NCBI GenBank assembly: GCA_017449065.1
Contig: JAFSKF010000002.1
Coordinates: 62,001-126,000 of the forward strand
DNA: 64,000 nt
Source: Bacteroidales bacterium
Lineage (GTDB): Bacteria > Bacteroidota > Bacteroidia > Bacteroidales > UBA3663
Direction: 5' to 3'
This document shows, one piece after another, positions 1 to 64,000 of the stretch. Position numbers and translations under genes: made by a program. How positions within the stretch are numbered: position 1 is the first letter of the stretch; each line of letters opens with the position of its first letter. The notes beneath the pieces were generated by a model that was not told the origin of the DNA, searched no databases, and saw nothing but the letters and a program-made list of their open reading frames with translations.

Positions 1-1
1 G

Positions 2-1237
2 GAACAAGCCGTGAACCGCGACCGGCTCTTCTTCGGGCACTTCAACGGAAAGAGCACCCGCCTGAAGCTGGGCGTGAACCAGCCCATAGGCGAAGGTCGC
101 GGCATACACCCGGGACGTGTGGCGTGGATTCACTCACCGGGCGTGGCCACATGGGACGGCCGGACGGGACTCTGGGTGGAAGACCGCTGGAACTCGCAAG
201 AGAAGGCCGACGCAATGATCACGGAGACCATCGTGCAGATGACGGGCGCCCAGACCGCCAAGAAAGGATGGCAGGCACTCTTCAGGCATTTCAATAAGGA
301 ACACGGAAAGGGAGCCCGAGGCTACAAGCGAGGCGAGATGATTGCCGTAAAGCTGAACCTGAACAATGCGCTGACCCATCACGACACCATCGAACTGAAC
401 TCTTCGCCCTTCGTTACACTGGCACTGGTGCGCTCGATGGTTCGCGACGGCGGCATCCGCGAGCAGGACATCGTGCTCTGCGAACCCAGCCGCGCCATCA
501 CCGACTCGATCTATAATAAGGTGCATCGCGAATTCCCCGGAGTGCGCTTCGTCGATAACATCGGAGGCGACGGACGCGAGAAGTGCGAGTACTACCCCGA
601 GCAGATTATCTATTCACAGGACAACGGCAAGCTGGCGCGCGGACTGGCGAAGTGCATCGTCGATGCCGACTATCTGATCAACTCATCACTGCTGAAGACC
701 CATGTGGGACCCGGTGTGACGCTGACCGCCAAGAACTGGTATGGCGCTACCGACATCGCCCTGCGCTGGCAGAAGAATGCCCACAACGGGTTCAGCCAGG
801 ACAAACGCAACGGGAAGCCTGCCTACAAGACCTTCGTCGATTGGCTTTCGCATAAAGACCTGGGGCAGAAAGCGCTCTTCTGCCTCATCGACGGCACCTA
901 CGGCTCGCGGCACGTCAACGGCGCACCCTCGCCCAAATGGCAGAAGCCGCCGTTCAACAACCAGTGGTGCTGCTCCATCATCGCCTCGCAGGACGAGGTG
1001 GCGTGCGATGCCGTCGCTATGGATCTCATCATCAGCGAGTGGCCGGAGTTCCCGAGCCTGAGTTTCTGCGACGAATACCTCATCGAGGCGGCTTCCCTGC
1101 CCAATCCGCCCAGCGGCACCGTGTATAAGCAGGACGGAAAGCCCCTCCTGAAACCGCTCGGGCTCATGGAGCATTGCGACAAGGACCGCCGCTACACGAA
1201 GATCGACCTGAAGTACGTGAATTGTTCTCCGAAATAA
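2..1237 (+). CDS. DUF362 domain-containing protein, 5' end outside window
   Basis: The frame is open from base 2, so the gene probably begins upstream of the window. A GTG at base 11 would give 408 residues but has no special support as a start. The body matches the DUF362 pattern: a lysine-bearing strand (IAVKLNLNN, about residue 117), a central DADYLINSSLLKTH motif, and TLTAKNWYG before the last third. Members in Bacteroidetes are usually exported proteins of about 350-450 residues; an N-terminal export signal, if present, would lie outside the window. The biochemical role of the family is not established. No ferredoxin-type cysteine cluster is visible here. The gene is GC-rich like its right-hand neighbours. 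Confidence 0.8.
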   Translation, partial: EQAVNRDRLFFGHFNGKSTRLKLGVNQPIGEGRGIHPGRVAWIHSPGVATWDGRTGLWVEDRWNSQEKADAMITETIVQMTGAQTAKKGWQALFRHFNKEHGKGARGYKRGEMIAVKLNLNNALTHHDTIELNSSPFVTLALVRSMVRDGGIREQDIVLCEPSRAITDSIYNKVHREFPGVRFVDNIGGDGREKCEYYPEQIIYSQDNGKLARGLAKCIVDADYLINSSLLKTHVGPGVTLTAKNWYGATDIALRWQKNAHNGFSQDKRNGKPAYKTFVDWLSHKDLGQKALFCLIDGTYGSRHVNGAPSPKWQKPPFNNQWCCSIIASQDEVACDAVAMDLIISEWPEFPSLSFCDEYLIEAASLPNPPSGTVYKQDGKPLLKPLGLMEHCDKDRRYTKIDLKYVNCSPK

Positions 1238-1296
1238 TTCGTTCGGCAACAAGTTTCGCAGCATTCTTTGTTTTTTTGCACATTTTTTTCCGCTGA

Positions 1297-1330
1297 TTGC
1301 CCGATAATTCAAAAAATCTTCATATCTTTG
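1297..1330 (+). promoter_or_regulatory. Bacteroidetes-type promoter of the decayed GNAT module
   Basis: A -7 box TATCTTTG lies at 1323-1330 and a TTG element at 1297-1299, slightly further upstream than the usual 19-21 base spacing. It sits 32 bases before the ATG at 1362, so the broken pair downstream may still be transcribed. Confidence 0.4.
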
Positions 1331-1361
1331 CACCCGTTATAACACTTTAATGCGCATCATT

Positions 1362-1513
1362 ATGGCAAGACCAATCAAAGAAACCCCATTCTCTATGGTG
1401 AGGATGCCCGCCGCTTCGAAGCGCGGATGAAGGAACGCCGTCGCATTTCGCCCGAGGAAAGGGCAGAGATGAATACCATTTATAAAACGATAATGGCAAC
1501 GGCAAATTTCTGA
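1362..1513 (+). pseudogene. Small partner gene of a GNAT module, frameshifted
   Basis: The ATG at 1362 opens a frame that begins MARPIKET and then runs into an early stop. Adding one base in the C-run at 1384-1387 restores a continuous 50-residue protein: MARPIKETPILYGEDARRF, then an arginine-rich stretch with RRISPEERAEMNTIYK, ending in TGA at 1511-1513. Small proteins starting MARPIK.TP commonly precede GNAT acetyltransferase genes in Bacteroidales, and the GNAT gene here starts four bases after this stop. The break is therefore a one-base deletion in a homopolymer. A sequencing error is possible, but the neighbour is also damaged, which favours true decay. Confidence 0.6.
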
Positions 1514-1517
1514 GGAT

Positions 1518-1814
1518 ATGACGAAACAGGAAGTCGCTGCCCGATTTTACATCTACAAGTTGGGCGAGAAAGAGCGAGTGGAATCGTTTGACTGCGGTGA
1601 CGCAGACCTGAACGATTTCATCCTCAATGATGCCCTGCCTTACCACAAAGAGAAACTGGCCGTCACTTACACCTATGTCGAAAAGGGCAATCCCGACAAC
1701 GTCGCAGCTATTCCTTTCTATCTCAAGAACGGCTTTGTTCCCCTCAACGATGAGGATGCCGACGAGCCTACCCGCTTGCTATACTTTGACCTCAACGATT
1801 TGGACGAAGAATAA
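1518..1814 (+). pseudogene. GNAT-family N-acetyltransferase with internal deletion
   Basis: The 98-residue product has the N-terminus of Bacteroidetes GNAT proteins (residues 1-55, with FDCGDADLNDFI and LAVTYTYVEK) joined directly to the C-terminus (AAIPFYLKNGFVPL and a final LLYFDLNDL). The middle of the fold, which carries the acetyl-CoA-binding R/Q-x-x-G-x-G/A loop, is absent. Family members are usually about 160-180 residues, so roughly 70-80 residues are missing in frame. The product should be inactive. With the frameshifted gene just upstream it forms a dead two-gene, toxin-antitoxin-like unit; that functional label is an inference. Confidence 0.65.
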
Positions 1815-2077
1815 TCCCCATGCCCCACAGAGAGAACATAAATATTGTTAAGCGAGAGCAAAGAATGACCGATTTCCTTGGCCATTCCAATAATTTTGCT
1901 ACTCTCTCTCTCAGGTACTAACCGTCAGTCTACATTATTAAGAAGCGCGGGCGACCGCACGTCAATATACGGCTTTTCTTGCATTCGTGCAAGGGAGGCC
2001 GCATTGTTTTTGTACCCGCTGGAAACAGACAAGTATTCAAATAACATAAATTATTCACTCTTAAAAACCAAACTTTT

Positions 2078-2899
2078 ATGAGAAAAACAAAACTCTTATC
2101 AATCCTCGCCCTGATGCTAATGACAGTGACGGGCGCACGTGCGCAGTTTAAGGCTCCTCCGGGCAGCGACCCAGGCATCGACCCCGGCATCGGCACTGGC
2201 ACCGGCGTCACCGTAGTGACCGCACTGACACTCAGTGAGACAGAAAACAACGCCACGGCCATCAGCGAGGCAGCAGAAAGCGGCAAGACCTACGCCGTCA
2301 CCCTGACCCGCACGCTGCAACAGGGCGGATGGAACACGTTCTGCGTGCCCTTCGACCTCGACACCCCGACGGGATGGACGGTGAAGTCGCTGACCGCCTC
2401 GGAGTTCAACAGCGGCACGGGCGAACTGACGCTGACCTTCGCCGACGCTGCAAGCATCGAGGCCGGAAAGCCCTATCTGGTGAAGGTGACGAGCACCGTG
2501 GCTAATCCGACCTTCGAGGGCGTGACCGTCACCGACGGCACAACTCCGACCGAGACCACAGCCGTTGACTTCATCCCCACACTTGGCGCAACGACCATCG
2601 CGGGCGATGTGAAGAGCATCCTCTTCCTCGGCACGGGTAACAAGCTCTACAACCCCAGCGCAGAGAACCAGCAGATGAAGGGCTTCCGCGCCTACTTCCG
2701 GCTGAAGGATGAAGCCGCTGCCGCCCGCGCCTACCGCATAAGCTTCGGCGAAGAAGAGTCCACGGGCATCATCGGCATCCGGGCCGACGGCACTGCTAAT
2801 GGCGAGGAGAATGTGTACACCCTGGACGGCCGCAAGCTGCAGGGCCAGCCCGCACAGAAGGGTGTGTATATCGTGAATGGTAAAAGGGTTATCAAATAA
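2078..2899 (+). CDS. Secreted protein with Prevotella-type C-terminal tail
   Basis: A 273-residue exported protein. Residues 1-22 form a signal peptide ending in GARA. Residues 27-45 are a Gly/Pro/Asp-rich linker. The body contains GGWNTFCVPFDL (about residues 85-97), a motif I recognise from a recurrent secreted beta-sandwich module in Prevotella-like genomes whose ligand is unknown. The C-terminus (VYTLDGRKLQG...KGVYIVNGKRVIK) resembles the short tails found on many secreted proteins of this group and may be a reduced type IX sorting signal; SprA is encoded at 30-37.6 kb. The 55-residue gene that follows is probably co-transcribed. No enzymatic motif was found. Confidence 0.75.
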   Translation: MRKTKLLSILALMLMTVTGARAQFKAPPGSDPGIDPGIGTGTGVTVVTALTLSETENNATAISEAAESGKTYAVTLTRTLQQGGWNTFCVPFDLDTPTGWTVKSLTASEFNSGTGELTLTFADAASIEAGKPYLVKVTSTVANPTFEGVTVTDGTTPTETTAVDFIPTLGATTIAGDVKSILFLGTGNKLYNPSAENQQMKGFRAYFRLKDEAAAARAYRISFGEEESTGIIGIRADGTANGEENVYTLDGRKLQGQPAQKGVYIVNGKRVIK

Positions 2900-2917
2900 A
2901 AAAAAGAGGACACGACT

Positions 2918-3085
2918 ATGATTAAGAAAGAATACAAGCAGCCCGCGATGGAAATGGTAACGATTCGGCAGACACAGCCGATCTGCGCATCGCTGACCGG
3001 TGTTCAGTCCAACGGACTCGACGACGCTGACAAGCTGGATTATGACAACAGCTACAGATCGAATCTGTGGGACGACGCTTTGTAA
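2918..3085 (+). CDS. Small 55-residue protein of unknown function
   Basis: This short frame begins MIKKEYKQPAMEMVTIRQ and ends NLWDDAL. Its start lies 18 bases after the preceding gene, with a purine-rich AAAAGAGGA just upstream. Short proteins starting with a lysine-rich K-x-Y-x-x-P pattern and a V/E-x-x-x-Q stretch are common in Prevotella-like genomes beside secreted proteins. They have no known function and may be peptide precursors or small surface proteins. The frame continues past the TAA at 3083-3085 into another open frame (see 3086-3430). The start and length are well supported; the role is not. Confidence 0.55.
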   Translation: MIKKEYKQPAMEMVTIRQTQPICASLTGVQSNGLDDADKLDYDNSYRSNLWDDAL

Positions 3086-3430
3086 GGCAGCACTGACCGA
3101 CACGCCCGCAAGGCCACCGACGACGCCATCCGCAGGGCCTACGACATACTGAACGCCTTCAACGTCGTGCAGCCCTCGGCAGAACTCACTCAGCTCATGG
3201 TCGTCCTCTTCAGCATCGAGGACCGCGCCAAGCTCTACTACATCGGCGGCGGCAAGTCGGGCGGCACACGTCCAACTCCTGCGTCCGACGGAGGTTCTTC
3301 GGACGGCTCATCCGACAGCGGCTCCTCTTCGGGCAGCGGCACGGGTTCGGACACCGGCTCAGGCACTGGCGGCGATTCAGGCACGGGTTCGGGCAGCGGT
3401 TCCTCCGACGACGGCGGCATCGTCCTATAG
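3086..3430 (+). CDS. Possible small protein with Gly/Ser/Asp-rich tail
   Basis: An open frame follows the TAA of the 55-residue gene in the same register and has no ATG near its beginning. A GTG at 3167 would give 87 residues. The first part has an amphipathic, protein-like stretch (ATDDAIRRAYDILNAFNVV, then LTQLMVVLFSIEDRAKLYY). From about base 3260 it becomes almost pure Gly, Ser, Thr and Asp, like a surface linker. It could be a real small protein started at GTG, the tail of the upstream gene after a nonsense mutation, or a chance frame in GC-rich DNA. I do not recognise the family. Confidence 0.35.
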   Translation, partial: GSTDRHARKATDDAIRRAYDILNAFNVVQPSAELTQLMVVLFSIEDRAKLYYIGGGKSGGTRPTPASDGGSSDGSSDSGSSSGSGTGSDTGSGTGGDSGTGSGSGSSDDGGIVL

Positions 3431-3470
3431 CCGCACGCTGCGCACAGCCCGTCGCGCACAGACACACAGA

Positions 3471-3503
3471 ACAGCCCCCTGAGCATGATGCTCAGAGGGC
3501 TGT
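3471..3503. terminator. Bidirectional terminator between convergent genes
   Basis: The arms at 3471-3486 and 3488-3503 are complementary with one mismatch (ACAGCCCCCTGAGCAT against ATGCTCAGAGGGCTGT). The hairpin lies between the plus-strand frame ending at 3430 and the minus-strand gene ending at 3529, so it can serve both. Confidence 0.65.
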
Positions 3504-3528
3504 TTGCTTTCGGTCGCTTCGCTGCGGG

Positions 3529-5436
3529 CTATCTGCCTCCGCCGGGACGGCCGCCACCGCCGGGGCCGCTGTTGCCGCCGCTGTAGGCTGACAGGGTGAC
3601 CGATGAACCGCCCGTGACGGTTGCGTCGGTGTAGCCGAATCCGTCCCACAATTTGGTGCCGTTGGTGACCGTGATGCCCGACTTCAGCGTGGCGGTGCCT
3701 GCCGTGGAGACTACCATCGGTGTGCCCATGGTGCCGCTCGACGGAACCTGGAACGCCAGCACCAGTGTGCCGTTGCTGTAGAGGCCGTACCACGCCCCCT
3801 TGCTGTAGGTCGAAGCCTGATAGCACGACTGCGTGAGGCTTGCGCCGCTCTCCAGTCCGCCTATGGCCACGAGGTTGCCGCTCTGCACGTAGAGCTTCTT
3901 GCCGCCTTCGGTGTTGGCGTCGAAGGCTACGTCCGGCGAACCGTGCGCGATGGAGTAGGCGGTTGCGCCCTGCACATACATGTTGCCGTTGGCGTCGATG
4001 CCGTCGGCGCCGGTGCCTGTGCCGGTCGATCGGCCGAAGACGTAGCCGCCCTTCAGGTACATGTCGCCGGTCGAGTTGATGGCATCGTCGCCTCCGGTGG
4101 CATAGACGTAGCCGCCCGTGATGCTGAGGGTGCTTTTGCTTTCAATGCCTTCGTGGCTGGCGGAAGATGCCGTGACCGTGCCGCCCGCTATGGTGAGCGC
4201 ACCGTCGGCCTTGATGCCCTTGGCCGATGCCGTGGCCTTGCTGCTATACTTGTACTGGCTGCCGGTGGCTGTGGCCGAAAGGGTGCCGCCCTCGATGGTG
4301 AGGGTGCCGTCGGCCTTGATGGCCTTGCCGCCTGTGCCGGTCGAGCGGAGAGTCAGCACGCCGTTGCTGATGGTCATGTTGCCGTCGCTTTTCAGGCAGG
4401 CGCAGCCCTTGGCGTCGGCATCGGTGGTGTCGTAGTATCCGTTGCCCGAGGTCGTGACGCTCAGGGTGCCGCCCGTCACCTTCAGGTCGCCCCCGGCCTT
4501 GATGCCCTTGGTGCCCTGTCCGGTGCAGCTCACGGTGAGGTTGCCGTCCTCGATGTAGATGTTGCCGCTGTCCTCGTCCTCATGGTCGGTGGTCTCGCCG
4601 GTCGAGGTGGTGCCGTCCAGGTCGCACTGGATGCCGTCGTCGCCCACGCCGCTGACGGACAGGGTGCCGCTCTTCATCTGGAAGTATTCGTTGCACGAGA
4701 TGCCGTCGCCCACGGCTCCGGTGACGTTCAGCGTGAGGTTCTTCACCGTGATGTAGTCTCCGCTCTTGATGGCATGCTTGGTGTTGCCCTTCACGTTGAG
4801 GGTGCCGTTGCCCTGCAGCTGCAGCTGTCCCTTGCTGTAGATGCACGCCTTCTGCCCTCCGTTCGCACAGTCGGACAGAGTGCTCACGGTGCCCTTCTTG
4901 GCGCTGAGCTGGATGCGCTTGCCGTTCGCGATGCTGATGGCGGCATCGGAGGCACATGTCAGCGTGAGGCCGTCGAGCGCGATGGTGCACTTATAGCTGC
5001 CCGAGAGCGCGAACTGGCCGTCGGTCGTGGTGCCGCTGAGCTGGTAGGTGATTTCGTCGCCGTCCACCGCATCGGTGTTGCTTTGCTCGATGCTGACGTA
5101 GGCGCCGCTCACGGTGGGCTCCACGTATCGCGCCACGTTGCCGCTCACGGTGACGGTGGCCGAGGTGCCGCTGTAGGCGACGCTCACCAGGTTGCCCGTG
5201 ACGGCGGTGTTATCGACTTTCATGCTGCTGATGTCTGTGAGCTGGAAGGTCTTGCCCATCACGGTGAGGGCGCTTCCGCCTGTGTAGGTCATCTCGCCCG
5301 CCAGGTTGGCAGGGAACTGATAGGTGACCTGACCGACGGTGATGTTCAGCGTTTGCGCCCAGGCGGCAGGGGTGAGCAGCAGCGCGGCGGTGAGGGCGAG
5401 GGTGCGTGCGGCTGCTGGGATGATGGTCTTTTTCAT
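3529..5436 (-). CDS. Carbohydrate-binding beta-helix protein (Cthe_2159/DUF4353-like)
   Basis: A 635-residue exported protein with a signal peptide (residues 1-27, ending AWAQ). Residues 28-80 form a small all-beta domain that also occurs in the gene upstream. From about residue 105 onward it carries repeated short strands rich in GDGI, GIKADG, GGTLS and AIKSGD, typical of a right-handed parallel beta-helix. This matches the Cthe_2159-like family (DUF4353), whose type member binds cellulose and polygalacturonate. The C-terminus is Gly/Pro/Arg-rich (GPGGGGRPGGGR). Its ATG overlaps the stop of the preceding gene by four bases (ATGA), so the two are translationally coupled. Surface binding of an acidic polysaccharide is a family-based inference. 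Confidence 0.75.
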   Translation of the reverse strand: MKKTIIPAAARTLALTAALLLTPAAWAQTLNITVGQVTYQFPANLAGEMTYTGGSALTVMGKTFQLTDISSMKVDNTAVTGNLVSVAYSGTSATVTVSGNVARYVEPTVSGAYVSIEQSNTDAVDGDEITYQLSGTTTDGQFALSGSYKCTIALDGLTLTCASDAAISIANGKRIQLSAKKGTVSTLSDCANGGQKACIYSKGQLQLQGNGTLNVKGNTKHAIKSGDYITVKNLTLNVTGAVGDGISCNEYFQMKSGTLSVSGVGDDGIQCDLDGTTSTGETTDHEDEDSGNIYIEDGNLTVSCTGQGTKGIKAGGDLKVTGGTLSVTTSGNGYYDTTDADAKGCACLKSDGNMTISNGVLTLRSTGTGGKAIKADGTLTIEGGTLSATATGSQYKYSSKATASAKGIKADGALTIAGGTVTASSASHEGIESKSTLSITGGYVYATGGDDAINSTGDMYLKGGYVFGRSTGTGTGADGIDANGNMYVQGATAYSIAHGSPDVAFDANTEGGKKLYVQSGNLVAIGGLESGASLTQSCYQASTYSKGAWYGLYSNGTLVLAFQVPSSGTMGTPMVVSTAGTATLKSGITVTNGTKLWDGFGYTDATVTGGSSVTLSAYSGGNSGPGGGGRPGGGR

Positions 5437-5825
5437 TTGGCGCTCAGTTTATAGGTTCCACTTGCAGTCCGGACCACATAGACGCCTTTGGGCAGCTGTC
5501 CGAACGCCGCTCTATCGGTTGCGACGAGCCGGCCTTTCAGGTCGTAGATCCCGATCACTTCGTCCTCGTCGGCCACCGAGAGGCTGCGGATGTCGGTCGA
5601 TTCGTCGTCGGCGGTAAAATACATCTTGCTCAGGTTGGTGAGCGTGAAGGTCTCGCTTCCGGCAGTCAGCGTCGTGCCCGAAACGGTAAGAGTCAGCGAT
5701 GCCACGGATACGGATACCTTCGCTCCGTCGGTCGCTTCGAAAGTCAGATAAGGATAGGCCACGTCGTCGGCCTTAGCCACCAAGCTTCCCAATAAGATGG
5801 CCCATAACACAACAATTCTTCTCAT
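5433..5825 (-). CDS. Small secreted protein with type IX-like C-terminal tail
   Basis: A 130-residue protein with a signal peptide (about residues 1-19). Residues 25-70 form a beta-rich domain (LTFEATDGAKVSVSVASLTL, then FTLTNLSKMYF) that resembles the N-terminal domain of the 635-residue protein encoded downstream in the same operon. The C-terminus, IGIYDLKGRLV...LPKGVYVVRTASGTYKLSAK, has the arrangement of a type A sorting tail (YDLxGR, KGVYVVR, final lysine). It probably acts at the cell surface with its neighbour. A terminator hairpin lies just upstream at 5838-5871. Confidence 0.65.
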   Translation of the reverse strand: MRRIVVLWAILLGSLVAKADDVAYPYLTFEATDGAKVSVSVASLTLTVSGTTLTAGSETFTLTNLSKMYFTADDESTDIRSLSVADEDEVIGIYDLKGRLVATDRAAFGQLPKGVYVVRTASGTYKLSAK

Positions 5826-5837
5826 AATGCAAAATAA

Positions 5838-5871
5838 ATCGGAGCACCCGGATCGCTCTAAGTGCTCCGAT
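5838..5871 (-). terminator. Terminator downstream of aqpZ
   Basis: Perfect 10-base arms, ATCGGAGCAC at 5838-5847 and GTGCTCCGAT at 5862-5871, are followed on the minus strand by a TTATTTT tract. The hairpin lies 24 bases after the aquaporin stop. Confidence 0.75.
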
Positions 5872-5895
5872 GATTTGAATGGTTTCCGCTATACT

Positions 5896-6567
5896 TTACT
5901 TCTTCTCTTCGCCGCCGATGCCGCACCAGATGAGGGCAGCCAGCACTGCGCCTACGATAGGAGCGCAGATGAATACCCACAGGTCGGTGAGAGCCTGACC
6001 GCCTTCGAAGAGGGCAGGACCGATGGAGCGGGCCGGGTTAACCGATGTGCCGGTGTAGTGAATGCCCACCAGATGGATGAGAATCAGCGAGAGGCCGATG
6101 GCCAGTCCGGCAAAGTTGCCGGCACCCTTCTTCTCGTCGGTGGTGCCCAAAACAACCAGCACGAAGAGGCAGGTCAGCACGGTCTCGACAATGAAGCCGT
6201 TCAGCTGTCCGTAAGAGCAGGCATTGGCACCCGTCGATGTGCCGCCGCCGTTAGCGCCCGTCGAAACCAGGGCATAGAGCACGGCAGCAGCCAGGATGGC
6301 GCCGATCACCTGGAAGATGATGTACATGCCGGCATCCTTGGCAGAGATCCTTTTCGACACGAGGCAACCGATGGTGATGGCAGGGTTGATGTGGCAACCG
6401 GAGACACCGCCAATGGTGTAGGCCATGGCAACAACGGCCAGACCGAAGGCAACGGCGGTTCCGACAACCGATGCAGCATCGACACCGCAATTCAGACTAA
6501 CGGCAGCGCCGCATCCTAACAGGGTGAGTACGAAAGTACCAACCAGTTCTGCAAAATACTTTTTCAT
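5896..6567 (-). CDS. aqpZ: Aquaporin Z-type water channel
   Basis: The 223-residue length fits bacterial AqpZ (about 230). Six hydrophobic segments surround two pore loops, each with the NPA signature: SGCHINPAIT (NPA at residues 61-63) and GTSVNPARSIGP (about residue 176). The arginine directly after the second NPA is the selectivity-filter residue typical of water channels. The protein allows passive water movement across the inner membrane. It appears to be monocistronic, with a promoter-like box at 6644-6651 and a terminator at 5838-5871. The family assignment is secure; glycerol permeability cannot be excluded by sequence. Confidence 0.95.
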   Translation of the reverse strand: MKKYFAELVGTFVLTLLGCGAAVSLNCGVDAASVVGTAVAFGLAVVAMAYTIGGVSGCHINPAITIGCLVSKRISAKDAGMYIIFQVIGAILAAAVLYALVSTGANGGGTSTGANACSYGQLNGFIVETVLTCLFVLVVLGTTDEKKGAGNFAGLAIGLSLILIHLVGIHYTGTSVNPARSIGPALFEGGQALTDLWVFICAPIVGAVLAALIWCGIGGEEKK

Positions 6568-6643
6568 TCTATACGTTTTTTAAATGGTTAAGTAATGTTT
6601 CTTGAATGACCCAAACCCGTCATTCATTTTATTTTGCTTGCTG

Positions 6644-6651
6644 CAAATATA
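6644..6651 (-). promoter_or_regulatory. -7 box upstream of aqpZ
   Basis: The minus strand reads TATATTTG, a match to TAnnTTTG, 77 bases before the aqpZ start. No convincing -33 element was seen. Confidence 0.4.
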
Positions 6652-6666
6652 AGGAGAAAAATCAGA

Positions 6667-6699
6667 AAACGGCTAAAAACTTGCGATTTTTAGCCGTTT
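6667..6699 (-). terminator. Terminator downstream of the acyl-CoA synthetase
   Basis: A perfect 13-base stem, AAACGGCTAAAAA (6667-6679) with TTTTTAGCCGTTT (6687-6699), has a 7-base loop. It lies 49 bases after the synthetase stop, between that gene and the aqpZ promoter. Confidence 0.8.
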
Positions 6700-6747
6700 C
6701 CCTTGAGATTTTTGTCTGAAATCAGTATTTTGCGCTGCAAAGTAAGT

Positions 6748-8409
6748 CTATTTTTTGCAATCATTGTCGCGGATCTCCACCCGCCGGATCTTGCCCGAAA
6801 TGGTCTTCGGCAGTTCTTCCACGAACTCGATGACGCGTGGATATTTATACGGAGCCGTCTGCCGCTTCACATAGTCCTGCAGCTCGCTCACCAGTTCTGG
6901 ACCGGCTTTTTCCTTCCATTCGCTACCCAAAACGATGGTGGCTTTCACTACCTGTCCGCGAATCTCGTCGGGCACGCCGGTGATGGCACACTCCACGACG
7001 GCCGGATGGCTCATCAGCGCGGATTCCACTTCGAAAGGACCGATGCGGTAGCCGGAACTCTTGATCACGTCGTCGGCACGCGAGACGAACCAGAAGTAGC
7101 CCTGCTCGTCGTAGTAAACCACATCGCCGGTATAATAGATGCCCTCGTGGTGAGCCTTCTCGGTCAGTTCGGGATGTTTGTAATATTCCTTGAAGAGGCC
7201 TAACGGCTTGCCGCCGGCCGTTTTGATCACCAGCTGTCCGTGCTCGCACGGCTTGCAGCGCTTGCCTTCGCTGTCGAGCACATCGACCGTGAATTGCGGG
7301 TTGGGCAAGCCCATAGCTCCCGGGTTCGGATTCACGTAAGGGTAGGTGCCCAGCACCAGCGTCGTTTCGGTCTGTCCGTAGGCCTCATAGATCATGATGC
7401 CGGTCTTTTCCTTCCACTCCAGGAACACGCTTGGGTTGAGAGCCTCTCCGGCAGTGGTGCAATATTCCAAACTCGACAGATCGTATTGATTCAGGTCTTC
7501 TCGAATCATGAACCGGTAAACGGTGGGAGGGGCACAGAACGATGTCACTTTATAGTCTTGCATCACCTTCAGGAGATTGGCTGCCACAAAGCGGCCCTCG
7601 AAGTCGTGCACGAATACGGTGGCTCCGCAAATCATCTGTCCGTAGAATTTGCCCCAAACCGCCTTGCCCCAGCCGGTGTCGGCCACCGTGAGGTGCAGCG
7701 AGCCGTCGTGCAGCTTGTGCCAGTATTTTGCGGTCAGGATATGAGCCAGCGGATAGGTGTAGTCGTGCATCACCATTTTCGGCTCGCCGGAGGTGCCCGA
7801 TGTGAAGTACATCAGGAAGTTGTCGTGGATGTCGTTCTGCCCTTTCTGGCTTTCGAACTTCGGAGCCATCATGAGTCCCTGCCAGTAGTTGTCCCATCCC
7901 TGCGGAACTTCCGGCCCGATGGAGATGCAGTGCTTCAGGGTAGGGCAGAAAGCGCGGGCAGCATATACGTTGCGCAGAATCTGATTGTCGCCCACCGCGA
8001 CGATGGCTTTGATGTCGGCCTCATGGCAGCGGTAAATGATGTCCTTGTCGGTAAGCAGATGGGTGGCTGGAATGGCAACCGCCCCGATTTTGTGCAGGGC
8101 TACCATCGTAATCCACCATTCGATGCGGCGCTTCAGGATCAGCATGACGCAATCGCCGCGCTGAATGCCTAAGGTGAGCAGGTAGCTGGCAACCTTGTCC
8201 GAGAGGTCTTTATACTCGCGGTAGGTGATGTGCTTGACATCGCCCCGGTCGTTGGTCCACAGAATGGCTTCCTTCTCGGGCTCGGTTTCAGCGTATGCAT
8301 CCACAACATCGTACCCGAAGTTGAAGTGCTCGGGCACCTGTACCTTATAGTTCTGCATGAAGTCTTCGTAGGAAGAGAATTCAGTTTGTTTCAGAAAGCG
8401 CTCTATCAT
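6748..8409 (-). CDS. AMP-forming acyl-CoA synthetase
   Basis: A member of the ANL superfamily that activates a carboxylate to acyl-AMP and then acyl-CoA. The ATP-binding loop YFTSGTSGEPKMVMH lies near residue 200. The hinge region has YTGDVVYYDE followed by SRADDVIKSSGYRIGPFEVE, and the C-terminal catalytic lysine is in PKTISGKIRRVE. I chose the ATG at 8409 (553 residues, starting MIERFLKQTE). The frame can be extended to 8487, but a TAnnTTTG box at 8475-8482 would then lie inside the coding region, and the extra residues look unlike protein. The order of motifs resembles medium-chain or acetate-activating enzymes; the substrate is not certain. Confidence 0.9.
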   Translation of the reverse strand: MIERFLKQTEFSSYEDFMQNYKVQVPEHFNFGYDVVDAYAETEPEKEAILWTNDRGDVKHITYREYKDLSDKVASYLLTLGIQRGDCVMLILKRRIEWWITMVALHKIGAVAIPATHLLTDKDIIYRCHEADIKAIVAVGDNQILRNVYAARAFCPTLKHCISIGPEVPQGWDNYWQGLMMAPKFESQKGQNDIHDNFLMYFTSGTSGEPKMVMHDYTYPLAHILTAKYWHKLHDGSLHLTVADTGWGKAVWGKFYGQMICGATVFVHDFEGRFVAANLLKVMQDYKVTSFCAPPTVYRFMIREDLNQYDLSSLEYCTTAGEALNPSVFLEWKEKTGIMIYEAYGQTETTLVLGTYPYVNPNPGAMGLPNPQFTVDVLDSEGKRCKPCEHGQLVIKTAGGKPLGLFKEYYKHPELTEKAHHEGIYYTGDVVYYDEQGYFWFVSRADDVIKSSGYRIGPFEVESALMSHPAVVECAITGVPDEIRGQVVKATIVLGSEWKEKAGPELVSELQDYVKRQTAPYKYPRVIEFVEELPKTISGKIRRVEIRDNDCKK

Positions 8410-8474
8410 TGGGTTTTCACGTTGCGTCCGATCATTTGGGCAATCGGACAAGGTCCTGTTTCGATTTGACAGGG

Positions 8475-8482
8475 CAAAGGTA
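8475..8482 (-). promoter_or_regulatory. -7 box of the acyl-CoA synthetase gene
   Basis: TACCTTTG on the minus strand, 65 bases upstream of the chosen ATG at 8409. It argues against the longer start at 8487. Confidence 0.5.
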
Positions 8483-8598
8483 CACATTATATATTTAAAT
8501 TAAAAGGATTGTTCCGGGAATCCGCTCATTTTTATTTAACATTAAAGGTGCGGACGTCAAATTCTTTGCAAAAACGCACGCTTTTTAACAAAAAATAA

Positions 8599-8637
8599 GA
8601 ATTGGACGTTCCGCTGTAGATGCAGAACGCCCAATTC
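8599..8637 (-). terminator. Terminator downstream of the nhaD-like gene
   Basis: The arms GAATTGGACGTTC (8599-8611) and GAACGCCCAATTC (8625-8637) pair with one mismatch. A T-rich tract follows on the minus strand. Confidence 0.75.
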
Positions 8638-8676
8638 AATCGTATTTCGATGCCGAAATACAAAAATATTTAACAA

Positions 8677-9972
8677 TTAAATGAAAATTAACTGTACGAT
8701 GATGTAGATTGGCAAGCAAACGATGAGGGAGAACTTGCCCATATAGCCAAAGAAGCTTGGCATCTTGATGCCGCTCTGTTCGGCAATACTCTTCACCATG
8801 AAATTCGGACCGTTGCCGATGTAAGTAAGTGCGCCGAAGAATACGGCACCGATAGATACGGCACGGAGGAAGAGGTCGTTGGCCAGACCGGGAATGGCTG
8901 GGTTGGCCGGAGCCATTTCGTTGAACACCATGGCGGTCGGGGCATTGTCGAGGAAGGCCGACAGGGTGCCCGTGCAATATACATACTGCCAAGGCTCAGA
9001 AAGTACCTGCTGGATTTCTTCCTTCATATTGCCCAAGAACATCAGGGCAGGGGTCATGGTGGCGAAGATACCTACGAATACACAAGCCACTTCGAGAATC
9101 GGAACCCATGAGAAATTGTTGGCAATACGGGTCTCTTTCTTGGTGGTCAGCATGCTGAGTGCAATGATGAGGATGAAAGCCCACTCGCGCAGCAGCTTGA
9201 CATAGAAAGGCGCATCGTGCTCGGCCATGGCCGGGATATACTTGCCGTTGATGAACATTGTTGAGGCAATGACGCACAGGAGCCAGAAAATGTTGATCAG
9301 ACCGCCAAATGAGATCGAAGTCTTCTGCGTCTTGTCGGCCTCCAGATTCTCCAGAGGTTCTTTCTTATAGAAATATGTGTCGATGCAGAAATAGGTGATC
9401 AGGAGCAGCAGACCGGTCACAGCCCATTCGGGAGTGAGCGAGAAGAACCAGGTGAACTCGGCACCCTTCTGGAAGAGCAGGAAGAGCGGCGGGTCGCCTA
9501 ATGGGGTCAAGAGTCCGCCACAGTTGGCCACAATGGCGATGAAGAACAGAATGGTGTGAGCCTTGTATTTGCGCTGGCTGATGGTCTGGATGAGCAGACG
9601 GATGAGCAACATGGCCGCTCCTGTCGTTCCCATGAACGAAGCCAACCCCCAGCCCACAGCCATAATGCAGGTATTGGTGATCGGTTTGGCTTCCAGGTCA
9701 CCTTTGATGCGGATGCCGCCAGTCGTTACAAAAAGTGCCATCAGCAAAAGGATGAACGGCACATAGTCGTAAATCATCTGGTGTTCGAGTTCGTGTCCCA
9801 TGCCGTTAGCGACCAGCCAGGCGCCTACGGGTATGCCCAGAATGAGCGACACATACAATTTGTGGAGGTTGCTTTCCCACCATTCCTCCAGCTTCGTCAG
9901 CGGAAGAATCGCAATGCAGAGCAGCATCGCTACAAACGGAATCAGCATCCACGCAGGAATAATATGTTCCAT
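8677..9972 (-). CDS. nhaD: NhaD-type sodium:proton antiporter
   Basis: A 431-residue polytopic membrane protein of the ion transporter superfamily, with about eleven hydrophobic segments. It has the conserved features of the Bacteroidetes group annotated as sodium:proton antiporter: GWGLASFMGTTGAAMLLIR, then IVANCGGLLTPLGDPPLFLL in the first half, and LDNAPTAMVFNEMA with IGNGPNFMVKSIAEQ in the second. These are the paired re-entrant regions of the NhaD/ArsB/CitM fold. It most likely exchanges internal sodium for external protons at the inner membrane. The gene starts 47 bases after lepA and may be read through from it; a strong terminator follows. An alternative is a carboxylate transporter of the same fold. 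Confidence 0.85.
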   Translation of the reverse strand: MEHIIPAWMLIPFVAMLLCIAILPLTKLEEWWESNLHKLYVSLILGIPVGAWLVANGMGHELEHQMIYDYVPFILLLMALFVTTGGIRIKGDLEAKPITNTCIMAVGWGLASFMGTTGAAMLLIRLLIQTISQRKYKAHTILFFIAIVANCGGLLTPLGDPPLFLLFQKGAEFTWFFSLTPEWAVTGLLLLITYFCIDTYFYKKEPLENLEADKTQKTSISFGGLINIFWLLCVIASTMFINGKYIPAMAEHDAPFYVKLLREWAFILIIALSMLTTKKETRIANNFSWVPILEVACVFVGIFATMTPALMFLGNMKEEIQQVLSEPWQYVYCTGTLSAFLDNAPTAMVFNEMAPANPAIPGLANDLFLRAVSIGAVFFGALTYIGNGPNFMVKSIAEQSGIKMPSFFGYMGKFSLIVCLPIYIIVQLIFI

Positions 9973-10019
9973 GATGAATAATAAATGGTTTTAATGATTT
10001 TGTATATCTGTTTTTATCT

Positions 10020-11822
10020 TTAGTCGAGTTTCAGTACTGCCAGGAAAGCCGTTTGCGGCACTTCCACGCGTCCGATCTGCTTCATGCGCTTCTTGCCTCG
10101 CTTCTGTGCTTCCAGCAGTTTGCGTTTGCGCGAAACGTCGCCGCCGTAACACTTGGCGGTCACATCCTTGCGCACCTGCTTGATGGTTTCGCGGGCAATG
10201 ATCTTGGCTCCGATGGCGGCCTGGACAGCCACATCGAACTGCTGGCGTGGAATCAGTTCCTTCAGTTTCTCGCACATGCGTCGGCCGAAGCGCTCGGCAT
10301 TATCCACGTGCGTCAGCGTGCTGAGGGCATCTACCTGTTCGCCGTTCAGCAGGATATCGAGCTTGATGAGTTTGGACGGACGGAAGTCGTGGATGTAGTA
10401 ATCGAACGATGCGTAGCCCTTCGAGATGGATTTCAGTTTGTCGTAGAAGTCGATTACGATTTCGCCCAAAGGCAGGTCGAAGTAGATTTCCACGCGGTTG
10501 CCCGAAATGTATTTCTGCTCCACCAGAACGCCGCGCTTGTCGAGGCACAGCTTCATGATGCCGCCAATGTAGTCGGTTTGTGTGATGATGGTGGCTCGGA
10601 TGTAGGGTTCCTCAATATGTTCGATGGCCATGATGTCGGGCATACCCGACGGGTTGTGAATCTCCTTCATGACACCGTGCTTGTCGAACACATGATACGA
10701 AACGTTCGGCACTGTAGTAATCACATCCATGTTGAACTCACGCCCCAGTCGTTCCTGCACGATTTCCATGTGGAGCAGGCCTAAGAATCCGCAACGGAAA
10801 CCGAAGCCCAACGCCAACGACGATTCCGGGACGAAAGACAGCGAAGCATCGTTCAGCTGGAGTTTTTCAAGCGAAGTGCGCAAGTCTTCGTAATCTTCCG
10901 GGTCAATAGGATATACGCCGGCAAACACCATTGGCTTCACCTCCTCAAATCCGGCAATCGCCTTTTCGCAAGGGTTCTTCTGATGGGTGATGGTATCGCC
11001 CACACGCACTTCGCTCGAAGTCTTGATGCCCGAGCAGATGTAGCCTACATCGCCGCAGCCCACTTCCTGCCGGGGCTCCATGTCCATGCGCAGAATGCCC
11101 ACTTCGTCAGCATCGTATTCCATGCCCGTATTCACAAACTTCACTTTGTCACCTTTGTGCAAAGAGCCGTTCACGATCTTAAAGTATCCGATAACGCCTT
11201 TGTAGGAATTGAAGACCGAGTCGAAAATGAGGGCTTGCAGCGGAGCATTAGGATCTCCCTTGGGGGCAGGCACACGTTCCACGATGGCTTCCAGGATTTC
11301 AGGCACACCCATACCGGTCTTGCCCGATGCACGCATAATCTCCTCCCGCTTGCATCCCAACAGTTCGATGATTTCGTCCTCGACCATTTCCGGCATGCAG
11401 CTGTCCAAGTCGCATTTGTTAATCACCGGAATAATCTCCAGATCGTGCTCGATGGCCATATAGAGGTTCGATATGGTCTGGGCCTGAATACCCTGCGTGC
11501 CATCTACAATCAGAAGGGCACCTTCGCAGGCGGCAATGGAGCGCGACACCTCGTAGCTGAAGTCAACGTGACCCGGAGTGTCGATCAGATTCAGCACGTA
11601 TTTGCCTGGGTCGGCCTGGCTGCCGGTATAGTTGTAGTCCATCTGGATCGCGTGGCTCTTGATGGTGATGCCTCGTTCGCGTTCCAGATCCATATTGTCA
11701 AGTATCTGAGCCTGCATGTCGCGCTCGGCTACGGTCTTTGTGCACTCTAACAGACGATCTGCCAGCGTTGATTTGCCGTGGTCGATGTGGGCAATGATGC
11801 AGAAGTTGCGGATATGCTTCAT
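10020..11822 (-). CDS. lepA: Elongation factor 4 (LepA), ribosome back-translocase GTPase
   Basis: The 600-residue length is standard for LepA. The P-loop AHIDHGKST lies at residues 11-19, followed by RGITIKS, the switch motif DTPGHVDF and the guanine-specificity motif NKCD. The LepA-specific C-terminal domain carries [18 protein letters not shown] and GKKRMKQIG, the basic loop that enters the ribosome. EF4 acts on stalled or mistranslocated ribosomes and affects initiation. A TACCTTTG box lies 52 bases upstream on the minus strand. The antiporter gene follows after 47 bases. Confidence 0.98.
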
Positions 11823-11873
11823 TGAAAATGTCCGATATGGGTATTTTTATGAATATTCTTTAAAATTCGTGCG

Positions 11874-11881
11874 CAAAGGTA
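11874..11881 (-). promoter_or_regulatory. -7 box of lepA
   Basis: TACCTTTG on the minus strand, 52 bases upstream of the lepA ATG. The -33 element is not clear. Confidence 0.45.
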
Positions 11882-12009
11882 ATAAAAAAAATTGGATAAG
11901 AAGCCATTTGGTATAAAAACTTTAAAAAATATATGCTAAAAGTTGTATTTCGTATTGTATAAGCTTTCAAAACACAATCATTTATCATAATGGTTTGTAA
12001 AAAGACATC

Positions 12010-12162
12010 ATGTTCCACAATCCCGTTATCCTCAATCGCGACGGCTCGCTCCGTCCGAACTTCAGGCCGATGCCGCAGGACGCTTGCTTCAGCCCTTACG
12101 GCTATGCACTCGGTGTGTTCAACGAACTGATGCGGGCTCTCGACAGCCTTGTAGGGAAGTAA
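12010..12162 (+). CDS. Possible 50-residue protein or gene fragment
   Basis: A short frame begins MFHNPVILNRDGSLRPNF and contains MPQDACFSPYGYALGVFNEL. Its GC content and codon use resemble genuine genes of this genome more than the surrounding AT-rich DNA, so it may be a fragment of a longer gene. I do not recognise it. It ends 17 bases before the large palindrome at 12180-12330, which suggests that its 3' part was replaced by inserted DNA. Confidence 0.35.
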   Translation: MFHNPVILNRDGSLRPNFRPMPQDACFSPYGYALGVFNELMRALDSLVGK

Positions 12163-12179
12163 GGTAAAAGATGGACGAT

Positions 12180-12330
12180 GTGTGACAGATGACAGTTGTG
12201 ACAATTAAAAATTGAGGGGTGCAAAACCCTTAATATACTATATAACTAATTGATATATATAGTTATATATAGAATAAAGAAGGTAAGTACCCTCTCAAAA
12301 AACAACTGTCACAACTGTCATCTGTCACAC
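12180..12330. repeat. 151-base near-palindrome with perfect 24-base ends
   Basis: Perfect 24-base inverted repeats occupy 12180-12203 (begins GTGTGACAGATGACAGTTGT) and 12307-12330. The 103-base AT-rich core continues the symmetry imperfectly: TTGAGGGG near 12212 faces CCCTCTCAA near 12297, and CTATATAACT faces AGTTATATATAG around the centre. The whole element could fold into one long hairpin. GACAGTTGTGACA-type repeats are familiar from mobile regions of Bacteroidales. It may be a MITE-like element or an end of the element whose relic follows. Confidence 0.7.
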
Positions 12331-12403
12331 TCAATCCGTTCAAATTCATCTAAAAAGCAATAAATCAATGAAATAAGACATTTCAAAACCAAAAGCGCCC
12401 GCG

Positions 12404-12560
12404 ATGCCGAACCTTGGCAAGGGCACAGAATGTATCAAACTCCTGCTCTCGCAGGCCTCAAAAGACAATCATGAAGCCTTCGTTCCGATGTTTTTCCCCG
12501 TGCTTGGCGCACACCTGAGCGGCGCGGAATTCCAGTACCCAGACTCCAAGAGCCGACACG
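12404..12560 (+). pseudogene. Relic of a VirE/DUF3987-type mobile-element gene
   Basis: The frame from ATG 12404 encodes IKLLLSQASKDNHEAF, then VPMFFPVLGAHLSGAEFQYPD. From memory, this resembles an internal segment of the large VirE/DUF3987 primase-like proteins of Bacteroidales mobile elements, where a SQ.SKD.HE..VPM.FP.LGAH.S..EFQYPD stretch precedes a P-loop. The similarity stops near 12560, after which the frame runs as low-complexity sequence into a terminator hairpin. No P-loop is present, so only a short piece remains. The assignment rests on pattern memory and should be treated as tentative. Confidence 0.4.
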
Positions 12561-12617
12561 TGCACACTCCCGGGACCCGCACGTGCAGCCTCCGGAGGCA
12601 GCAAAACAGCAGAATTG

Positions 12618-12662
12618 AAAAGGCATCCAACTGCTACGACGGGCGGCTGGATGCTCTTTTAT
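12618..12662 (+). terminator. Terminator upstream of the AT-rich two-gene module
   Basis: GCATCCAACTGC (from 12623) and GCGGCTGGATGC (ending 12654) form an imperfect stem followed by TCTTTTATAG. It separates the mobile relic from the promoter at 12704. Confidence 0.55.
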
Positions 12663-12703
12663 AGAGGTTCCTTATTTTTTTACAGAAGATTATGAGAAAA
12701 AAG

Positions 12704-12735
12704 TTTGGTTATTTCCAAAATAGTTCATACCTTTG
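12704..12735 (+). promoter_or_regulatory. Promoter of the two-gene module
   Basis: TTTG at 12704-12707, a 20-base spacer, then TACCTTTG at 12728-12735. This is an exact match to the Bacteroidetes housekeeping promoter form. The first ATG is at 12756, about 13 bases after the predicted transcription start. Confidence 0.75.
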
Positions 12736-12755
12736 CGGCGTAAACAAAGCAAAGT

Positions 12756-13232
12756 ATGGCACAATTTGTTATAACGGTTAACGATAGGGTACATTTTCCC
12801 AGTCTCAGGACAGCCATTAGTCAACTTAAGGGAGTTGAACGGGTTGTTTTGCTTCACGAAGAGAAAACCTCGGAAAGCAAAACAGCAAGAGAACTGTATT
12901 GGGAATTGCAAGAGCGGGCAGATAGTCTTTCACAACTAATTGATGGATGGGACGGAGCAGACAGTAAGGCTATTGCACCAAAGACAATTCATAAATTCAA
13001 ATCTGCGATTGCCAAAGCGAAAGAGGAAGAACTTCAGGACTGGATTCTCTTTCCGGATGCACGTGGTTATCTTTATTTTGACTATACGGGCAATAACGCT
13101 ATAGCAGGGATAACTATGACAGAAAGTCAACTTATCTATTTTTATAAAAAAGACGGGCAAACAATTTTAAATGATAAAGCCTCGTTTACATCTCGGAATT
13201 TCCTTTCCATTTTAGCTCGTATTCATGACTGA
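12756..13232 (+). CDS. GWDG-motif protein, first gene of an uncharacterised pair
   Basis: A 158-residue soluble protein. Its centre carries LSQLIDGWDGADSKAIAP (about residues 61-78), followed by a helix and LQDWILFPDARGYLYFDY. The end is rich in beta strands and aromatic residues. I recall a widespread set of small proteins with L..GWDG.G..P, an alpha-helical stretch, then a P..DG.I.L.W strand, often encoded just before a second small gene of the kind found here; no function is known to me. The stop overlaps the next start by eight bases, so the two are translationally coupled. The gene is AT-rich compared with lepA and the LicD gene, which suggests acquisition by transfer. It has its own strong promoter. 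Confidence 0.75.
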   Translation: MAQFVITVNDRVHFPSLRTAISQLKGVERVVLLHEEKTSESKTARELYWELQERADSLSQLIDGWDGADSKAIAPKTIHKFKSAIAKAKEEELQDWILFPDARGYLYFDYTGNNAIAGITMTESQLIYFYKKDGQTILNDKASFTSRNFLSILARIHD

Positions 13233-13692
13233 ATTATTTCCTCAGATTGTTTCTGATAAGGAAGATGTCGCAAGAATTATTTTTTCACCTTCCTACATAT
13301 ATAAAGGACACGTGTCCCCTTCTGCATTTCGATGGAATATTCTTCCGAGCGGTCATGTCGAAGATTACATTTCTGTTTTGAGAGGAAATCCTGATGTATT
13401 AAACAATCAGACAAAACACTTTAAAGCGAGAGCAGCTGGAGATGTGCGTTACGGCTACGCCCTGCTGAAAGTAAAGAGCATTAGAGATATTAGTGATGAA
13501 GTCATCAACAGTCAGGTGGATGTACTTTCTTTTCCAAGCAAGAGTTATCCAAATCATGCAGGAATCGTGGTCGAAATCGGCAAAGAGCGGCTAAATGCAC
13601 TTACACCTGTAACACCGGAAATAATGATTATACAGAAAGAACTTGCATCAAAATGTAGTGAAATTACCAAGTTTGAAGAAACGGAGGAGTAA
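13225..13692 (+). CDS. Partner protein of the GWDG pair, unknown function
   Basis: A 155-residue protein without signal peptide or membrane segment. It contains FSPSYIYKGHVSPSAFRW near the start, GYALLKVKSI in the middle, and VDVLSFPSKSYPNHAGIVVE near residue 105. From memory this matches the scheme of a broad family with HP.(V)..G.VS..AF near the start and P....HA.I near the end, seen next to GWDG proteins in several phyla. Conserved histidines and serines hint at an enzyme or nucleic-acid role, but none is proven. It overlaps the first gene by eight bases and ends 18 bases before the LicD gene. It is AT-rich, like its partner. Confidence 0.7.
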   Translation: MTELFPQIVSDKEDVARIIFSPSYIYKGHVSPSAFRWNILPSGHVEDYISVLRGNPDVLNNQTKHFKARAAGDVRYGYALLKVKSIRDISDEVINSQVDVLSFPSKSYPNHAGIVVEIGKERLNALTPVTPEIMIIQKELASKCSEITKFEETEE

Positions 13693-13710
13693 CTCATTAA
13701 GTCAATCTAT

Positions 13711-14580
13711 ATGGTATCATTAAAATATAATCCGCCTGCCGGTTTTTTTCTCGAAGAGACCCGTAACGGCTACACCATTTCGGCCCACATGAAGCAGGTC
13801 TGGGCGGTTCAGCTGGATCTGTTGCAGGAACTTCTGCGTGTGTGTGATGAGCATGGCCTGAAGATTTTTGCAGATTCGGGGACGCTGATCGGGGCGGTGC
13901 GCGACAAAGGCTTCATTCCTTGGGACGATGACATCGATATGTGTATGCTGCGAGAGGATTACGACCGGCTGATGCAGTTGTCCGATGCCTTCCAGGCTCC
14001 GTATTTCTTGCAGTCCATCTACACCGATTCGCACTACAATCATCGTCATGCGCAGCTGCGGCGCACCGATACCTTGGCGCTACCGGCTCATTTTAAGGGC
14101 AAGCCGCGCTACAACATGGGGATTTTTGTCGATATCTTTGTGCTCGACCGTATGCCCAACACCCCGCGAGCTCTGAAGCATCATTATGCTGCCGTTGCAT
14201 CGGCCAAACTGAAACTCAAGATTGTCACCAAACTGACGAAGCGATTTCCGGAATGCCTGTACCGGTGGTGTCGGAACCATACGCATCTCTTGAGCGACCG
14301 GTATTGGTTCGAGCAATATGAGCAGCTGATGCGCAGTGTGCCCGAAAACAAGAAGTCTCTGTTGGGCTGCCTGATGTGCCTGCGCATGAATGTCCCTCTG
14401 AAAAGGTTAGCATCCTACAAGGAGGTGGTGATGTTGCCTTTCGAACATATTCAGATGCCGTGTCCGGCTGGCTACGACGAAGTGCTTCGCGTGGAATACG
14501 GCGACTACATGACACCCGTCAAGGCACCCACGCATCACGGGAGCATGAGATTCAATGTTGATAATACCCAAACACTTTAA
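13711..14580 (+). CDS. LicD-family phosphotransferase, surface glycan decoration
   Basis: A 289-residue protein of the LicD family within the nucleotidyltransferase fold. It has the family core FADSGTLIGAVRDKGFIPWD (residues 53-72) and the acidic metal-binding DDDIDM just after. LicD enzymes move a phospho-alcohol such as phosphocholine from a CDP donor onto a glycan. The start MVSLKYNPPAGF, followed by MKQVWAVQLDLL, is typical of Bacteroidetes members. The next gene starts five bases after this stop. With the TagD/TagF-like genes on the opposite strand, the donor here may be CDP-glycerol or a relative rather than CDP-choline; that is inference. Confidence 0.9.
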   Translation: MVSLKYNPPAGFFLEETRNGYTISAHMKQVWAVQLDLLQELLRVCDEHGLKIFADSGTLIGAVRDKGFIPWDDDIDMCMLREDYDRLMQLSDAFQAPYFLQSIYTDSHYNHRHAQLRRTDTLALPAHFKGKPRYNMGIFVDIFVLDRMPNTPRALKHHYAAVASAKLKLKIVTKLTKRFPECLYRWCRNHTHLLSDRYWFEQYEQLMRSVPENKKSLLGCLMCLRMNVPLKRLASYKEVVMLPFEHIQMPCPAGYDEVLRVEYGDYMTPVKAPTHHGSMRFNVDNTQTL

Positions 14581-14584
14581 ATGT

Positions 14585-15589
14585 ATGAACTATTTTGTTG
14601 AAGTTCTGAGTCTGAAGCCCAAGAACGATATTAACGAGATTGTCAAACAGATGGGCGTGAAGCCCGTTACGGCCCCAATCCGCTCGAAGGCAGCCGTTGC
14701 CCGCTTTCTCAATAAGCTGTGGAATATGCTGGTTATCCCATGCAAGGTTGGGAAGGGCGATACTTTGTTCTTGCAGTATCCGTTTAAGAAGTTTTTCGGG
14801 ATTGCCTGCTTCATGGCTCATCTGCGGGGAGCCAAGGTAATCACGCTGATTCACGATCTGGGTTCTTTCCGTCGCCATAAGCTGACAGTCGAACAGGAGA
14901 ACCGGCGTTTGATGCAGAGCGATGTGCTGATTGTACATAACCCGAACATGGAAAAGTTTGTGGTGGATCATGGTTATACTCATCCTACCATTACCCTCGA
15001 TCTTTTCGACTATCTTTCTTCTGCCCAACCGATGCCTCGCAAGGCTCCGGAGGCAGGGAAGCGCTGGCGTGTTACCTTCGCCGGCAACCTGTCGCAGCGT
15101 CGCAATAATTTCCTTTATGAGTTGGACCCGCTGATCGGACAGCATTGGCAGATGGAACTGTACGGACATGGTATGACGGAAGCCGATTGTGCTCCGTTCA
15201 AAAATATTCATTTTCATGGCAGCCTGCCTGAAGACCGTTTGGTGAGCGAACTGGATGCCGAGTTCGGTCTGGTTTGGGGCGGCGATTCTGCCACCGATTG
15301 TGTGGGCGATTGGGGTGTTTATCTGGGTTACAACAATCCGCACAAGACTTCTTTCTCCATGCGAGCCGGATTGCCGGTGATCATTTGGAGTAAAGCTGCT
15401 ATGGCCGATTTTGTTCGCAAAAACGGAGTGGGGCTTACTGTCGATTCATTGGCAGATATCGAGCCATTGCTGGCCAAACTGACCGCTGAAGAATATCAGA
15501 CCATGCACCAGAAAGCGTTGCAGTTAGGAAAACTGGTGCAAGACGGACACTTCACCAAAGTGGCTTTGCAGAAAGCCTACGAATGTTAA
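14585..15589 (+). CDS. Galactofuranosyltransferase-like glycosyltransferase
   Basis: I start this gene at ATG 14585 (MNYFVEVLSLKPKNDI, 334 residues), five bases after the LicD stop; an in-frame start at 14555 would overlap LicD and adds unlikely residues. The N-terminal half has GDTLFLQYPFKK and VITLIHDLGSFRR, and the C-terminal half has VTFAGNLSQR, then FGLVWGGDS, NPHKTSFSMRAGLPVIIW and a final regulatory helix. This layout fits the GT-B proteins annotated as beta-1,6-galactofuranosyltransferases in Bacteroidales. Galactofuranose is known in the lipooligosaccharide core of Phocaeicola vulgatus. The protein probably acts on the cytosolic face during assembly of the lipopolysaccharide or capsule. 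The exact donor sugar is inferred. Confidence 0.8.
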   Translation: MNYFVEVLSLKPKNDINEIVKQMGVKPVTAPIRSKAAVARFLNKLWNMLVIPCKVGKGDTLFLQYPFKKFFGIACFMAHLRGAKVITLIHDLGSFRRHKLTVEQENRRLMQSDVLIVHNPNMEKFVVDHGYTHPTITLDLFDYLSSAQPMPRKAPEAGKRWRVTFAGNLSQRRNNFLYELDPLIGQHWQMELYGHGMTEADCAPFKNIHFHGSLPEDRLVSELDAEFGLVWGGDSATDCVGDWGVYLGYNNPHKTSFSMRAGLPVIIWSKAAMADFVRKNGVGLTVDSLADIEPLLAKLTAEEYQTMHQKALQLGKLVQDGHFTKVALQKAYEC

Positions 15590-15616
15590 ACCGGAGTGCC
15601 AGAGAAGGCAGAAGGG

Positions 15617-16357
15617 TTACTTGAATTTTTTTCTGAGCGCACGTTTGCGTTCGAAGGCGTCAAGTTCGGCGATGACGGCATGAACGGTTTCGTCGGGATT
15701 CCAATGACGCAGTTCGGCATATTGCCTGACCAACTGGCAAAGCAGTGGGCGGACATGCGTCAGGCGGCAAAGATTCTTGGTGCAGTCGCTGAAACTGGCG
15801 TGTTGCTTGAAAACAGAACGGTTAACGTCGATAGTGGTGATGTGGAAGCCCGACGGGGAATCGTCCTTCCGATAGAGAAAATTGGACAAGTTGGTGTCGC
15901 CGTGCAGGAATCCCTTTTCGTGCATCGACACCAGACTTTGGGCAATGGCGAAGGTCAGTTGTGGGGACGGATGCTCATCAGAACGCAACGTTCCTGCATT
16001 GGCATCCGAACAATAATCCGAAATGAAATAACCGACCTTGAATAATCCGCAGCTGTATTCTTCGATGTAAGCTATCGGTTCGGGGGTGTCGATTTGCATT
16101 TCAAGCAGACGCATACCATACAAATAAGCTCGTTTGGCTTTGCTCGGACGGAACAGCGTGTAATCAATACGCTGATGCCACATCGGAACCTTATACCGTT
16201 TTACGACTACCCGCTGTCCATCCACTTCAAGAAGTCGCACCTGATTCCGTCCGTTATGTAGCACCTGTCCGCCTTCGTCAAAATGTTGCGGTAAAGTCTT
16301 TATGAAGGAACTGATGCCCTCATAGCGGGGATTGACCGTTACCTTATATCTGATCAT
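15617..16357 (-). CDS. InaA/Kdo-kinase-type lipopolysaccharide core kinase
   Basis: A 246-residue protein kinase-like enzyme. It shows an N-terminal lobe with a lysine in RVVVKRYKVP, the catalytic loop FLHGDTNLSNFLY near residue 150 (HGD with the following Asn) and a metal-binding aspartate in TTIDVNRS. This pattern is shared by InaA, WaaP and KdkA, which phosphorylate Kdo or heptose in the inner core of lipopolysaccharide. It is the last gene of the tight minus-strand run from leuS and starts three bases after the TagD-like gene. It converges on the galactofuranosyltransferase gene with only 27 bases between stops. Confidence 0.85.
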   Translation of the reverse strand: MIRYKVTVNPRYEGISSFIKTLPQHFDEGGQVLHNGRNQVRLLEVDGQRVVVKRYKVPMWHQRIDYTLFRPSKAKRAYLYGMRLLEMQIDTPEPIAYIEEYSCGLFKVGYFISDYCSDANAGTLRSDEHPSPQLTFAIAQSLVSMHEKGFLHGDTNLSNFLYRKDDSPSGFHITTIDVNRSVFKQHASFSDCTKNLCRLTHVRPLLCQLVRQYAELRHWNPDETVHAVIAELDAFERKRALRKKFK

Positions 16358-16360
16358 AGT

Positions 16361-16765
16361 TTACATGTTCTTGATGGTTTCCTTCAGCCAGCTGGAAGAA
16401 ACGCCCTCTGTGCGAGGCAATGTAACCACTTCCTTGCCATGTTCCTCGCACCAACGGACAGCAGCCTGAAAGCCTGCGTGATTCTGGTCGGGACCTTTGG
16501 CAAAAACATCGAAATCGACCTCTTTTACGATATCATCCACACCCTTATAGACAACTACTTCATCCACGTAGCGGATAGCTTTCACCATGTAGCAGCGTTC
16601 CTCGGTGGTATAGACCATCTTGGCTTCGGGCTTGTACTTCAAAATCACATCACTATCTTGCACAGCCACAATGAGGTAATCGCCGAATTGGCGAGCCTTG
16701 CGGAAAAGTTCCACGTGTCCGATGTGCAACAGATCGTAAACACCTACGGTAAGTACTTTCTTCAT
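16361..16765 (-). CDS. TagD-like glycerol-3-phosphate cytidylyltransferase family protein
   Basis: A 134-residue nucleotidyltransferase. GVYDLLHIGHVELF places the HIGH motif at residues 14-17. The second signature RTEGVSSSWL (from residue 118) corresponds to RTxGISTT of CDP-glycerol synthase. The length agrees with TagD (about 130). It most likely makes CDP-glycerol from CTP and glycerol 3-phosphate, or a similar CDP-alcohol. Its ATG overlaps the stop of the TagF-like gene by four bases, tying donor synthesis to the transferase. Substrate identity is inferred. Confidence 0.85.
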   Translation of the reverse strand: MKKVLTVGVYDLLHIGHVELFRKARQFGDYLIVAVQDSDVILKYKPEAKMVYTTEERCYMVKAIRYVDEVVVYKGVDDIVKEVDFDVFAKGPDQNHAGFQAAVRWCEEHGKEVVTLPRTEGVSSSWLKETIKNM

Positions 16766-17808
16766 AGTTTAAAATATTTGAGTCGCCACCGCAATTTCAG
16801 CTTGCGGACGAGGTTGAGTGGTTTCGGTTTCAGTTTGCCCTGATAATGGGCAGCAAAGTCATCGATGGCATCGAGCACACGGGCCGAGTTCCGACCGTCG
16901 CGATGAGACTCGTGATGATTGGCATATTCTTCGATGGCTCGCATGAGCTCAGCCGGGCGGGAGAGTGCTTTTTCAAGGGCAGGTCCCACTTCGTCCAATT
17001 GCTGTACATCGATTAGGAATGGCCCTGGATTGGTGTTCCGATAAGTTACGGCCGGTTTGCCTGTGAGGAGGAATTCTACAATCAGACTCGATGAGTCGCA
17101 AAGCAAGGCATCCGCCTGCCGGAAGGTTTCCGGTCCAACGTTTGTGCCCCGGAACGACACATTCGGGTGCTTTTGTTCCAGAGCTTTGTAGCTGGACAGC
17201 AGTTCGCTGTCGTTCATCAGTTTCGGATGGAAAGTGATAATCCAGTCCCAGCCTTTTTCGGAAGCCAGGCGGTCGATGACAGGAGCCATTTCCCACACCG
17301 AAGAGATGCCTTTGCTGAAAGTGGTTCCATAAAGGATGCAGGGCCGTTGCCGTTTGGGTTCGGGAGGCAAATTCGGATTGAAAGTGTCGTCAGCTTTGGG
17401 CCAGCCTGTTTCATACACTTTAAAATATCCTTTTTGCTGTTCTAATTTCAGGAACGGAATCGTGCTGCTCGGTCCTTGTGTGCAATAAATGTCGAACCAC
17501 CCGCGTAAAGTGAAGTGGTCGTCTTTTTTCTCTGCTCTTTTGTTGATGGGATAACCATGAAAAACTTCCACCTTGATGCCAGGCAGGAAAGGATAGATCC
17601 AGTTGCCGGGAGCGATGACAGCCAAAGGGTTCCATGCTATAGCCTCTTCGATGGTCGGAATCCTTTTCTCTTCGGGAAGCAGCATATCCGGGCAAGTGTC
17701 TTCCAGGAACCAGGCTACCTCGTCACCACGTCGCCATGCCTCCCGTTCGATGGGACGCATGATACTGTAGGCATACGAGTGGGAGGCAAAAAGCAGGTAT
17801 CTTTTCAT
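16762..17808 (-). CDS. TagF-like CDP-glycerol glycerophosphotransferase family protein
   Basis: A 348-residue GT-B-like enzyme. Key stretches are FHGYPINKRAEKKDD, ETGWPKAD, ILYGTTFSKG, WIITFHPKLM and a C-terminal DALLCDSSSLIVEFLLTGKP, which match the teichoic-acid polymerase/primase fold (Glyphos_transf). TagF proteins add glycerol phosphate from CDP-glycerol. A Gram-negative homolog with adjacent TagD and LicD suggests phosphoglycerol or a similar substituent on the lipooligosaccharide or capsule. It overlaps the LicD gene upstream and the TagD-like gene downstream by four bases each, so all three are translationally coupled. Confidence 0.85.
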   Translation of the reverse strand: MKRYLLFASHSYAYSIMRPIEREAWRRGDEVAWFLEDTCPDMLLPEEKRIPTIEEAIAWNPLAVIAPGNWIYPFLPGIKVEVFHGYPINKRAEKKDDHFTLRGWFDIYCTQGPSSTIPFLKLEQQKGYFKVYETGWPKADDTFNPNLPPEPKRQRPCILYGTTFSKGISSVWEMAPVIDRLASEKGWDWIITFHPKLMNDSELLSSYKALEQKHPNVSFRGTNVGPETFRQADALLCDSSSLIVEFLLTGKPAVTYRNTNPGPFLIDVQQLDEVGPALEKALSRPAELMRAIEEYANHHESHRDGRNSARVLDAIDDFAAHYQGKLKPKPLNLVRKLKLRWRLKYFKL

Positions 17809-18644
17809 TGCTCTGACAATTTTTCTGTTCCCCTGTATTCGCGATAAGGATGGTTAAGGTCCAGATAGAAGAAGTTGTGCATGCGACGCTTCTCAACGGG
17901 AGGCAGTTGCATATAATCGCCAAACAATTGCTTCAGGTAGGCATCGTTATCTTTGAGACCCATCACACTCTTCCCTTCAAACAGGATTGGGGTCGGATCT
18001 CCCAATACTTCCGTGCGGCTCACCATACTGCGAAGTCCGTCGTTGTGATTAACAGCCACGATGGGTGATGTCTCGAAATCGTAGCGCATCATGTGACGCT
18101 TCATCCAACGTTGTAGCGTTTCCATGCTGATGGTTTTCTGTACCAACAGCGGCACCCAACTGGAAGGACCGTGTCCGTGGCGGTAGGGATCACGCACTCT
18201 GTAGTACATCAGTTTGCGCAGTTTCTTGTACCAGAACTGATAGATGTGCTGCACCAACTTATTGCTCGGAGCACCGTCCATCGGGAAAACATCCACATAT
18301 ATTCCCCCTAAATAGTAGCGATACGGACGCTCAATCATCGTTGTCTCGCTATCCTGTATCTTGCCGTAATGGAACGGATATTTCTTGTCGCGTTCGTAGC
18401 AAATGAATTCGTAGCGTTTGGGCAGCCATTCGTCGGCATGTTCCATCAGAAGCTCGTAGTCTTTACGAGGCATACAGATATCAATATCGTCATCCCAAGG
18501 GATAAAACCGCCGTGACGCACGGCTCCGAGAATCGTGCCATCTACCAAATAATAACGGAGTTGATGCTGTTGGCAAACATCGTGAATTACCAACAGAATA
18601 TCGAGTAGGCGGAGCTGCACCGTCCGAATATCGTAATGAGCCAT
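17805..18644 (-). CDS. Second LicD-family phosphotransferase
   Basis: A 279-residue LicD protein. The core YLVDGTILGAVRHGGFIPWD (residues 32-51) is followed by DDIDICMPRKDYELL. It differs strongly from the LicD at 13711, sharing mainly the core motif, so the two probably act on different acceptors. It starts five bases after the YitT gene and overlaps the TagF-like gene by four bases. Transfer of a phospho-alcohol from a CDP donor made by the TagD-like enzyme is the simplest reading. Confidence 0.9.
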   Translation of the reverse strand: MAHYDIRTVQLRLLDILLVIHDVCQQHQLRYYLVDGTILGAVRHGGFIPWDDDIDICMPRKDYELLMEHADEWLPKRYEFICYERDKKYPFHYGKIQDSETTMIERPYRYYLGGIYVDVFPMDGAPSNKLVQHIYQFWYKKLRKLMYYRVRDPYRHGHGPSSWVPLLVQKTISMETLQRWMKRHMMRYDFETSPIVAVNHNDGLRSMVSRTEVLGDPTPILFEGKSVMGLKDNDAYLKQLFGDYMQLPPVEKRRMHNFFYLDLNHPYREYRGTEKLSEQ

Positions 18645-18649
18645 ATCTG

Positions 18650-19540
18650 TTACTTGATTTTATCGAAACCTTCGCCGAACACACCGTGGCAGAATGTCTG
18701 ACTGACCATGGCGTTCGGGTCGATTTGCTTGATGAGATTAAAGACATACTGGCTTTCGTACTTCCTGCAAAGCACCATCACCATCTCGATTTCCTTTTTG
18801 CTGTACCAGCCTTCGCCGTGCAGGATCGTTACACCGCGAGCCATCTGCGTATTGATGGCATCGGCAATGGTTTCATGTCGTTTCGAGATAATCATGAACT
18901 GAACCGTCTGCCGGTTGCCGTTGAAAACGTAGTCGAGCATCACACTTGCCACCACGGTGAAGACCACACCATAAACAATCAGTTCCGCACTGTGGAACAG
19001 AATGTAACTGGAGCAGATGATGGTAATATCGACGAACTGCATAATGCGACCCATACTGAGCCGGCTGTATTTGTTCACCATCGCTACGATGATATCGGTG
19101 CCGCCAGTCGAACCGTTGTGGGCGAAAACTATGCCCAAGCCTGCACCGCAAAGCATGGCTCCGATAATCAGGTGCATGAACCGGTCGTTGCCGGGAGTGA
19201 TGAGGGGAAACGATTCGAACAAAGGCTGAGTAAAGGCGATTACACCCGAAAGGATACTCACGCCGATGATGGTCCGGATAAAGAACTGTCGGCTGAGGGC
19301 CTTGAAGGATATGAGGAGCAATATGCCGTTGAGTACCCAGATCATCACGGCCGGATTCCAGCTGAACGCATAGTAAAGCAGCGAAGCGATACCGGCCACA
19401 CCGCCCATGACAACTCTTTCCGGAAGGATGAAGCCTGTGTATCCGATGCCGTACAGGCTGATGCCGATGAAGATGAAGAAATAGTCTTTCAGATAGGTGG
19501 CTAATAACCGCCTCTTGACGATAAAGAAGAATCTTTGCAT
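18650..19540 (-). CDS. YitT-family membrane protein
   Basis: A 296-residue membrane protein with an N-terminal block of about five to six hydrophobic segments (YFFIFIGISLYGIGYTGFIL, GVAGIASLLYYAF and others) and a soluble C-terminal DUF2179 domain beginning near residue 215 and ending GEGFDKIK. The loop AHNGSTGGTDIIVAMVNKYS is typical of the family. YitT proteins are widespread with no settled transport substrate. It lies inside the minus-strand run, 24 bases after the outer-membrane protein gene and five bases before the LicD gene. Its presence there may be positional rather than functional. Confidence 0.9.
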   Translation of the reverse strand: MQRFFFIVKRRLLATYLKDYFFIFIGISLYGIGYTGFILPERVVMGGVAGIASLLYYAFSWNPAVMIWVLNGILLLISFKALSRQFFIRTIIGVSILSGVIAFTQPLFESFPLITPGNDRFMHLIIGAMLCGAGLGIVFAHNGSTGGTDIIVAMVNKYSRLSMGRIMQFVDITIICSSYILFHSAELIVYGVVFTVVASVMLDYVFNGNRQTVQFMIISKRHETIADAINTQMARGVTILHGEGWYSKKEIEMVMVLCRKYESQYVFNLIKQIDPNAMVSQTFCHGVFGEGFDKIK

Positions 19541-19564
19541 AGCTGAATGAGATAGCTTGCGTTG

Positions 19565-20311
19565 TTAGAAAAACTTATATTGAATGCCCAGTCCCAGGCA
19601 AAGAATGTCACCCAGGGTGATGTCTTTGTTCGGAATGGCCGAGATGATTGCCAGATCATACGACGATAGTTCGTAGTAAAGCGAAATGCGGTCGTAATGC
19701 CGGCGTTTAGCCTCAGGAATATTCAGGCTGATACGGCTGCCGATGCCCAGATGAAAACGTACCTTCGAAGAGAAGCGGTAGTAATCTCCTCCATTATATT
19801 TTTCAGGTTCCTTCACCCAGAATTCGTCGTTGAAGATCGTATTGGCAAAAAACGAGAAAACCGCTGGTTCGAACGAGAATGCAGCTCGCTTGTTCCAAGG
19901 AATGTGAGTGTCCGACGCTTGCGGTGCCGCCCATCGGCGATAGCCTAACCCGACACTCCAGGGAATCAGACTTTCTCGTGCCGTAAACGTGAAAGCGGCA
20001 CGTTCATTGTGGTCTTTCGGAACCAAGCCGAACTGCAAGACAGTTTCCCAACGGTCGTGCTTGCCGTAGTCCCAGCCAAAGCCTGCCGAGAAAACACCGA
20101 TGTTGCCGGCCAGTTGTAGGGTGCTGATGTTCGGGATCAGGTTGTTCCAGCGTTCGTAGGAGCGCAATACCCGCTGCTGATAGTACGTCAAACTGTCGCG
20201 GGTAGTGAGAGGCTTGCCGTCGATGGCAGCGTAAGATGGGGCCGTTTGCGCCTTCCCTGCGGTGAAGACCATCCACCAGCAAATACTAAAAATCAACCAC
20301 TTCCATTTCAT
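19565..20311 (-). CDS. Conserved outer-membrane beta-barrel-like protein
   Basis: A 248-residue exported protein with a signal peptide (residues 1-21, ending GKA). The mature part alternates hydrophobic and polar residues and ends in IQYKFF with a terminal phenylalanine, as in outer-membrane barrels. Recognisable blocks are GVFSAGFGWDYGKHDRWET and LVPKDHNERAAFTFTARE. I have seen this protein type as a conserved hypothetical in Bacteroidales but know of no function. Its start overlaps the 3' end of the metallophosphoesterase gene by 26 bases, indicating co-translation. Confidence 0.75.
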   Translation of the reverse strand: MKWKWLIFSICWWMVFTAGKAQTAPSYAAIDGKPLTTRDSLTYYQQRVLRSYERWNNLIPNISTLQLAGNIGVFSAGFGWDYGKHDRWETVLQFGLVPKDHNERAAFTFTARESLIPWSVGLGYRRWAAPQASDTHIPWNKRAAFSFEPAVFSFFANTIFNDEFWVKEPEKYNGGDYYRFSSKVRFHLGIGSRISLNIPEAKRRHYDRISLYYELSSYDLAIISAIPNKDITLGDILCLGLGIQYKFF

Positions 20312-21116
20312 AGCTGCTGTCAGGATTAACGGTGATTACATAGTATTGGCGGTCTTTGATCTCATTGATGCCATAGAAGATAATGCCATCGTTATAGGGT
20401 TCGATGGCCTCTGTCCGGTGATTGTGTCCGTTGAGACAGAAAGGTGCCGGGAAAAGATTCAGATACAGATCGAACGGATAGAGCACGTTGTTGTTGAACT
20501 GCTCGTCGCCGGGACGGGAGTGCATCACAAACACGGAGTGAATGATGGAATCCGGTTTTGCCGTGTTCAGCGAATCGATATATTCAGCCTGCTTGTGCAT
20601 AAACTCGAAATCCGGCACAGGCGTCGAATAATCGAGTTCGAGGGCTACGGTGTTCATCACCAGAAATCGGTAATGTCCCACGGTGAAGGCGTAGTTGTAA
20701 TCGCCGAACATATACGAATAGATATGCTCGCCCGTGCCTAAAAAGTCGTGGTTGCCGATTACCGTCAGCCAAGGCATCTTGAAGCCCAGCAGGCAGTCGC
20801 GCATCCAGATGAACTCGTCCTTTACCCCGAAGTCGGTCAGATCGCCGCCATGAATCACGAAATCAATATCCCCGCGTTTGTTGATATGCGACACCACATC
20901 GTTCGTCTCGTCGTACCAGCGCTGCGTGTCGCTGATGAATGCGAACTTGAAACTGCTGCCTAGGTGAAGCTGTTCGAGTTTCTTCAGATTCTTTTCGGTC
21001 AGATGAACCTCTCCCTCCACGCGTCCTTCATAGGGATGAAACTTGAGAAGGTCGCAACCTGTCAGCAACAGACAGGCAGCGACCATTCCGCAAATATATT
21101 CTCTGAAGAATCTCAT
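20286..21116 (-). CDS. Calcineurin-like metallophosphoesterase lipoprotein
   Basis: A 276-residue lipoprotein; the lipobox LLTGC places the acylated cysteine at residue 21. Metal-binding motifs follow in order: ISDTQ (D63), HGGDLTDFG (D92), GNHDF (N122, H123), VMHSRPGD and a final GHNHRTEA. This is the standard calcineurin-like phosphoesterase set. It probably hydrolyses a phosphoester in the periplasm or at the surface; the substrate is unknown. It starts 33 bases after leuS and overlaps the outer-membrane protein gene. A link to phosphorylated surface glycans is possible but unproven. Confidence 0.9.
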   Translation of the reverse strand: MRFFREYICGMVAACLLLTGCDLLKFHPYEGRVEGEVHLTEKNLKKLEQLHLGSSFKFAFISDTQRWYDETNDVVSHINKRGDIDFVIHGGDLTDFGVKDEFIWMRDCLLGFKMPWLTVIGNHDFLGTGEHIYSYMFGDYNYAFTVGHYRFLVMNTVALELDYSTPVPDFEFMHKQAEYIDSLNTAKPDSIIHSVFVMHSRPGDEQFNNNVLYPFDLYLNLFPAPFCLNGHNHRTEAIEPYNDGIIFYGINEIKDRQYYVITVNPDSSYEMEVVDF

Positions 21117-21149
21117 GGGACGAATCTTTTCGGGGGGTAGAGAGTCCTC

Positions 21150-24002
<2,853 letters not shown>

Positions 24003-24051
24003 TACTGATTTATAGTTTATATTTTTTGATTTTCAAGCATAATTTTGCGCG

Positions 24052-24083
24052 CAAATATATATAAAATATATGAGGTGACCAAG
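24052..24083 (-). promoter_or_regulatory. Promoter of leuS
   Basis: On the minus strand TATATTTG lies at 24052-24059 and a CTTG element at 24080-24083, spaced 20 bases. The -7 box is 50 bases before the leuS ATG. Confidence 0.55.
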
Positions 24084-24097
24084 AAAAAGACTTGAAA

Positions 24098-25066
24098 TCA
24101 GCCTTTCCTGCGCAATAGAACATACAAAATGACGGGTATGCCGAACAATTGGGTCAATGCATTGATGGGCAAGGTGCGCCCGCCGGAAGGTAGGGAACTG
24201 AGCCACAGACACAAGAGCGCACACAGCGATCCGAGCAGAAGTGAGGCGGGCAGAAGCGTGCGGTGGTTGTCGGTCTTGAATAGCATTCGGGCTACGTGCG
24301 GAATGCTCAATCCGATGAAGGCGATGGGGCCGCACCAGGCGGTTGTGACTGCACAAAGCAGACCGGTTACAAGCAGCACGCCCCACCTTACCCCTTGCAG
24401 CGAAATACCTAAGTTGCGGGCATACAGATCGCCCAGCATCCAGCCGTTCAGCGGTTTGATCAGCAAAAACGAACCTGCCAGCGAAATCAGAATCAGGGAG
24501 GAGAACAATGGCATCTGCGTCATGCCAACCTGACTGAACGATCCCATGCCCCAAAGCATCAGCGCCTGAATGCCATCCACCGATGCGGTGTAGCTTAGCA
24601 GGGTGAGGAGGGCACTACTCAGATAGCTGAGCAGGATGCCCACAATCAGCAGTGTGACCGGCTGGCGAACCACACTGCCCAATCCCAGCAAAATAAGCAG
24701 CACGAGAAAAGCACCCAGAAACGCGGCCAGCACTAACCCGTAACCGGGAGTGGTGCCCAACAGCAGGATGGTGATGGCGACGGCCAGATGAGAGCCGCTG
24801 GTGATACCCAAGATGGAGGGCCCGGCCAACGGATTGCGGAAATAACTTTGCAGCAGTAAGCCTGCCACACTCAGTGCCGCACCGGTCAGTAGTGCGGTGA
24901 GCATCGCCGGAACGCGCATCTGCCATACGATGTAGTTCCAAGCCGGATTCGCAGCATCCTCGCCTGCCAGTATCGATAAAACATCAGAGGCCGGTATGGC
25001 AACCGACCCCGATAGGATAGTGAGCGCTGCTGCGCCGATAACTAACAAGACGAGAAGAATAAACAT
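24098..25066 (-). CDS. FecCD/BtuC-type ABC transporter permease
   Basis: A 322-residue polytopic protein with about nine to ten hydrophobic segments. It has SVAGLLLQSYFRNPLAGPSILGI, trimmed here to the family block GLLLQSYFRNPLA, GSHLAVAI and the late CGPIAFIGLSIPHVARML segment of FecCD permeases. Relatives import ferric siderophores, haem or cobalamin. Neither the ATPase nor the binding protein is adjacent: the upstream neighbour is an acyltransferase and the downstream one is leuS. The start directly abuts the acyltransferase stop. It may pair with a partner encoded elsewhere. No cobalamin riboswitch-like element was recognised upstream. Confidence 0.9.
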   Translation of the reverse strand: MFILLVLLVIGAAALTILSGSVAIPASDVLSILAGEDAANPAWNYIVWQMRVPAMLTALLTGAALSVAGLLLQSYFRNPLAGPSILGITSGSHLAVAITILLLGTTPGYGLVLAAFLGAFLVLLILLGLGSVVRQPVTLLIVGILLSYLSSALLTLLSYTASVDGIQALMLWGMGSFSQVGMTQMPLFSSLILISLAGSFLLIKPLNGWMLGDLYARNLGISLQGVRWGVLLVTGLLCAVTTAWCGPIAFIGLSIPHVARMLFKTDNHRTLLPASLLLGSLCALLCLWLSSLPSGGRTLPINALTQLFGIPVILYVLLRRKG

Positions 25067-25972
25067 TTATTCTGCTTTCGTTTCTGATTCCTGTTTCACT
25101 TTGGCGGCTTCCTGTTCTTTCTGCCAGTCTTCGATGAAGCAAGGCCAGGGGTTGTGTTCGATGCCGCCCATTTTGAGCATCTGATTCCAGATTTCCTGCG
25201 TCAGTTGTTCTACGGCTTTCTTGCGCGGCAACGACATATCCGGCTGCACGGGAACGCCGATGTGGATGGTGATGAGCGGGATGTTGGCCTTACCGGTCAA
25301 CTTGCGCCAGCCTGTGCGTGGACGATAAGTGATGTAGAGCGGCAGAACCGGACAGCCCCAACGGTAAGCCATAGTGAATGCACCTTTATGGAAAGGTTTC
25401 AAAGGCTTGTAGAACGGCCAGCTGATGCCTTCGGGGAAAAGGTGTACCCACGACCCTTCTTCGTGTCGGCGGTCGAAGGCGGCATCGTATTTCTTCATGG
25501 CTTGCAAGCCGGTCGGAATCGGCACGCCTCCGATGTACTTCATGTGCCAATAGTCTTTGGTCTTCATGTTTTCGCCGAACATCGGAATATAGAACGACCA
25601 GCCGGTAGCCTGAATAATCGACACCATGTCCCAGCGATAGGCATGATTGCAAGTGGTGATGCCCGGCTTTTTCAGCACCTCTTTATATTTCTTCAGGTTC
25701 TCTCGGCCTTCGCATTTGAATCCGTAAATCAGCCAGTTCAGGAAGAATACCAGCGTATGGCATTTCAGCCAGGCCAAAGCGCGGTTCAGCTTGAAGTTAA
25801 ACGAGTCTTCGTAATAGGGGTAAGTCTCATCGATGGCGAAGTGCTTCACGTGAGGCTTATGGTAGAGGTGAACAGTCGGATCGCTCGGAAAATCGATGCC
25901 CGGATCGGGAATATATACTCCTTCTTTGACCTTCAGTTCCTGATATTGCTTGTTGTTCTCAATCATACGCAA
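25067..25972 (-). CDS. PlsC-like 1-acylglycerol-3-phosphate acyltransferase
   Basis: A 301-residue acyltransferase. The catalytic H-x4-D motif is in TCNHAYRWDM (about residue 107), and the acceptor-binding region has GGVPIPTG, then LFPEGISWPF. One hydrophobic segment (LVFFLNWLIYGF) precedes the catalytic domain. It probably adds a second acyl chain to a lysophospholipid or a related glycerolipid at the inner membrane. It lies five bases after the thioesterase gene and ends where the FecCD permease begins. Pairing with a thioesterase suggests lipid synthesis or remodelling. The C-terminus is a Lys/Glu-rich tail. Confidence 0.85.
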   Translation of the reverse strand: MRMIENNKQYQELKVKEGVYIPDPGIDFPSDPTVHLYHKPHVKHFAIDETYPYYEDSFNFKLNRALAWLKCHTLVFFLNWLIYGFKCEGRENLKKYKEVLKKPGITTCNHAYRWDMVSIIQATGWSFYIPMFGENMKTKDYWHMKYIGGVPIPTGLQAMKKYDAAFDRRHEEGSWVHLFPEGISWPFYKPLKPFHKGAFTMAYRWGCPVLPLYITYRPRTGWRKLTGKANIPLITIHIGVPVQPDMSLPRKKAVEQLTQEIWNQMLKMGGIEHNPWPCFIEDWQKEQEAAKVKQESETKAE

Positions 25973-25977
25973 AGAGA

Positions 25978-26865
25978 TTAGAGTTTGCCGCGACCTTCCA
26001 GCCAGGCAGGAACCTGATTCTGGATAAAGTTGAAGAAGCAGCGACCTTCGGCATCCAACTGTCCATCCACGATGCCCACAATCTCGACAGAAGCGCGGAC
26101 ACAGATGTGATAGTCTTTCTTCCTGCGGATTTCCTGCTCAAAGATTACGCGGGGACCTTCCTGACGGATGTTCATCAGGCTGTGGAATTTCTCAGCCGAC
26201 ATCATCGGACGTACGAATTGCAGATCCACTTTCGTTACCATCATATCGACTCCGTTATCGTGCCACTTGCGGAAAGTTTCGCCCATTTCTTCCATGAATT
26301 CCAGACGGGTCACTTCCAGATAGTGCTGCACAAAGGTGTTGGTGGCCGATCCGAAACGGTCGCACTCGTAATCGCGCACTTTCATCTCGTAGTCGTAGAT
26401 GACTTCGTGCAGCTTTTCGGGCATACGACTGGTCGAGCGGACCACGCCGGTCAGTTCAGGGATGGTGATCTTGCCTTTCAGATAGTCGGCGAAATAGTCT
26501 CCGCGAGTCAGTTTGCCGTTGATGCCGACAACGACATCCACACGGGCTCGCATGCAGAGTTCTCCGTTCTCGCGACGGAAGTCCTGCAAATACACATAGC
26601 GGGCACCTTCACGGTGCATATTCAGGCAAGAGCGGAAGGTTTCACCTCGCTGAATGGGCGAACGGTACTGGATTGCGGCTTCATACACCACGAAATCGAT
26701 GCCTAACTGTTCGCTCCATTGCGCCCGGTCGATGCCGATGCTTGCCAGAAATTCGGTACGGGTTTGCATCAACAGGTTGTGGTAGTAGGCATTGTTGACT
26801 ACTCCCTGCATATCGCACTCAAAATCGCGAATGGTAACCGTTGACTCAAAAAGATATTTTTTCAT
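25978..26865 (-). CDS. Double-hotdog acyl thioesterase
   Basis: I start at ATG 26865 (MKKYLFESTV, 295 residues); an upstream in-frame ATG at 26910 would place the promoter box inside the gene. The protein holds two hotdog domains. The first starts VTIRDFECDMQGVVNNAYYH and the second MKVRDYECDRFGSATNTFVQ, each followed by a TRxEF helix. This is the arrangement of 4HBT or FatA-like acyl-ACP/acyl-CoA thioesterases. The first domain keeps the VNNAYY signature; in the second it reads TNTFVQ and may be structural. It leads a three-gene operon with the acyltransferase and permease. Confidence 0.85.
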   Translation of the reverse strand: MKKYLFESTVTIRDFECDMQGVVNNAYYHNLLMQTRTEFLASIGIDRAQWSEQLGIDFVVYEAAIQYRSPIQRGETFRSCLNMHREGARYVYLQDFRRENGELCMRARVDVVVGINGKLTRGDYFADYLKGKITIPELTGVVRSTSRMPEKLHEVIYDYEMKVRDYECDRFGSATNTFVQHYLEVTRLEFMEEMGETFRKWHDNGVDMMVTKVDLQFVRPMMSAEKFHSLMNIRQEGPRVIFEQEIRRKKDYHICVRASVEIVGIVDGQLDAEGRCFFNFIQNQVPAWLEGRGKL

Positions 26866-26884
26866 TTCTAATGTAGCTCGGGCG

Positions 26885-26892
26885 CAAAGATA
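26885..26892 (-). promoter_or_regulatory. -7 box of the thioesterase operon
   Basis: TATCTTTG on the minus strand, 20 bases before the ATG at 26865. The spacing to the nearest upstream TTTG (15 bases) is short. Confidence 0.4.
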
Positions 26893-26993
26893 GCAAATAT
26901 TTATGAACAAAGAACTTTTTGTGGGATAAAAATGACAAATTAATGTTCTTTTTCCAGAAAAAAGTGATTAAATTGTCATGTTTATTGAAAATG

Positions 26994-27027
26994 TTTCCGA
27001 CTATTAGACAAAAAATAACTACCTTTG
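26994..27027 (+). promoter_or_regulatory. Promoter of the DUF5686 gene
   Basis: TACCTTTG at 27020-27027 with TTTCC at 26994-26998, about 21 bases apart. The ATG is at 27056. Confidence 0.55.
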
Positions 27028-27055
27028 CGCGCAAAATTATTTCTGAAAGTATCGT

Positions 27056-29686
27056 ATGCAAAGATTCCTACATATATTTTTCCTGCTGTTGATGTGCTGT
27101 CTGGTACCTCAGGGACTATCGGCTCAACAGGCTCAGAACAAGCCTCAAACCGGTGTCTCTCGTATTACGTTGAGCGGGTATGTCTGCGACAGTATTACGG
27201 GCGAACGTCTGGAGTTTATCACTTTGCAGGAGAAAGGAACCACTAACGGAACCATTACGAACACAGATGGCGGCTATTCGTTGCTGCTGCGTGGAAACGG
27301 TACGCTGGTGGCCAGTTGTGTGGGCTATAAGACCAAGGAGATTCCGGCCAGAAACAAGTCGCGTAAGGTGGTAATTATGCTGGTGCCGAACGATTACCAG
27401 CTTAAGGAAGTGGTGGTGAAACCGAAGCGGGAGCATTACCGTCGGCGCGGAAATCCGTCGGTGGAACTGGCCAGAGCAGTAATCGAACATAAGAACGATC
27501 ATCCTCTGGAAGAGCATGATTTTTACCGCTGTGAACGCTACGAGAATACGACTTATTCGCTGAATAACTTTTCGGGTGCCCTTTATCGTGGGTGGAAAAA
27601 GAAGTTCCCGGACATCGACCAATATATCGATACGGCATTTTCGGGCAGTCCGGTGCTCCCGGTTTCGAGCGATGAATCCATTGAATCGGTTATTTTCCAG
27701 AAAACTCCTAAGCGTACCCGCACCATTCAGCAGGGTAAGCGTCATGTGGGCCTGGATGAAATGTTGCCTCCAGATCTGGTGGCAAAAGCACAGACGGAAT
27801 GCTTTCCGGAAGTCGATTTGGATGAGCCGAGCATCTATATGTTCACCAATAAGTTCGTCAATCCGTTGTCGAACTTTGCAATTGCATTCTATAAGTTCTA
27901 TATCCTCGATACGCTGATGCTGGAGGACGGAAACCGGTACATCGATTTGGGTTTTGCCCCGCTGATGCCGGAACAGTTCGGTTTCATCGGACACATGTAC
28001 ATTTCCACCGACAGCACCTATTTTATGCGTCGGGCCGAATGGAGCATTCCGCCCGACATCAATCTGAACTTTGTGCGGAATATGCGTATCACGCTCGATC
28101 AGGAGATACTGCCTGATGGGACGCGAGTGCTGTCGCGCAAGAAGTTTGAGAGCGAGATGACGGTGGTGGGCGAAACGACGGGTTTGTATGCCCAACGCGA
28201 AATGGTATATAGTAAGTTCGATTTCTCGGAACCGGATGCTGAGGCACGCACCCTGTTGGATGGGTTCTCGCCGGTGAAGGAGGCCTCGGATATGCTCACC
28301 AAGAACGAGGATTTCTGGGTGGAACATCGAACCGGAGAAGGTGAGGCGAAAGGCGTGCAGGTCAATACGATGCTCAACGAGATGCGAAAGCGTCCTTTCT
28401 TCAAGTATTCGGAGTTGGTGCTCACCTGGCTGTTCAAAGGTTATATTCCGGTTACAGAGAAGCCTTTCGAAGAGAATGAGTTTCTGTATGGCCCGTTGAA
28501 TACGACTGCCAGCTATAATACCGTCGAGGGCTTGCGTTTGCGCACAGGAGGACTGACCACAGCAGCGCTGAACCGTCATTGGTTCGGTTTCGGCTATCTG
28601 GCTTTCGGTTGCAAGGATCAGAAACTGAAGTACGACGGACGCCTGGAGTATTCGTTCAAGGAGTGCAAGAGCCACAGTAATGAGTTCCCGATGCACAAGC
28701 TGATGCTCGAGTATAACTACGATACGAATCTGCTGGGACAGGATCCGACAACATCGAAAGACAACTTCCTGCTTTCATTGAAGCGTGATGATTCGGAAAA
28801 AATCACCTACGAACGTCGTGCCGATCTGACCTATATCCGTGAGTTCTATGGCGGATTCAGCTGGAAACTGCAAGGCTCCTGGATTCGGGAATACAGTACC
28901 CGATATGCTACCTTCCATCGCGTGGATGCAGCCGAAACGCAGAGGAACAGTCCTTGGGGAGAACAGTACTACGACCTCTCGATGGCTACCTTGCAGCTTC
29001 GCTATGCTCCGCATGAAACGTTTATCCAGTCGCGTCTGAATCGATCGGCCATCAACCATCAGCATCCGGTGTTTGTTTTGCAGCATCAGATCGGAGCCAA
29101 AGGTGTGCTGGGTTCCGATTTCGACTATCAGCGTACGGATTTCACCTTCGAAAAGCGTTTCTGGATGTCGGCTTTCGGATATATTGATGCCCAACTGAAA
29201 GTGGGTAAGGTGTGGAGCAAATCGCCATACGCCTTGCTGATTATTCCGAACGCGAATTTGGGCTATACCATCCAAAGTCACAGCTTTTCGCAGATGAATG
29301 CGATGGAGTTCGTTTCCGACCAGTATGCCCAGTGGGATCTGGTTTATTATCTGAACGGATGGATACTGAATACAATGCCGCTCTTCCAGAAACTCAAGTG
29401 GCGAGAGGTGGTTTCGTTCCGCGGTTACTTAGGTTCTCTGTCCGATAAAAACAATCCGTCACTTTCATTGCCAGACGGCAGTTATCGCAATCCGACGTTG
29501 TTCCGATTCCCCACCACCGGACAGGTTTATACCGAAATGGGTACCACGCCTTACATGGAAGCCGCATTCGGCATCGAAAACGTTTTCAAATTGCTGCGAT
29601 TCGATTATATCCGCCGTCTGAACTATCTGCACCACTCGCATGTTTCAAAGAATGGTGTCCAGATATCGGTGCATATTACGTTCTGA
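27056..29686 (+). CDS. DUF5686 outer-membrane protein with carboxypeptidase-like N-domain
   Basis: An 876-residue exported protein with a signal peptide (residues 1-23, ending LSA). Residues about 38-120 form the CarboxypepD_reg-like beta-sandwich (LSGYVCDSITGERLEFITLQ, TNTDGGYSLLL). The large remainder matches DUF5686: a periplasmic-type region followed by many alternating beta strands, ending VSKNGVQISVHITF with a terminal phenylalanine typical of outer-membrane barrels. The architecture recalls TonB-linked receptors but lacks a clear plug domain. Function is unknown. It is followed by a good terminator and stands alone. Confidence 0.85.
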   Translation: MQRFLHIFFLLLMCCLVPQGLSAQQAQNKPQTGVSRITLSGYVCDSITGERLEFITLQEKGTTNGTITNTDGGYSLLLRGNGTLVASCVGYKTKEIPARNKSRKVVIMLVPNDYQLKEVVVKPKREHYRRRGNPSVELARAVIEHKNDHPLEEHDFYRCERYENTTYSLNNFSGALYRGWKKKFPDIDQYIDTAFSGSPVLPVSSDESIESVIFQKTPKRTRTIQQGKRHVGLDEMLPPDLVAKAQTECFPEVDLDEPSIYMFTNKFVNPLSNFAIAFYKFYILDTLMLEDGNRYIDLGFAPLMPEQFGFIGHMYISTDSTYFMRRAEWSIPPDINLNFVRNMRITLDQEILPDGTRVLSRKKFESEMTVVGETTGLYAQREMVYSKFDFSEPDAEARTLLDGFSPVKEASDMLTKNEDFWVEHRTGEGEAKGVQVNTMLNEMRKRPFFKYSELVLTWLFKGYIPVTEKPFEENEFLYGPLNTTASYNTVEGLRLRTGGLTTAALNRHWFGFGYLAFGCKDQKLKYDGRLEYSFKECKSHSNEFPMHKLMLEYNYDTNLLGQDPTTSKDNFLLSLKRDDSEKITYERRADLTYIREFYGGFSWKLQGSWIREYSTRYATFHRVDAAETQRNSPWGEQYYDLSMATLQLRYAPHETFIQSRLNRSAINHQHPVFVLQHQIGAKGVLGSDFDYQRTDFTFEKRFWMSAFGYIDAQLKVGKVWSKSPYALLIIPNANLGYTIQSHSFSQMNAMEFVSDQYAQWDLVYYLNGWILNTMPLFQKLKWREVVSFRGYLGSLSDKNNPSLSLPDGSYRNPTLFRFPTTGQVYTEMGTTPYMEAAFGIENVFKLLRFDYIRRLNYLHHSHVSKNGVQISVHITF

Positions 29687-29748
29687 GTACTCCGATTCAT
29701 CTTTGCAGTCGGAGAACAGTTTGAATCTGATATTTATATAGGTATAAG

Positions 29749-29779
29749 ATCCCGTGGGTTTCATTTAACTCACGGGATT
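29749..29779 (+). terminator. Terminator downstream of the DUF5686 gene
   Basis: ATCCCGTGGGT and ACTCACGGGAT pair with one mismatch around a short loop and are followed by TTTTG. Confidence 0.7.
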
Positions 29780-29858
29780 TTGCGTTAACCGACACCTCGG
29801 ATACGCCCTACTATCACCCCCGTTTTTCATTCTTTTGTGTATAGTGTGCCTCCTTAGG

Positions 29859-29899
29859 TGTTCCTTTAGTCCTCCTTTACTGTTCCTTTAGTCCTCCTT
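29859..29899. repeat. Two 19-base direct repeats with 22-base period
   Basis: TGTTCCTTTAGTCCTCCTT occurs at 29859-29877 and again at 29881-29899. The pair lies in the noncoding stretch between the DUF5686 and sprA stop codons (29687-29981). Confidence 0.6.
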
Positions 29900-29981
29900 G
29901 TGACCATTAGGAAAGAAATCGTTTTTTTGATGTCTCCGAATATCAAGATTCTTGACTTTCTGGTTACATCGATCTCTGTTG

Positions 29982-32900
29982 TTACCTCGTCAGCGAGAAG
30001 TTGAGGGTGAGGCCGAAGTCGGTGTTGACGGTGGGGTAGGATGTGGAAATCAGCGGAGTGTTGATTTGTTTTTGCCAATAGAACTTCAGGTTCAGCATCT
30101 TCGAGAACTGGTAGTCGGTGCTGAAGCTGATGTTCCAGGCCTTGTTGCCGGAAGTGGCTTCGCTATAGACATCCTCGATCTTGCGCAGCAGCGCCACCTG
30201 ATTTTTGTGCGTGATGTCGAGTTTCAGGTTCAGATCGTGAGAAACATTCTTTTCCTTCGCATTGGTGCCCATTGGCAAGCCGACCTTCTGTCCGAAGTTG
30301 GCAATCTTGTAGCCGGTGCCGATAGTCAGGTCTTTCGAAACATTTTCGACAATCTGTGCTGCCGACATGTTGAGCGTTACGTTGCGAGTATGCTTGTACT
30401 CCACCTTCGCCGTGATGCCGTTCAGCATCGTAGCGTTCACACCTAAAAGCGGTGCGAAGCTTTCGGTCAGAGTCACCGTCGAGATGTCGAACTCCGAACT
30501 TGGAACCGGCACATCGTTCGAAACATCGAGCGTAAAGCCCAATCCCTGCTCGTTCTCGGCATAATTCGTGTAAGACGCATAGTTGCCGATGGCGTAAGTA
30601 CAGGTGTAGGCGTGACTCAGAGAGAGGCTCTTGAAATAGTCGCCCAGTTTGGGGAACACTTGCAGCAAGCCGTCGTACTTGACATTCCAGTTCGGCAAAG
30701 CCTTCCAGAAATCGGGGAAGGGGTTGAGCGAAACCTTATCGGCAGAACCGCCGCCCATGTAAGCCGAGATGAAGGCTGGAACCAGCACGTCGCTCGAATT
30801 GATGCGGCTGTCACCCAAAACGCCCGTATAGCGCATTCCGGCTTGGGTCGGATAATCGGACATAAAGCCGCCACGCGGGTAGCTTGTGCCTTCGTAGCGC
30901 GCCAGAAGCCGTGCGTAAATCGTCTCGCGAGCAGCCACCAGCTTGTCGAATGCCTTGCTGCTGTATTTCTTCTTCGATTTCGTGCCGCCGAAGCTCGAAC
31001 CCAATGCGATGGTAGTCATCTGGAACGAGCCGGATTTGGTGATGGCCAGATCCTCGAACATGAACTGATGGCTTTGCTTCTCGTTGTGCTTCCATGTGCC
31101 CGTCAGGTTGATCTTGAAACCCGGTAGCGGCTCCAGCGTAGCTCCGTAGCTGAAATCTTTCGTTTCGCTATAGACGGCAGGCGAAGTAAGCGAGTCGTTG
31201 ACAATCAGCCAACCGTTATCGATGGCTTTGTTCGTAAACTTCTCGCCGCCTTCGAAGCCGAATGCGAAGCCCAAACCGGGAGCCAGCGAGTTGCCCGAAT
31301 TGTTCTGACCGTAGAAGTCGCCGGCATTGAGTTTGTACGAAGGCAGGTAGGTGTCGAGTTTGTAGCGATAGCTGACATTTGCGCTGCGGACCATCATCAG
31401 GAAGCGTGCAACCGCCTGCGTGTTCTTGTACCATTTGAGATCGTCCAACGGCTTGTCCGCCTTGATCGACAGATCCAGTTTCATGCTGTCCTTCAGGTGG
31501 AAGCGGATATTGTTGGCATCCGTCTTGCGTCCCTTCAGGTTATACGCCTTTCCGGTTTCGGCATTCTTGGCCGAAATGATTAGGCGCTTGGTGTTCAGCC
31601 CGTGCTTCAGCGTGAGCGTCGTGTCGCCCTTCAGCGTGAGTGTCTGTTTGAACTCCTTCGGTTTCTTGGCTGGAGTCTTCTTGGCCGGAGCCTTGCGAGC
31701 AGTGCTTCGGGTCGTGGTCTTCGTCTTGAAGCGATCGTTGGCCTTTTTCAGGAACGGCGATTTGTTGTACAGTTTCTCGAAGTTGAACTTGAGGTCGCCC
31801 TGATAGCTGCCCTGGTTCTGCAACGTTCCGCCCGTTTCCGTATCTTCGTCGACGACCGTACCGCGCTGCCACTCGTACGTACCTTTATATTTGGCCGTAG
31901 CCGTAATCCAGTCGGTGTAGGTAAGACTGCTGATCGGAATATTCCATGTGGCGTCGAATGTCTGGTTGTAGCTTACCGGCGTTCCTAATTTCCAGAGTTG
32001 CATGCCGATGGTATCCTTCCAGGCCTCGAATTCGTCCGGATAGAGATTCTTGTTCACGGGGGCATCGGGTTCGTCGATACGTGCGTTGGTCGCGCTGTTG
32101 AAGTTCAGTTTGATGGTCTTTGTCAGATCCCACGAAATGGCTGTCTGACGCATCCACGTAAAGGTCTTCGAATACGTGACAGGAATGGTGTAATCCGACT
32201 CGTAAGTCTCCACGTTGCGCAACTGCTCCTCATGATAGGTGCGGTTCCAGTTGCTCGACAGGCTGATGCTGTTCGGCAGCCAGTTCAGCTGGAAGTCGGT
32301 CAAGAGTTTCTGCTTCTTCTTGTTCGATGCCTGCGGCTTCAGCGCCTTCTTCTGAGGCTGTTCAGTTTCATCCTCCTTAACCTTCTTCGGTTTGCTCTTC
32401 TTTGCGTTGTTGTCTTTCTTCTCTTCGAAAGGCTTCCAAGGCTTGAAGTACGGGCTCCATTGATAGTTGATGGAAGCCTTGTAGTTATCGTCGTGCTCGT
32501 ATTCGGTGGTCGGATCGTGTGCCCGCTTGCGGTTCTGCGAATAGCTCATCGAGATATTGGCAGGATCCCAAGGCATCGGATGCTTGCTTTTGACGTTGAA
32601 CTTCACGCCCGAAAGCGACATCGAAGTGGTTTTATCGACCGTTTGGATCAGGTCGCGGATAGAATCCTTCTCGCGTTCGGTGCTATAGGAATCGAGGGTT
32701 TCCTCCACCAGCAGATCCTCGTTGTAGGGGTCGTACTTCGGAGTGGTGGTCGATTTGCTCCGGCTGTAATAGAACGGTGCCGTGAGTTTCACTTGAGCAG
32801 GCAGCCATTTGCCCAGATCGGTTTGTCCGCTGACGGTATATTGCCAATCCTCCGTCAGACTTCTGTCGGCGGCACTTTGTTCGATGCTACCCCACCCGAC

Positions 32901-35900
32901 AGACGTATAGCTGCCGGCAGCGTTGATGGTTGCCAAGTCGGACACACGGAGGCTGGCGTTGCCCTTTGCTGCCCATCCGCCGCCTTCGTCGATGCCTTGC
33001 AGGCGAAGTTCGTTCACCCACACTTTGCCCGATTTGACGGTACGTCCGTTGTTGCGCACACCGATCATGATGACCGAAACCTCGCTCAGGGTCGGGTTGC
33101 CGATCACCGACATCTTGTTGGCGCGATTGTCCGAATCGTACTTGCTGAAAACAGAGGTATAGGTTACATTCGAGAGACTCTTCTGTTTCTCCGTATTGCG
33201 TTCCTTTTTGAGGGTTGTCAGCTTGCTGAGCTTCAGGTCGATCATATTGTCTTCCGGCCATACTTTTCTGCGGTCGCTGGAGCTGTTGTTATTATAGGCT
33301 CCGGCGGGAGTCAGCGAGATAGGCACCTCATATTCATAATAGTTGTCCTTATAGTCGGAACCTAAGCGGATAAAGATGCTGAGCTCGCCGTCGCCCAATG
33401 CGGTTTCGTTGTTCACCAGGGCTTCGCCGTGCACAAACAGCTGGACATTCTCATATTGGCGCATATCCATGCCCGAATTCTTATAGACAGCCACCGCATC
33501 GTGCGGCTCCAGGTCTTCCACCGTCATCACCATCGCCTGCTCGTTCAGCTGCGTAGAGGTCGATTGACCGGGATCGACAATACGATCGACACCGGGAGGA
33601 AGTACGTAATTGACCGGATAAGAACCGGCGTTTTCTTCGATATTGACGGTCGAAGTCGCCAACGTGCCTGTGCCGCTAACCGCATAGCCCGTCTCAGCCA
33701 ACGAACTTGCCGTATAGTTGCGCCAGTCGGAGCGCACCAGTTCGAGGGTGGCGAAACGGAGGGTCTGTTCCTGCTTCCATCCCGTCATGAACATACGCAT
33801 GAAGCGGATTGACTTGAAGTTCGAAATCGTGCCCACTTTCTTGTCGTAGGCCGAAATCGGGATGCGGAACTGGTACCACTTGATGGTCTGGCTCTTGCCG
33901 TTACGCAGGCGCACCGAAGTCTCGCTCACGCTCTCGATGTAGTTCGACCCCGAAACCATATCCTCCGGCCGCAACGAGATGTGATATTGGAAGTAGCGCT
34001 CATATTCGTTCAGCGTGTTATCTGTGTTGATGTCCTCCACATCTGGCGAAGAAGTGGCAGCCGTAGCATAGCGCTCCGAACTCTCGGATGTGCTCTTCGA
34101 GTTGCCTTCCGTTCCGTTGTAATGCTTATAGCGTTCGATGATGGACGTCCGGGCGTTGTCGAAGTCAGAGCCGCGATAATAGTGGAAATCGTCGCCGGCA
34201 GGGTCGTTGATGGGCGAGAACGGATCGTTCTGCCAGCGGCTCAGCGTCTCTGCATTCACCTTGCTCATCATGAGGTCGCGATAGTTCTGATAGGTAGGGA
34301 ACGTCATTTCGTCATCGTCCTTCAAGCCGTCGAAGCCGACGTCCTGGTTGCTGCGGCTGTTCGAACTGTTGTCGAAGGCATACACCGTCGAGCTTCTGCG
34401 GCTGACTCGTCCCCAAACCGTGCGGCTGGTGTAGGTCGTGTCGCCGTCGGCATCCAATCCGTTCTCGAAGCTCTTCATGCCGTCTTTCAGAATATCCTCC
34501 GAGATTTCGCCGAGATTGAAATAAAGGTCACCGCCCGAGTTGCCGGTCGTATCGTTGATAAACGGATCCATCAGCCAGAACTCGATATATTCGTAGTTGG
34601 CGTTTTCGAAGTTCGTCACATCCATCGGACGCATGATGCCACCCCAGCGTTTCTCCGGGTTGGTCAGGAATCCGTTTTCGTCGATGCCTTCCGTATCCAC
34701 ATTATAAGGACCGCGTTCGTTGGGGTAGAAGGTCAGGTTCAGTACGTCGAGGATGCCTGTCTCGCCGTAGGTAAGTTCCTTGTTCGGATAGATTTCGTCG
34801 TAGTTGACCTGGCGAACGCGATGGTCGGACAGCTGTTCCAGGTCGTTCTTGATGTGTCCGGGCGTCATGCTCGACGACTGCGACGTGAACATACGGTCGA
34901 TCGTGTACCACGACAGCAGGGCGCGATTTTTGCCGTAGTCGGTATTGTTGCTCAGCGAGGCTTCCGGGAAGAGCGCCGACGAACTGTCATCGTAGGGGGT
35001 GGAAGCCAGATGCCACTGGCCGGCGGCAGAGATGTCGGACGAAGATTCGGAATTCTCGAAATCGTCGATATACACATTGCCGGAAGACCCGATCTCGTCG
35101 TTGTGTCCTGCCACCAACTGGGCGAATTCGCCCTGAATGGAAATGTTCGACGGGGCAGTTGCCTTGATCCAGGGAATCGCGCCGACAGCATTCGTGAGCC
35201 ACATGAAATCCTTGTTCCACTTGAAGTTCACGCCATACATTGTGTTGTTGATCGGGATGTCCGTGTTGGCCACCTTCTTCACCAAGGGTTTCTCGTGCAG
35301 GTTGATGATGGTGGCTCCGAATGAGAGGTCTTTCGAGTATTCATACTGCAAATCGGCACCCATCATCGTCTTGCGCTGCAAGCTGTAGTTGTCCTGATCC
35401 TCCAGCGAAACGCTCACGGCGGTACCGCTCTCGATGATGCTCTCGTTGAGGATCGTCACGATACCCATGTTATAATCCACCGTATAGTCGCTGTTTTCGA
35501 TGAGGGTGGTTCCGCCGGCTGTCACCACCACGCTGCCTCGTGCCACATTCGTAGCACCTAAGCTGATTTCGGCGCCGCTCGATGCCACATATTCGCCCTT
35601 CAGGCGGAATTTATTCTTTTCGGCCACCTGTTCGGCTACCGTCAGCGTGCTGTCGTACAGTTCCTGATAGCAGTATTTGTTTGCCAAAGCCTCGCTTCCC
35701 AGCATCTTTGCTAAGTGGCTGCCGAAAGGTTCGACCACCGGGAAGATGATACGGCCCGTCGAAGGATTGACCGTATAGCCCTGCACGAAGTCGAACTGTC
35801 CGTCCGAATGGCTCTCGTTGTTGGCATTCAGGCGGTCGAGGTTCATCACCTTGATGAGCAGTTGCTGTGCGATAGGTCCGTCGTTAATGTAGTTGGTATA

Positions 35901-37565
35901 GACGCCCACCGTATCGCTCATGAACTGCACTTGCATCGTGAAGTTGTTCTTCTGCAGGTTGGTAACGCCCAACGAGTAGATGTTCTTCATCATCAGGTCC
36001 CAAAGCGGGGTTGCCGGATTGCCGGCGGTGGCTTTCAGGAGCTTCACCACCAGCGTTTGCGAGGTGTTGCCTGTGTTGTCGGTACTGAATTCGCCCACCT
36101 GATAGGTCTTGCCGCCTTTCGTGTATTGGAAGGCAACTGCCAGCACCATATCGTCGTCCAGTTTGGTCTTCAGCGACAGATAGCCCAAGCTGGAGTTCAA
36201 GGTATATTCGCTGGAACTCAGCAGACGTGCCGATTCCACTTTCTCGTAGTCGGTTCCGCCCGTCACGCCCTGCGCTTCGAGGGCTGCCATTGCCGTCGTC
36301 ACATTCGTAATGTCGCGGATGTCGCTATAACTGCCCGTAATGGTTTCGTAGAGCGAGTTCGCCTTGTTTTCCGGGTTGCCGGTGCTGCTTTGTGCGCTCC
36401 AGACGCTATTGCCGATGTGCTCGCTTTCGCCCAGATCCATGAAGGCCAGGATGTTGCGGGCGTTGTCGTACGAACCCTTTTTGTTGGTCACCCAAACCTC
36501 GATTTTGGTAATTTCCACACCCGAAGCGATGAGCGGCAGCTTCGACATGTTTTGGTCGTAGGTGTCGCGGAAATAGTGGGCGAGGAAGAAGTGGCGGTTT
36601 TCGTCATATTGGTCGGCAGAAATCTCGTAGGCGCGTTTGGTCGAACCGCCCTTGCTCGAAACCGTCTTGCTGGTGCTTTCCTGTTTTGCCAAAAGGGCCG
36701 TCACGTTCAGTTTGCCGAACTTCAGTTTCGTCTTCACGCCAAACAGCGCCTGACCGCCGGTGATCAAGCTGTTGCCGGTCGTCATCGACACATTGCCGGC
36801 TTCCAAGTCCTGGATAATCTCGTCCTCATCGCCCTGATAGGCCAGCTTGAACTGGTTGGCGTCGAAGTCGAAGGTGGCTTCGGTGTTGTAGTTCAGGTTG
36901 AAGTTCATCTTCGAGCCGATGGAGGCCGTCATATTCAGCTGGATGTCCTCGTCGAAGTCGAAGATTTTCTGGTCGCGCGCACGTTCGGAAAGCGTCGGAT
37001 TGTCGATCTTGTTACGCTTCATGCCCATGCTCAAGCTGGCGGAACCTTGGGTTTTCACGCGAATGCCGCCCTTGCCGAAAATCTTTTCAGCAGGACCCAA
37101 ACTGAACGACATATCGAGCAGATCGAGCCCGTTTCCGCCTTCGTTTTCCTCCCAGGCTTTGGTGTCCAAATCGCGGAAATAGGCAGCGCGCAGGGCTCTT
37201 TCTGTGTAGTTTTTGTATTCTTGTTTCGTCAGCGGGATAGTGTAACCCACCTGCTGTTCGCCGATCTTGGTACGAATCAGGTAGCGGTCGTTCTTCCAGT
37301 CGTACTCGATTTCCTCTTTGATGTTCGAGGGATTGCGCAGGTCTCCCGGATGTTTCTTCTGCTTGCCTTGCAAATCATCCACCACCGTCGGCGACACTTC
37401 CCAGCGCGCATCCCCTTCTTTTTTCTTCTTTTCGTCCGATGCTTCCGTCTCATCGTCGTCGGGCATCCGGATGGCCGAAACCATAGGCGCAGCCAAGGCC
37501 GCACTTCCAATCAGAAGTGTGCCCACAAGGAGGAAAGTAGCCCATGTCGGGAATCGGTGGTTCAT
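29982..37565 (-). CDS. sprA: SprA/Sov, type IX secretion outer-membrane translocon
   Basis: At 2527 residues this is the giant beta-barrel of the type IX secretion system (SprA in Flavobacterium, Sov in Porphyromonas). Residues 1-25 are a signal sequence. The N-terminal third has the SprA_N blocks, with IFGKGGIRVKTQGSASLSMG and LNMTASIGSKMNFNLNYN near residues 160-225, and a run of PWIKATAPSNISIQGEFAQL. The middle contains DDFENSESSSDISA and the end is dense in barrel strands, finishing FGLTLNFSLTR. Lys-rich linkers occur near residues 1720-1780 and 1960-2000. It forms the 36-strand channel that exports proteins with C-terminal sorting domains. It is a single-gene unit here. Confidence 0.97.
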   Translation of the reverse strand: MNHRFPTWATFLLVGTLLIGSAALAAPMVSAIRMPDDDETEASDEKKKKEGDARWEVSPTVVDDLQGKQKKHPGDLRNPSNIKEEIEYDWKNDRYLIRTKIGEQQVGYTIPLTKQEYKNYTERALRAAYFRDLDTKAWEENEGGNGLDLLDMSFSLGPAEKIFGKGGIRVKTQGSASLSMGMKRNKIDNPTLSERARDQKIFDFDEDIQLNMTASIGSKMNFNLNYNTEATFDFDANQFKLAYQGDEDEIIQDLEAGNVSMTTGNSLITGGQALFGVKTKLKFGKLNVTALLAKQESTSKTVSSKGGSTKRAYEISADQYDENRHFFLAHYFRDTYDQNMSKLPLIASGVEITKIEVWVTNKKGSYDNARNILAFMDLGESEHIGNSVWSAQSSTGNPENKANSLYETITGSYSDIRDITNVTTAMAALEAQGVTGGTDYEKVESARLLSSSEYTLNSSLGYLSLKTKLDDDMVLAVAFQYTKGGKTYQVGEFSTDNTGNTSQTLVVKLLKATAGNPATPLWDLMMKNIYSLGVTNLQKNNFTMQVQFMSDTVGVYTNYINDGPIAQQLLIKVMNLDRLNANNESHSDGQFDFVQGYTVNPSTGRIIFPVVEPFGSHLAKMLGSEALANKYCYQELYDSTLTVAEQVAEKNKFRLKGEYVASSGAEISLGATNVARGSVVVTAGGTTLIENSDYTVDYNMGIVTILNESIIESGTAVSVSLEDQDNYSLQRKTMMGADLQYEYSKDLSFGATIINLHEKPLVKKVANTDIPINNTMYGVNFKWNKDFMWLTNAVGAIPWIKATAPSNISIQGEFAQLVAGHNDEIGSSGNVYIDDFENSESSSDISAAGQWHLASTPYDDSSSALFPEASLSNNTDYGKNRALLSWYTIDRMFTSQSSSMTPGHIKNDLEQLSDHRVRQVNYDEIYPNKELTYGETGILDVLNLTFYPNERGPYNVDTEGIDENGFLTNPEKRWGGIMRPMDVTNFENANYEYIEFWLMDPFINDTTGNSGGDLYFNLGEISEDILKDGMKSFENGLDADGDTTYTSRTVWGRVSRRSSTVYAFDNSSNSRSNQDVGFDGLKDDDEMTFPTYQNYRDLMMSKVNAETLSRWQNDPFSPINDPAGDDFHYYRGSDFDNARTSIIERYKHYNGTEGNSKSTSESSERYATAATSSPDVEDINTDNTLNEYERYFQYHISLRPEDMVSGSNYIESVSETSVRLRNGKSQTIKWYQFRIPISAYDKKVGTISNFKSIRFMRMFMTGWKQEQTLRFATLELVRSDWRNYTASSLAETGYAVSGTGTLATSTVNIEENAGSYPVNYVLPPGVDRIVDPGQSTSTQLNEQAMVMTVEDLEPHDAVAVYKNSGMDMRQYENVQLFVHGEALVNNETALGDGELSIFIRLGSDYKDNYYEYEVPISLTPAGAYNNNSSSDRRKVWPEDNMIDLKLSKLTTLKKERNTEKQKSLSNVTYTSVFSKYDSDNRANKMSVIGNPTLSEVSVIMIGVRNNGRTVKSGKVWVNELRLQGIDEGGGWAAKGNASLRVSDLATINAAGSYTSVGWGSIEQSAADRSLTEDWQYTVSGQTDLGKWLPAQVKLTAPFYYSRSKSTTTPKYDPYNEDLLVEETLDSYSTEREKDSIRDLIQTVDKTTSMSLSGVKFNVKSKHPMPWDPANISMSYSQNRKRAHDPTTEYEHDDNYKASINYQWSPYFKPWKPFEEKKDNNAKKSKPKKVKEDETEQPQKKALKPQASNKKKQKLLTDFQLNWLPNSISLSSNWNRTYHEEQLRNVETYESDYTIPVTYSKTFTWMRQTAISWDLTKTIKLNFNSATNARIDEPDAPVNKNLYPDEFEAWKDTIGMQLWKLGTPVSYNQTFDATWNIPISSLTYTDWITATAKYKGTYEWQRGTVVDEDTETGGTLQNQGSYQGDLKFNFEKLYNKSPFLKKANDRFKTKTTTRSTARKAPAKKTPAKKPKEFKQTLTLKGDTTLTLKHGLNTKRLIISAKNAETGKAYNLKGRKTDANNIRFHLKDSMKLDLSIKADKPLDDLKWYKNTQAVARFLMMVRSANVSYRYKLDTYLPSYKLNAGDFYGQNNSGNSLAPGLGFAFGFEGGEKFTNKAIDNGWLIVNDSLTSPAVYSETKDFSYGATLEPLPGFKINLTGTWKHNEKQSHQFMFEDLAITKSGSFQMTTIALGSSFGGTKSKKKYSSKAFDKLVAARETIYARLLARYEGTSYPRGGFMSDYPTQAGMRYTGVLGDSRINSSDVLVPAFISAYMGGGSADKVSLNPFPDFWKALPNWNVKYDGLLQVFPKLGDYFKSLSLSHAYTCTYAIGNYASYTNYAENEQGLGFTLDVSNDVPVPSSEFDISTVTLTESFAPLLGVNATMLNGITAKVEYKHTRNVTLNMSAAQIVENVSKDLTIGTGYKIANFGQKVGLPMGTNAKEKNVSHDLNLKLDITHKNQVALLRKIEDVYSEATSGNKAWNISFSTDYQFSKMLNLKFYWQKQINTPLISTSYPTVNTDFGLTLNFSLTR

Positions 37566-37574
37566 TCGCTGTTT

Positions 37575-37613
37575 TTTACTCCCCAGTTAGGGAAAATTTA
37601 CTCCCCAGTTAGG
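37575..37613 (-). repeat. Tandem 17-base repeats just upstream of sprA
   Basis: TTTACTCCCCAGTTAGG occurs at 37575-37591 and 37597-37613, a 22-base period, and begins ten bases before the sprA ATG. The position within the probable leader suggests an operator or translational element. Confidence 0.6.
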
Positions 37614-37754
37614 AAAAAATTTTTCTCTAACTATCGCGCAAATTTTGCACGTGAAGTAATATAAAAACGCGCTAACGGGTTAATTATTGTATGGCCCCGA
37701 TAATTTTGTTTTTTTGTAAGCGTTCCAAATCTTCCAGAGTTCGCGCCGACGCCG

Positions 37755-37917
37755 TCGGCAGCAACTCCGGAGCGCAGGAAATGAAATCCGCTGAATCGGC
37801 AGCAACTCCGGACGGCTGGAAACGGTTTCTGCTGCGTCGGCAGCTATGGCGGATGCGGAGAAATGATTTCTGCTGAATCAGCGGCAACCCGGCGGCACAG
37901 GAAGCTGGCGCACGCCA
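37755..37917. repeat. Degenerate 41-base tandem repeat, about four copies
   Basis: Copies begin at 37755, 37796, 37837 and 37878, exactly 41 bases apart. The first two share TCGGCAGCAACTCCGGA; the third begins TCGGCAGCTATGGCGGA and the fourth TCAGCGGCAACCCGG. Copies two and three also share TTTCTGCTG near their ends. The block is GC-rich inside AT-rich DNA. Confidence 0.65.
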
Positions 37918-37975
37918 TCGCCTTGGCCAGGCCTACCCAGTCGTAGCGTTCGCGGATGGTTCGGAAATCGGTCAT
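37844..37975 (-). CDS. Possible 43-residue protein or fragment
   Basis: On the minus strand an ATG opens MTDFRTIRERYDWVGLAKAM, then ACASFLCRRVAADSAEI, ending at TAG 37844-37846. The first half looks protein-like; the second half lies in the 41-base repeats and is probably noise. It may be the 5' remnant of a lost gene. I do not recognise it. Confidence 0.2.
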   Translation of the reverse strand: MTDFRTIRERYDWVGLAKAMACASFLCRRVAADSAEIISPHPP

Positions 37976-38023
37976 GGGGTAAAAGGTTTTTGAGGAAGAT
38001 TTTGATGACGACCCGCTGCACAG

Positions 38024-38073
38024 CCCCTACTATAAACACCACCCCCATAAAGGGGTGGTGTTTATAGTAGGGG
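38024..38073. terminator. Perfect 22-base hairpin between divergent genes
   Basis: The arms 38024-38045 and 38052-38073 are exactly complementary (CCCCTACTATAAACACCACC and two more C) with a 6-base loop CATAAA. It is about 200 bases upstream of the PL1 promoter. No T-run follows on either strand, so a terminator role is uncertain; it could be a folded mobile-element scar or a protein-binding site. Confidence 0.5.
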
Positions 38074-38274
38074 GCTTGAACACACCGGGATGTCATCACT
38101 CCTCGAAATTCAGATTGATACTTTCTTTTCTCGCCAAGACATGGCTCAGACAAGGTCGGTCGTTATTCGCGCAGAAAAAAACGTCCGAAACTGACATGTT
38201 TTTTCTTAGATTGGAGGAAAAAAATAAAGAAAGGGTGGATTTTTGTTAAAAAAAGGAGATTTTGTACGCCTTTA

Positions 38275-38306
38275 TTTGGTGGTTCGTTCAAAAGTTGTTA
38301 ATTTTG
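38275..38306 (+). promoter_or_regulatory. Promoter of the polysaccharide utilisation locus
   Basis: TTTG at 38275-38278, a 20-base spacer and TAATTTTG at 38299-38306. The first start codon is 88 bases further on, giving a leader of about 80 bases. Confidence 0.75.
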
Positions 38307-38394
38307 CGCGGTATTTTAATAAAATTAAAAGCCATCCGTTCAACCGATTGCAATCATTTACTATCCAACTAAGCCCAAAATAACTTTTATACCC

Positions 38395-41300
38395 ATGATA
38401 TTGAAAAAGACTTTTACTTTGCTGCTCGCAGCCGGACTTGCAATTCCTGCAATGGCTGCTGAAATCGTTGCATTTCCAGGTGCCCAGGGTTGGGGCCGTA
38501 ATGCCAAAGGTGCTCGTGCTTCGTCGAGCCCTACCGTTTATCATGTGACGAACCTCAACGACTCGGGAACGGGCTCTCTGCGCGATGCTGTTTCGAAGTC
38601 CAACCGCATCGTCGTGTTCGATGTAAGCGGTGTGATTAAGATCAGCAGTCGTATCGTGTTCTCCAGCAACCTGTATGTGGCCGGACAAACCGCTCCGGGC
38701 GAGGGTATCACCGTGTATGGTAACGGCGTTTCGTTCTCCGGCGCTTCGAACATCATCTGCCGCTATTTGCGCGTGCGCATGGGTCATGGCGGCGATTCCG
38801 GTAAGGACTGTGCCGGTATCTCCAACGGTACCAACATGATTTTCGACCATTGCTCTTTCTCATGGGGGTTGGACGAGACCTTCTCTATCAATCCGGACGG
38901 CAAGGGCGATCTCTACAATATCACGCTCCAGAACTGTATCATCGGCCAAGGTCTGATGACTCACTCTGCCGGCGGTCTGATGCAAGCCGATTACATCACG
39001 CTCTATCGCAACCTGTATATCGACAATTCCACCCGTAACAACAAGGTGAAGGGTGTCAACCAGTATTGCAACAATGTGGTTTATAACTGGAACAACGGAG
39101 CCTACATCATGGGCGGCGATTCTGAGGGTAAGAGCTACGTGAATGTGCAGAGCAACCTCTTCATCAACGGTAATACAACCGCCGGTTCAGCACAGGCCTT
39201 CACGGGCGCCAATGCCGATTTCCATGTGTATGGCGACGACAACTGGCAGGATAACAACAAGAACGGGCTTTACGATCCTTATCTGATTACCAACTACAGC
39301 GCTGCCACACGCGAGACCACTCCTTACGATTATCCGGAGCTGGAGCTCTATCCGGGTAACGAACTGATCGAGAAGAACATTCCGACCGTAGGTGCTTCTT
39401 TGCCGTATCGCGACCAGAGCGACTGCTACATGATCGACGAGCTGATGAGCTTCGGCAAGTTGGGCAACCTGATCAGCAACGAAGAGAATCTGGCCATCGG
39501 TTCGCCTTCCACTTGGGCTTGGTGGGCAGGCAGCAAACCGCAGGATACCGATGGTGATGGTATGCCGGATGCCTGGGAAGAGGCCAACGGTACCGATAAG
39601 ACTAAGAACGATGCTACCACAGTGGCAGCCAACGGTTATCTGAATATCGAAAACTATATCAATTCCATCACAGTCGATGACCGCCAGTACTTCCTGCGTA
39701 GGCCCATCACGCTTTCGTCGGCAAGCACCACTTCCACTTTGACCCTTTCCTGGCGCGACTATACTTACGGCGAGGAAGGCTTCATTATCGAGTATAAACT
39801 GGCTTCCGAAAGCAACTATGTGGAGGCAGGACGTGCGGTTGCCAATGCCACTTCCTACACCATTACAGGTTTGACCGACGGAACGCCTTACGATGTGCGT
39901 GTCTATGCATACGGCAAGAACAATGGGGCAGAGGTCGTTTCCGAATATGCGACGGCTACCTTCAAGACCCGTCCGGTTGAGGTGGGCGTTGTTGATATCG
40001 ACAGCTATCAGCCGACGGTGACCAATAGCACCGAGGTGAAGGACGGCGATCTCCTGCTGCTCACCACCGACGATGAACTGGCCTACACATTGTCGTCGGC
40101 CATCAATCCGGCTTCCGTTGTAGCCACCGGTAAGGGAACCATTACCGTCAGCGGATCGGCTATCGGCGGTACCGGCACATCGGTCAATAAGGGCGACGAA
40201 GGCACGCTGGTGCTCAACAATACGAATACCTACACGGGCGCTACTGTATTGCATAACGGTGTGCTGGAGTTCAACAGCATCGCCAACGGTGGAGCCAATT
40301 CTGCCATCGGTGCCAGTCAGGAGTTTGCCCAGAACTGGGTGATGGATGGCGGTACCTATCGTTACACAGGTGCCAATGCGACCACCAACCGCAGCGCCAA
40401 GCTGACCAATCCGACCACGCTCGAAATCGCCAGCGGTAAGACGCTGACCTTGAATGGTGTGATTGAGGGTAGTGGCGACAATCAGGACTTCATCATCGAC
40501 GGTAACGGACAGGTGACCGTCGGAACCACATCCTTCTTCGGCTATACGGGTACTACCACCTTGAAGGGCGGTACGTTGTACCTTTCGACAGTCGATATTG
40601 CCAAGAACGGCATCGGATCGTCTTCTAAACTGATTATGGCAGGCGGCACGCTGACCACCAAGGGCGAATCGTTGAACTACGAGACCTATTCGTTCCCAAT
40701 CGAATTGCAGGAAGGAACCTACAGCCGTTTTGCACCTAACCGTAACTGCTACGTCAAGAATACATTGACGGGCGCAGGTACGTTGGAATTCGATATTCCT
40801 TATCTGCGTGAATACTTCGATGCTAATGTTTCGACATTTAGAGGTAAGATTGTGGTTAACGGTTTGAACACTACGGCTTCCGACGGAGGATCGATGTTTA
40901 TGCCGAGCGGATCTGAGCTCAATATGCCTACCACACAGATTGAACTTTTAGGGACGGCTGTCATGGCTATTTGGGGTACGAACGGTACGGGCTATGTCGG
41001 AGGTCTTTCGGGCGAATCGACCACCAAGCTGGTCGGCTCATCGAAGAATACCAAGGGCTTCCAGTGCTCATGGACAGTCGGCGGATCGAACAGCAACGAG
41101 ACCTTCAACGGTATCATCACCAATCTGCCTGCCGGTTTGAATAAGGCTTACGCCGGAACCGTTACCATCGTGAAGGTGGGAACCGGTTTGTGGCGTCTGA
41201 ACGGCAAGAACGATTATGCAGGAACCACTTCCGTCAATGCCGGTACGCTCATCGTGAACGGCAGTCATACGGGTGGCGCTGCCTATACCGTAGCTTCCGA

Positions 41301-42345
41301 TGCTACGTTGAAGGGTACCGGTTCGATTGCCAGCAACATCACCTTGCAGAAGGGTGCTACGTTGGTGGCAGGCGATACGCTGATCAACGGCAAGAGCCTC
41401 ACGCTGACCGGTACGGTGCAGGCACAGAACGGTTCGACCCTCGAAGTGCCTGTCAGCTACTATGGTACTTCCGTCAAGAGTAACAGCTTTGCTATCAGTT
41501 CGCTCTCGTTGGGCGATGATGTCACCCTGCACCTCAACCTGACAGAAGTGGAAGGTGCGTTGCCGCTCAACAGTTCGTTCACGGTATTCAGCAGCGGAGC
41601 CACTTCCGTTACGGGTAAGTTCGCCACCATCGAACCGGCAACTCCGGGCGAAGGATTGAAGTGGGATCTGTCGAGACTCTACATCGATGGTAAGGTGTTT
41701 GTGCGCGACGCCAGCTTCAATGTCGACGATGTCAGCTATCGTGAATCTTCCTGGTTCGACGATAACAAGATTGATGCCGACGGCTATTATTGGTTCAACG
41801 AGGAGAATTCGGCAACCACCGATGCCCTGATTGCAGAGGGTGCCATCAGTTTCGATGCTGCCGGCAAGGCATCTTCGGCTCCTACCTATAGTGCAGCCGG
41901 TTCGGCCCATGTGGGTGGCTTGAAGATCAACAACACCGCCGGTGAGATTGTCTTCAAAACCACATCTAAGTTCATGAGCGCCAAGTTCGACTTCTATCGT
42001 GCAGGCACGGCTGCGATGAGCGGTGCCGTTTATGCCAGCACCGATGGTGAGACCTACACCAAGATCGGTGATATTGCAGGCGATCCTAAGACCGAAGTCT
42101 ATCTCGACTATAGCGAGGCATTGAGTGGAAAAGAGTATTGCTTCCTGAAGCTCACCAATGCAACGGCTTCTCCACTCTACATCCAAGGTGCCGCGATCAC
42201 TTTCGAGAAGATGTTCTCTGGAATCGAGGAGGTAACGGTTGAGCAAAAGGCAGATGCCTTCCGCTACGACTTGCAAGGTCGTAAGGTGGGAGCAGAGACA
42301 CGAGGCCTGCTGATCGAGAACGGTCGCTTGCTTGTCCGTCCGTAA
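38395..42345 (+). CDS. PL1-family pectate lyase with FN3 and beta-strand repeat domains
   Basis: A 1316-residue exported enzyme (signal peptide 1-21). Residues about 22-370 are the PL1-type beta-helix lyase: GAQGWGRNAKGARA, ICRYLRVRMGHGG, the hallmark FDHCSFSWGLDETFS (about 150-164), and STRNNKVKG near residue 212 as the likely catalytic-arginine region. DTDGDGMPDAWEEANGTD (about 384) is a calcium-binding TSP3-like loop. An FN3 domain spans about 440-525, then autotransporter-type beta-strand repeats (TLVLNNTNTYTGATVLHNG near 605; GLWRLNGKNDYAGTTSVNAG near 930). The tail FRYDLQGRKVG...ENGRLLVRP resembles sorting tails. It should cleave polygalacturonate by beta-elimination outside the cell. 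It is the first gene of the locus. Confidence 0.9.
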   Translation: MILKKTFTLLLAAGLAIPAMAAEIVAFPGAQGWGRNAKGARASSSPTVYHVTNLNDSGTGSLRDAVSKSNRIVVFDVSGVIKISSRIVFSSNLYVAGQTAPGEGITVYGNGVSFSGASNIICRYLRVRMGHGGDSGKDCAGISNGTNMIFDHCSFSWGLDETFSINPDGKGDLYNITLQNCIIGQGLMTHSAGGLMQADYITLYRNLYIDNSTRNNKVKGVNQYCNNVVYNWNNGAYIMGGDSEGKSYVNVQSNLFINGNTTAGSAQAFTGANADFHVYGDDNWQDNNKNGLYDPYLITNYSAATRETTPYDYPELELYPGNELIEKNIPTVGASLPYRDQSDCYMIDELMSFGKLGNLISNEENLAIGSPSTWAWWAGSKPQDTDGDGMPDAWEEANGTDKTKNDATTVAANGYLNIENYINSITVDDRQYFLRRPITLSSASTTSTLTLSWRDYTYGEEGFIIEYKLASESNYVEAGRAVANATSYTITGLTDGTPYDVRVYAYGKNNGAEVVSEYATATFKTRPVEVGVVDIDSYQPTVTNSTEVKDGDLLLLTTDDELAYTLSSAINPASVVATGKGTITVSGSAIGGTGTSVNKGDEGTLVLNNTNTYTGATVLHNGVLEFNSIANGGANSAIGASQEFAQNWVMDGGTYRYTGANATTNRSAKLTNPTTLEIASGKTLTLNGVIEGSGDNQDFIIDGNGQVTVGTTSFFGYTGTTTLKGGTLYLSTVDIAKNGIGSSSKLIMAGGTLTTKGESLNYETYSFPIELQEGTYSRFAPNRNCYVKNTLTGAGTLEFDIPYLREYFDANVSTFRGKIVVNGLNTTASDGGSMFMPSGSELNMPTTQIELLGTAVMAIWGTNGTGYVGGLSGESTTKLVGSSKNTKGFQCSWTVGGSNSNETFNGIITNLPAGLNKAYAGTVTIVKVGTGLWRLNGKNDYAGTTSVNAGTLIVNGSHTGGAAYTVASDATLKGTGSIASNITLQKGATLVAGDTLINGKSLTLTGTVQAQNGSTLEVPVSYYGTSVKSNSFAISSLSLGDDVTLHLNLTEVEGALPLNSSFTVFSSGATSVTGKFATIEPATPGEGLKWDLSRLYIDGKVFVRDASFNVDDVSYRESSWFDDNKIDADGYYWFNEENSATTDALIAEGAISFDAAGKASSAPTYSAAGSAHVGGLKINNTAGEIVFKTTSKFMSAKFDFYRAGTAAMSGAVYASTDGETYTKIGDIAGDPKTEVYLDYSEALSGKEYCFLKLTNATASPLYIQGAAITFEKMFSGIEEVTVEQKADAFRYDLQGRKVGAETRGLLIENGRLLVRP

Positions 42346-42417
42346 TTCTTGCGCGCGTACATTATTATATTTAATAAGGCAAAGAAATACACATTAACTT
42401 TACAATCATATCTATTC

Positions 42418-44799
42418 ATGTACAACAAATCATTACTGCCCAAATGTGGAAAGTTTCTGGTTGCTGCGGCTACGGCTACGCTTCTTCTGACTGCTTGTCA
42501 GGATGAGATGACCGATGACAGCCACTACAAGAAACCTGACTTTCTGGCCGGCAATGCTCTGGAGGTGCTGAACAAGTCGTTCGACGGACAGACCTTCAAG
42601 ACCTTTTTGCGCGGCATCGAACTGGTGGGTTACAACGATGTGGTTGACAGCCAGATCCTGACGGTATTGGCTCCAACCGATGAGGCATTTGCAGCCTTTT
42701 TGCGAGAAAAAGGCTATGCCAGCATCGAGGATATGTATTATGCAGATCCGACCTACACCACACAACTTATTACTTATCACTTGCTCTATTATGCGATGGA
42801 TTGGGACAAGATGACCAATTTCCGTCCGACAGAAGGTGATGCCGCCACCGAAAGCCAGAAGGCTGCCCGTGCCGGTATGTACAACCGTTTCCGTACGCGT
42901 TGCGCTGTTGATGAAACGATCGAATTCAACGCCGATGTAACTGTCAACGATACGGTACGCGTGGTTCACTACGATCGCTATCTGACCGTTTTCTCTGAGA
43001 AGCTTTTTGCTACTTTGGGCATCGATGCCGCTTCGAACTATAACTATTTCTTCCCCAATACGGAATGGAATCCCAAGCATTTGTCGAACGGTTTCAATGT
43101 GATGAATGCAGCCGTGCTCGATACAACGGCTACCGTAACCGACAACGGCTATCTCTATCACATTGATCATGTGATTGAGCCGGTGGGCACGATTTACGAT
43201 GAATTGAAGGCGCGTTCCAACTACCAGTTGGTCAAATTATTGTTCGATCAGTATGGTTATTATACCACCGACGAAGATGAGTCGAACAATCGCGGTTATA
43301 CAGTATATTCCCATCTTTTCAGGAATTTGCCTAACATCGCCTCCGAGTGGCCGACGTCCAATTATCTGAGTTTTACTTCCAACTCGTTCCAGTCGTACAA
43401 TCTCTTCATCCCGACCGATGAAGCCTTGAACAGAATGTTCGATGAATACTGGGAGGAAGGCTGCGGCTATACTTCCATTGAGACGTTGAATCCGGCGATT
43501 CAGAATATCTTGCTGAGGGAATGTGTCGGACAGATAGAATTGGAAGGTGTTCGCAATACCTCCTATATGTGCTATCCTGATTATATCACATCGGGCAAGG
43601 CTCAGTCATATTTCGGTACGACGATTACTACCGATCCGAGTAGTTTCGATGCCAACCTGCTTTGCAACAATGGCGTGATTTACGGTTCTTCGCACATGGA
43701 GGTTCCCGGCGTATTCTCGTCGGTGGCAGGCCCTGCGTTCAAGGATGTGAAGTATCTGCCTTATCTGTATGTGCTGAATGGTGCCGATATTCTGTTGTCA
43801 CTTTCCTCAAAGGAATCGGATTATATCACTTTGATTCCCGATACATCGCAGTTCACCCATAACGATCCTGCTATGCGTTTGTTCCGCAATACATCGTCCG
43901 GAACGACTACTTACTCGTTGCAGCAGTGGAACGATGAAGCGGGCGATTTTGCCGATATGAGTTCTTCGATAATGCTTAACATCGCCAATATGCATACCTC
44001 TACGGATGCTACCGAACTGAAGACAACGGGCACGCAGGTGGTTGAAACCAACGTGTCGTTCAATTATTGGTTCATTAATAATGGCAAGATTACAACCAAT
44101 GCGCTGTTTAACCAGCAGTTGAATCCGACATTTAACGAAGAGATCTGGTATCCTTTCGAGGAAATCAAGCGTACCTCGGCTGGAGAATCCTGGAGCAACG
44201 GAAAGGCATATACGTATAAATATCCGGGTATCTATCAGTCGGCATCGGGCAATAGCCTGGAAACCGAGTTGTCGCAGAACAACGACCGCAACTATCCTTA
44301 TTTTTGCTTTGTACAGTTGCTGCAGAAAGCAGGGTTGGCTACCAGCGGTAAGTTCAGCGGTATGCTGACATTGGATCCGGAATCGCCTCGTTTCTTTGCT
44401 ATCGTTCCGACCAACGAAGCCATCAAGGCGTCATTGAAGAGTTTGCCGGGTTGCGGCTCCTTGAATATTAACGAGAGTACCTACGCCATTACCGGTACCG
44501 TTTCGACGGCCAATAAGACTCTTTTGGCCAATTACCTGCTCAGTTATTTCGTAACCGCCGATCGCAATGGCTTTACGTCTTATCCTTACGTGGGTTCTAC
44601 CTGCAAGGGTCAGTTCGAGACTTCCGGCAACTATGCGCTGAATATCTCTGATACCGGCAGCGCCATTACGGTGAACTTCGCTCCTCAGGGCGGAAATACG
44701 CCTACAGGTAATGTTGTAACGTTGGTGGGTACCTACCATTTCCTGCCGTTCGCTTTCTCCGACGGTGCATTCCAAATGATTGATACAGTGTTACAGTAG
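42418..44799 (+). CDS. Multi-domain FAS1 (fasciclin) lipoprotein
   Basis: I start at ATG 42418 (MYNKSLLPK, 793 residues); an in-frame start at 42349 would lengthen the signal sequence unnaturally. The lipobox TLLLTAC gives an acylated cysteine followed by DE-rich residues, as in surface lipoproteins. FAS1 signatures are TVLAPTDEAFAAFLREKG (first domain), a second block around LFIPTDEALNRMFDEY, and a third around FAIVPTNEAIKASLKSL near the C-terminus. FAS1 domains mediate adhesion or glycan contact. It follows the lyase by 72 bases and precedes SusC by 24 bases. Binding of pectin fragments is inferred from context. Confidence 0.85.
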   Translation: MYNKSLLPKCGKFLVAAATATLLLTACQDEMTDDSHYKKPDFLAGNALEVLNKSFDGQTFKTFLRGIELVGYNDVVDSQILTVLAPTDEAFAAFLREKGYASIEDMYYADPTYTTQLITYHLLYYAMDWDKMTNFRPTEGDAATESQKAARAGMYNRFRTRCAVDETIEFNADVTVNDTVRVVHYDRYLTVFSEKLFATLGIDAASNYNYFFPNTEWNPKHLSNGFNVMNAAVLDTTATVTDNGYLYHIDHVIEPVGTIYDELKARSNYQLVKLLFDQYGYYTTDEDESNNRGYTVYSHLFRNLPNIASEWPTSNYLSFTSNSFQSYNLFIPTDEALNRMFDEYWEEGCGYTSIETLNPAIQNILLRECVGQIELEGVRNTSYMCYPDYITSGKAQSYFGTTITTDPSSFDANLLCNNGVIYGSSHMEVPGVFSSVAGPAFKDVKYLPYLYVLNGADILLSLSSKESDYITLIPDTSQFTHNDPAMRLFRNTSSGTTTYSLQQWNDEAGDFADMSSSIMLNIANMHTSTDATELKTTGTQVVETNVSFNYWFINNGKITTNALFNQQLNPTFNEEIWYPFEEIKRTSAGESWSNGKAYTYKYPGIYQSASGNSLETELSQNNDRNYPYFCFVQLLQKAGLATSGKFSGMLTLDPESPRFFAIVPTNEAIKASLKSLPGCGSLNINESTYAITGTVSTANKTLLANYLLSYFVTADRNGFTSYPYVGSTCKGQFETSGNYALNISDTGSAITVNFAPQGGNTPTGNVVTLVGTYHFLPFAFSDGAFQMIDTVLQ

Positions 44800-44823
44800 T
44801 TTCAAATAGCAAAACCGAATATT

Positions 44824-47800
44824 ATGATAAAATTGAAATCATTATTGCTGATGCTGATCTGTTTCGGGGCTACCGTAGCACTGGCTCAGAATAAGACAAT
44901 GACGGGTACAGTCATAGAGGAGGGCATTAACGAGCCTATCTATGGTGCTAACGTTGTGGTCATCAATCAGCAGAACCGAACCCTGACCGGTACGATTACC
45001 GATCTGGATGGTAACTATGTGCTGAATGTGCCCGATGGCAAGGATCTGAGAATCCAGATCTCTTTCATCGGTCTCAAGACACAGACTTTTAACTACACAG
45101 GTCAGAGCAAGCTCGATGTTACGCTTTCGAGCGACTCGAAGATGCTGAGTGATGTTGAGGTTGTCACGAAGGCAATTACCCGCTCTGAATTGGGTATTAC
45201 CGAATTGCAGCAAACCTCCTCTACGCAGAAGGTGCAGATGTCGGAACTGACCGAAGTGGCTCCTGTGGCTTCCATCGAAGAAGCCCTGCAGGGTCAGATG
45301 GCGGGTGTGGATATCGTGTTGGGTGGTGACCCGGGTGCGAAGTCTTCCATCCGTATTCGAGGCGTAAGCACGCTTTCGTCGTCGGCTGAACCTTTGGTGG
45401 TAGTGGATGGTATTCCTACAACCGTTTCGTTTGGCGACGACTTCTCGTTCTCCGATGCCAACGAAGATGACTTCGGTGCCCTTTTGAATATCTCACCGGC
45501 CGATATCGAGAGCATCGAGGTATTGAAGGATGCCGCAGCTACCTCTATTTATGGTACCGCCGGTTCGAACGGTGTGCTCCTTATTAACACCAAACAGGGT
45601 AAGACGGGTAAGACCCGCTTCAACTTCCAGTCGAAGTTCTCTTACAAGGAAGAGCCTGCCACCATTCCGTTGCTGAATGCCAAGCAGTATATCTCCATGA
45701 TTGAGGATGCTATCTGGAATGCCGCCAATGCCAAAGGTCTGGGTTCCGCTGCTTCCGAGTTGAATCTGTTGTTCAACACTAAGGAACTGCTGCGCGATCC
45801 TTCTTACCGCTACTATCGCGAATATAACGTCGATACCGATTGGTTGGATGAAGTACGTCAGAACGCCTGGCAGTGGGATAATTCTCTCAGTATGACGGGT
45901 GGTGGCGAAAAGGCTACCTATCGTATGTCGTTCGGCTATCTGGACGATGTGGGAACTACAATCGGTACCGAAGCCAAGCGTATTACTGCCGGAGCCAAGA
46001 TTACCTATAAGTTCTCCGATCGTTTCCGCATTTATACCGACTTGTCCTATACCGACTATGACAAGGATGCCAATGCTGTCGAGAATGTGCGTGCACAGGC
46101 TCAGGGCATGATGCCGAACCAGAGCCCTTACCTGATGAATGAGGACGGGACCCGTAGTTCTTCCTATTTCACGCCAGAGAGCAACTTCCAGGGATCGTTT
46201 GCGGGAGTAAAGGACAACAAGGGACAGGGCAACTGGAATCCGGTAGCGATGGCGAAGGAATCCTATAAGAACACACGCGAACGTACCGAGAAGATTACCA
46301 TCGACTGGGAATACAAGTTCCCGCTCAAGAACGATTGGCAACACTTGACCTACGAGGGCTATGTCAACATGAATATGAAGACTTCCACATCGAAGACCTT
46401 CCTGCCACAGGTGGCAACGGGTGTACTGTGGACAAACAAGAATGCTAACCGTTCTACAGAAGCTTCAAGCGATGCTTTCGCGCTGCAGTTCTATAATAAA
46501 GTGTTGTATGTGGCAACGATTGCCGAAAAGCATAATATTGTCTTCACGGGTATTGCCAATACAACTTCTACACATTCCGCTTCAGCAAGCAATGCAACCT
46601 ATGCCAATGTATCCATTAACCTGAGCGATCCTATCGTAGGTTCTATCGTGGATGGCGCTTCGAGCGGAGATTCCGAGAATCGCAAAGTGCGTTTCACAGA
46701 AAGCCTGAACTATTCTTACGATAACCGCTATGTTGTTTCGGCTGTGGTGACGCAGGAAGGTAACTCCGCCATGGGTAAGGACAAGCGCTTCGGTGTCTTC
46801 CCTGCCTTCGGTGCTTCGTGGAATATCGAGAAAGAGCACTTTATGGAGGATGTTGAATGGTTCACCCAAGGTAAACTGCGTGGTTCATTGGGTTGGTCAG
46901 GTAATGCGCCTTCGTCGGGCTACAGTTACTTGGGTGCCTATTCTTCGTTGGGTACGTATGGTTCGATGAGTGCCATCTCGCCCAGCCGTATGCAGCTCGA
47001 CAAACTGAAATGGGAGAGCAGCAAGGAATGGGACTTGGGTGTTGATCTTCGCTTCATGGACCGTTATGGCCTGACCATCGACTACTACGACAAATATACT
47101 TCCGACTGTTTAATGAAGGACGTTTCGATTCCTTCGACTACAGGTTACGGTTCACTTAAGTTCATGAATTCGGGCGAGATGTCGAACAAGGGTTACGAAA
47201 TCCGCTTCGATATTGATCTCTTCAAGACCAAGATGTGGTTCGCTAAGATGAGTGTCAATGCTGCCCGTAATATCAATAAGGTAGAGAAGATTCCTACCAA
47301 CTGGGTAGCTGAGAACTATAGCTTCGGAAACGGCAACTATGCGGTACGTATCGTGGAAGGCGACCCAATCGGTTCATTCTACGGCTATAAGTATCTGGGC
47401 GTTTATCAGAATGCCGAAGACACGTATGCTTATGATGCCAACGGCAATGTGATGCGCGACTTCAACGGCGATGTGGTGACCATGAAGAACGGTACGACAC
47501 AGGTGTATGCCGGTGATGCCAAATATGAGGATATCAACCACGATGGTGTAATCAACGAACAGGATATCGTTTATTTGGGTAATTCGAACCCGACACTTAC
47601 CGGTGGTGGTAACTTCAACATCAAGTACGGCAATGCGAAGACCCGTTTCGGACAGATTTCATTCACTGTGAACTGCAACTTCCGCATCGGACAGAAGGTA
47701 ATCAATTCGGCACGTATGAGCTTGGAATCGATGTATGGAACCTCGAACCAGAGTACAGCCGTTTTGCAGCGCTGGCGTAAGGGAGGCGATAACACCGAGA

Positions 47801-48105
47801 TTCCGCGTGCCCTCTATGGAATGGGATACAACTATCTGGGTTCCGACCGTTTCGTGGAAGATGCTTCCTACTGCCGTATCAAGACGATGTCTGTTTCCTG
47901 GTCGATGCCTAAGAAGTGGATGGATCGCGCCCGCTTGCAGTCTTGTTCCATCTTCTTCACGGGTTACGATCTCTTCACCTTCACGAACTATTCCGGACAG
48001 AATCCGGAAGTCAGTCTTCCGTCAAAGCCGACCAAACTGGTGTCGGATGGCAACACAACACCTGTCAGCAAGCGCTTTGCCTGCGGTGTAAACTTGAATT
48101 TTTAA
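44824..48105 (+). CDS. SusC/RagA-type TonB-linked outer-membrane transporter
   Basis: A 1093-residue importer. The signal peptide ends ALAQ. Residues about 25-110 form the CarboxypepD_reg-like domain (TGTVIEEGINEPIYGANVVV, DLDGNYVLNVP). The plug follows with EEALQGQMAGVDIV, SSIRIRGVSTLSSSAEPLVV and VLKDAAATSIYGTAGSNGV, the SusC hallmark. The remainder is a 22-strand-type barrel ending ACGVNLNF. It should import oligosaccharides released by the lyase, powered by TonB, under the lid formed by the SusD encoded next (21 bases downstream). Confidence 0.97.
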   Translation: MIKLKSLLLMLICFGATVALAQNKTMTGTVIEEGINEPIYGANVVVINQQNRTLTGTITDLDGNYVLNVPDGKDLRIQISFIGLKTQTFNYTGQSKLDVTLSSDSKMLSDVEVVTKAITRSELGITELQQTSSTQKVQMSELTEVAPVASIEEALQGQMAGVDIVLGGDPGAKSSIRIRGVSTLSSSAEPLVVVDGIPTTVSFGDDFSFSDANEDDFGALLNISPADIESIEVLKDAAATSIYGTAGSNGVLLINTKQGKTGKTRFNFQSKFSYKEEPATIPLLNAKQYISMIEDAIWNAANAKGLGSAASELNLLFNTKELLRDPSYRYYREYNVDTDWLDEVRQNAWQWDNSLSMTGGGEKATYRMSFGYLDDVGTTIGTEAKRITAGAKITYKFSDRFRIYTDLSYTDYDKDANAVENVRAQAQGMMPNQSPYLMNEDGTRSSSYFTPESNFQGSFAGVKDNKGQGNWNPVAMAKESYKNTRERTEKITIDWEYKFPLKNDWQHLTYEGYVNMNMKTSTSKTFLPQVATGVLWTNKNANRSTEASSDAFALQFYNKVLYVATIAEKHNIVFTGIANTTSTHSASASNATYANVSINLSDPIVGSIVDGASSGDSENRKVRFTESLNYSYDNRYVVSAVVTQEGNSAMGKDKRFGVFPAFGASWNIEKEHFMEDVEWFTQGKLRGSLGWSGNAPSSGYSYLGAYSSLGTYGSMSAISPSRMQLDKLKWESSKEWDLGVDLRFMDRYGLTIDYYDKYTSDCLMKDVSIPSTTGYGSLKFMNSGEMSNKGYEIRFDIDLFKTKMWFAKMSVNAARNINKVEKIPTNWVAENYSFGNGNYAVRIVEGDPIGSFYGYKYLGVYQNAEDTYAYDANGNVMRDFNGDVVTMKNGTTQVYAGDAKYEDINHDGVINEQDIVYLGNSNPTLTGGGNFNIKYGNAKTRFGQISFTVNCNFRIGQKVINSARMSLESMYGTSNQSTAVLQRWRKGGDNTEIPRALYGMGYNYLGSDRFVEDASYCRIKTMSVSWSMPKKWMDRARLQSCSIFFTGYDLFTFTNYSGQNPEVSLPSKPTKLVSDGNTTPVSKRFACGVNLNF

Positions 48106-48126
48106 TGATTAACGAATGCTTGAACT

Positions 48127-49830
48127 ATGAAAATTAAGAATATTCTGAAAGTTACTTTGTTTTCGTTGGCGCTGTCGTTGTCGTTAACAAGTTGCAACGA
48201 CTGGCTGAACCTCCTGCCCGATAACGAGCAGGTGACCGAAGACTATTGGAAGAGCAAGGAGGATGTGGAAAGCGTGGTGGCTTCCGGCTACTACTATATG
48301 CGTCAGGCGGTGCCTACTCTTATTAACTGGGGCGAACTGCGCGGGGCAGATTTCTATAATTTGGGAGCCAGCGATGCCTCCAAGTTGCAGGATTTTGATA
48401 TGCTTTCTTCAAACAGTCTCTGCAACTATCTGTCGATTTATCAGGTTATTTCAATGGCGAACTCAGTATTGAAGTATGCGCCCGAGGTACAGGATAAGGA
48501 TAATACCTACTATACTTCGATGATGCAGTCACACCTGTGCGAAGCCTATTTCCAGCGTGCGTGGGCGTACACTATTCTGGTAAAGAACTATAAAGAGGTG
48601 CCTTTGATTGTGGACGCTTACGTGAATGACAATGCAGAAATGAAACTGCCCAAAGCGAGTGAAAGCCAGATTATCGCCCAGATTAAGAGTGATGTGGAAG
48701 CGGCACTTGCTACGGGAGCTGCCAAGGGAACCTACGAGGAGGATTGGCAAACCAAGAGCCGTGCTACCAAGTGGGCGTTGTATGCTTTGATGGCTGATAT
48801 CTGTCTGTGGAACCATGAATACGACGAGTGTATTACCTATGCCAATAAGATTTTAGAGGCAACGGATGCCATTCGTCCGGCATTCATTACTGAAACTGCC
48901 AACTGGTTCGAGATTTTCTATCCTGGTTTATCGAATGAGTCGATTTTTGAGCTTTACTGGGACTATAACACAGAGGGTATTAATAACAACTTCACTTCGA
49001 TTTTCCCAGCACTTGGAGAAACTGTGATATCTATTGGTAGTGGTAGAGGCTATTGCAACCTGACTGAAGCTGCGAAAGAAAAAATGATTCAAGAGACAAC
49101 TGACGTTTTTGCTTATGCTAAATCTAAAGACATAGAATTAACTCCGGATCAGCGCATTGGTCGTATGTATCTGACTTCCTACATCAGTAATAGTGCCAGC
49201 TGGAACGGTAGCTCGTTTACTTGCGGTAATTCTATGTCCATTTGGAAGTATCGCGGCACTGATATTGTAGATGCAACAACAGTACGTACGCATACAGATG
49301 CAAACTTTATTCTCTATCGTGTCGCCGATGTGATGCTGATGAAGGCAGAGGCATTGGTGATGAAAGGTCAGAGTTCTTGGATGGCAGCGGTTCAGATCAT
49401 CAACCAGATTCGCAATCGAGCAGGGTTGTCTGATTTCATAGATAGCAATGATGTGGATGCGATTAACGCTCTTGATCAATACACGTTGCTGACGGAAGTT
49501 TTTGATCAGCGAGAAATGGAATTCCTGGGTGAAGCTCACCGTTGGTATGATATTCTGCGTCTGGCCCGCTACGATGCAACGTTTGCACCGGAAGGTACGG
49601 TGGAGGACAATTCCTCTTTGGCATACGAGACCTACAAGACGGCTGGTTTCGGAGAAGATGTGGTCGCCTATAAGACCAAAGCCATTGAACTGATTGCCTC
49701 TTACAATCAGACCACTTCTCCGATGCAGCTGCAATCCGTGCTTCAGAACTCCTGGGCATGGTACATGCCTTTGCCTGAGTATGATATCACCACAAACAGT
49801 AACTTGAAACAGAATCCGTATTATGAATAA
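48127..49830 (+). CDS. SusD/RagB-type glycan-binding lipoprotein
   Basis: A 567-residue lipoprotein (TSCNDWLNLLPDNEQ; cysteine near residue 23). It has the SusD helical core: an N-terminal EDYWKSKEDVESVVASGYYY helix, ACEAYFQRAWAY-like helix reading LCEAYFQRAWAYTILVKNY, LMKAEALVMKGQ near the end, and a C-terminal REMEFLGEAHRWYDILR. It captures glycan at the surface as the lid for the SusC upstream. Bases about 48950-49330 are richer in A and T than the rest of the gene. The next lipoprotein gene overlaps its end by eight bases. Confidence 0.97.
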   Translation: MKIKNILKVTLFSLALSLSLTSCNDWLNLLPDNEQVTEDYWKSKEDVESVVASGYYYMRQAVPTLINWGELRGADFYNLGASDASKLQDFDMLSSNSLCNYLSIYQVISMANSVLKYAPEVQDKDNTYYTSMMQSHLCEAYFQRAWAYTILVKNYKEVPLIVDAYVNDNAEMKLPKASESQIIAQIKSDVEAALATGAAKGTYEEDWQTKSRATKWALYALMADICLWNHEYDECITYANKILEATDAIRPAFITETANWFEIFYPGLSNESIFELYWDYNTEGINNNFTSIFPALGETVISIGSGRGYCNLTEAAKEKMIQETTDVFAYAKSKDIELTPDQRIGRMYLTSYISNSASWNGSSFTCGNSMSIWKYRGTDIVDATTVRTHTDANFILYRVADVMLMKAEALVMKGQSSWMAAVQIINQIRNRAGLSDFIDSNDVDAINALDQYTLLTEVFDQREMEFLGEAHRWYDILRLARYDATFAPEGTVEDNSSLAYETYKTAGFGEDVVAYKTKAIELIASYNQTTSPMQLQSVLQNSWAWYMPLPEYDITTNSNLKQNPYYE

Positions 49831-51646
49831 GTTTTTATATTTGTTATTGGCAGTAAGCCTTTCGCTTTCTCTCGCTTCCTGTGACAAGGATCTGTGGAAG
49901 TTGGACGATGACAGCGAAGGCTCTTATAAGCCTGTTGAGGGTGATCCTATTTCGACCACTCTTGACAATAGCGGCGAGTTCACCGAGTGGATCAAGGTGC
50001 TCAACTACACCGGAACCTATTCCATTCTGAATGCCCTTTATGATGGTACGAGTACGGCGCATAAATACACCGTATTTGCACCAACCGATCAGGCATTGCA
50101 GAGTTTCTATGCCCAAAAAGGTGTGAATGGTATAGAAGATCTGGGTATAGAGTATGCAACCGCTATTGTGAAGACAATGACTTACGACGGCGATTCGTTG
50201 AAACTGACCGAGAAGTTCAGTGCCGATGTGACCAGTTTGGTTTATACCAGCGAGGCAGGCGAAAGAATCTACCTTTATGTCAATACAGCTGGCGAGGGCT
50301 TCTTGCTCCGCAACCAGTCGGCGGAAGATACGATTGCTATTTCGCGTAACTATGTCACTTGCTCCAATGGTTTTGTCTATACGGCAGATGGCGTGTTGAC
50401 TCCTTTGGTGGAAACCGTCTTAGATCGAATCGCCGACGGACGTTCTACCATTATGACGGAGGCATTAAAAGCAACCGGTTACGACAAGGCGCTTTCGACC
50501 GTGGCCGATACGACCTATGTTTTAGGTTCTCGTCGTGTGAGTCGTCGTTATTACACCTTCCTGAATGTAACAGACGAAGACTTCGCCCGAAACAATATTC
50601 GCAGTTTGGCAGATTTAAAGAACCAGCTGGAAGCTGTTGCTAAGGATGCTTCAGTGGGTCAGGATTCTTTGTTGAAGCAGTATGTGCAGTATCACTTGTT
50701 CGAAACTTCTTATACTTACTCTGACTTTGCTGAGATGGTAGGAACGGACAGCGTGCGCATATGGGGAACCGCAGCTCCGAACCAGATTCTGATGGTACAT
50801 CGTCATCTTTTGAAAGAGGTGGAAATGACGCTTGAGGATGGAACCACGAAGTTGGACACGCTTTATTACATCACTTTCAACGACGATAATGACACCTACG
50901 AGAAAGCCAGCATTCGTTGGTATAACAAGACTTACGATGTTTCAGTCGATGTCGGTAAGGAAACCTGTCTCTGGTCCTCAGACCGCAACATACTGGCCAA
51001 GAACGGATATGTGCATCACATTTCCGATTGGATGCCGGTTTACGAACCTTCGCAGAGTACGGTGGTTTGGGATTTGGCCGATTATACAGAAGTGCGCAAC
51101 ACCTTGGGCATTCTTTATCAGCCGGCTGCTCCGGTGTCGAGTGAAACAAAGACCGACCTTTCCCGTCTGTCTTGCTACACGGTTGAGGAGGGTCCTGACG
51201 GATCGAGCAACAATTCATATTCGAGCCTGTGCTACGTGACTTGTAAGTCTAATCTGAAGGACTGTCTGAATCACGACCGAGTTGTGTTCAACTTAGGCTA
51301 TCAGGGTTCGGTGACGATGTCCACCCCAACTTTGGTGAAAGGCAAGTATAAGGTGACCATCTCGATGGCCTATCTGACGGAGCTTTCCATCATTCGTACC
51401 TCCAACGGTTGCAAGGGCGGTCTGATGCGTCTGACTGTCGATGGAGACAACCAGATTCTGACGGCTCCTTACACAACGATTACCAAGTCGCTGGCTGGTG
51501 TCTATGAGACGACGCTCTATGAAGAAATCGAGTTCACCGAGACTGCCAGTCATGTCTTCAAATTCGTCATCATGGATCCTGCGGCTTCCACCAACTCGAA
51601 GTTCAGCCTCCAGTTCGATGCCATTACATTCACCCCAATTGAATAA
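49823..51646 (+). CDS. FAS1 (fasciclin) lipoprotein in the SusE/F position
   Basis: A 607-residue lipoprotein with lipobox SLSLASC (cysteine at residue 20) and an acidic start DKDLWKLDDD. A FAS1 domain is visible around YTVFAPTDQALQSFYAQKG (about residues 81-99), with a second, weaker unit near residues 210-330. The C-terminal 130 residues form a beta-rich domain (YKVTISMAYLTELSIIRTSN). It overlaps SusD by eight bases, so both are made together. In classical loci this place belongs to SusE/SusF-type binding proteins, so a glycan-binding role at the surface is the natural inference. Confidence 0.8.
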   Translation: MNKFLYLLLAVSLSLSLASCDKDLWKLDDDSEGSYKPVEGDPISTTLDNSGEFTEWIKVLNYTGTYSILNALYDGTSTAHKYTVFAPTDQALQSFYAQKGVNGIEDLGIEYATAIVKTMTYDGDSLKLTEKFSADVTSLVYTSEAGERIYLYVNTAGEGFLLRNQSAEDTIAISRNYVTCSNGFVYTADGVLTPLVETVLDRIADGRSTIMTEALKATGYDKALSTVADTTYVLGSRRVSRRYYTFLNVTDEDFARNNIRSLADLKNQLEAVAKDASVGQDSLLKQYVQYHLFETSYTYSDFAEMVGTDSVRIWGTAAPNQILMVHRHLLKEVEMTLEDGTTKLDTLYYITFNDDNDTYEKASIRWYNKTYDVSVDVGKETCLWSSDRNILAKNGYVHHISDWMPVYEPSQSTVVWDLADYTEVRNTLGILYQPAAPVSSETKTDLSRLSCYTVEEGPDGSSNNSYSSLCYVTCKSNLKDCLNHDRVVFNLGYQGSVTMSTPTLVKGKYKVTISMAYLTELSIIRTSNGCKGGLMRLTVDGDNQILTAPYTTITKSLAGVYETTLYEEIEFTETASHVFKFVIMDPAASTNSKFSLQFDAITFTPIE

Positions 51647-51660
51647 GCAAACTTTGTCCT

Positions 51661-53481
51661 ATGAAAAATTATTTATATAAAGCTTCGTTATTCTGGGCGC
51701 CTTTAGCGCTGGTGGCAGGGTGTTTCCTGGCATGTAACGATTTATCGGATGACGATTACTTCAAGAAAACGACCGTCTCCAATACCAATCAGGAGGTCTT
51801 ATCGACCAGCCAGACGGTAGCCGAATATATTCAAGGCCGCGAAGATTTCTCTTCGATGTCTCAGTTGTTCCAGGCCGAAGGTATCTACGATGAAATGCCT
51901 ACTTCCGGCGAGCTTCATACGGTGCTGGTGGTCCGCAATCAGGATTTTGAGGCTCCTGACGCCGAGCAATCTGCAACGGTGGCCCGCAGTCACGTGACCA
52001 ACATTTCGGTGGCTCCTTCCAAGTTGAACAGCGGCGACCGTCTGCTGATGTGGCACAACAAGTATGTGACCATCACCTTCGACGAGGAGGCTTTGGCAGG
52101 AAACCTGATCGGTCATGCTTTGTTCAACAACAGTACGCTGACGGAGGTCATCAAGGCCGAAGACGGTTATATCTATGTGATTTCGGCGCTGATTGAGACG
52201 CCTACTTCTTTGCAGGATTTTATCAACGATTTGGACGAAACGAAATACGGCAAGTTCAAGCAGATGGTGCTGGCTTCCGGCGGACAGGAGTTCGATAAGG
52301 CCAATTCGAAGGTTGTGGGTGTCGATTCGAACGGAAATACCATCTACGATTCCGTCTTCATCTATACGAATGATTTCTTCGATGCCAAGAACTTCGATCT
52401 GTCGAGCGAGGCTCTGAAAGCTACGATGTTCGTATTCAGCGACGATGTGATCAATGCTGCGTTGACTACTGCCAAACAGACTTTGGCCGGTTGGGGATAT
52501 GATCATAAGATGGCGCTGATGCGTAATGGAGTGGTGGATAGCGTTTATGTGGGCTACAGTTCCGATAAGGATTTGGAGGACTGGATACTGAAAGCCGCTT
52601 TCTACAATCAGGTCTATAGCGCAGCCGATCTGACTCCGAACCGTTCTGCAGCCGATCCGACAGAAAACGATATCAAGTCGATCTACAACATCCAGTGGCG
52701 TACTTCCGTGCAGGAACTGGATCTCGAGAATCCGGTATCCCTTTCCAATGGTGTGGCCTACGAGGTGAAGTCGTTCAAGATTCCGAACAACCGCTTGATT
52801 TACCGCTTGCACGAAGAGTTCCGCTACTACGAGCAGTGCGATGCCGATCAGAAGGCGCTCTACTTCAAGTCGGAGAATCTGGCCAACTTTAAAGTAAATA
52901 GTAACGAAGTGGCACCTTGGACTCCGCTTTCAGGCGTTTGGCCGGAACATGGCGACAGTCCGCTCACTTGCAAGGTGGCCGATAATACGGTGGCTCACTA
53001 CCAGCTTGATTTCACACCGATCTTCAGCCGTGCTAACAGCGAAGGCGGTTTCGACGTGAATCCTTTGATGGTACCCCCGGGAACCTATCGTATGGCTATG
53101 GGCTTCAAACAGGGTATGGCTGCCATGAGCGTGCAGTTGTTTGCGGTGGCCGAAGGTGGCGAGGAAGAGGAATGTGCCGAGAAGATCGATCTCCCGTTGA
53201 GTGACGGTTCCACCACCTATCACTACGATCGTGGCGCTACATTGAGCAACCGCTTGCCTGAGTACTATGATCCGAATGATGAGAGAAATACGGCAGGAAA
53301 CAAGAACGGTTATTATTGGACCGATGGCGGTCCGGTTTATACCGAAGTAACGATTCCTGCAGTGAATGGGGAAGGAAAGGCCGTACAGCTGCTGATTCGC
53401 CTGACGGGCGAAAACGGCACGAATGCCGGCACATTGACCTTCAACCATTGGTGTTTGCGTCCTACAGTCAATAACTATTGA
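51661..53481 (+). CDS. Surface lipoprotein with degenerate FAS1-like domains
   Basis: A 606-residue lipoprotein; GCFLACNDLSDDD gives the lipidation site and an acidic surface-export-like stretch. The N-terminal part follows a FAS1-like course (TVAEYIQGREDFSSMSQLF, then HTVLVVRNQDF in place of the usual TVFAPTDxAF), and a second unit begins near TSLQDFINDLDETKYGKFKQ. The C-terminal half (from about residue 390) is a beta-rich domain with PPGTYRMAMGFKQGMAAMSV. It starts 14 bases after the preceding gene and ends 20 bases before the second SusC, so it belongs to the same transcript. Family assignment is moderate. Confidence 0.65.
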   Translation: MKNYLYKASLFWAPLALVAGCFLACNDLSDDDYFKKTTVSNTNQEVLSTSQTVAEYIQGREDFSSMSQLFQAEGIYDEMPTSGELHTVLVVRNQDFEAPDAEQSATVARSHVTNISVAPSKLNSGDRLLMWHNKYVTITFDEEALAGNLIGHALFNNSTLTEVIKAEDGYIYVISALIETPTSLQDFINDLDETKYGKFKQMVLASGGQEFDKANSKVVGVDSNGNTIYDSVFIYTNDFFDAKNFDLSSEALKATMFVFSDDVINAALTTAKQTLAGWGYDHKMALMRNGVVDSVYVGYSSDKDLEDWILKAAFYNQVYSAADLTPNRSAADPTENDIKSIYNIQWRTSVQELDLENPVSLSNGVAYEVKSFKIPNNRLIYRLHEEFRYYEQCDADQKALYFKSENLANFKVNSNEVAPWTPLSGVWPEHGDSPLTCKVADNTVAHYQLDFTPIFSRANSEGGFDVNPLMVPPGTYRMAMGFKQGMAAMSVQLFAVAEGGEEEECAEKIDLPLSDGSTTYHYDRGATLSNRLPEYYDPNDERNTAGNKNGYYWTDGGPVYTEVTIPAVNGEGKAVQLLIRLTGENGTNAGTLTFNHWCLRPTVNNY

Positions 53482-53501
53482 TCAAAATAGATTGAAAAGA
53501 T

Positions 53502-56500
53502 ATGAATATTCTAAAATATATAGTGTGCTGCACAGTCCTCTGTTCCTCTCTTGCATGGGCACAGAAGGCAGAGACCTATACGGTGAGCGGCGTGATCTTG
53601 AATGATCAGTTACAGCCTGTAGCCGACGCTATTGTGTCTTGTCCCGGACACAAGGTGGTGCGTACAGAAGCCGACGGTTCTTTCCGTTTGGTCAATGTAG
53701 AGAAGTGGGGCACGGTCCGTGTTCAGGCACAAGGATTCTACAACAAGGAATTCCGTGTGGTGGGCGATGCTTTGAACCTGAATGTATATCTGATTGGCCA
53801 AGAGAAGCGCCTGTACAACCAGACCGTTCTAAACGGAATGGCAGAAAACAGCGAAGGCGTTGAGAGTGCCTTCGGTACGCAGAATATTGCCAAGAAAGAC
53901 CTCAGCTTGGGAGCTGTCGGTTTGGATAAGGCTTTGCAGGGCCAGTTTGCAGGTTTGCAGGTGACACAGAAGTCGGGTATGACCGGCGAGGGTTCCAACC
54001 TCCAGTGGCGAGGCATTCGCAGCTTGGTGGCTGAGACCAATCCGCTTGTTGTCATCAACGGAGTGCCCTATATGCCCGATATCAAAGAGTCTTCCCTGAT
54101 TCAGGGCTATTCACGCAGTATCTTCCAGACCATCAATCCGCAGGATATTGCCAATGTGACTTTGCTGACCGGTTCGCAGACCGCAGCATGGGGTTCGTTA
54201 GGCTCAAACGGCGTACTGCTGATTGAAACCGATGGAGCCAAGTCCGACGACCTGAACACCCGTGTTTCGTTCACCGGAAGTGTGGGCATGAACTGGCAGA
54301 ACAACCACTTGCCTCTGATGAATGCTTCGGAGTACAAGTCGTATTTGAGCGACATTGCGATGGATTATTATAACAACGATATGGGCAAGTTCTTCTCCGA
54401 CTTCGGTTTCATGTCGTCTCCATCGGCCAATATGGCACACCTTTATACCTTCAATACCGATTGGCAGGATAAGATCTACTCCAATTCCATGACACACGAT
54501 TATCTGTTCCGCGTGGAGGGTGGTGATGCTATTGCCAAGTACGATATTGCATTGGGTTATACCGGCGATCAGGGAACAGTGACCGACACCAAGTCCGACC
54601 GATTCCATGCGCAGATCAACGCTAACGTTTTGGTGAGCAAGCAGTGGGAGCTGAATGCCAACGTCAATCTGGCTTATCTCAACGGTGAGTATCAGGAGCA
54701 GGGCTACAGCTTAGAGACTAATCCGCTGCTGGCTGCTTATCGCCGCAGTCCGTTGCTTTCGCCCTACCAGTCGAGCACCATTCCTTCGGAAGATGGCACA
54801 TACGCTCTGATCAATAAGTATTCGAGCTATTACATGGGTTCGATTACCAATACCGATTTCATCGTTTCCAACCCATTGTCGATTGTGAAGTCGGTGGAAG
54901 GTTCCATTCGCCAGTACGATATGAACAGCCGTGTGCAGTTGGTTTATAAGCCGACCACCGACTGGACGTTGGCTGCTACGGTAGGACTCTATTCGAACTA
55001 CGACAAAGAGAAACTCTTCGTGCCTGGCATCGACAACAGCGACATCGTGCCTCGTTTCGACAATTATGGCGAATCGGACAACACCGTGAAGGTGGGTCAG
55101 GCTACCGTATTCAATTTCTACTATGGCGTGAACGGCCGTTACCAGCACACTTGGAACAAAGTGCACGCTTTGGATGCCCGAGCCGGTTTCCAAGTCTTGA
55201 AGACAAAGACTGAATACGATATGGCCACCGGTCGAAATACCGCCAACGACTACTATCAGACCATGGGCGATACCCAGTCGATCGGTAAGTACTTCGACGG
55301 TTACAATAATGCCTGGAACTGGCTGAACGGTTATGCACAGGCAACCTATACTTTCGGCAATTTGGCTCGTGCCGGTGTCGTAGCTTCTATGGACGGCGCA
55401 AGTTCAGTAGGAACGGATGCCGATCGTATTGCTTTCTATCCGGGTATCAATGCCGCTGTGATGCTGGCGAACTGGAAGCAGCTGAACGAGTTCGATTGGC
55501 TGGATCGCTTGGATGTATTTGCCGACTTCAGCGTTACGGGTAACAGCCGTTATGCTTCCAAATACGGACAGTATTACTACACTTCGCAGCCTTATCAGAC
55601 CATTGCCGGCATCGTTCGTGCCAATGTGCCAAACACTCAGCTGACTCCTGAAAAGGATAAGACGGTGCAGGCCGGTGTTGATATGTCATTCTTGCAGAAC
55701 CGTCTGGGTGCCAAGGTCACTTATTTCAATACTCAGGCAGAGGATGTCCTGATGTTGGGCCGCAATTCTTCGGCATTGGGCACCTCTCCTTACTATTGCA
55801 ACGATGGAGAGATTCGCACCCACGGCGTGGAGGTAGGTGTTAATGTAGTGCCTGTCAGAACCAAAAACTGGACTTGGACGGTGGCTGCACAATCCACCTT
55901 CCTGAAAAATACCGTCGAAGGACTCGGTTCGCTCAACTCGTTCGTCACAACCCTGAGCGATGGCGGTGAGATTATCACGAAGGTTGATGAGAATCCTTAT
56001 GCATTCTATGGCTATCGCACCAAGGGCGTCTATAGTACAACTGCCGAAGCATTGGGCGCCGGACTGGTGAACCGCAACGGCGTCGCCTATCAGGCCGGTG
56101 ATGTGATTTACGAGGATCGTAACAACGACGGTATCATCAACGACGACGATAAGGTCGTATTGGGTAGTGCTACTCCCGATTTCTTCGGTTCGATCTTTAC
56201 CAGCGTGCAGTATAAGAACTGGGCACTCGACCTGAACTTCGTGTTCAGCAAGGGTAACGATGCCTACAATGCTACCCGTCGCCTCACCGAGTCATCGAGC
56301 GATTTCGCCAACCAGTCGAAGTCTGTTATCCGCCGTTGGCAGAATGAAGGTGATGTCACCACCATGCCTCGTGCCAACTATGGCGACGTGATTGGCAACA
56401 ATGATATGAGCGACCGCTTTGTGGAAGACGCCTCTTATCTGAAGTTGCGCGACATCACGCTGTCCTATACTTGGAACAAGAAGCTTTGGCACTTCATTCA

Positions 56501-56666
56501 GAGCGGAAGCATCTATGTTTCCGGTCAGAACCTGATTTGCTTCACCGACTATTTGGGCAAGGATCCGGAGTTCGCTTATAGCAATGCAGCTTCGATGATG
56601 GGTGTCGATTATGGTAAGGTGAGCTTGCCTAAGAGTGTGAAAATTGGTGTAAATCTGCACTTCTAA
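53502..56666 (+). CDS. Second SusC-type TonB-linked outer-membrane transporter
   Basis: A 1054-residue transporter with signal peptide ending LAWAQ. The N-domain (VSGVILNDQLQPVADAIVSC, EADGSFRLVNV) is followed by a divergent plug: DKALQGQFAGLQVTQKSG, LQWRGIRSLVAETNPLVV and VTLLTGSQTAAWGSLGSNGV, where the first SusC has VLKDAAATSIYG. The barrel ends KIGVNLHF. The plug divergence suggests a separate subfamily with a different ligand. The SusD gene follows after 36 bases. It probably imports a second class of oligosaccharide from the same polymer. Confidence 0.95.
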   Translation: MNILKYIVCCTVLCSSLAWAQKAETYTVSGVILNDQLQPVADAIVSCPGHKVVRTEADGSFRLVNVEKWGTVRVQAQGFYNKEFRVVGDALNLNVYLIGQEKRLYNQTVLNGMAENSEGVESAFGTQNIAKKDLSLGAVGLDKALQGQFAGLQVTQKSGMTGEGSNLQWRGIRSLVAETNPLVVINGVPYMPDIKESSLIQGYSRSIFQTINPQDIANVTLLTGSQTAAWGSLGSNGVLLIETDGAKSDDLNTRVSFTGSVGMNWQNNHLPLMNASEYKSYLSDIAMDYYNNDMGKFFSDFGFMSSPSANMAHLYTFNTDWQDKIYSNSMTHDYLFRVEGGDAIAKYDIALGYTGDQGTVTDTKSDRFHAQINANVLVSKQWELNANVNLAYLNGEYQEQGYSLETNPLLAAYRRSPLLSPYQSSTIPSEDGTYALINKYSSYYMGSITNTDFIVSNPLSIVKSVEGSIRQYDMNSRVQLVYKPTTDWTLAATVGLYSNYDKEKLFVPGIDNSDIVPRFDNYGESDNTVKVGQATVFNFYYGVNGRYQHTWNKVHALDARAGFQVLKTKTEYDMATGRNTANDYYQTMGDTQSIGKYFDGYNNAWNWLNGYAQATYTFGNLARAGVVASMDGASSVGTDADRIAFYPGINAAVMLANWKQLNEFDWLDRLDVFADFSVTGNSRYASKYGQYYYTSQPYQTIAGIVRANVPNTQLTPEKDKTVQAGVDMSFLQNRLGAKVTYFNTQAEDVLMLGRNSSALGTSPYYCNDGEIRTHGVEVGVNVVPVRTKNWTWTVAAQSTFLKNTVEGLGSLNSFVTTLSDGGEIITKVDENPYAFYGYRTKGVYSTTAEALGAGLVNRNGVAYQAGDVIYEDRNNDGIINDDDKVVLGSATPDFFGSIFTSVQYKNWALDLNFVFSKGNDAYNATRRLTESSSDFANQSKSVIRRWQNEGDVTTMPRANYGDVIGNNDMSDRFVEDASYLKLRDITLSYTWNKKLWHFIQSGSIYVSGQNLICFTDYLGKDPEFAYSNAASMMGVDYGKVSLPKSVKIGVNLHF

Positions 56667-56702
56667 GCAGTCGATAGTTGATAATTGAAAATTGACAAGA
56701 AT

Positions 56703-58499
56703 ATGAAAAATATTTTGTACAGTGTGAAGACATGGTGCATGATTCTCCTGATGGGAGGTCTGGCAGGAGGTTTCGCTTCTTGCGACGATTTCTTCGAGCC
56801 TGAGACTGCCGATGCGCTTTCCGGCGACGATTATATGTCGTCGATTACCGAGATGGCAACGGGCTATTTAGGCATTCTGACCAAGATGCAGGCTGTGGGC
56901 GATAAGGAGATTTATCTGACCGATACCCGTGGCGAGATGCTCGAACCGACCGACCAGTCGATTGCCGAGTTGATTGCACTTTATAATTACGATGACGATC
57001 TGACCGGCAACTCGTATGCCGATCCGGCCGGTTACTACGATGTGATTATCGCCTGCAACGACTATCTGCAGAACATGCTCGACTTTAAGAAGAACTATCC
57101 TGAGATTGTGGCCGAAACCGACTATTTCGACGGCTTGTTCGCTTCCGCCATTCGTGTGAAGGCTTGGGCCTACATGACGTTGGCTGAAATCTACGGACAG
57201 GCTTTGTGGTTTGACGATCCGATTACATCGATTAAGGATGTGAACGATGCGAGTATCTTTACGCTCCTGTCGGCCTCCGAGGTGGTAGATAAATGTCTGC
57301 AATTGCTTGATAACGGTTATCAGGGCTATTCTGCCGAAGAGGATTTCTCTTGGATTGCCTGGATTGACCCCAGCAATGTGTCGACAATCGACAGATCCAA
57401 TTACCGTTATTGGGATATGATGACTCCTTCGATGTTTGCACTTCGCACCAAATTGCGTATTTGGAAAGCAGCCTTTCAGGATGCCCGCGGTGAGGATGCT
57501 ACCGCTACCTATCAGGCTTTGTGCGATGAGCTGCAGGATAAATTCAAGAGCTATTGGGCTTCCTATACTCACTATTGGAAGCGTTGTCCGAATACGCCCG
57601 GTCACTATAGCGCCTTCTGGAACAACAATTCTCCGTATCAGGAAGAAGTGGTAGGTGCCATCATTTACGATTACACCAAAAACCAGACAAATAAGCTGTT
57701 GTATCATTTCTCCAATGAGTATCCGAATGCCTATTTGCTGACATCGAATGAAATTGCCCGCGCGCGTTTCACCGATCCGACCATTGATCCGTTGGGCACA
57801 CAGGTGCAAGATAGCCGATTAGGCGTTATCACCAAAGAGTATAGTGGTGTTTGGTATATTTCCAAATACCGTCCAAATCCCAAAAATGAACCCAATAAGA
57901 CCCCTGTTCGTGTCAATGCCTATCAGGATGATGTCCATATTTACACGTTCCGTTGTTCCGAGCTTTTCCTTTGGTTGGCTGAGGCATTGAATCACATGGG
58001 CCGTTATAAGGCTTTGGATCATGTGATGAATAATGGCTTTACGGGTGATTACGACATGTTGCTCAATATCGAGAACGGTGCCGATTCGTTGGTTTCGGCC
58101 AGCGATTTGGCAGAATTCCATGATTTCCATTCCTGGTGGGCCATTCCGACGTCTGTCGATCGTTATGGAACCTATAACGGGTTCCGCGGATGTCTGACGC
58201 TCGGTGCTGTGGATATCTGGGATGAGACCTCACATACCAAAGAAGAGGCTCAACGTCACAACGATGAACTGATTGCCAACGAATGGATGTTCGAATGTGC
58301 CTGCGAGGGTAAGGTCTATCCGAACCTGATCCGTTTTGCAGAGCGTTATCAGGATCCGACCATCGTTTCCGATCGTGTGACACCGAAGTATGCCACTTCC
58401 AAGACGGGAGCCAGCGTTGCCTCCGTTACACAAAAAATCAGCGCCGTTAATCCCAATTCCGGCCTGAAAGGCTATTATGTGCCTTGGAAGTTGAACTGA
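56703..58499 (+). CDS. Second SusD-type glycan-binding lipoprotein
   Basis: I use ATG 56703 (MKNILYSVKTW, 598 residues); the frame is open further upstream but only from a TTG. The lipobox GFASCDDFFEPE is clear. SusD-type helices include SSITEMATGYLGILTKMQAV, IRVKAWAYMTLAEIYGQALW and the C-terminal ELFLWLAEALNHMGRYKALD with NEWMFECACEGKVYPNLIRF. It is the partner of the SusC just upstream. It is divergent from the first SusD, in line with a different ligand. Confidence 0.93.
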   Translation: MKNILYSVKTWCMILLMGGLAGGFASCDDFFEPETADALSGDDYMSSITEMATGYLGILTKMQAVGDKEIYLTDTRGEMLEPTDQSIAELIALYNYDDDLTGNSYADPAGYYDVIIACNDYLQNMLDFKKNYPEIVAETDYFDGLFASAIRVKAWAYMTLAEIYGQALWFDDPITSIKDVNDASIFTLLSASEVVDKCLQLLDNGYQGYSAEEDFSWIAWIDPSNVSTIDRSNYRYWDMMTPSMFALRTKLRIWKAAFQDARGEDATATYQALCDELQDKFKSYWASYTHYWKRCPNTPGHYSAFWNNNSPYQEEVVGAIIYDYTKNQTNKLLYHFSNEYPNAYLLTSNEIARARFTDPTIDPLGTQVQDSRLGVITKEYSGVWYISKYRPNPKNEPNKTPVRVNAYQDDVHIYTFRCSELFLWLAEALNHMGRYKALDHVMNNGFTGDYDMLLNIENGADSLVSASDLAEFHDFHSWWAIPTSVDRYGTYNGFRGCLTLGAVDIWDETSHTKEEAQRHNDELIANEWMFECACEGKVYPNLIRFAERYQDPTIVSDRVTPKYATSKTGASVASVTQKISAVNPNSGLKGYYVPWKLN

Positions 58500-58529
58500 C
58501 CACTTTTACTAACTTAATAATTTATAACA

Positions 58530-61196
58530 ATGAAGAAAACTTTATTACTTCTGGCAACTGCACTCTTAACTGGTTTCACCGTGGCAGATGCCCAATCCCG
58601 GAAAACCTGGGATTTCTCTAAGGGCTGGAGTGATGAGACCAAGCAGGATCTCAATGCTGATGCCAATTGGACTTCTAACCGAACTGATGCCGAGACAGGA
58701 GAAACCACAGGTTGGAAAGACGGCTCTAAGATGTATGGCTATCTGACAGCCAACGGAAATGTCATCAAAGAACTGGATGGTATCTATTTCGAAAATTCAG
58801 GGTTAAGCGGATCCGGTAACTACCTGATAGATCCAACCAGCATCCGTATTTCCCGTAAGAACATGGCCTTCAGCCTGCCGAAATTAGTAAAGGGACAGCA
58901 AGTGACGGTTGTTGCTAAATCTGCCAATGCTACGGCTACTGACCGTGGTTTTACAGGTAACGGCAACATGACCTATATTTCCGGTCCAGAAGGCGGTATC
59001 TGTCTGGGCGGTGAAGGTTATCAGACGCTTGTTTGGGAGGTAACTGCTGAATCTTCCGATTCTGTCGATATCAAGATTTCTACGGCTGTAGGCGGTCTAG
59101 ACATTCAGTTGATTCAAATAGATAACGGAGATGAGCCTCTGATTGTGGAAGATCCGAATGTGGCATACGTATATACCGGCGATGTGGATGCTGATAATTT
59201 CCGTCAGTATGCCGGTCTTGATGACTATGCTACCGTTAGCAATATCAGCATCGGCGAACTGTTGGATGGTACGGTCAGCACCGATAGCATCGAGTCATTC
59301 GATGTGGTAGTGCTCACCGAAGGAGCTCAGGCTGTTGAGAATGCTGCCGATTATCTGCAGGCTCGTCTCAACCGCGTTCCGGTTCTCAATCTCTATCCTT
59401 CTTCCGCTTTGGGCTATGAGGCTGTTAAAGCCGAAACCGCATCTTTTGCTGTGGCTGAGGATTATCTGGATGCTGAACTCTTCAAAGAACTTGAGTTCGC
59501 TGGCGAAAATGATAACGAGCTGGTTGTCTTCGGCGGAGAAACCGGTGTGCTGGGTTATACCGTAGCCGAGACCTCCGATTTTGCTTCGGATGACGTATAT
59601 GCTTTGGCCGGTGAGGCTAATGCCATTCACTTGCATGGCAAGAAGAACACCTACATTCTTTTGCCTATTCAGACCGATCTGGTGATTGCTAATGAGGATT
59701 TGAACCTGACGGAAGTGGGCACTGCCTTGATTAGTAATGTTGTTAAATATCTGGCTGCCACCAAAGCTGACGTCCTGACTGCAGGTGTTCCAACAGTTAA
59801 GTATGTGTATGAAAACGGCAAGACAACCATTACTCTCGGCTCTGGCATTTCCGGTGCGAAGATCTATTATACTCTCGATGGTTCTGAACCAACCAAAGCC
59901 AGCACCCGCTACACCGAGCCACTTGTATTCACCGAGCCTGCCACTTTGAAGGCATTTGTTGTGGCTCCGGCTTATAACAACTCGGCTGTTTTGGAAGAGC
60001 AGGTAATCATCAAGACACAGTTGGCCGCTCCGGCTTTCGCCGTTGAATATAATGAGGGCTCATCTGTTCTCACGATGACTACTTCAAATCAGGAGGCAGC
60101 CATCTATTACAGCTTTACCGGTTTGAGCGATGCCGCTCACTGCGCCGTTTACAGCGAGGCTATCACCCTCACCGAGCCTACCAATGTGTATGCATTCTCC
60201 GTGCTTGATGGTTATCTGAACAGCCAGATGGTGGAAGGTTATGTGACTGTTGCCGGCATTCCTGCCGTGAAAGACACCGTGGCTCACTTTACAGCCAACC
60301 AGACCGATTGGTACGACAATGCCGTGCTGCATGTAGGTGAAGAGTCTGCTTTGGTTCCGGAAGCAGTTGCTGACGGACTCTTTGGCGCTACCGGTCAGGC
60401 CAGTGCTATTTACTACTTCGGTAAGAGCACTTGGAGCTACTATGACTATTCAAAGGATGAAACACAAGTCGTTTTGGATGAGGGTGGCAATCCATTGAAG
60501 AGTGTTGTTGATACCGAGGCCGATTCAGTTATTGTTATTCATTATGCTGATGAAGCAGCTCTGAAGACCATCACCTCGAATACGGATCCGCAATGGGTTA
60601 TGAAGTCGCGCGGTCAGGTAATTACCGGTGAAACCACCTTGAGCCCTGAAAACGGTATTTCGAATGGCGTAGCCGGTCGTTATGCAAACGACATCCTGCA
60701 GAGTGTGGGCGGTCTGCCAACCAAGGGCTTCATCGACTTCGGTGGCAAGGGTTCCGGCGAACCTTACTCTCAGAGCATCGAATCGACCTCTGCTTTTGCA
60801 GCCGGAGAGTACGATATCGTGGTTTATCTGGGCAATGGTTCGACAGGCGATCCTATCTTGGCATTGCAGACTTCTGCAGATGGTGAGACATGGACCACAA
60901 TCGTCAATACGCTCAATTATACAAACAGCCAGCGTTTCTACTGCAAGACCCGTAAGCACGTCAGCTTCACCGAGCCACAGTATGTGCGCGTAACACAGGC
61001 TGCCGGTTCTTCGAAGGGTTACATCTACGATATCTATGTCATTACGACTGAAGGTACCACTGGTATTCAGGCTGTTGAGAACAACGACGTGAAGGTGGCC
61101 GATGATCGCATCTTTGATCTGCAGGGCCGTCGCGTAAGCGTTATGGTTCCGGGTAACATCTACCTGAAGAACGGTAAGAAGGTGATTGTTCGATAA
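58530..61196 (+). CDS. Secreted multidomain protein with chitobiase-like repeats, paralog 1
   Basis: An 888-residue protein with signal peptide (1-22, ending ADAQ). Residues about 24-200 form a jelly-roll-like domain starting KTWDFSKGW. Residues about 208-415 look Rossmann-like (VAYVYTGDVDADNFRQY, FDVVVLTEGAQAV), reminiscent of GATase/ThuA-like folds. Then come two chitobiase-type C-terminal repeats: GAKIYYTLDGSEPTKASTRY (about 445) and EAAIYYSFTGLSD. A second beta domain (about 590-835) precedes the tail IFDLQGRRVSVM...YLKNGKKVIVR. No catalytic motif is certain. It sits 30 bases after SusD in the locus. A surface pectin-binding or processing role is inferred. Confidence 0.75.
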   Translation: MKKTLLLLATALLTGFTVADAQSRKTWDFSKGWSDETKQDLNADANWTSNRTDAETGETTGWKDGSKMYGYLTANGNVIKELDGIYFENSGLSGSGNYLIDPTSIRISRKNMAFSLPKLVKGQQVTVVAKSANATATDRGFTGNGNMTYISGPEGGICLGGEGYQTLVWEVTAESSDSVDIKISTAVGGLDIQLIQIDNGDEPLIVEDPNVAYVYTGDVDADNFRQYAGLDDYATVSNISIGELLDGTVSTDSIESFDVVVLTEGAQAVENAADYLQARLNRVPVLNLYPSSALGYEAVKAETASFAVAEDYLDAELFKELEFAGENDNELVVFGGETGVLGYTVAETSDFASDDVYALAGEANAIHLHGKKNTYILLPIQTDLVIANEDLNLTEVGTALISNVVKYLAATKADVLTAGVPTVKYVYENGKTTITLGSGISGAKIYYTLDGSEPTKASTRYTEPLVFTEPATLKAFVVAPAYNNSAVLEEQVIIKTQLAAPAFAVEYNEGSSVLTMTTSNQEAAIYYSFTGLSDAAHCAVYSEAITLTEPTNVYAFSVLDGYLNSQMVEGYVTVAGIPAVKDTVAHFTANQTDWYDNAVLHVGEESALVPEAVADGLFGATGQASAIYYFGKSTWSYYDYSKDETQVVLDEGGNPLKSVVDTEADSVIVIHYADEAALKTITSNTDPQWVMKSRGQVITGETTLSPENGISNGVAGRYANDILQSVGGLPTKGFIDFGGKGSGEPYSQSIESTSAFAAGEYDIVVYLGNGSTGDPILALQTSADGETWTTIVNTLNYTNSQRFYCKTRKHVSFTEPQYVRVTQAAGSSKGYIYDIYVITTEGTTGIQAVENNDVKVADDRIFDLQGRRVSVMVPGNIYLKNGKKVIVR

Positions 61197-61234
61197 AATC
61201 AATCTTAACCTATATAATCTATAAATTTTACAGT

Positions 61235-64000
61235 ATGAAAAAGTTACTTTTATTTGCTTCTGCTGCATTGCTGCTTACCAGCAGTTTGTACGCTAAGAAG
61301 TGGGACTTCACCAAGTGGAGTTCGGAAACTACTGCCAACATCGTTGCCGATGAGAAATGGACCGGCGATGAGAAAGGTAATGGTACCGTTTTCGAAGGCG
61401 CTTATTGGTATGCTGCTACTTTGGCTGACGGTTGTTCGGCCGATAGCTCACTGTTGGCCAATGGTGTTGAGATTAAGGAATTGCTTGGCCTGAAGATCAA
61501 TGCTTTGGGCAACAAGCAGGTTGCTATCGCCACCGATTATCAGGTGACCAAGGATTCTAATACTTGGGGTCCTTATCATGGCCCACAGTATTTGTGGTTT
61601 GCCGGTGCTATGGAAATTCGTATTCCGGGTGTGAAGCCAGGTACTGCTATCAGTGCCGGTGTCGAGTCGCACAAGCCAGGCGATGCCCGTGGTATCGATA
61701 TGTATGTAAATGGTAACAAGGTGGCTTGGATCTCCGGTCAGGCTGGTTATCCTGATGCATACGATGAATATACCTGGGAGGTACCTTCAGATATCGACGC
61801 TGAGACCGTTGACGTTGTCTTCAAGCGCAGCAATGGTTGCCACGTCTATTTCTTCGATGTAGAGGGTTATGGCGATGACGAGTTTAATGCCGATGAGGTG
61901 AAGGTAGCTTACCTGTACGATAAGTCGTATAACACGACCACTACAGGCTATGGCTACGGAACCAATGGCGGTTTGGACGAGGATCCTATTTACAACAATC
62001 CTGTTCAGAGCTATACTGCAACTGCTATTGACCTCAGTGCAGAGCAGACGCTTTCAACGGCTGAATTGAACGATTCTTTGACCAAGTTCGATGTCGTTAT
62101 TCTCAGCGAGGCTGTTTCCAGCGGAAACAACTATGCTAAGGCTTTGAAGGACATTATCAACTATGTTCCTATGCTGAACCTCAAGGCTTACATGTATAAG
62201 AACTGGGGCTTTGGTGCAGGCGCAAATCCAAGTCCAAAGGCGACCACTATTAAGGTGGGTGAGGATTATCTCGACAGCGAACTCTTTACGGATGTTGAGA
62301 TCGATGAGGAAGGCAATCTGGTTCTCTTCGATTGCGAGGATGTTTCGACCGTAGCCGGTGGCAACCTGGTTCAGGGCTACACCGTTACCGCAGGTACTCT
62401 CTTTGCCGACGACGAAGTGATTGCTACTGTAAGCGGCAGCAACGCTATCCATACGCATGGTACCAAGAACCAGTACATGCTGATTCCTATTTCTTCTGAT
62501 AACCTGAATCTTTTGGCTGAGCCTACATTCCAGTTGGTATATAATGCTATCGCTGTTCTGGCAAAGACCAAGAGCAAAGTGCAGAATGCTGCTGCTCCTA
62601 TCGTCACACAGACCAAGGCTGACAAGCAGACCACTGTATCGATTGCCAGCACGACTGCCGGTGCTACTATCTACTACACCGTCGATGGCACAGAGCCTAC
62701 CGAGGCAAGTCCGGTTTATAGCGAGCCTTTCGTTGTTACTGTTGACGGTACCGTTGTCAAGGCATTTGCTGTGGCTCACGGTTACAATAACTCTGATGTG
62801 ACTACCGCTATTATCAGCGTTCAGAGCCAGGCTGCTGCTCCGGTTATCTCTATGTCTTATGGCGAAGGTTTCTCAACGCTCACTTTGTCTCAGGCCGACA
62901 ATGCTGTTATCTACTACAGCTTCTCCGGTATCGCTAATCCTGTTCAGGCTGCCACTTACAGCGAGCCAATCGTTGTAACCGAGCCTGGCACGATCTATGC
63001 ATTCTCTGCTCCTTCTGATGCTTTGGCTTCAGAGATGGCTTCTCTTGAATTTACCGTTGCCGGTATTCCTGCTGTTAAGGACACTGTGGCTCACTTCACC
63101 GCTAACCAGACCGATTGGTTCGACAATGCTGTGCTGCATGTTGGCGAGGAGTCTGCTCTGGTAAGCGAAGCTATTGCCAATGGCAACCAGTTCGGTGCTA
63201 CCGGCAATGCTAAGGCTATCTACTATTTCGGTAAGAGCGCTTGGAGCTACTATGATTATTCAAAGGATGAAACTCAAGTCGTTTTGGGTGAGGATGGTAA
63301 TCCTTTGAAGAGCGTTGTCGATGCAGAGCAAGATTCAGTAATTACTGTTCATTATGCTGATGAGAACGCTTTGAAGTATATCACTTCTAACACTGATAGC
63401 CAGTGGGTTATCAAGTCTTATGGTCAGGTAATCACCGGTGAGACTTCAGAAGGTCCAGTTCAGGGTATCGGTAACGGTACTGCCGGACGTTATGCAAACG
63501 ATGCTATCGATGAAATCGGCAGTATGCCAAGCAAGGGCTTCCTCGACTTCGGTGGTAAGGGTTCTGGTGAACCATACTCTGAGAGCGTTGAATCGACCGC
63601 TGCCTTTGCAGCCGGAGAGTACGACATCGTTGTATATTTGGGTAACGGTTCTACTGGCAATCCAATCATTGCTTTGGAGACTTCTGCTGATGGTCAGAAC
63701 TGGACGGCTGTAATGGATACTCTCACTTACACCAACAACCAGCGTTACTATAAGAAGACCCGTAAGCATGTAACCTTTACCGAGCCACAGTATGTACGCG
63801 TTGCACAGAAAGCAGGTTCTACGAAGGGCTATATCTACGACATCTATGTAATCACTACCGACGGTACCACCGGTATCCAGGCCGTTGAGAACAACGATGT
63901 GAAGGTGGCTGACGACCGCATCTTCGATCTCCAGGGACGTCGCGTGAGCGTTATGGTTCCAGGCAACATCTATCTGAAGAACGGTAAGAAGGTGATTGTT
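61235..64000 (+). CDS. Secreted multidomain protein, paralog 2, cut by window end
   Basis: An ATG at 61235 opens a frame that stays open to the last base (922 codons); no stop lies within the window. The sequence stops one residue short of the paralog's end, at KNGKKVIV. The layout repeats that of paralog 1: signal peptide (to about residue 21), domain starting KKWDFTKWSSET, a Rossmann-like segment (KVAYLYDKSYNTTTTGYGYG, KFDVVILSEAVSS), chitobiase-type repeats (GATIYYTVDGTEPTEASPVY; NAVIYYSFSGIAN) and the shared C-terminal domain. The last 45 or so residues are identical to paralog 1 although codons differ. The pair is a tandem duplication. Confidence 0.8.
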   Translation, partial: MKKLLLFASAALLLTSSLYAKKWDFTKWSSETTANIVADEKWTGDEKGNGTVFEGAYWYAATLADGCSADSSLLANGVEIKELLGLKINALGNKQVAIATDYQVTKDSNTWGPYHGPQYLWFAGAMEIRIPGVKPGTAISAGVESHKPGDARGIDMYVNGNKVAWISGQAGYPDAYDEYTWEVPSDIDAETVDVVFKRSNGCHVYFFDVEGYGDDEFNADEVKVAYLYDKSYNTTTTGYGYGTNGGLDEDPIYNNPVQSYTATAIDLSAEQTLSTAELNDSLTKFDVVILSEAVSSGNNYAKALKDIINYVPMLNLKAYMYKNWGFGAGANPSPKATTIKVGEDYLDSELFTDVEIDEEGNLVLFDCEDVSTVAGGNLVQGYTVTAGTLFADDEVIATVSGSNAIHTHGTKNQYMLIPISSDNLNLLAEPTFQLVYNAIAVLAKTKSKVQNAAAPIVTQTKADKQTTVSIASTTAGATIYYTVDGTEPTEASPVYSEPFVVTVDGTVVKAFAVAHGYNNSDVTTAIISVQSQAAAPVISMSYGEGFSTLTLSQADNAVIYYSFSGIANPVQAATYSEPIVVTEPGTIYAFSAPSDALASEMASLEFTVAGIPAVKDTVAHFTANQTDWFDNAVLHVGEESALVSEAIANGNQFGATGNAKAIYYFGKSAWSYYDYSKDETQVVLGEDGNPLKSVVDAEQDSVITVHYADENALKYITSNTDSQWVIKSYGQVITGETSEGPVQGIGNGTAGRYANDAIDEIGSMPSKGFLDFGGKGSGEPYSESVESTAAFAAGEYDIVVYLGNGSTGNPIIALETSADGQNWTAVMDTLTYTNNQRYYKKTRKHVTFTEPQYVRVAQKAGSTKGYIYDIYVITTDGTTGIQAVENNDVKVADDRIFDLQGRRVSVMVPGNIYLKNGKKVIV

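Follow-up and report, generated by a model that had tools for sequence, protein, structure and literature searches.

Two small overlapping genes lie between lepA and a LicD-family gene on a Bacteroidales contig, and the question is whether they form a functional module and what such a module might do. The window, the whole stretch of 64,000 nucleotides that was analysed, comes from a draft genome of 3.15 Mb (G000) that contains one copy of the module. The features at the locus are the following:

12756-13232, + strand: gene A, 158 amino acids, carries GWDG; proposed to bind B, as its antitoxin or an adaptor
13225-13692, + strand: gene B, 155 amino acids, carries NHAGI; the proposed effector, with a predicted fold like that of ADP-ribosyltransferases
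12704-12735, + strand: promoter with TTTG (12704-12707), 20 nucleotides and TACCTTTG (12728-12735), 20 bases 5' of gene A
12181-12203 and 12307-12329, no strand: perfect 23-nucleotide inverted repeat enclosing 103 nucleotides; association with the module unproven
12404-12664, + strand: fragment-like open reading frame of 86 amino acids, outside the working module

The coordinates of the reading frames, read directly, give an overlap of A and B of 8 bases (ATGACTGA). This agrees with the preliminary description, which had also correctly placed the GWDG motif in A and both PSYIYKGHVSPSAF and PNHAGI in B. A low GC content had been noted for the pair and was confirmed, since A and B together have 39.5% as compared to 51.1% in the window, 53.7% in lepA and 52.2% in licD. 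Such a low value was reached by 3 of the 631 stretches of the same size. The left flank is lepA (10020-11822, - strand) and the right flank is the LicD-family gene (13711-14580, + strand; PF04991, 1.7e-43), so that the pair borders on a gene cluster for surface polysaccharides. No third gene is present beside A-B in the window copy.

A TTTG element followed after 20 nucleotides by TACCTTTG is the promoter form of the Bacteroidota. The canonical promoter that had been ascribed to the pair is of this type and can be read directly in the sequence, where the motif occurs 3 times on both strands of the whole 64 kb. In the 0.9 kb between lepA and A, no intact gene was identified. The arms of the inverted repeat (TGTGACAGATGACAGTTGTGACA) form a strong hairpin at 12181-12329 (RNA fold z -12.65); the repeat has a single copy in the genome and is missing from 20 relatives. 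The 86-residue reading frame had no match in Pfam, resembles the N-terminal piece of a larger protein and has a partial second copy at G000:C8:19317-19400. It is probably the remnant of another element. The mobile-element debris that was first described beside the pair is therefore plausible, and no family match confirms it.

The pairing of the two genes was analysed in their relatives. In all 29 examined loci with both genes, A was found directly 5' of B on the same strand, and the gap ranged from -22 to +11 nucleotides in 27 of them. The two exceptions are L013 (152 nucleotides) and L045, which has an uncertain called start; the ambiguous locus L048 was left out of the count. Since 23 of the 29 loci came from the search with B, all with A upstream, the use of A as a query does not explain the pairing. 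When A was the query, an intact B was present in 9 of 10 loci. In the remaining one (L011), A is intact and B is cut to about 39 N-terminal residues. No intact B without A was seen among the loci examined.

The distance matrices of A and B in the Bacteroidales set correlate with r = 0.79, a value reached by none of 2000 permutations. In profile-profile comparisons the A families of all loci joined (E 1e-4 to 9e-12), and so did most B families: Bacteroidales with Balneola-like at 1e-10, with the TIGR04255 type at 2e-8 and with the COMM-like type at 3e-5. The negative controls of A versus B gave E 0.03-0.76. As both genes have paired and conserved homologues, they are true genes and not chance reading frames. 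The proposal of a module is upheld by the adjacency of the two families in every locus with both. The two small soluble proteins form a real module with translational coupling, whose pairing and context are established. It has the layout of type II toxin-antitoxin systems, with two small, coupled, always adjacent genes and a sporadic occurrence.

Among 393 genomes of the order, 5 contain a relative of B; the 14 genomes of congeners contain none. The neighbourhood of lepA is variable among the congeners, and in G008, G009 and G010 the genes met on the lepA side are LicD or glycosyltransferase genes, with A-B missing. B relatives also occur in assemblies that are by name rumen and gut Bacteroidales (goat, sheep, yak and uncultured Prevotella), and wider profiles detected B relatives in further classes of the Bacteroidota. 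Outside the Bacteroidota the evidence is PDC-M32, a candidate defence system that has been reported from Sinorhizobium prophages (PMC12429752). The two-part scheme that had been noted for other phyla occurs in other Bacteroidota classes and, via PDC-M32, in other phyla.

The Bacteroidales loci are mostly bare pairs between ordinary genes such as atpD, glycosyltransferases and glycoside hydrolases. A defence-island setting, which had been expected, was not observed: the Bacteroidales loci examined are lone cassettes with no recognisable defence islands. A tblastn search of plasmids and phages with the window proteins found no relative. Hymenobacter plasmids were reached with a consensus as the query, and the conclusions drawn from them rest on the retrieved sequences. 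A match on a viral contig (L003) was rejected as a stretch within a phage protein of 1558 residues, and is no true viral relative. The weak matches L014, L017, L040-L044 and L046 had E values near the limit and no A neighbour; they were inspected or judged to be chance, and dropped. At L011 (588-1860), the intact A and the truncated B are followed by a SocA/Panacea-domain gene with a small partner, so that one module has decayed next to another toxin-antitoxin-like module.

The searches of Pfam, NCBIfam and PHROGs gave no match above the cut-off for either protein. Neither A nor B is a known housekeeping enzyme by the Pfam and NCBIfam searches, and the module proposal stands in this respect as well. 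For B, no family in Pfam (PF01885 included) or in PADLOC appeared at E up to 1. A matched the C-terminal third of PADLOC PDC-M32A (5e-6, profile positions 243-335 of 375) and no other PADLOC model. This match is weak yet recurrent, as relatives of A give the same one. A guilt-by-embedding screen yielded the PDC systems, which are candidates and for the most part unvalidated (PMC12988326). PDC-M32 is one of the unvalidated ones. The system had been put forward as undescribed; this does not hold in full, since the candidate PDC-M32A has a C-terminal domain related to A.

In true PDC-M32 loci an A-type gene is directly followed by a small B-type gene, as in the window, and the two are coupled by a 4-base overlap. 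The true member L049 matches PDC-M32A over its full length (2.6e-155) and PDC-M32B (6e-54). A is a homologue of the C-terminal third of PDC-M32A, whereas the N-terminal domain of about 250 residues is absent from window A (158 residues against about 375). PDC-M32B is of the same length class as B and has the R, AF, LSV, H pattern in common with it. The profile-profile comparisons were weak for window B with PDC-M32B (E 0.008) and for the window-type B with the Hymenobacter B (E 6e-4). The link of window B to PDC-M32B and the Hymenobacter B is weak by sequence and is also drawn from the shared pattern and the gene order. The PDC-M32B profile had no match in the source genome. Since the two profiles that define PDC-M32, the two-domain PDC-M32A and PDC-M32B, do not fit the window pair, A-B is not PDC-M32.

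The fold of B was then predicted from 20 relatives (pLDDT 88.5, pTM 0.85) and compared with solved structures. With the VIA aligner, ranks 1-7 were all ADP-ribosyltransferases (ARTs) with Z 7.7 to 5.1, a range below 8 in which, as the aligner warns, a common structural arrangement can be the cause. Four archaeal KptA/Tpt1 entries gave Z 7.3-7.7 (rmsd 2.9-3.0, 92-95 residues), followed by EcPltA (of the ArtAB/pertussis-type A subunits), pertussis toxin and AvrPphF ORF2 with Z 5.5-5.1. The best match (Z 7.7, rmsd 2.9, 95 residues) covers KptA residues 85-180, which is nearly the whole catalytic lobe. Rifampin ADP-ribosyltransferase, at Z 3.5, ranked no higher than unrelated SMC heads (4.1 and below); the SMC-head rows were discounted as partial matches. 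Foldseek against the PDB and viral models gave nothing significant (best E 0.17), and searches of solved structures by sequence or profile with B and A returned chance rows only. The profile-profile comparison of B to KptA with hhalign, whole or with the catalytic lobe alone, gave no signal and stayed below the shuffled controls, so the ART assignment is drawn from the predicted fold. In the model, a strand (14-19), a strand (49-53), a helix, a strand (77-82), a helix, a strand (97-102) and a strand (111-118) follow each other, one to one in the order of the KptA catalytic lobe. By this prediction, B likely has an ART fold.

Three residues of B stand at the places of the ART motifs or at the last strand:

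13273-13275, + strand: Arg17 in strand 1 (14-19), the place of ART motif I; 24 of 27 sequences in the aligned column
13372-13374, + strand: Ser50 in strand 2 (49-53), the place of ART motif II; 27 of 27
13555-13557, + strand: His111 of NHAGI at the start of strand 5 (111-118); 26 of 27, Tyr in L026

In the other three B sequences (L010, L038 and L039) the arginine is shifted one residue on. ARTs have R or H on strand 1 and S or Y on strand 2; Arg17 and Ser50 are on these strands of B, an equivalence by element order and not by coordinates. The catalytic glutamate of the classical motif III, found in the R-S-E and H-Y-E classes, is absent and His111 is there instead. With the model as the guide, R, S and H are predicted to occupy the expected catalytic-motif positions, and R, F, S and H are near-invariant at 20-35% overall identity. 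Because of the histidine in place of the glutamate, and the tyrosine in L026, B may be inactive or may bind a nucleotide without transfer of ADP-ribose.

How such a pair could work is suggested by known systems. CmdTAC, DarTG and RES-Xre also have a small protein of the ART fold, which is predicted for B, in one operon with a small partner of its own. A-B differs from the ART-type toxin-antitoxin systems in its R-S-H instead of H-Y-E residues and in its order, with the partner first and the ART second. CmdTAC consists of an mRNA ADP-ribosyltransferase toxin, an antitoxin and a SecB-like chaperone; the antitoxin and the chaperone hold the toxin, which is freed when a phage capsid protein binds the chaperone (PMC11618068). 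It is the nearest worked example by behaviour to an effector B that is kept in check by its co-translated partner A, the most economical reading of the pair. CmdTAC includes a SecB-like chaperone gene, whereas the window has none, and no CmdTAC model matched in PADLOC. In CmdTAC the toxin also depends on the antitoxin to fold. A-B is neither KptA nor CmdTAC, and by analogy it may function in the manner of ART toxin-antitoxin pairs.

We propose with moderate confidence that A-B is a mobile conflict module of two genes, with B as the ART-fold effector and A as its cognate partner. The cassette would move between genomes horizontally. A would be made first, translationally coupled to B, and keep B inactive or position it. 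B, a small single-lobe protein with a predicted ART fold and the R-S-H signature, would be the effector and modify some target in the cell with the help of NAD+ or a related nucleotide. In other lineages A is fused to or joined by exchangeable third proteins, and these would sense a trigger or add a second effector. The obligate pairing, the joint divergence, the sporadic presence, the low GC, the predicted fold of B with its near-invariant R, S and H, the likeness of the A model to small partner proteins, the broken B beside an intact A in L011 and the HEPN-type and PDC-M32 partners speak for this conflict module. The Foldseek E of 0.17, the Z values under 8, the missing sequence link to KptA, the exchange of Glu for His, the low Z of the TriTu-like match of A and the lack of visible defence islands count against it. 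The pair probably serves in self-poisoning or in defence against viruses, as a device that is so far undescribed. We infer that B is catalytic and toxic, that A inhibits it and that the module acts in phage defence or addiction. We found no experiment on any member of the A-B family in the literature.

Third genes were observed at a number of loci. A TIGR04255 gene is added at L002 (3e-22) and L015, a DUF3467 gene at L052 (1.4e-6) and a DUF4209 gene on the Hymenobacter plasmids L030 and L031 (PF13910, 3e-9). The DUF4209 protein also corresponds to PADLOC PDC-S39 (2e-16). The HEPN RNase superfamily, of which DUF4209 is a member, has an R-x4-6-H motif (PMC3710099); this motif is present as RNRVAH in L030 and RNRIAH in L031. 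A protein of 214-225 residues with a weak COMM-like match was found at L010, L038 and L039, and a TPR-like protein downstream of A-B at L036 and L047. At L049-L051, A is fused to an N-terminal domain (PDC-M32A). Since the third genes vary between lineages, an A-B core with exchangeable partners is suggested. In analogy to CmdTAC, we infer that variable third genes around a constant core would fit a trigger or a second effector.

Some further details of these loci were recorded. In L030 (1540-4336) and L031 (1612-4420), the DUF4209 HEPN gene is directly 5' of A-B, and B is unannotated in both records. In two rumen genomes a 359-residue protein with a C-terminal zinc ribbon is encoded upstream of A-B (L023, 1129-2208; L024, 2062-3141) and is a possible further type of third gene. 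L048 (234-1857) has a TIGR04255-like gene, an A-like gene and a reading frame of 122 residues (PDC-M32B weak, E 0.01), and is possibly a more distant variant.

Tentatively, A-B could be the common core of a modular family of bacterial immune systems that has gone unrecognised, in which a minimal Glu-free (R-S-H) ART and a WDG-type partner carry interchangeable attachments. PDC-M32, the PDC-S39-linked loci and the bare pair of the window would then be variants of one system, and TIGR04255, DUF3467, DUF4209/HEPN, the COMM-like protein and the PDC-M32A N-domain would be its sensors or second effectors. If true, an unvalidated defence candidate would gain a mechanism by NAD+-dependent modification, and the TIGR04255 neighbours, the GWDG proteins and PDC-M32B would be joined into one system. 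An ART with a histidine for the catalytic glutamate would be directly testable. The smallest form, and the easiest to study, is the one in rumen-type Bacteroidales, where the pair stands bare with proteins of 158 and 155 residues.

The varying third genes, which include a candidate HEPN RNase, also bear on another explanation. B might be an ART-fold pseudo-enzyme that serves as a nucleotide or NAD+ sensor or as a scaffold, so that A-B is a recognition core and the harm is done by a separate effector such as the HEPN protein or a fused domain. The glutamate replaced by histidine in B and the fusion of A to a further domain in PDC-M32A are in line with this. Such a separate effector is not present in the window copy, which like most Bacteroidales copies is a bare pair without a third gene, and the near-invariance of R, F, S and H at such low identity is as expected of an active site. 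We consider a pseudo-enzyme unlikely.

The roles of the two proteins could also be reversed, with A being toxic or regulatory and B the antidote. Both are small and soluble, the gene order alone is undecisive, and A has invariant residues of its own:

12945-12956, + strand: residues 64-67 of A, the GWDG motif; all 16 sequences of alignment A10 share its W and D

The model of A (pLDDT 83.9) has a predicted C-terminal alpha/beta part that resembles several small binding or partner proteins. It aligned to chain 7zhm_C of TreTu-TriTu, a complex of an ART effector and its immunity protein (Z 5.8, rmsd 2.4, 72 of 87 residues), and also matched the type III secretion chaperone SycT. These likenesses are suggestive, with the TriTu-like Z of 5.8 below the trustworthy level; A-B has no sequence relation to TreTu-TriTu, and B is not a secreted Rhs toxin. 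A diverges faster than B, also in length, as antitoxins and adaptors often do. The enzyme-like predicted fold and the polar invariant residues belong to B and not to A, and L011 keeps A intact with B truncated. A reversal of the roles is thus distinctly improbable, and in the preferred conflict module A stays the partner of B.

KptA/Tpt1 is an RNA 2'-phosphotransferase and the nearest fold match of B, which aligns over 95 of the about 97 residues of its catalytic lobe (PF01885). KptA also is without the classical motif III glutamate. B differs from it in having no detectable sequence similarity, no first lobe and other invariant residues. That A-B is an ordinary KptA-like RNA or metabolite processing pair on cassettes with no conflict role is hardly probable, as B has neither a PF01885 match nor the N-terminal RNA-binding lobe, and the module is sporadic even between congeners, joins B obligately to A and is related to a defence candidate. 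A KptA gene of the Bacteroidota was seen at L056 (916-2028), directly after a macrodomain gene and a NADAR-like gene; this is an ADP-ribose-handling cluster unrelated to the window.
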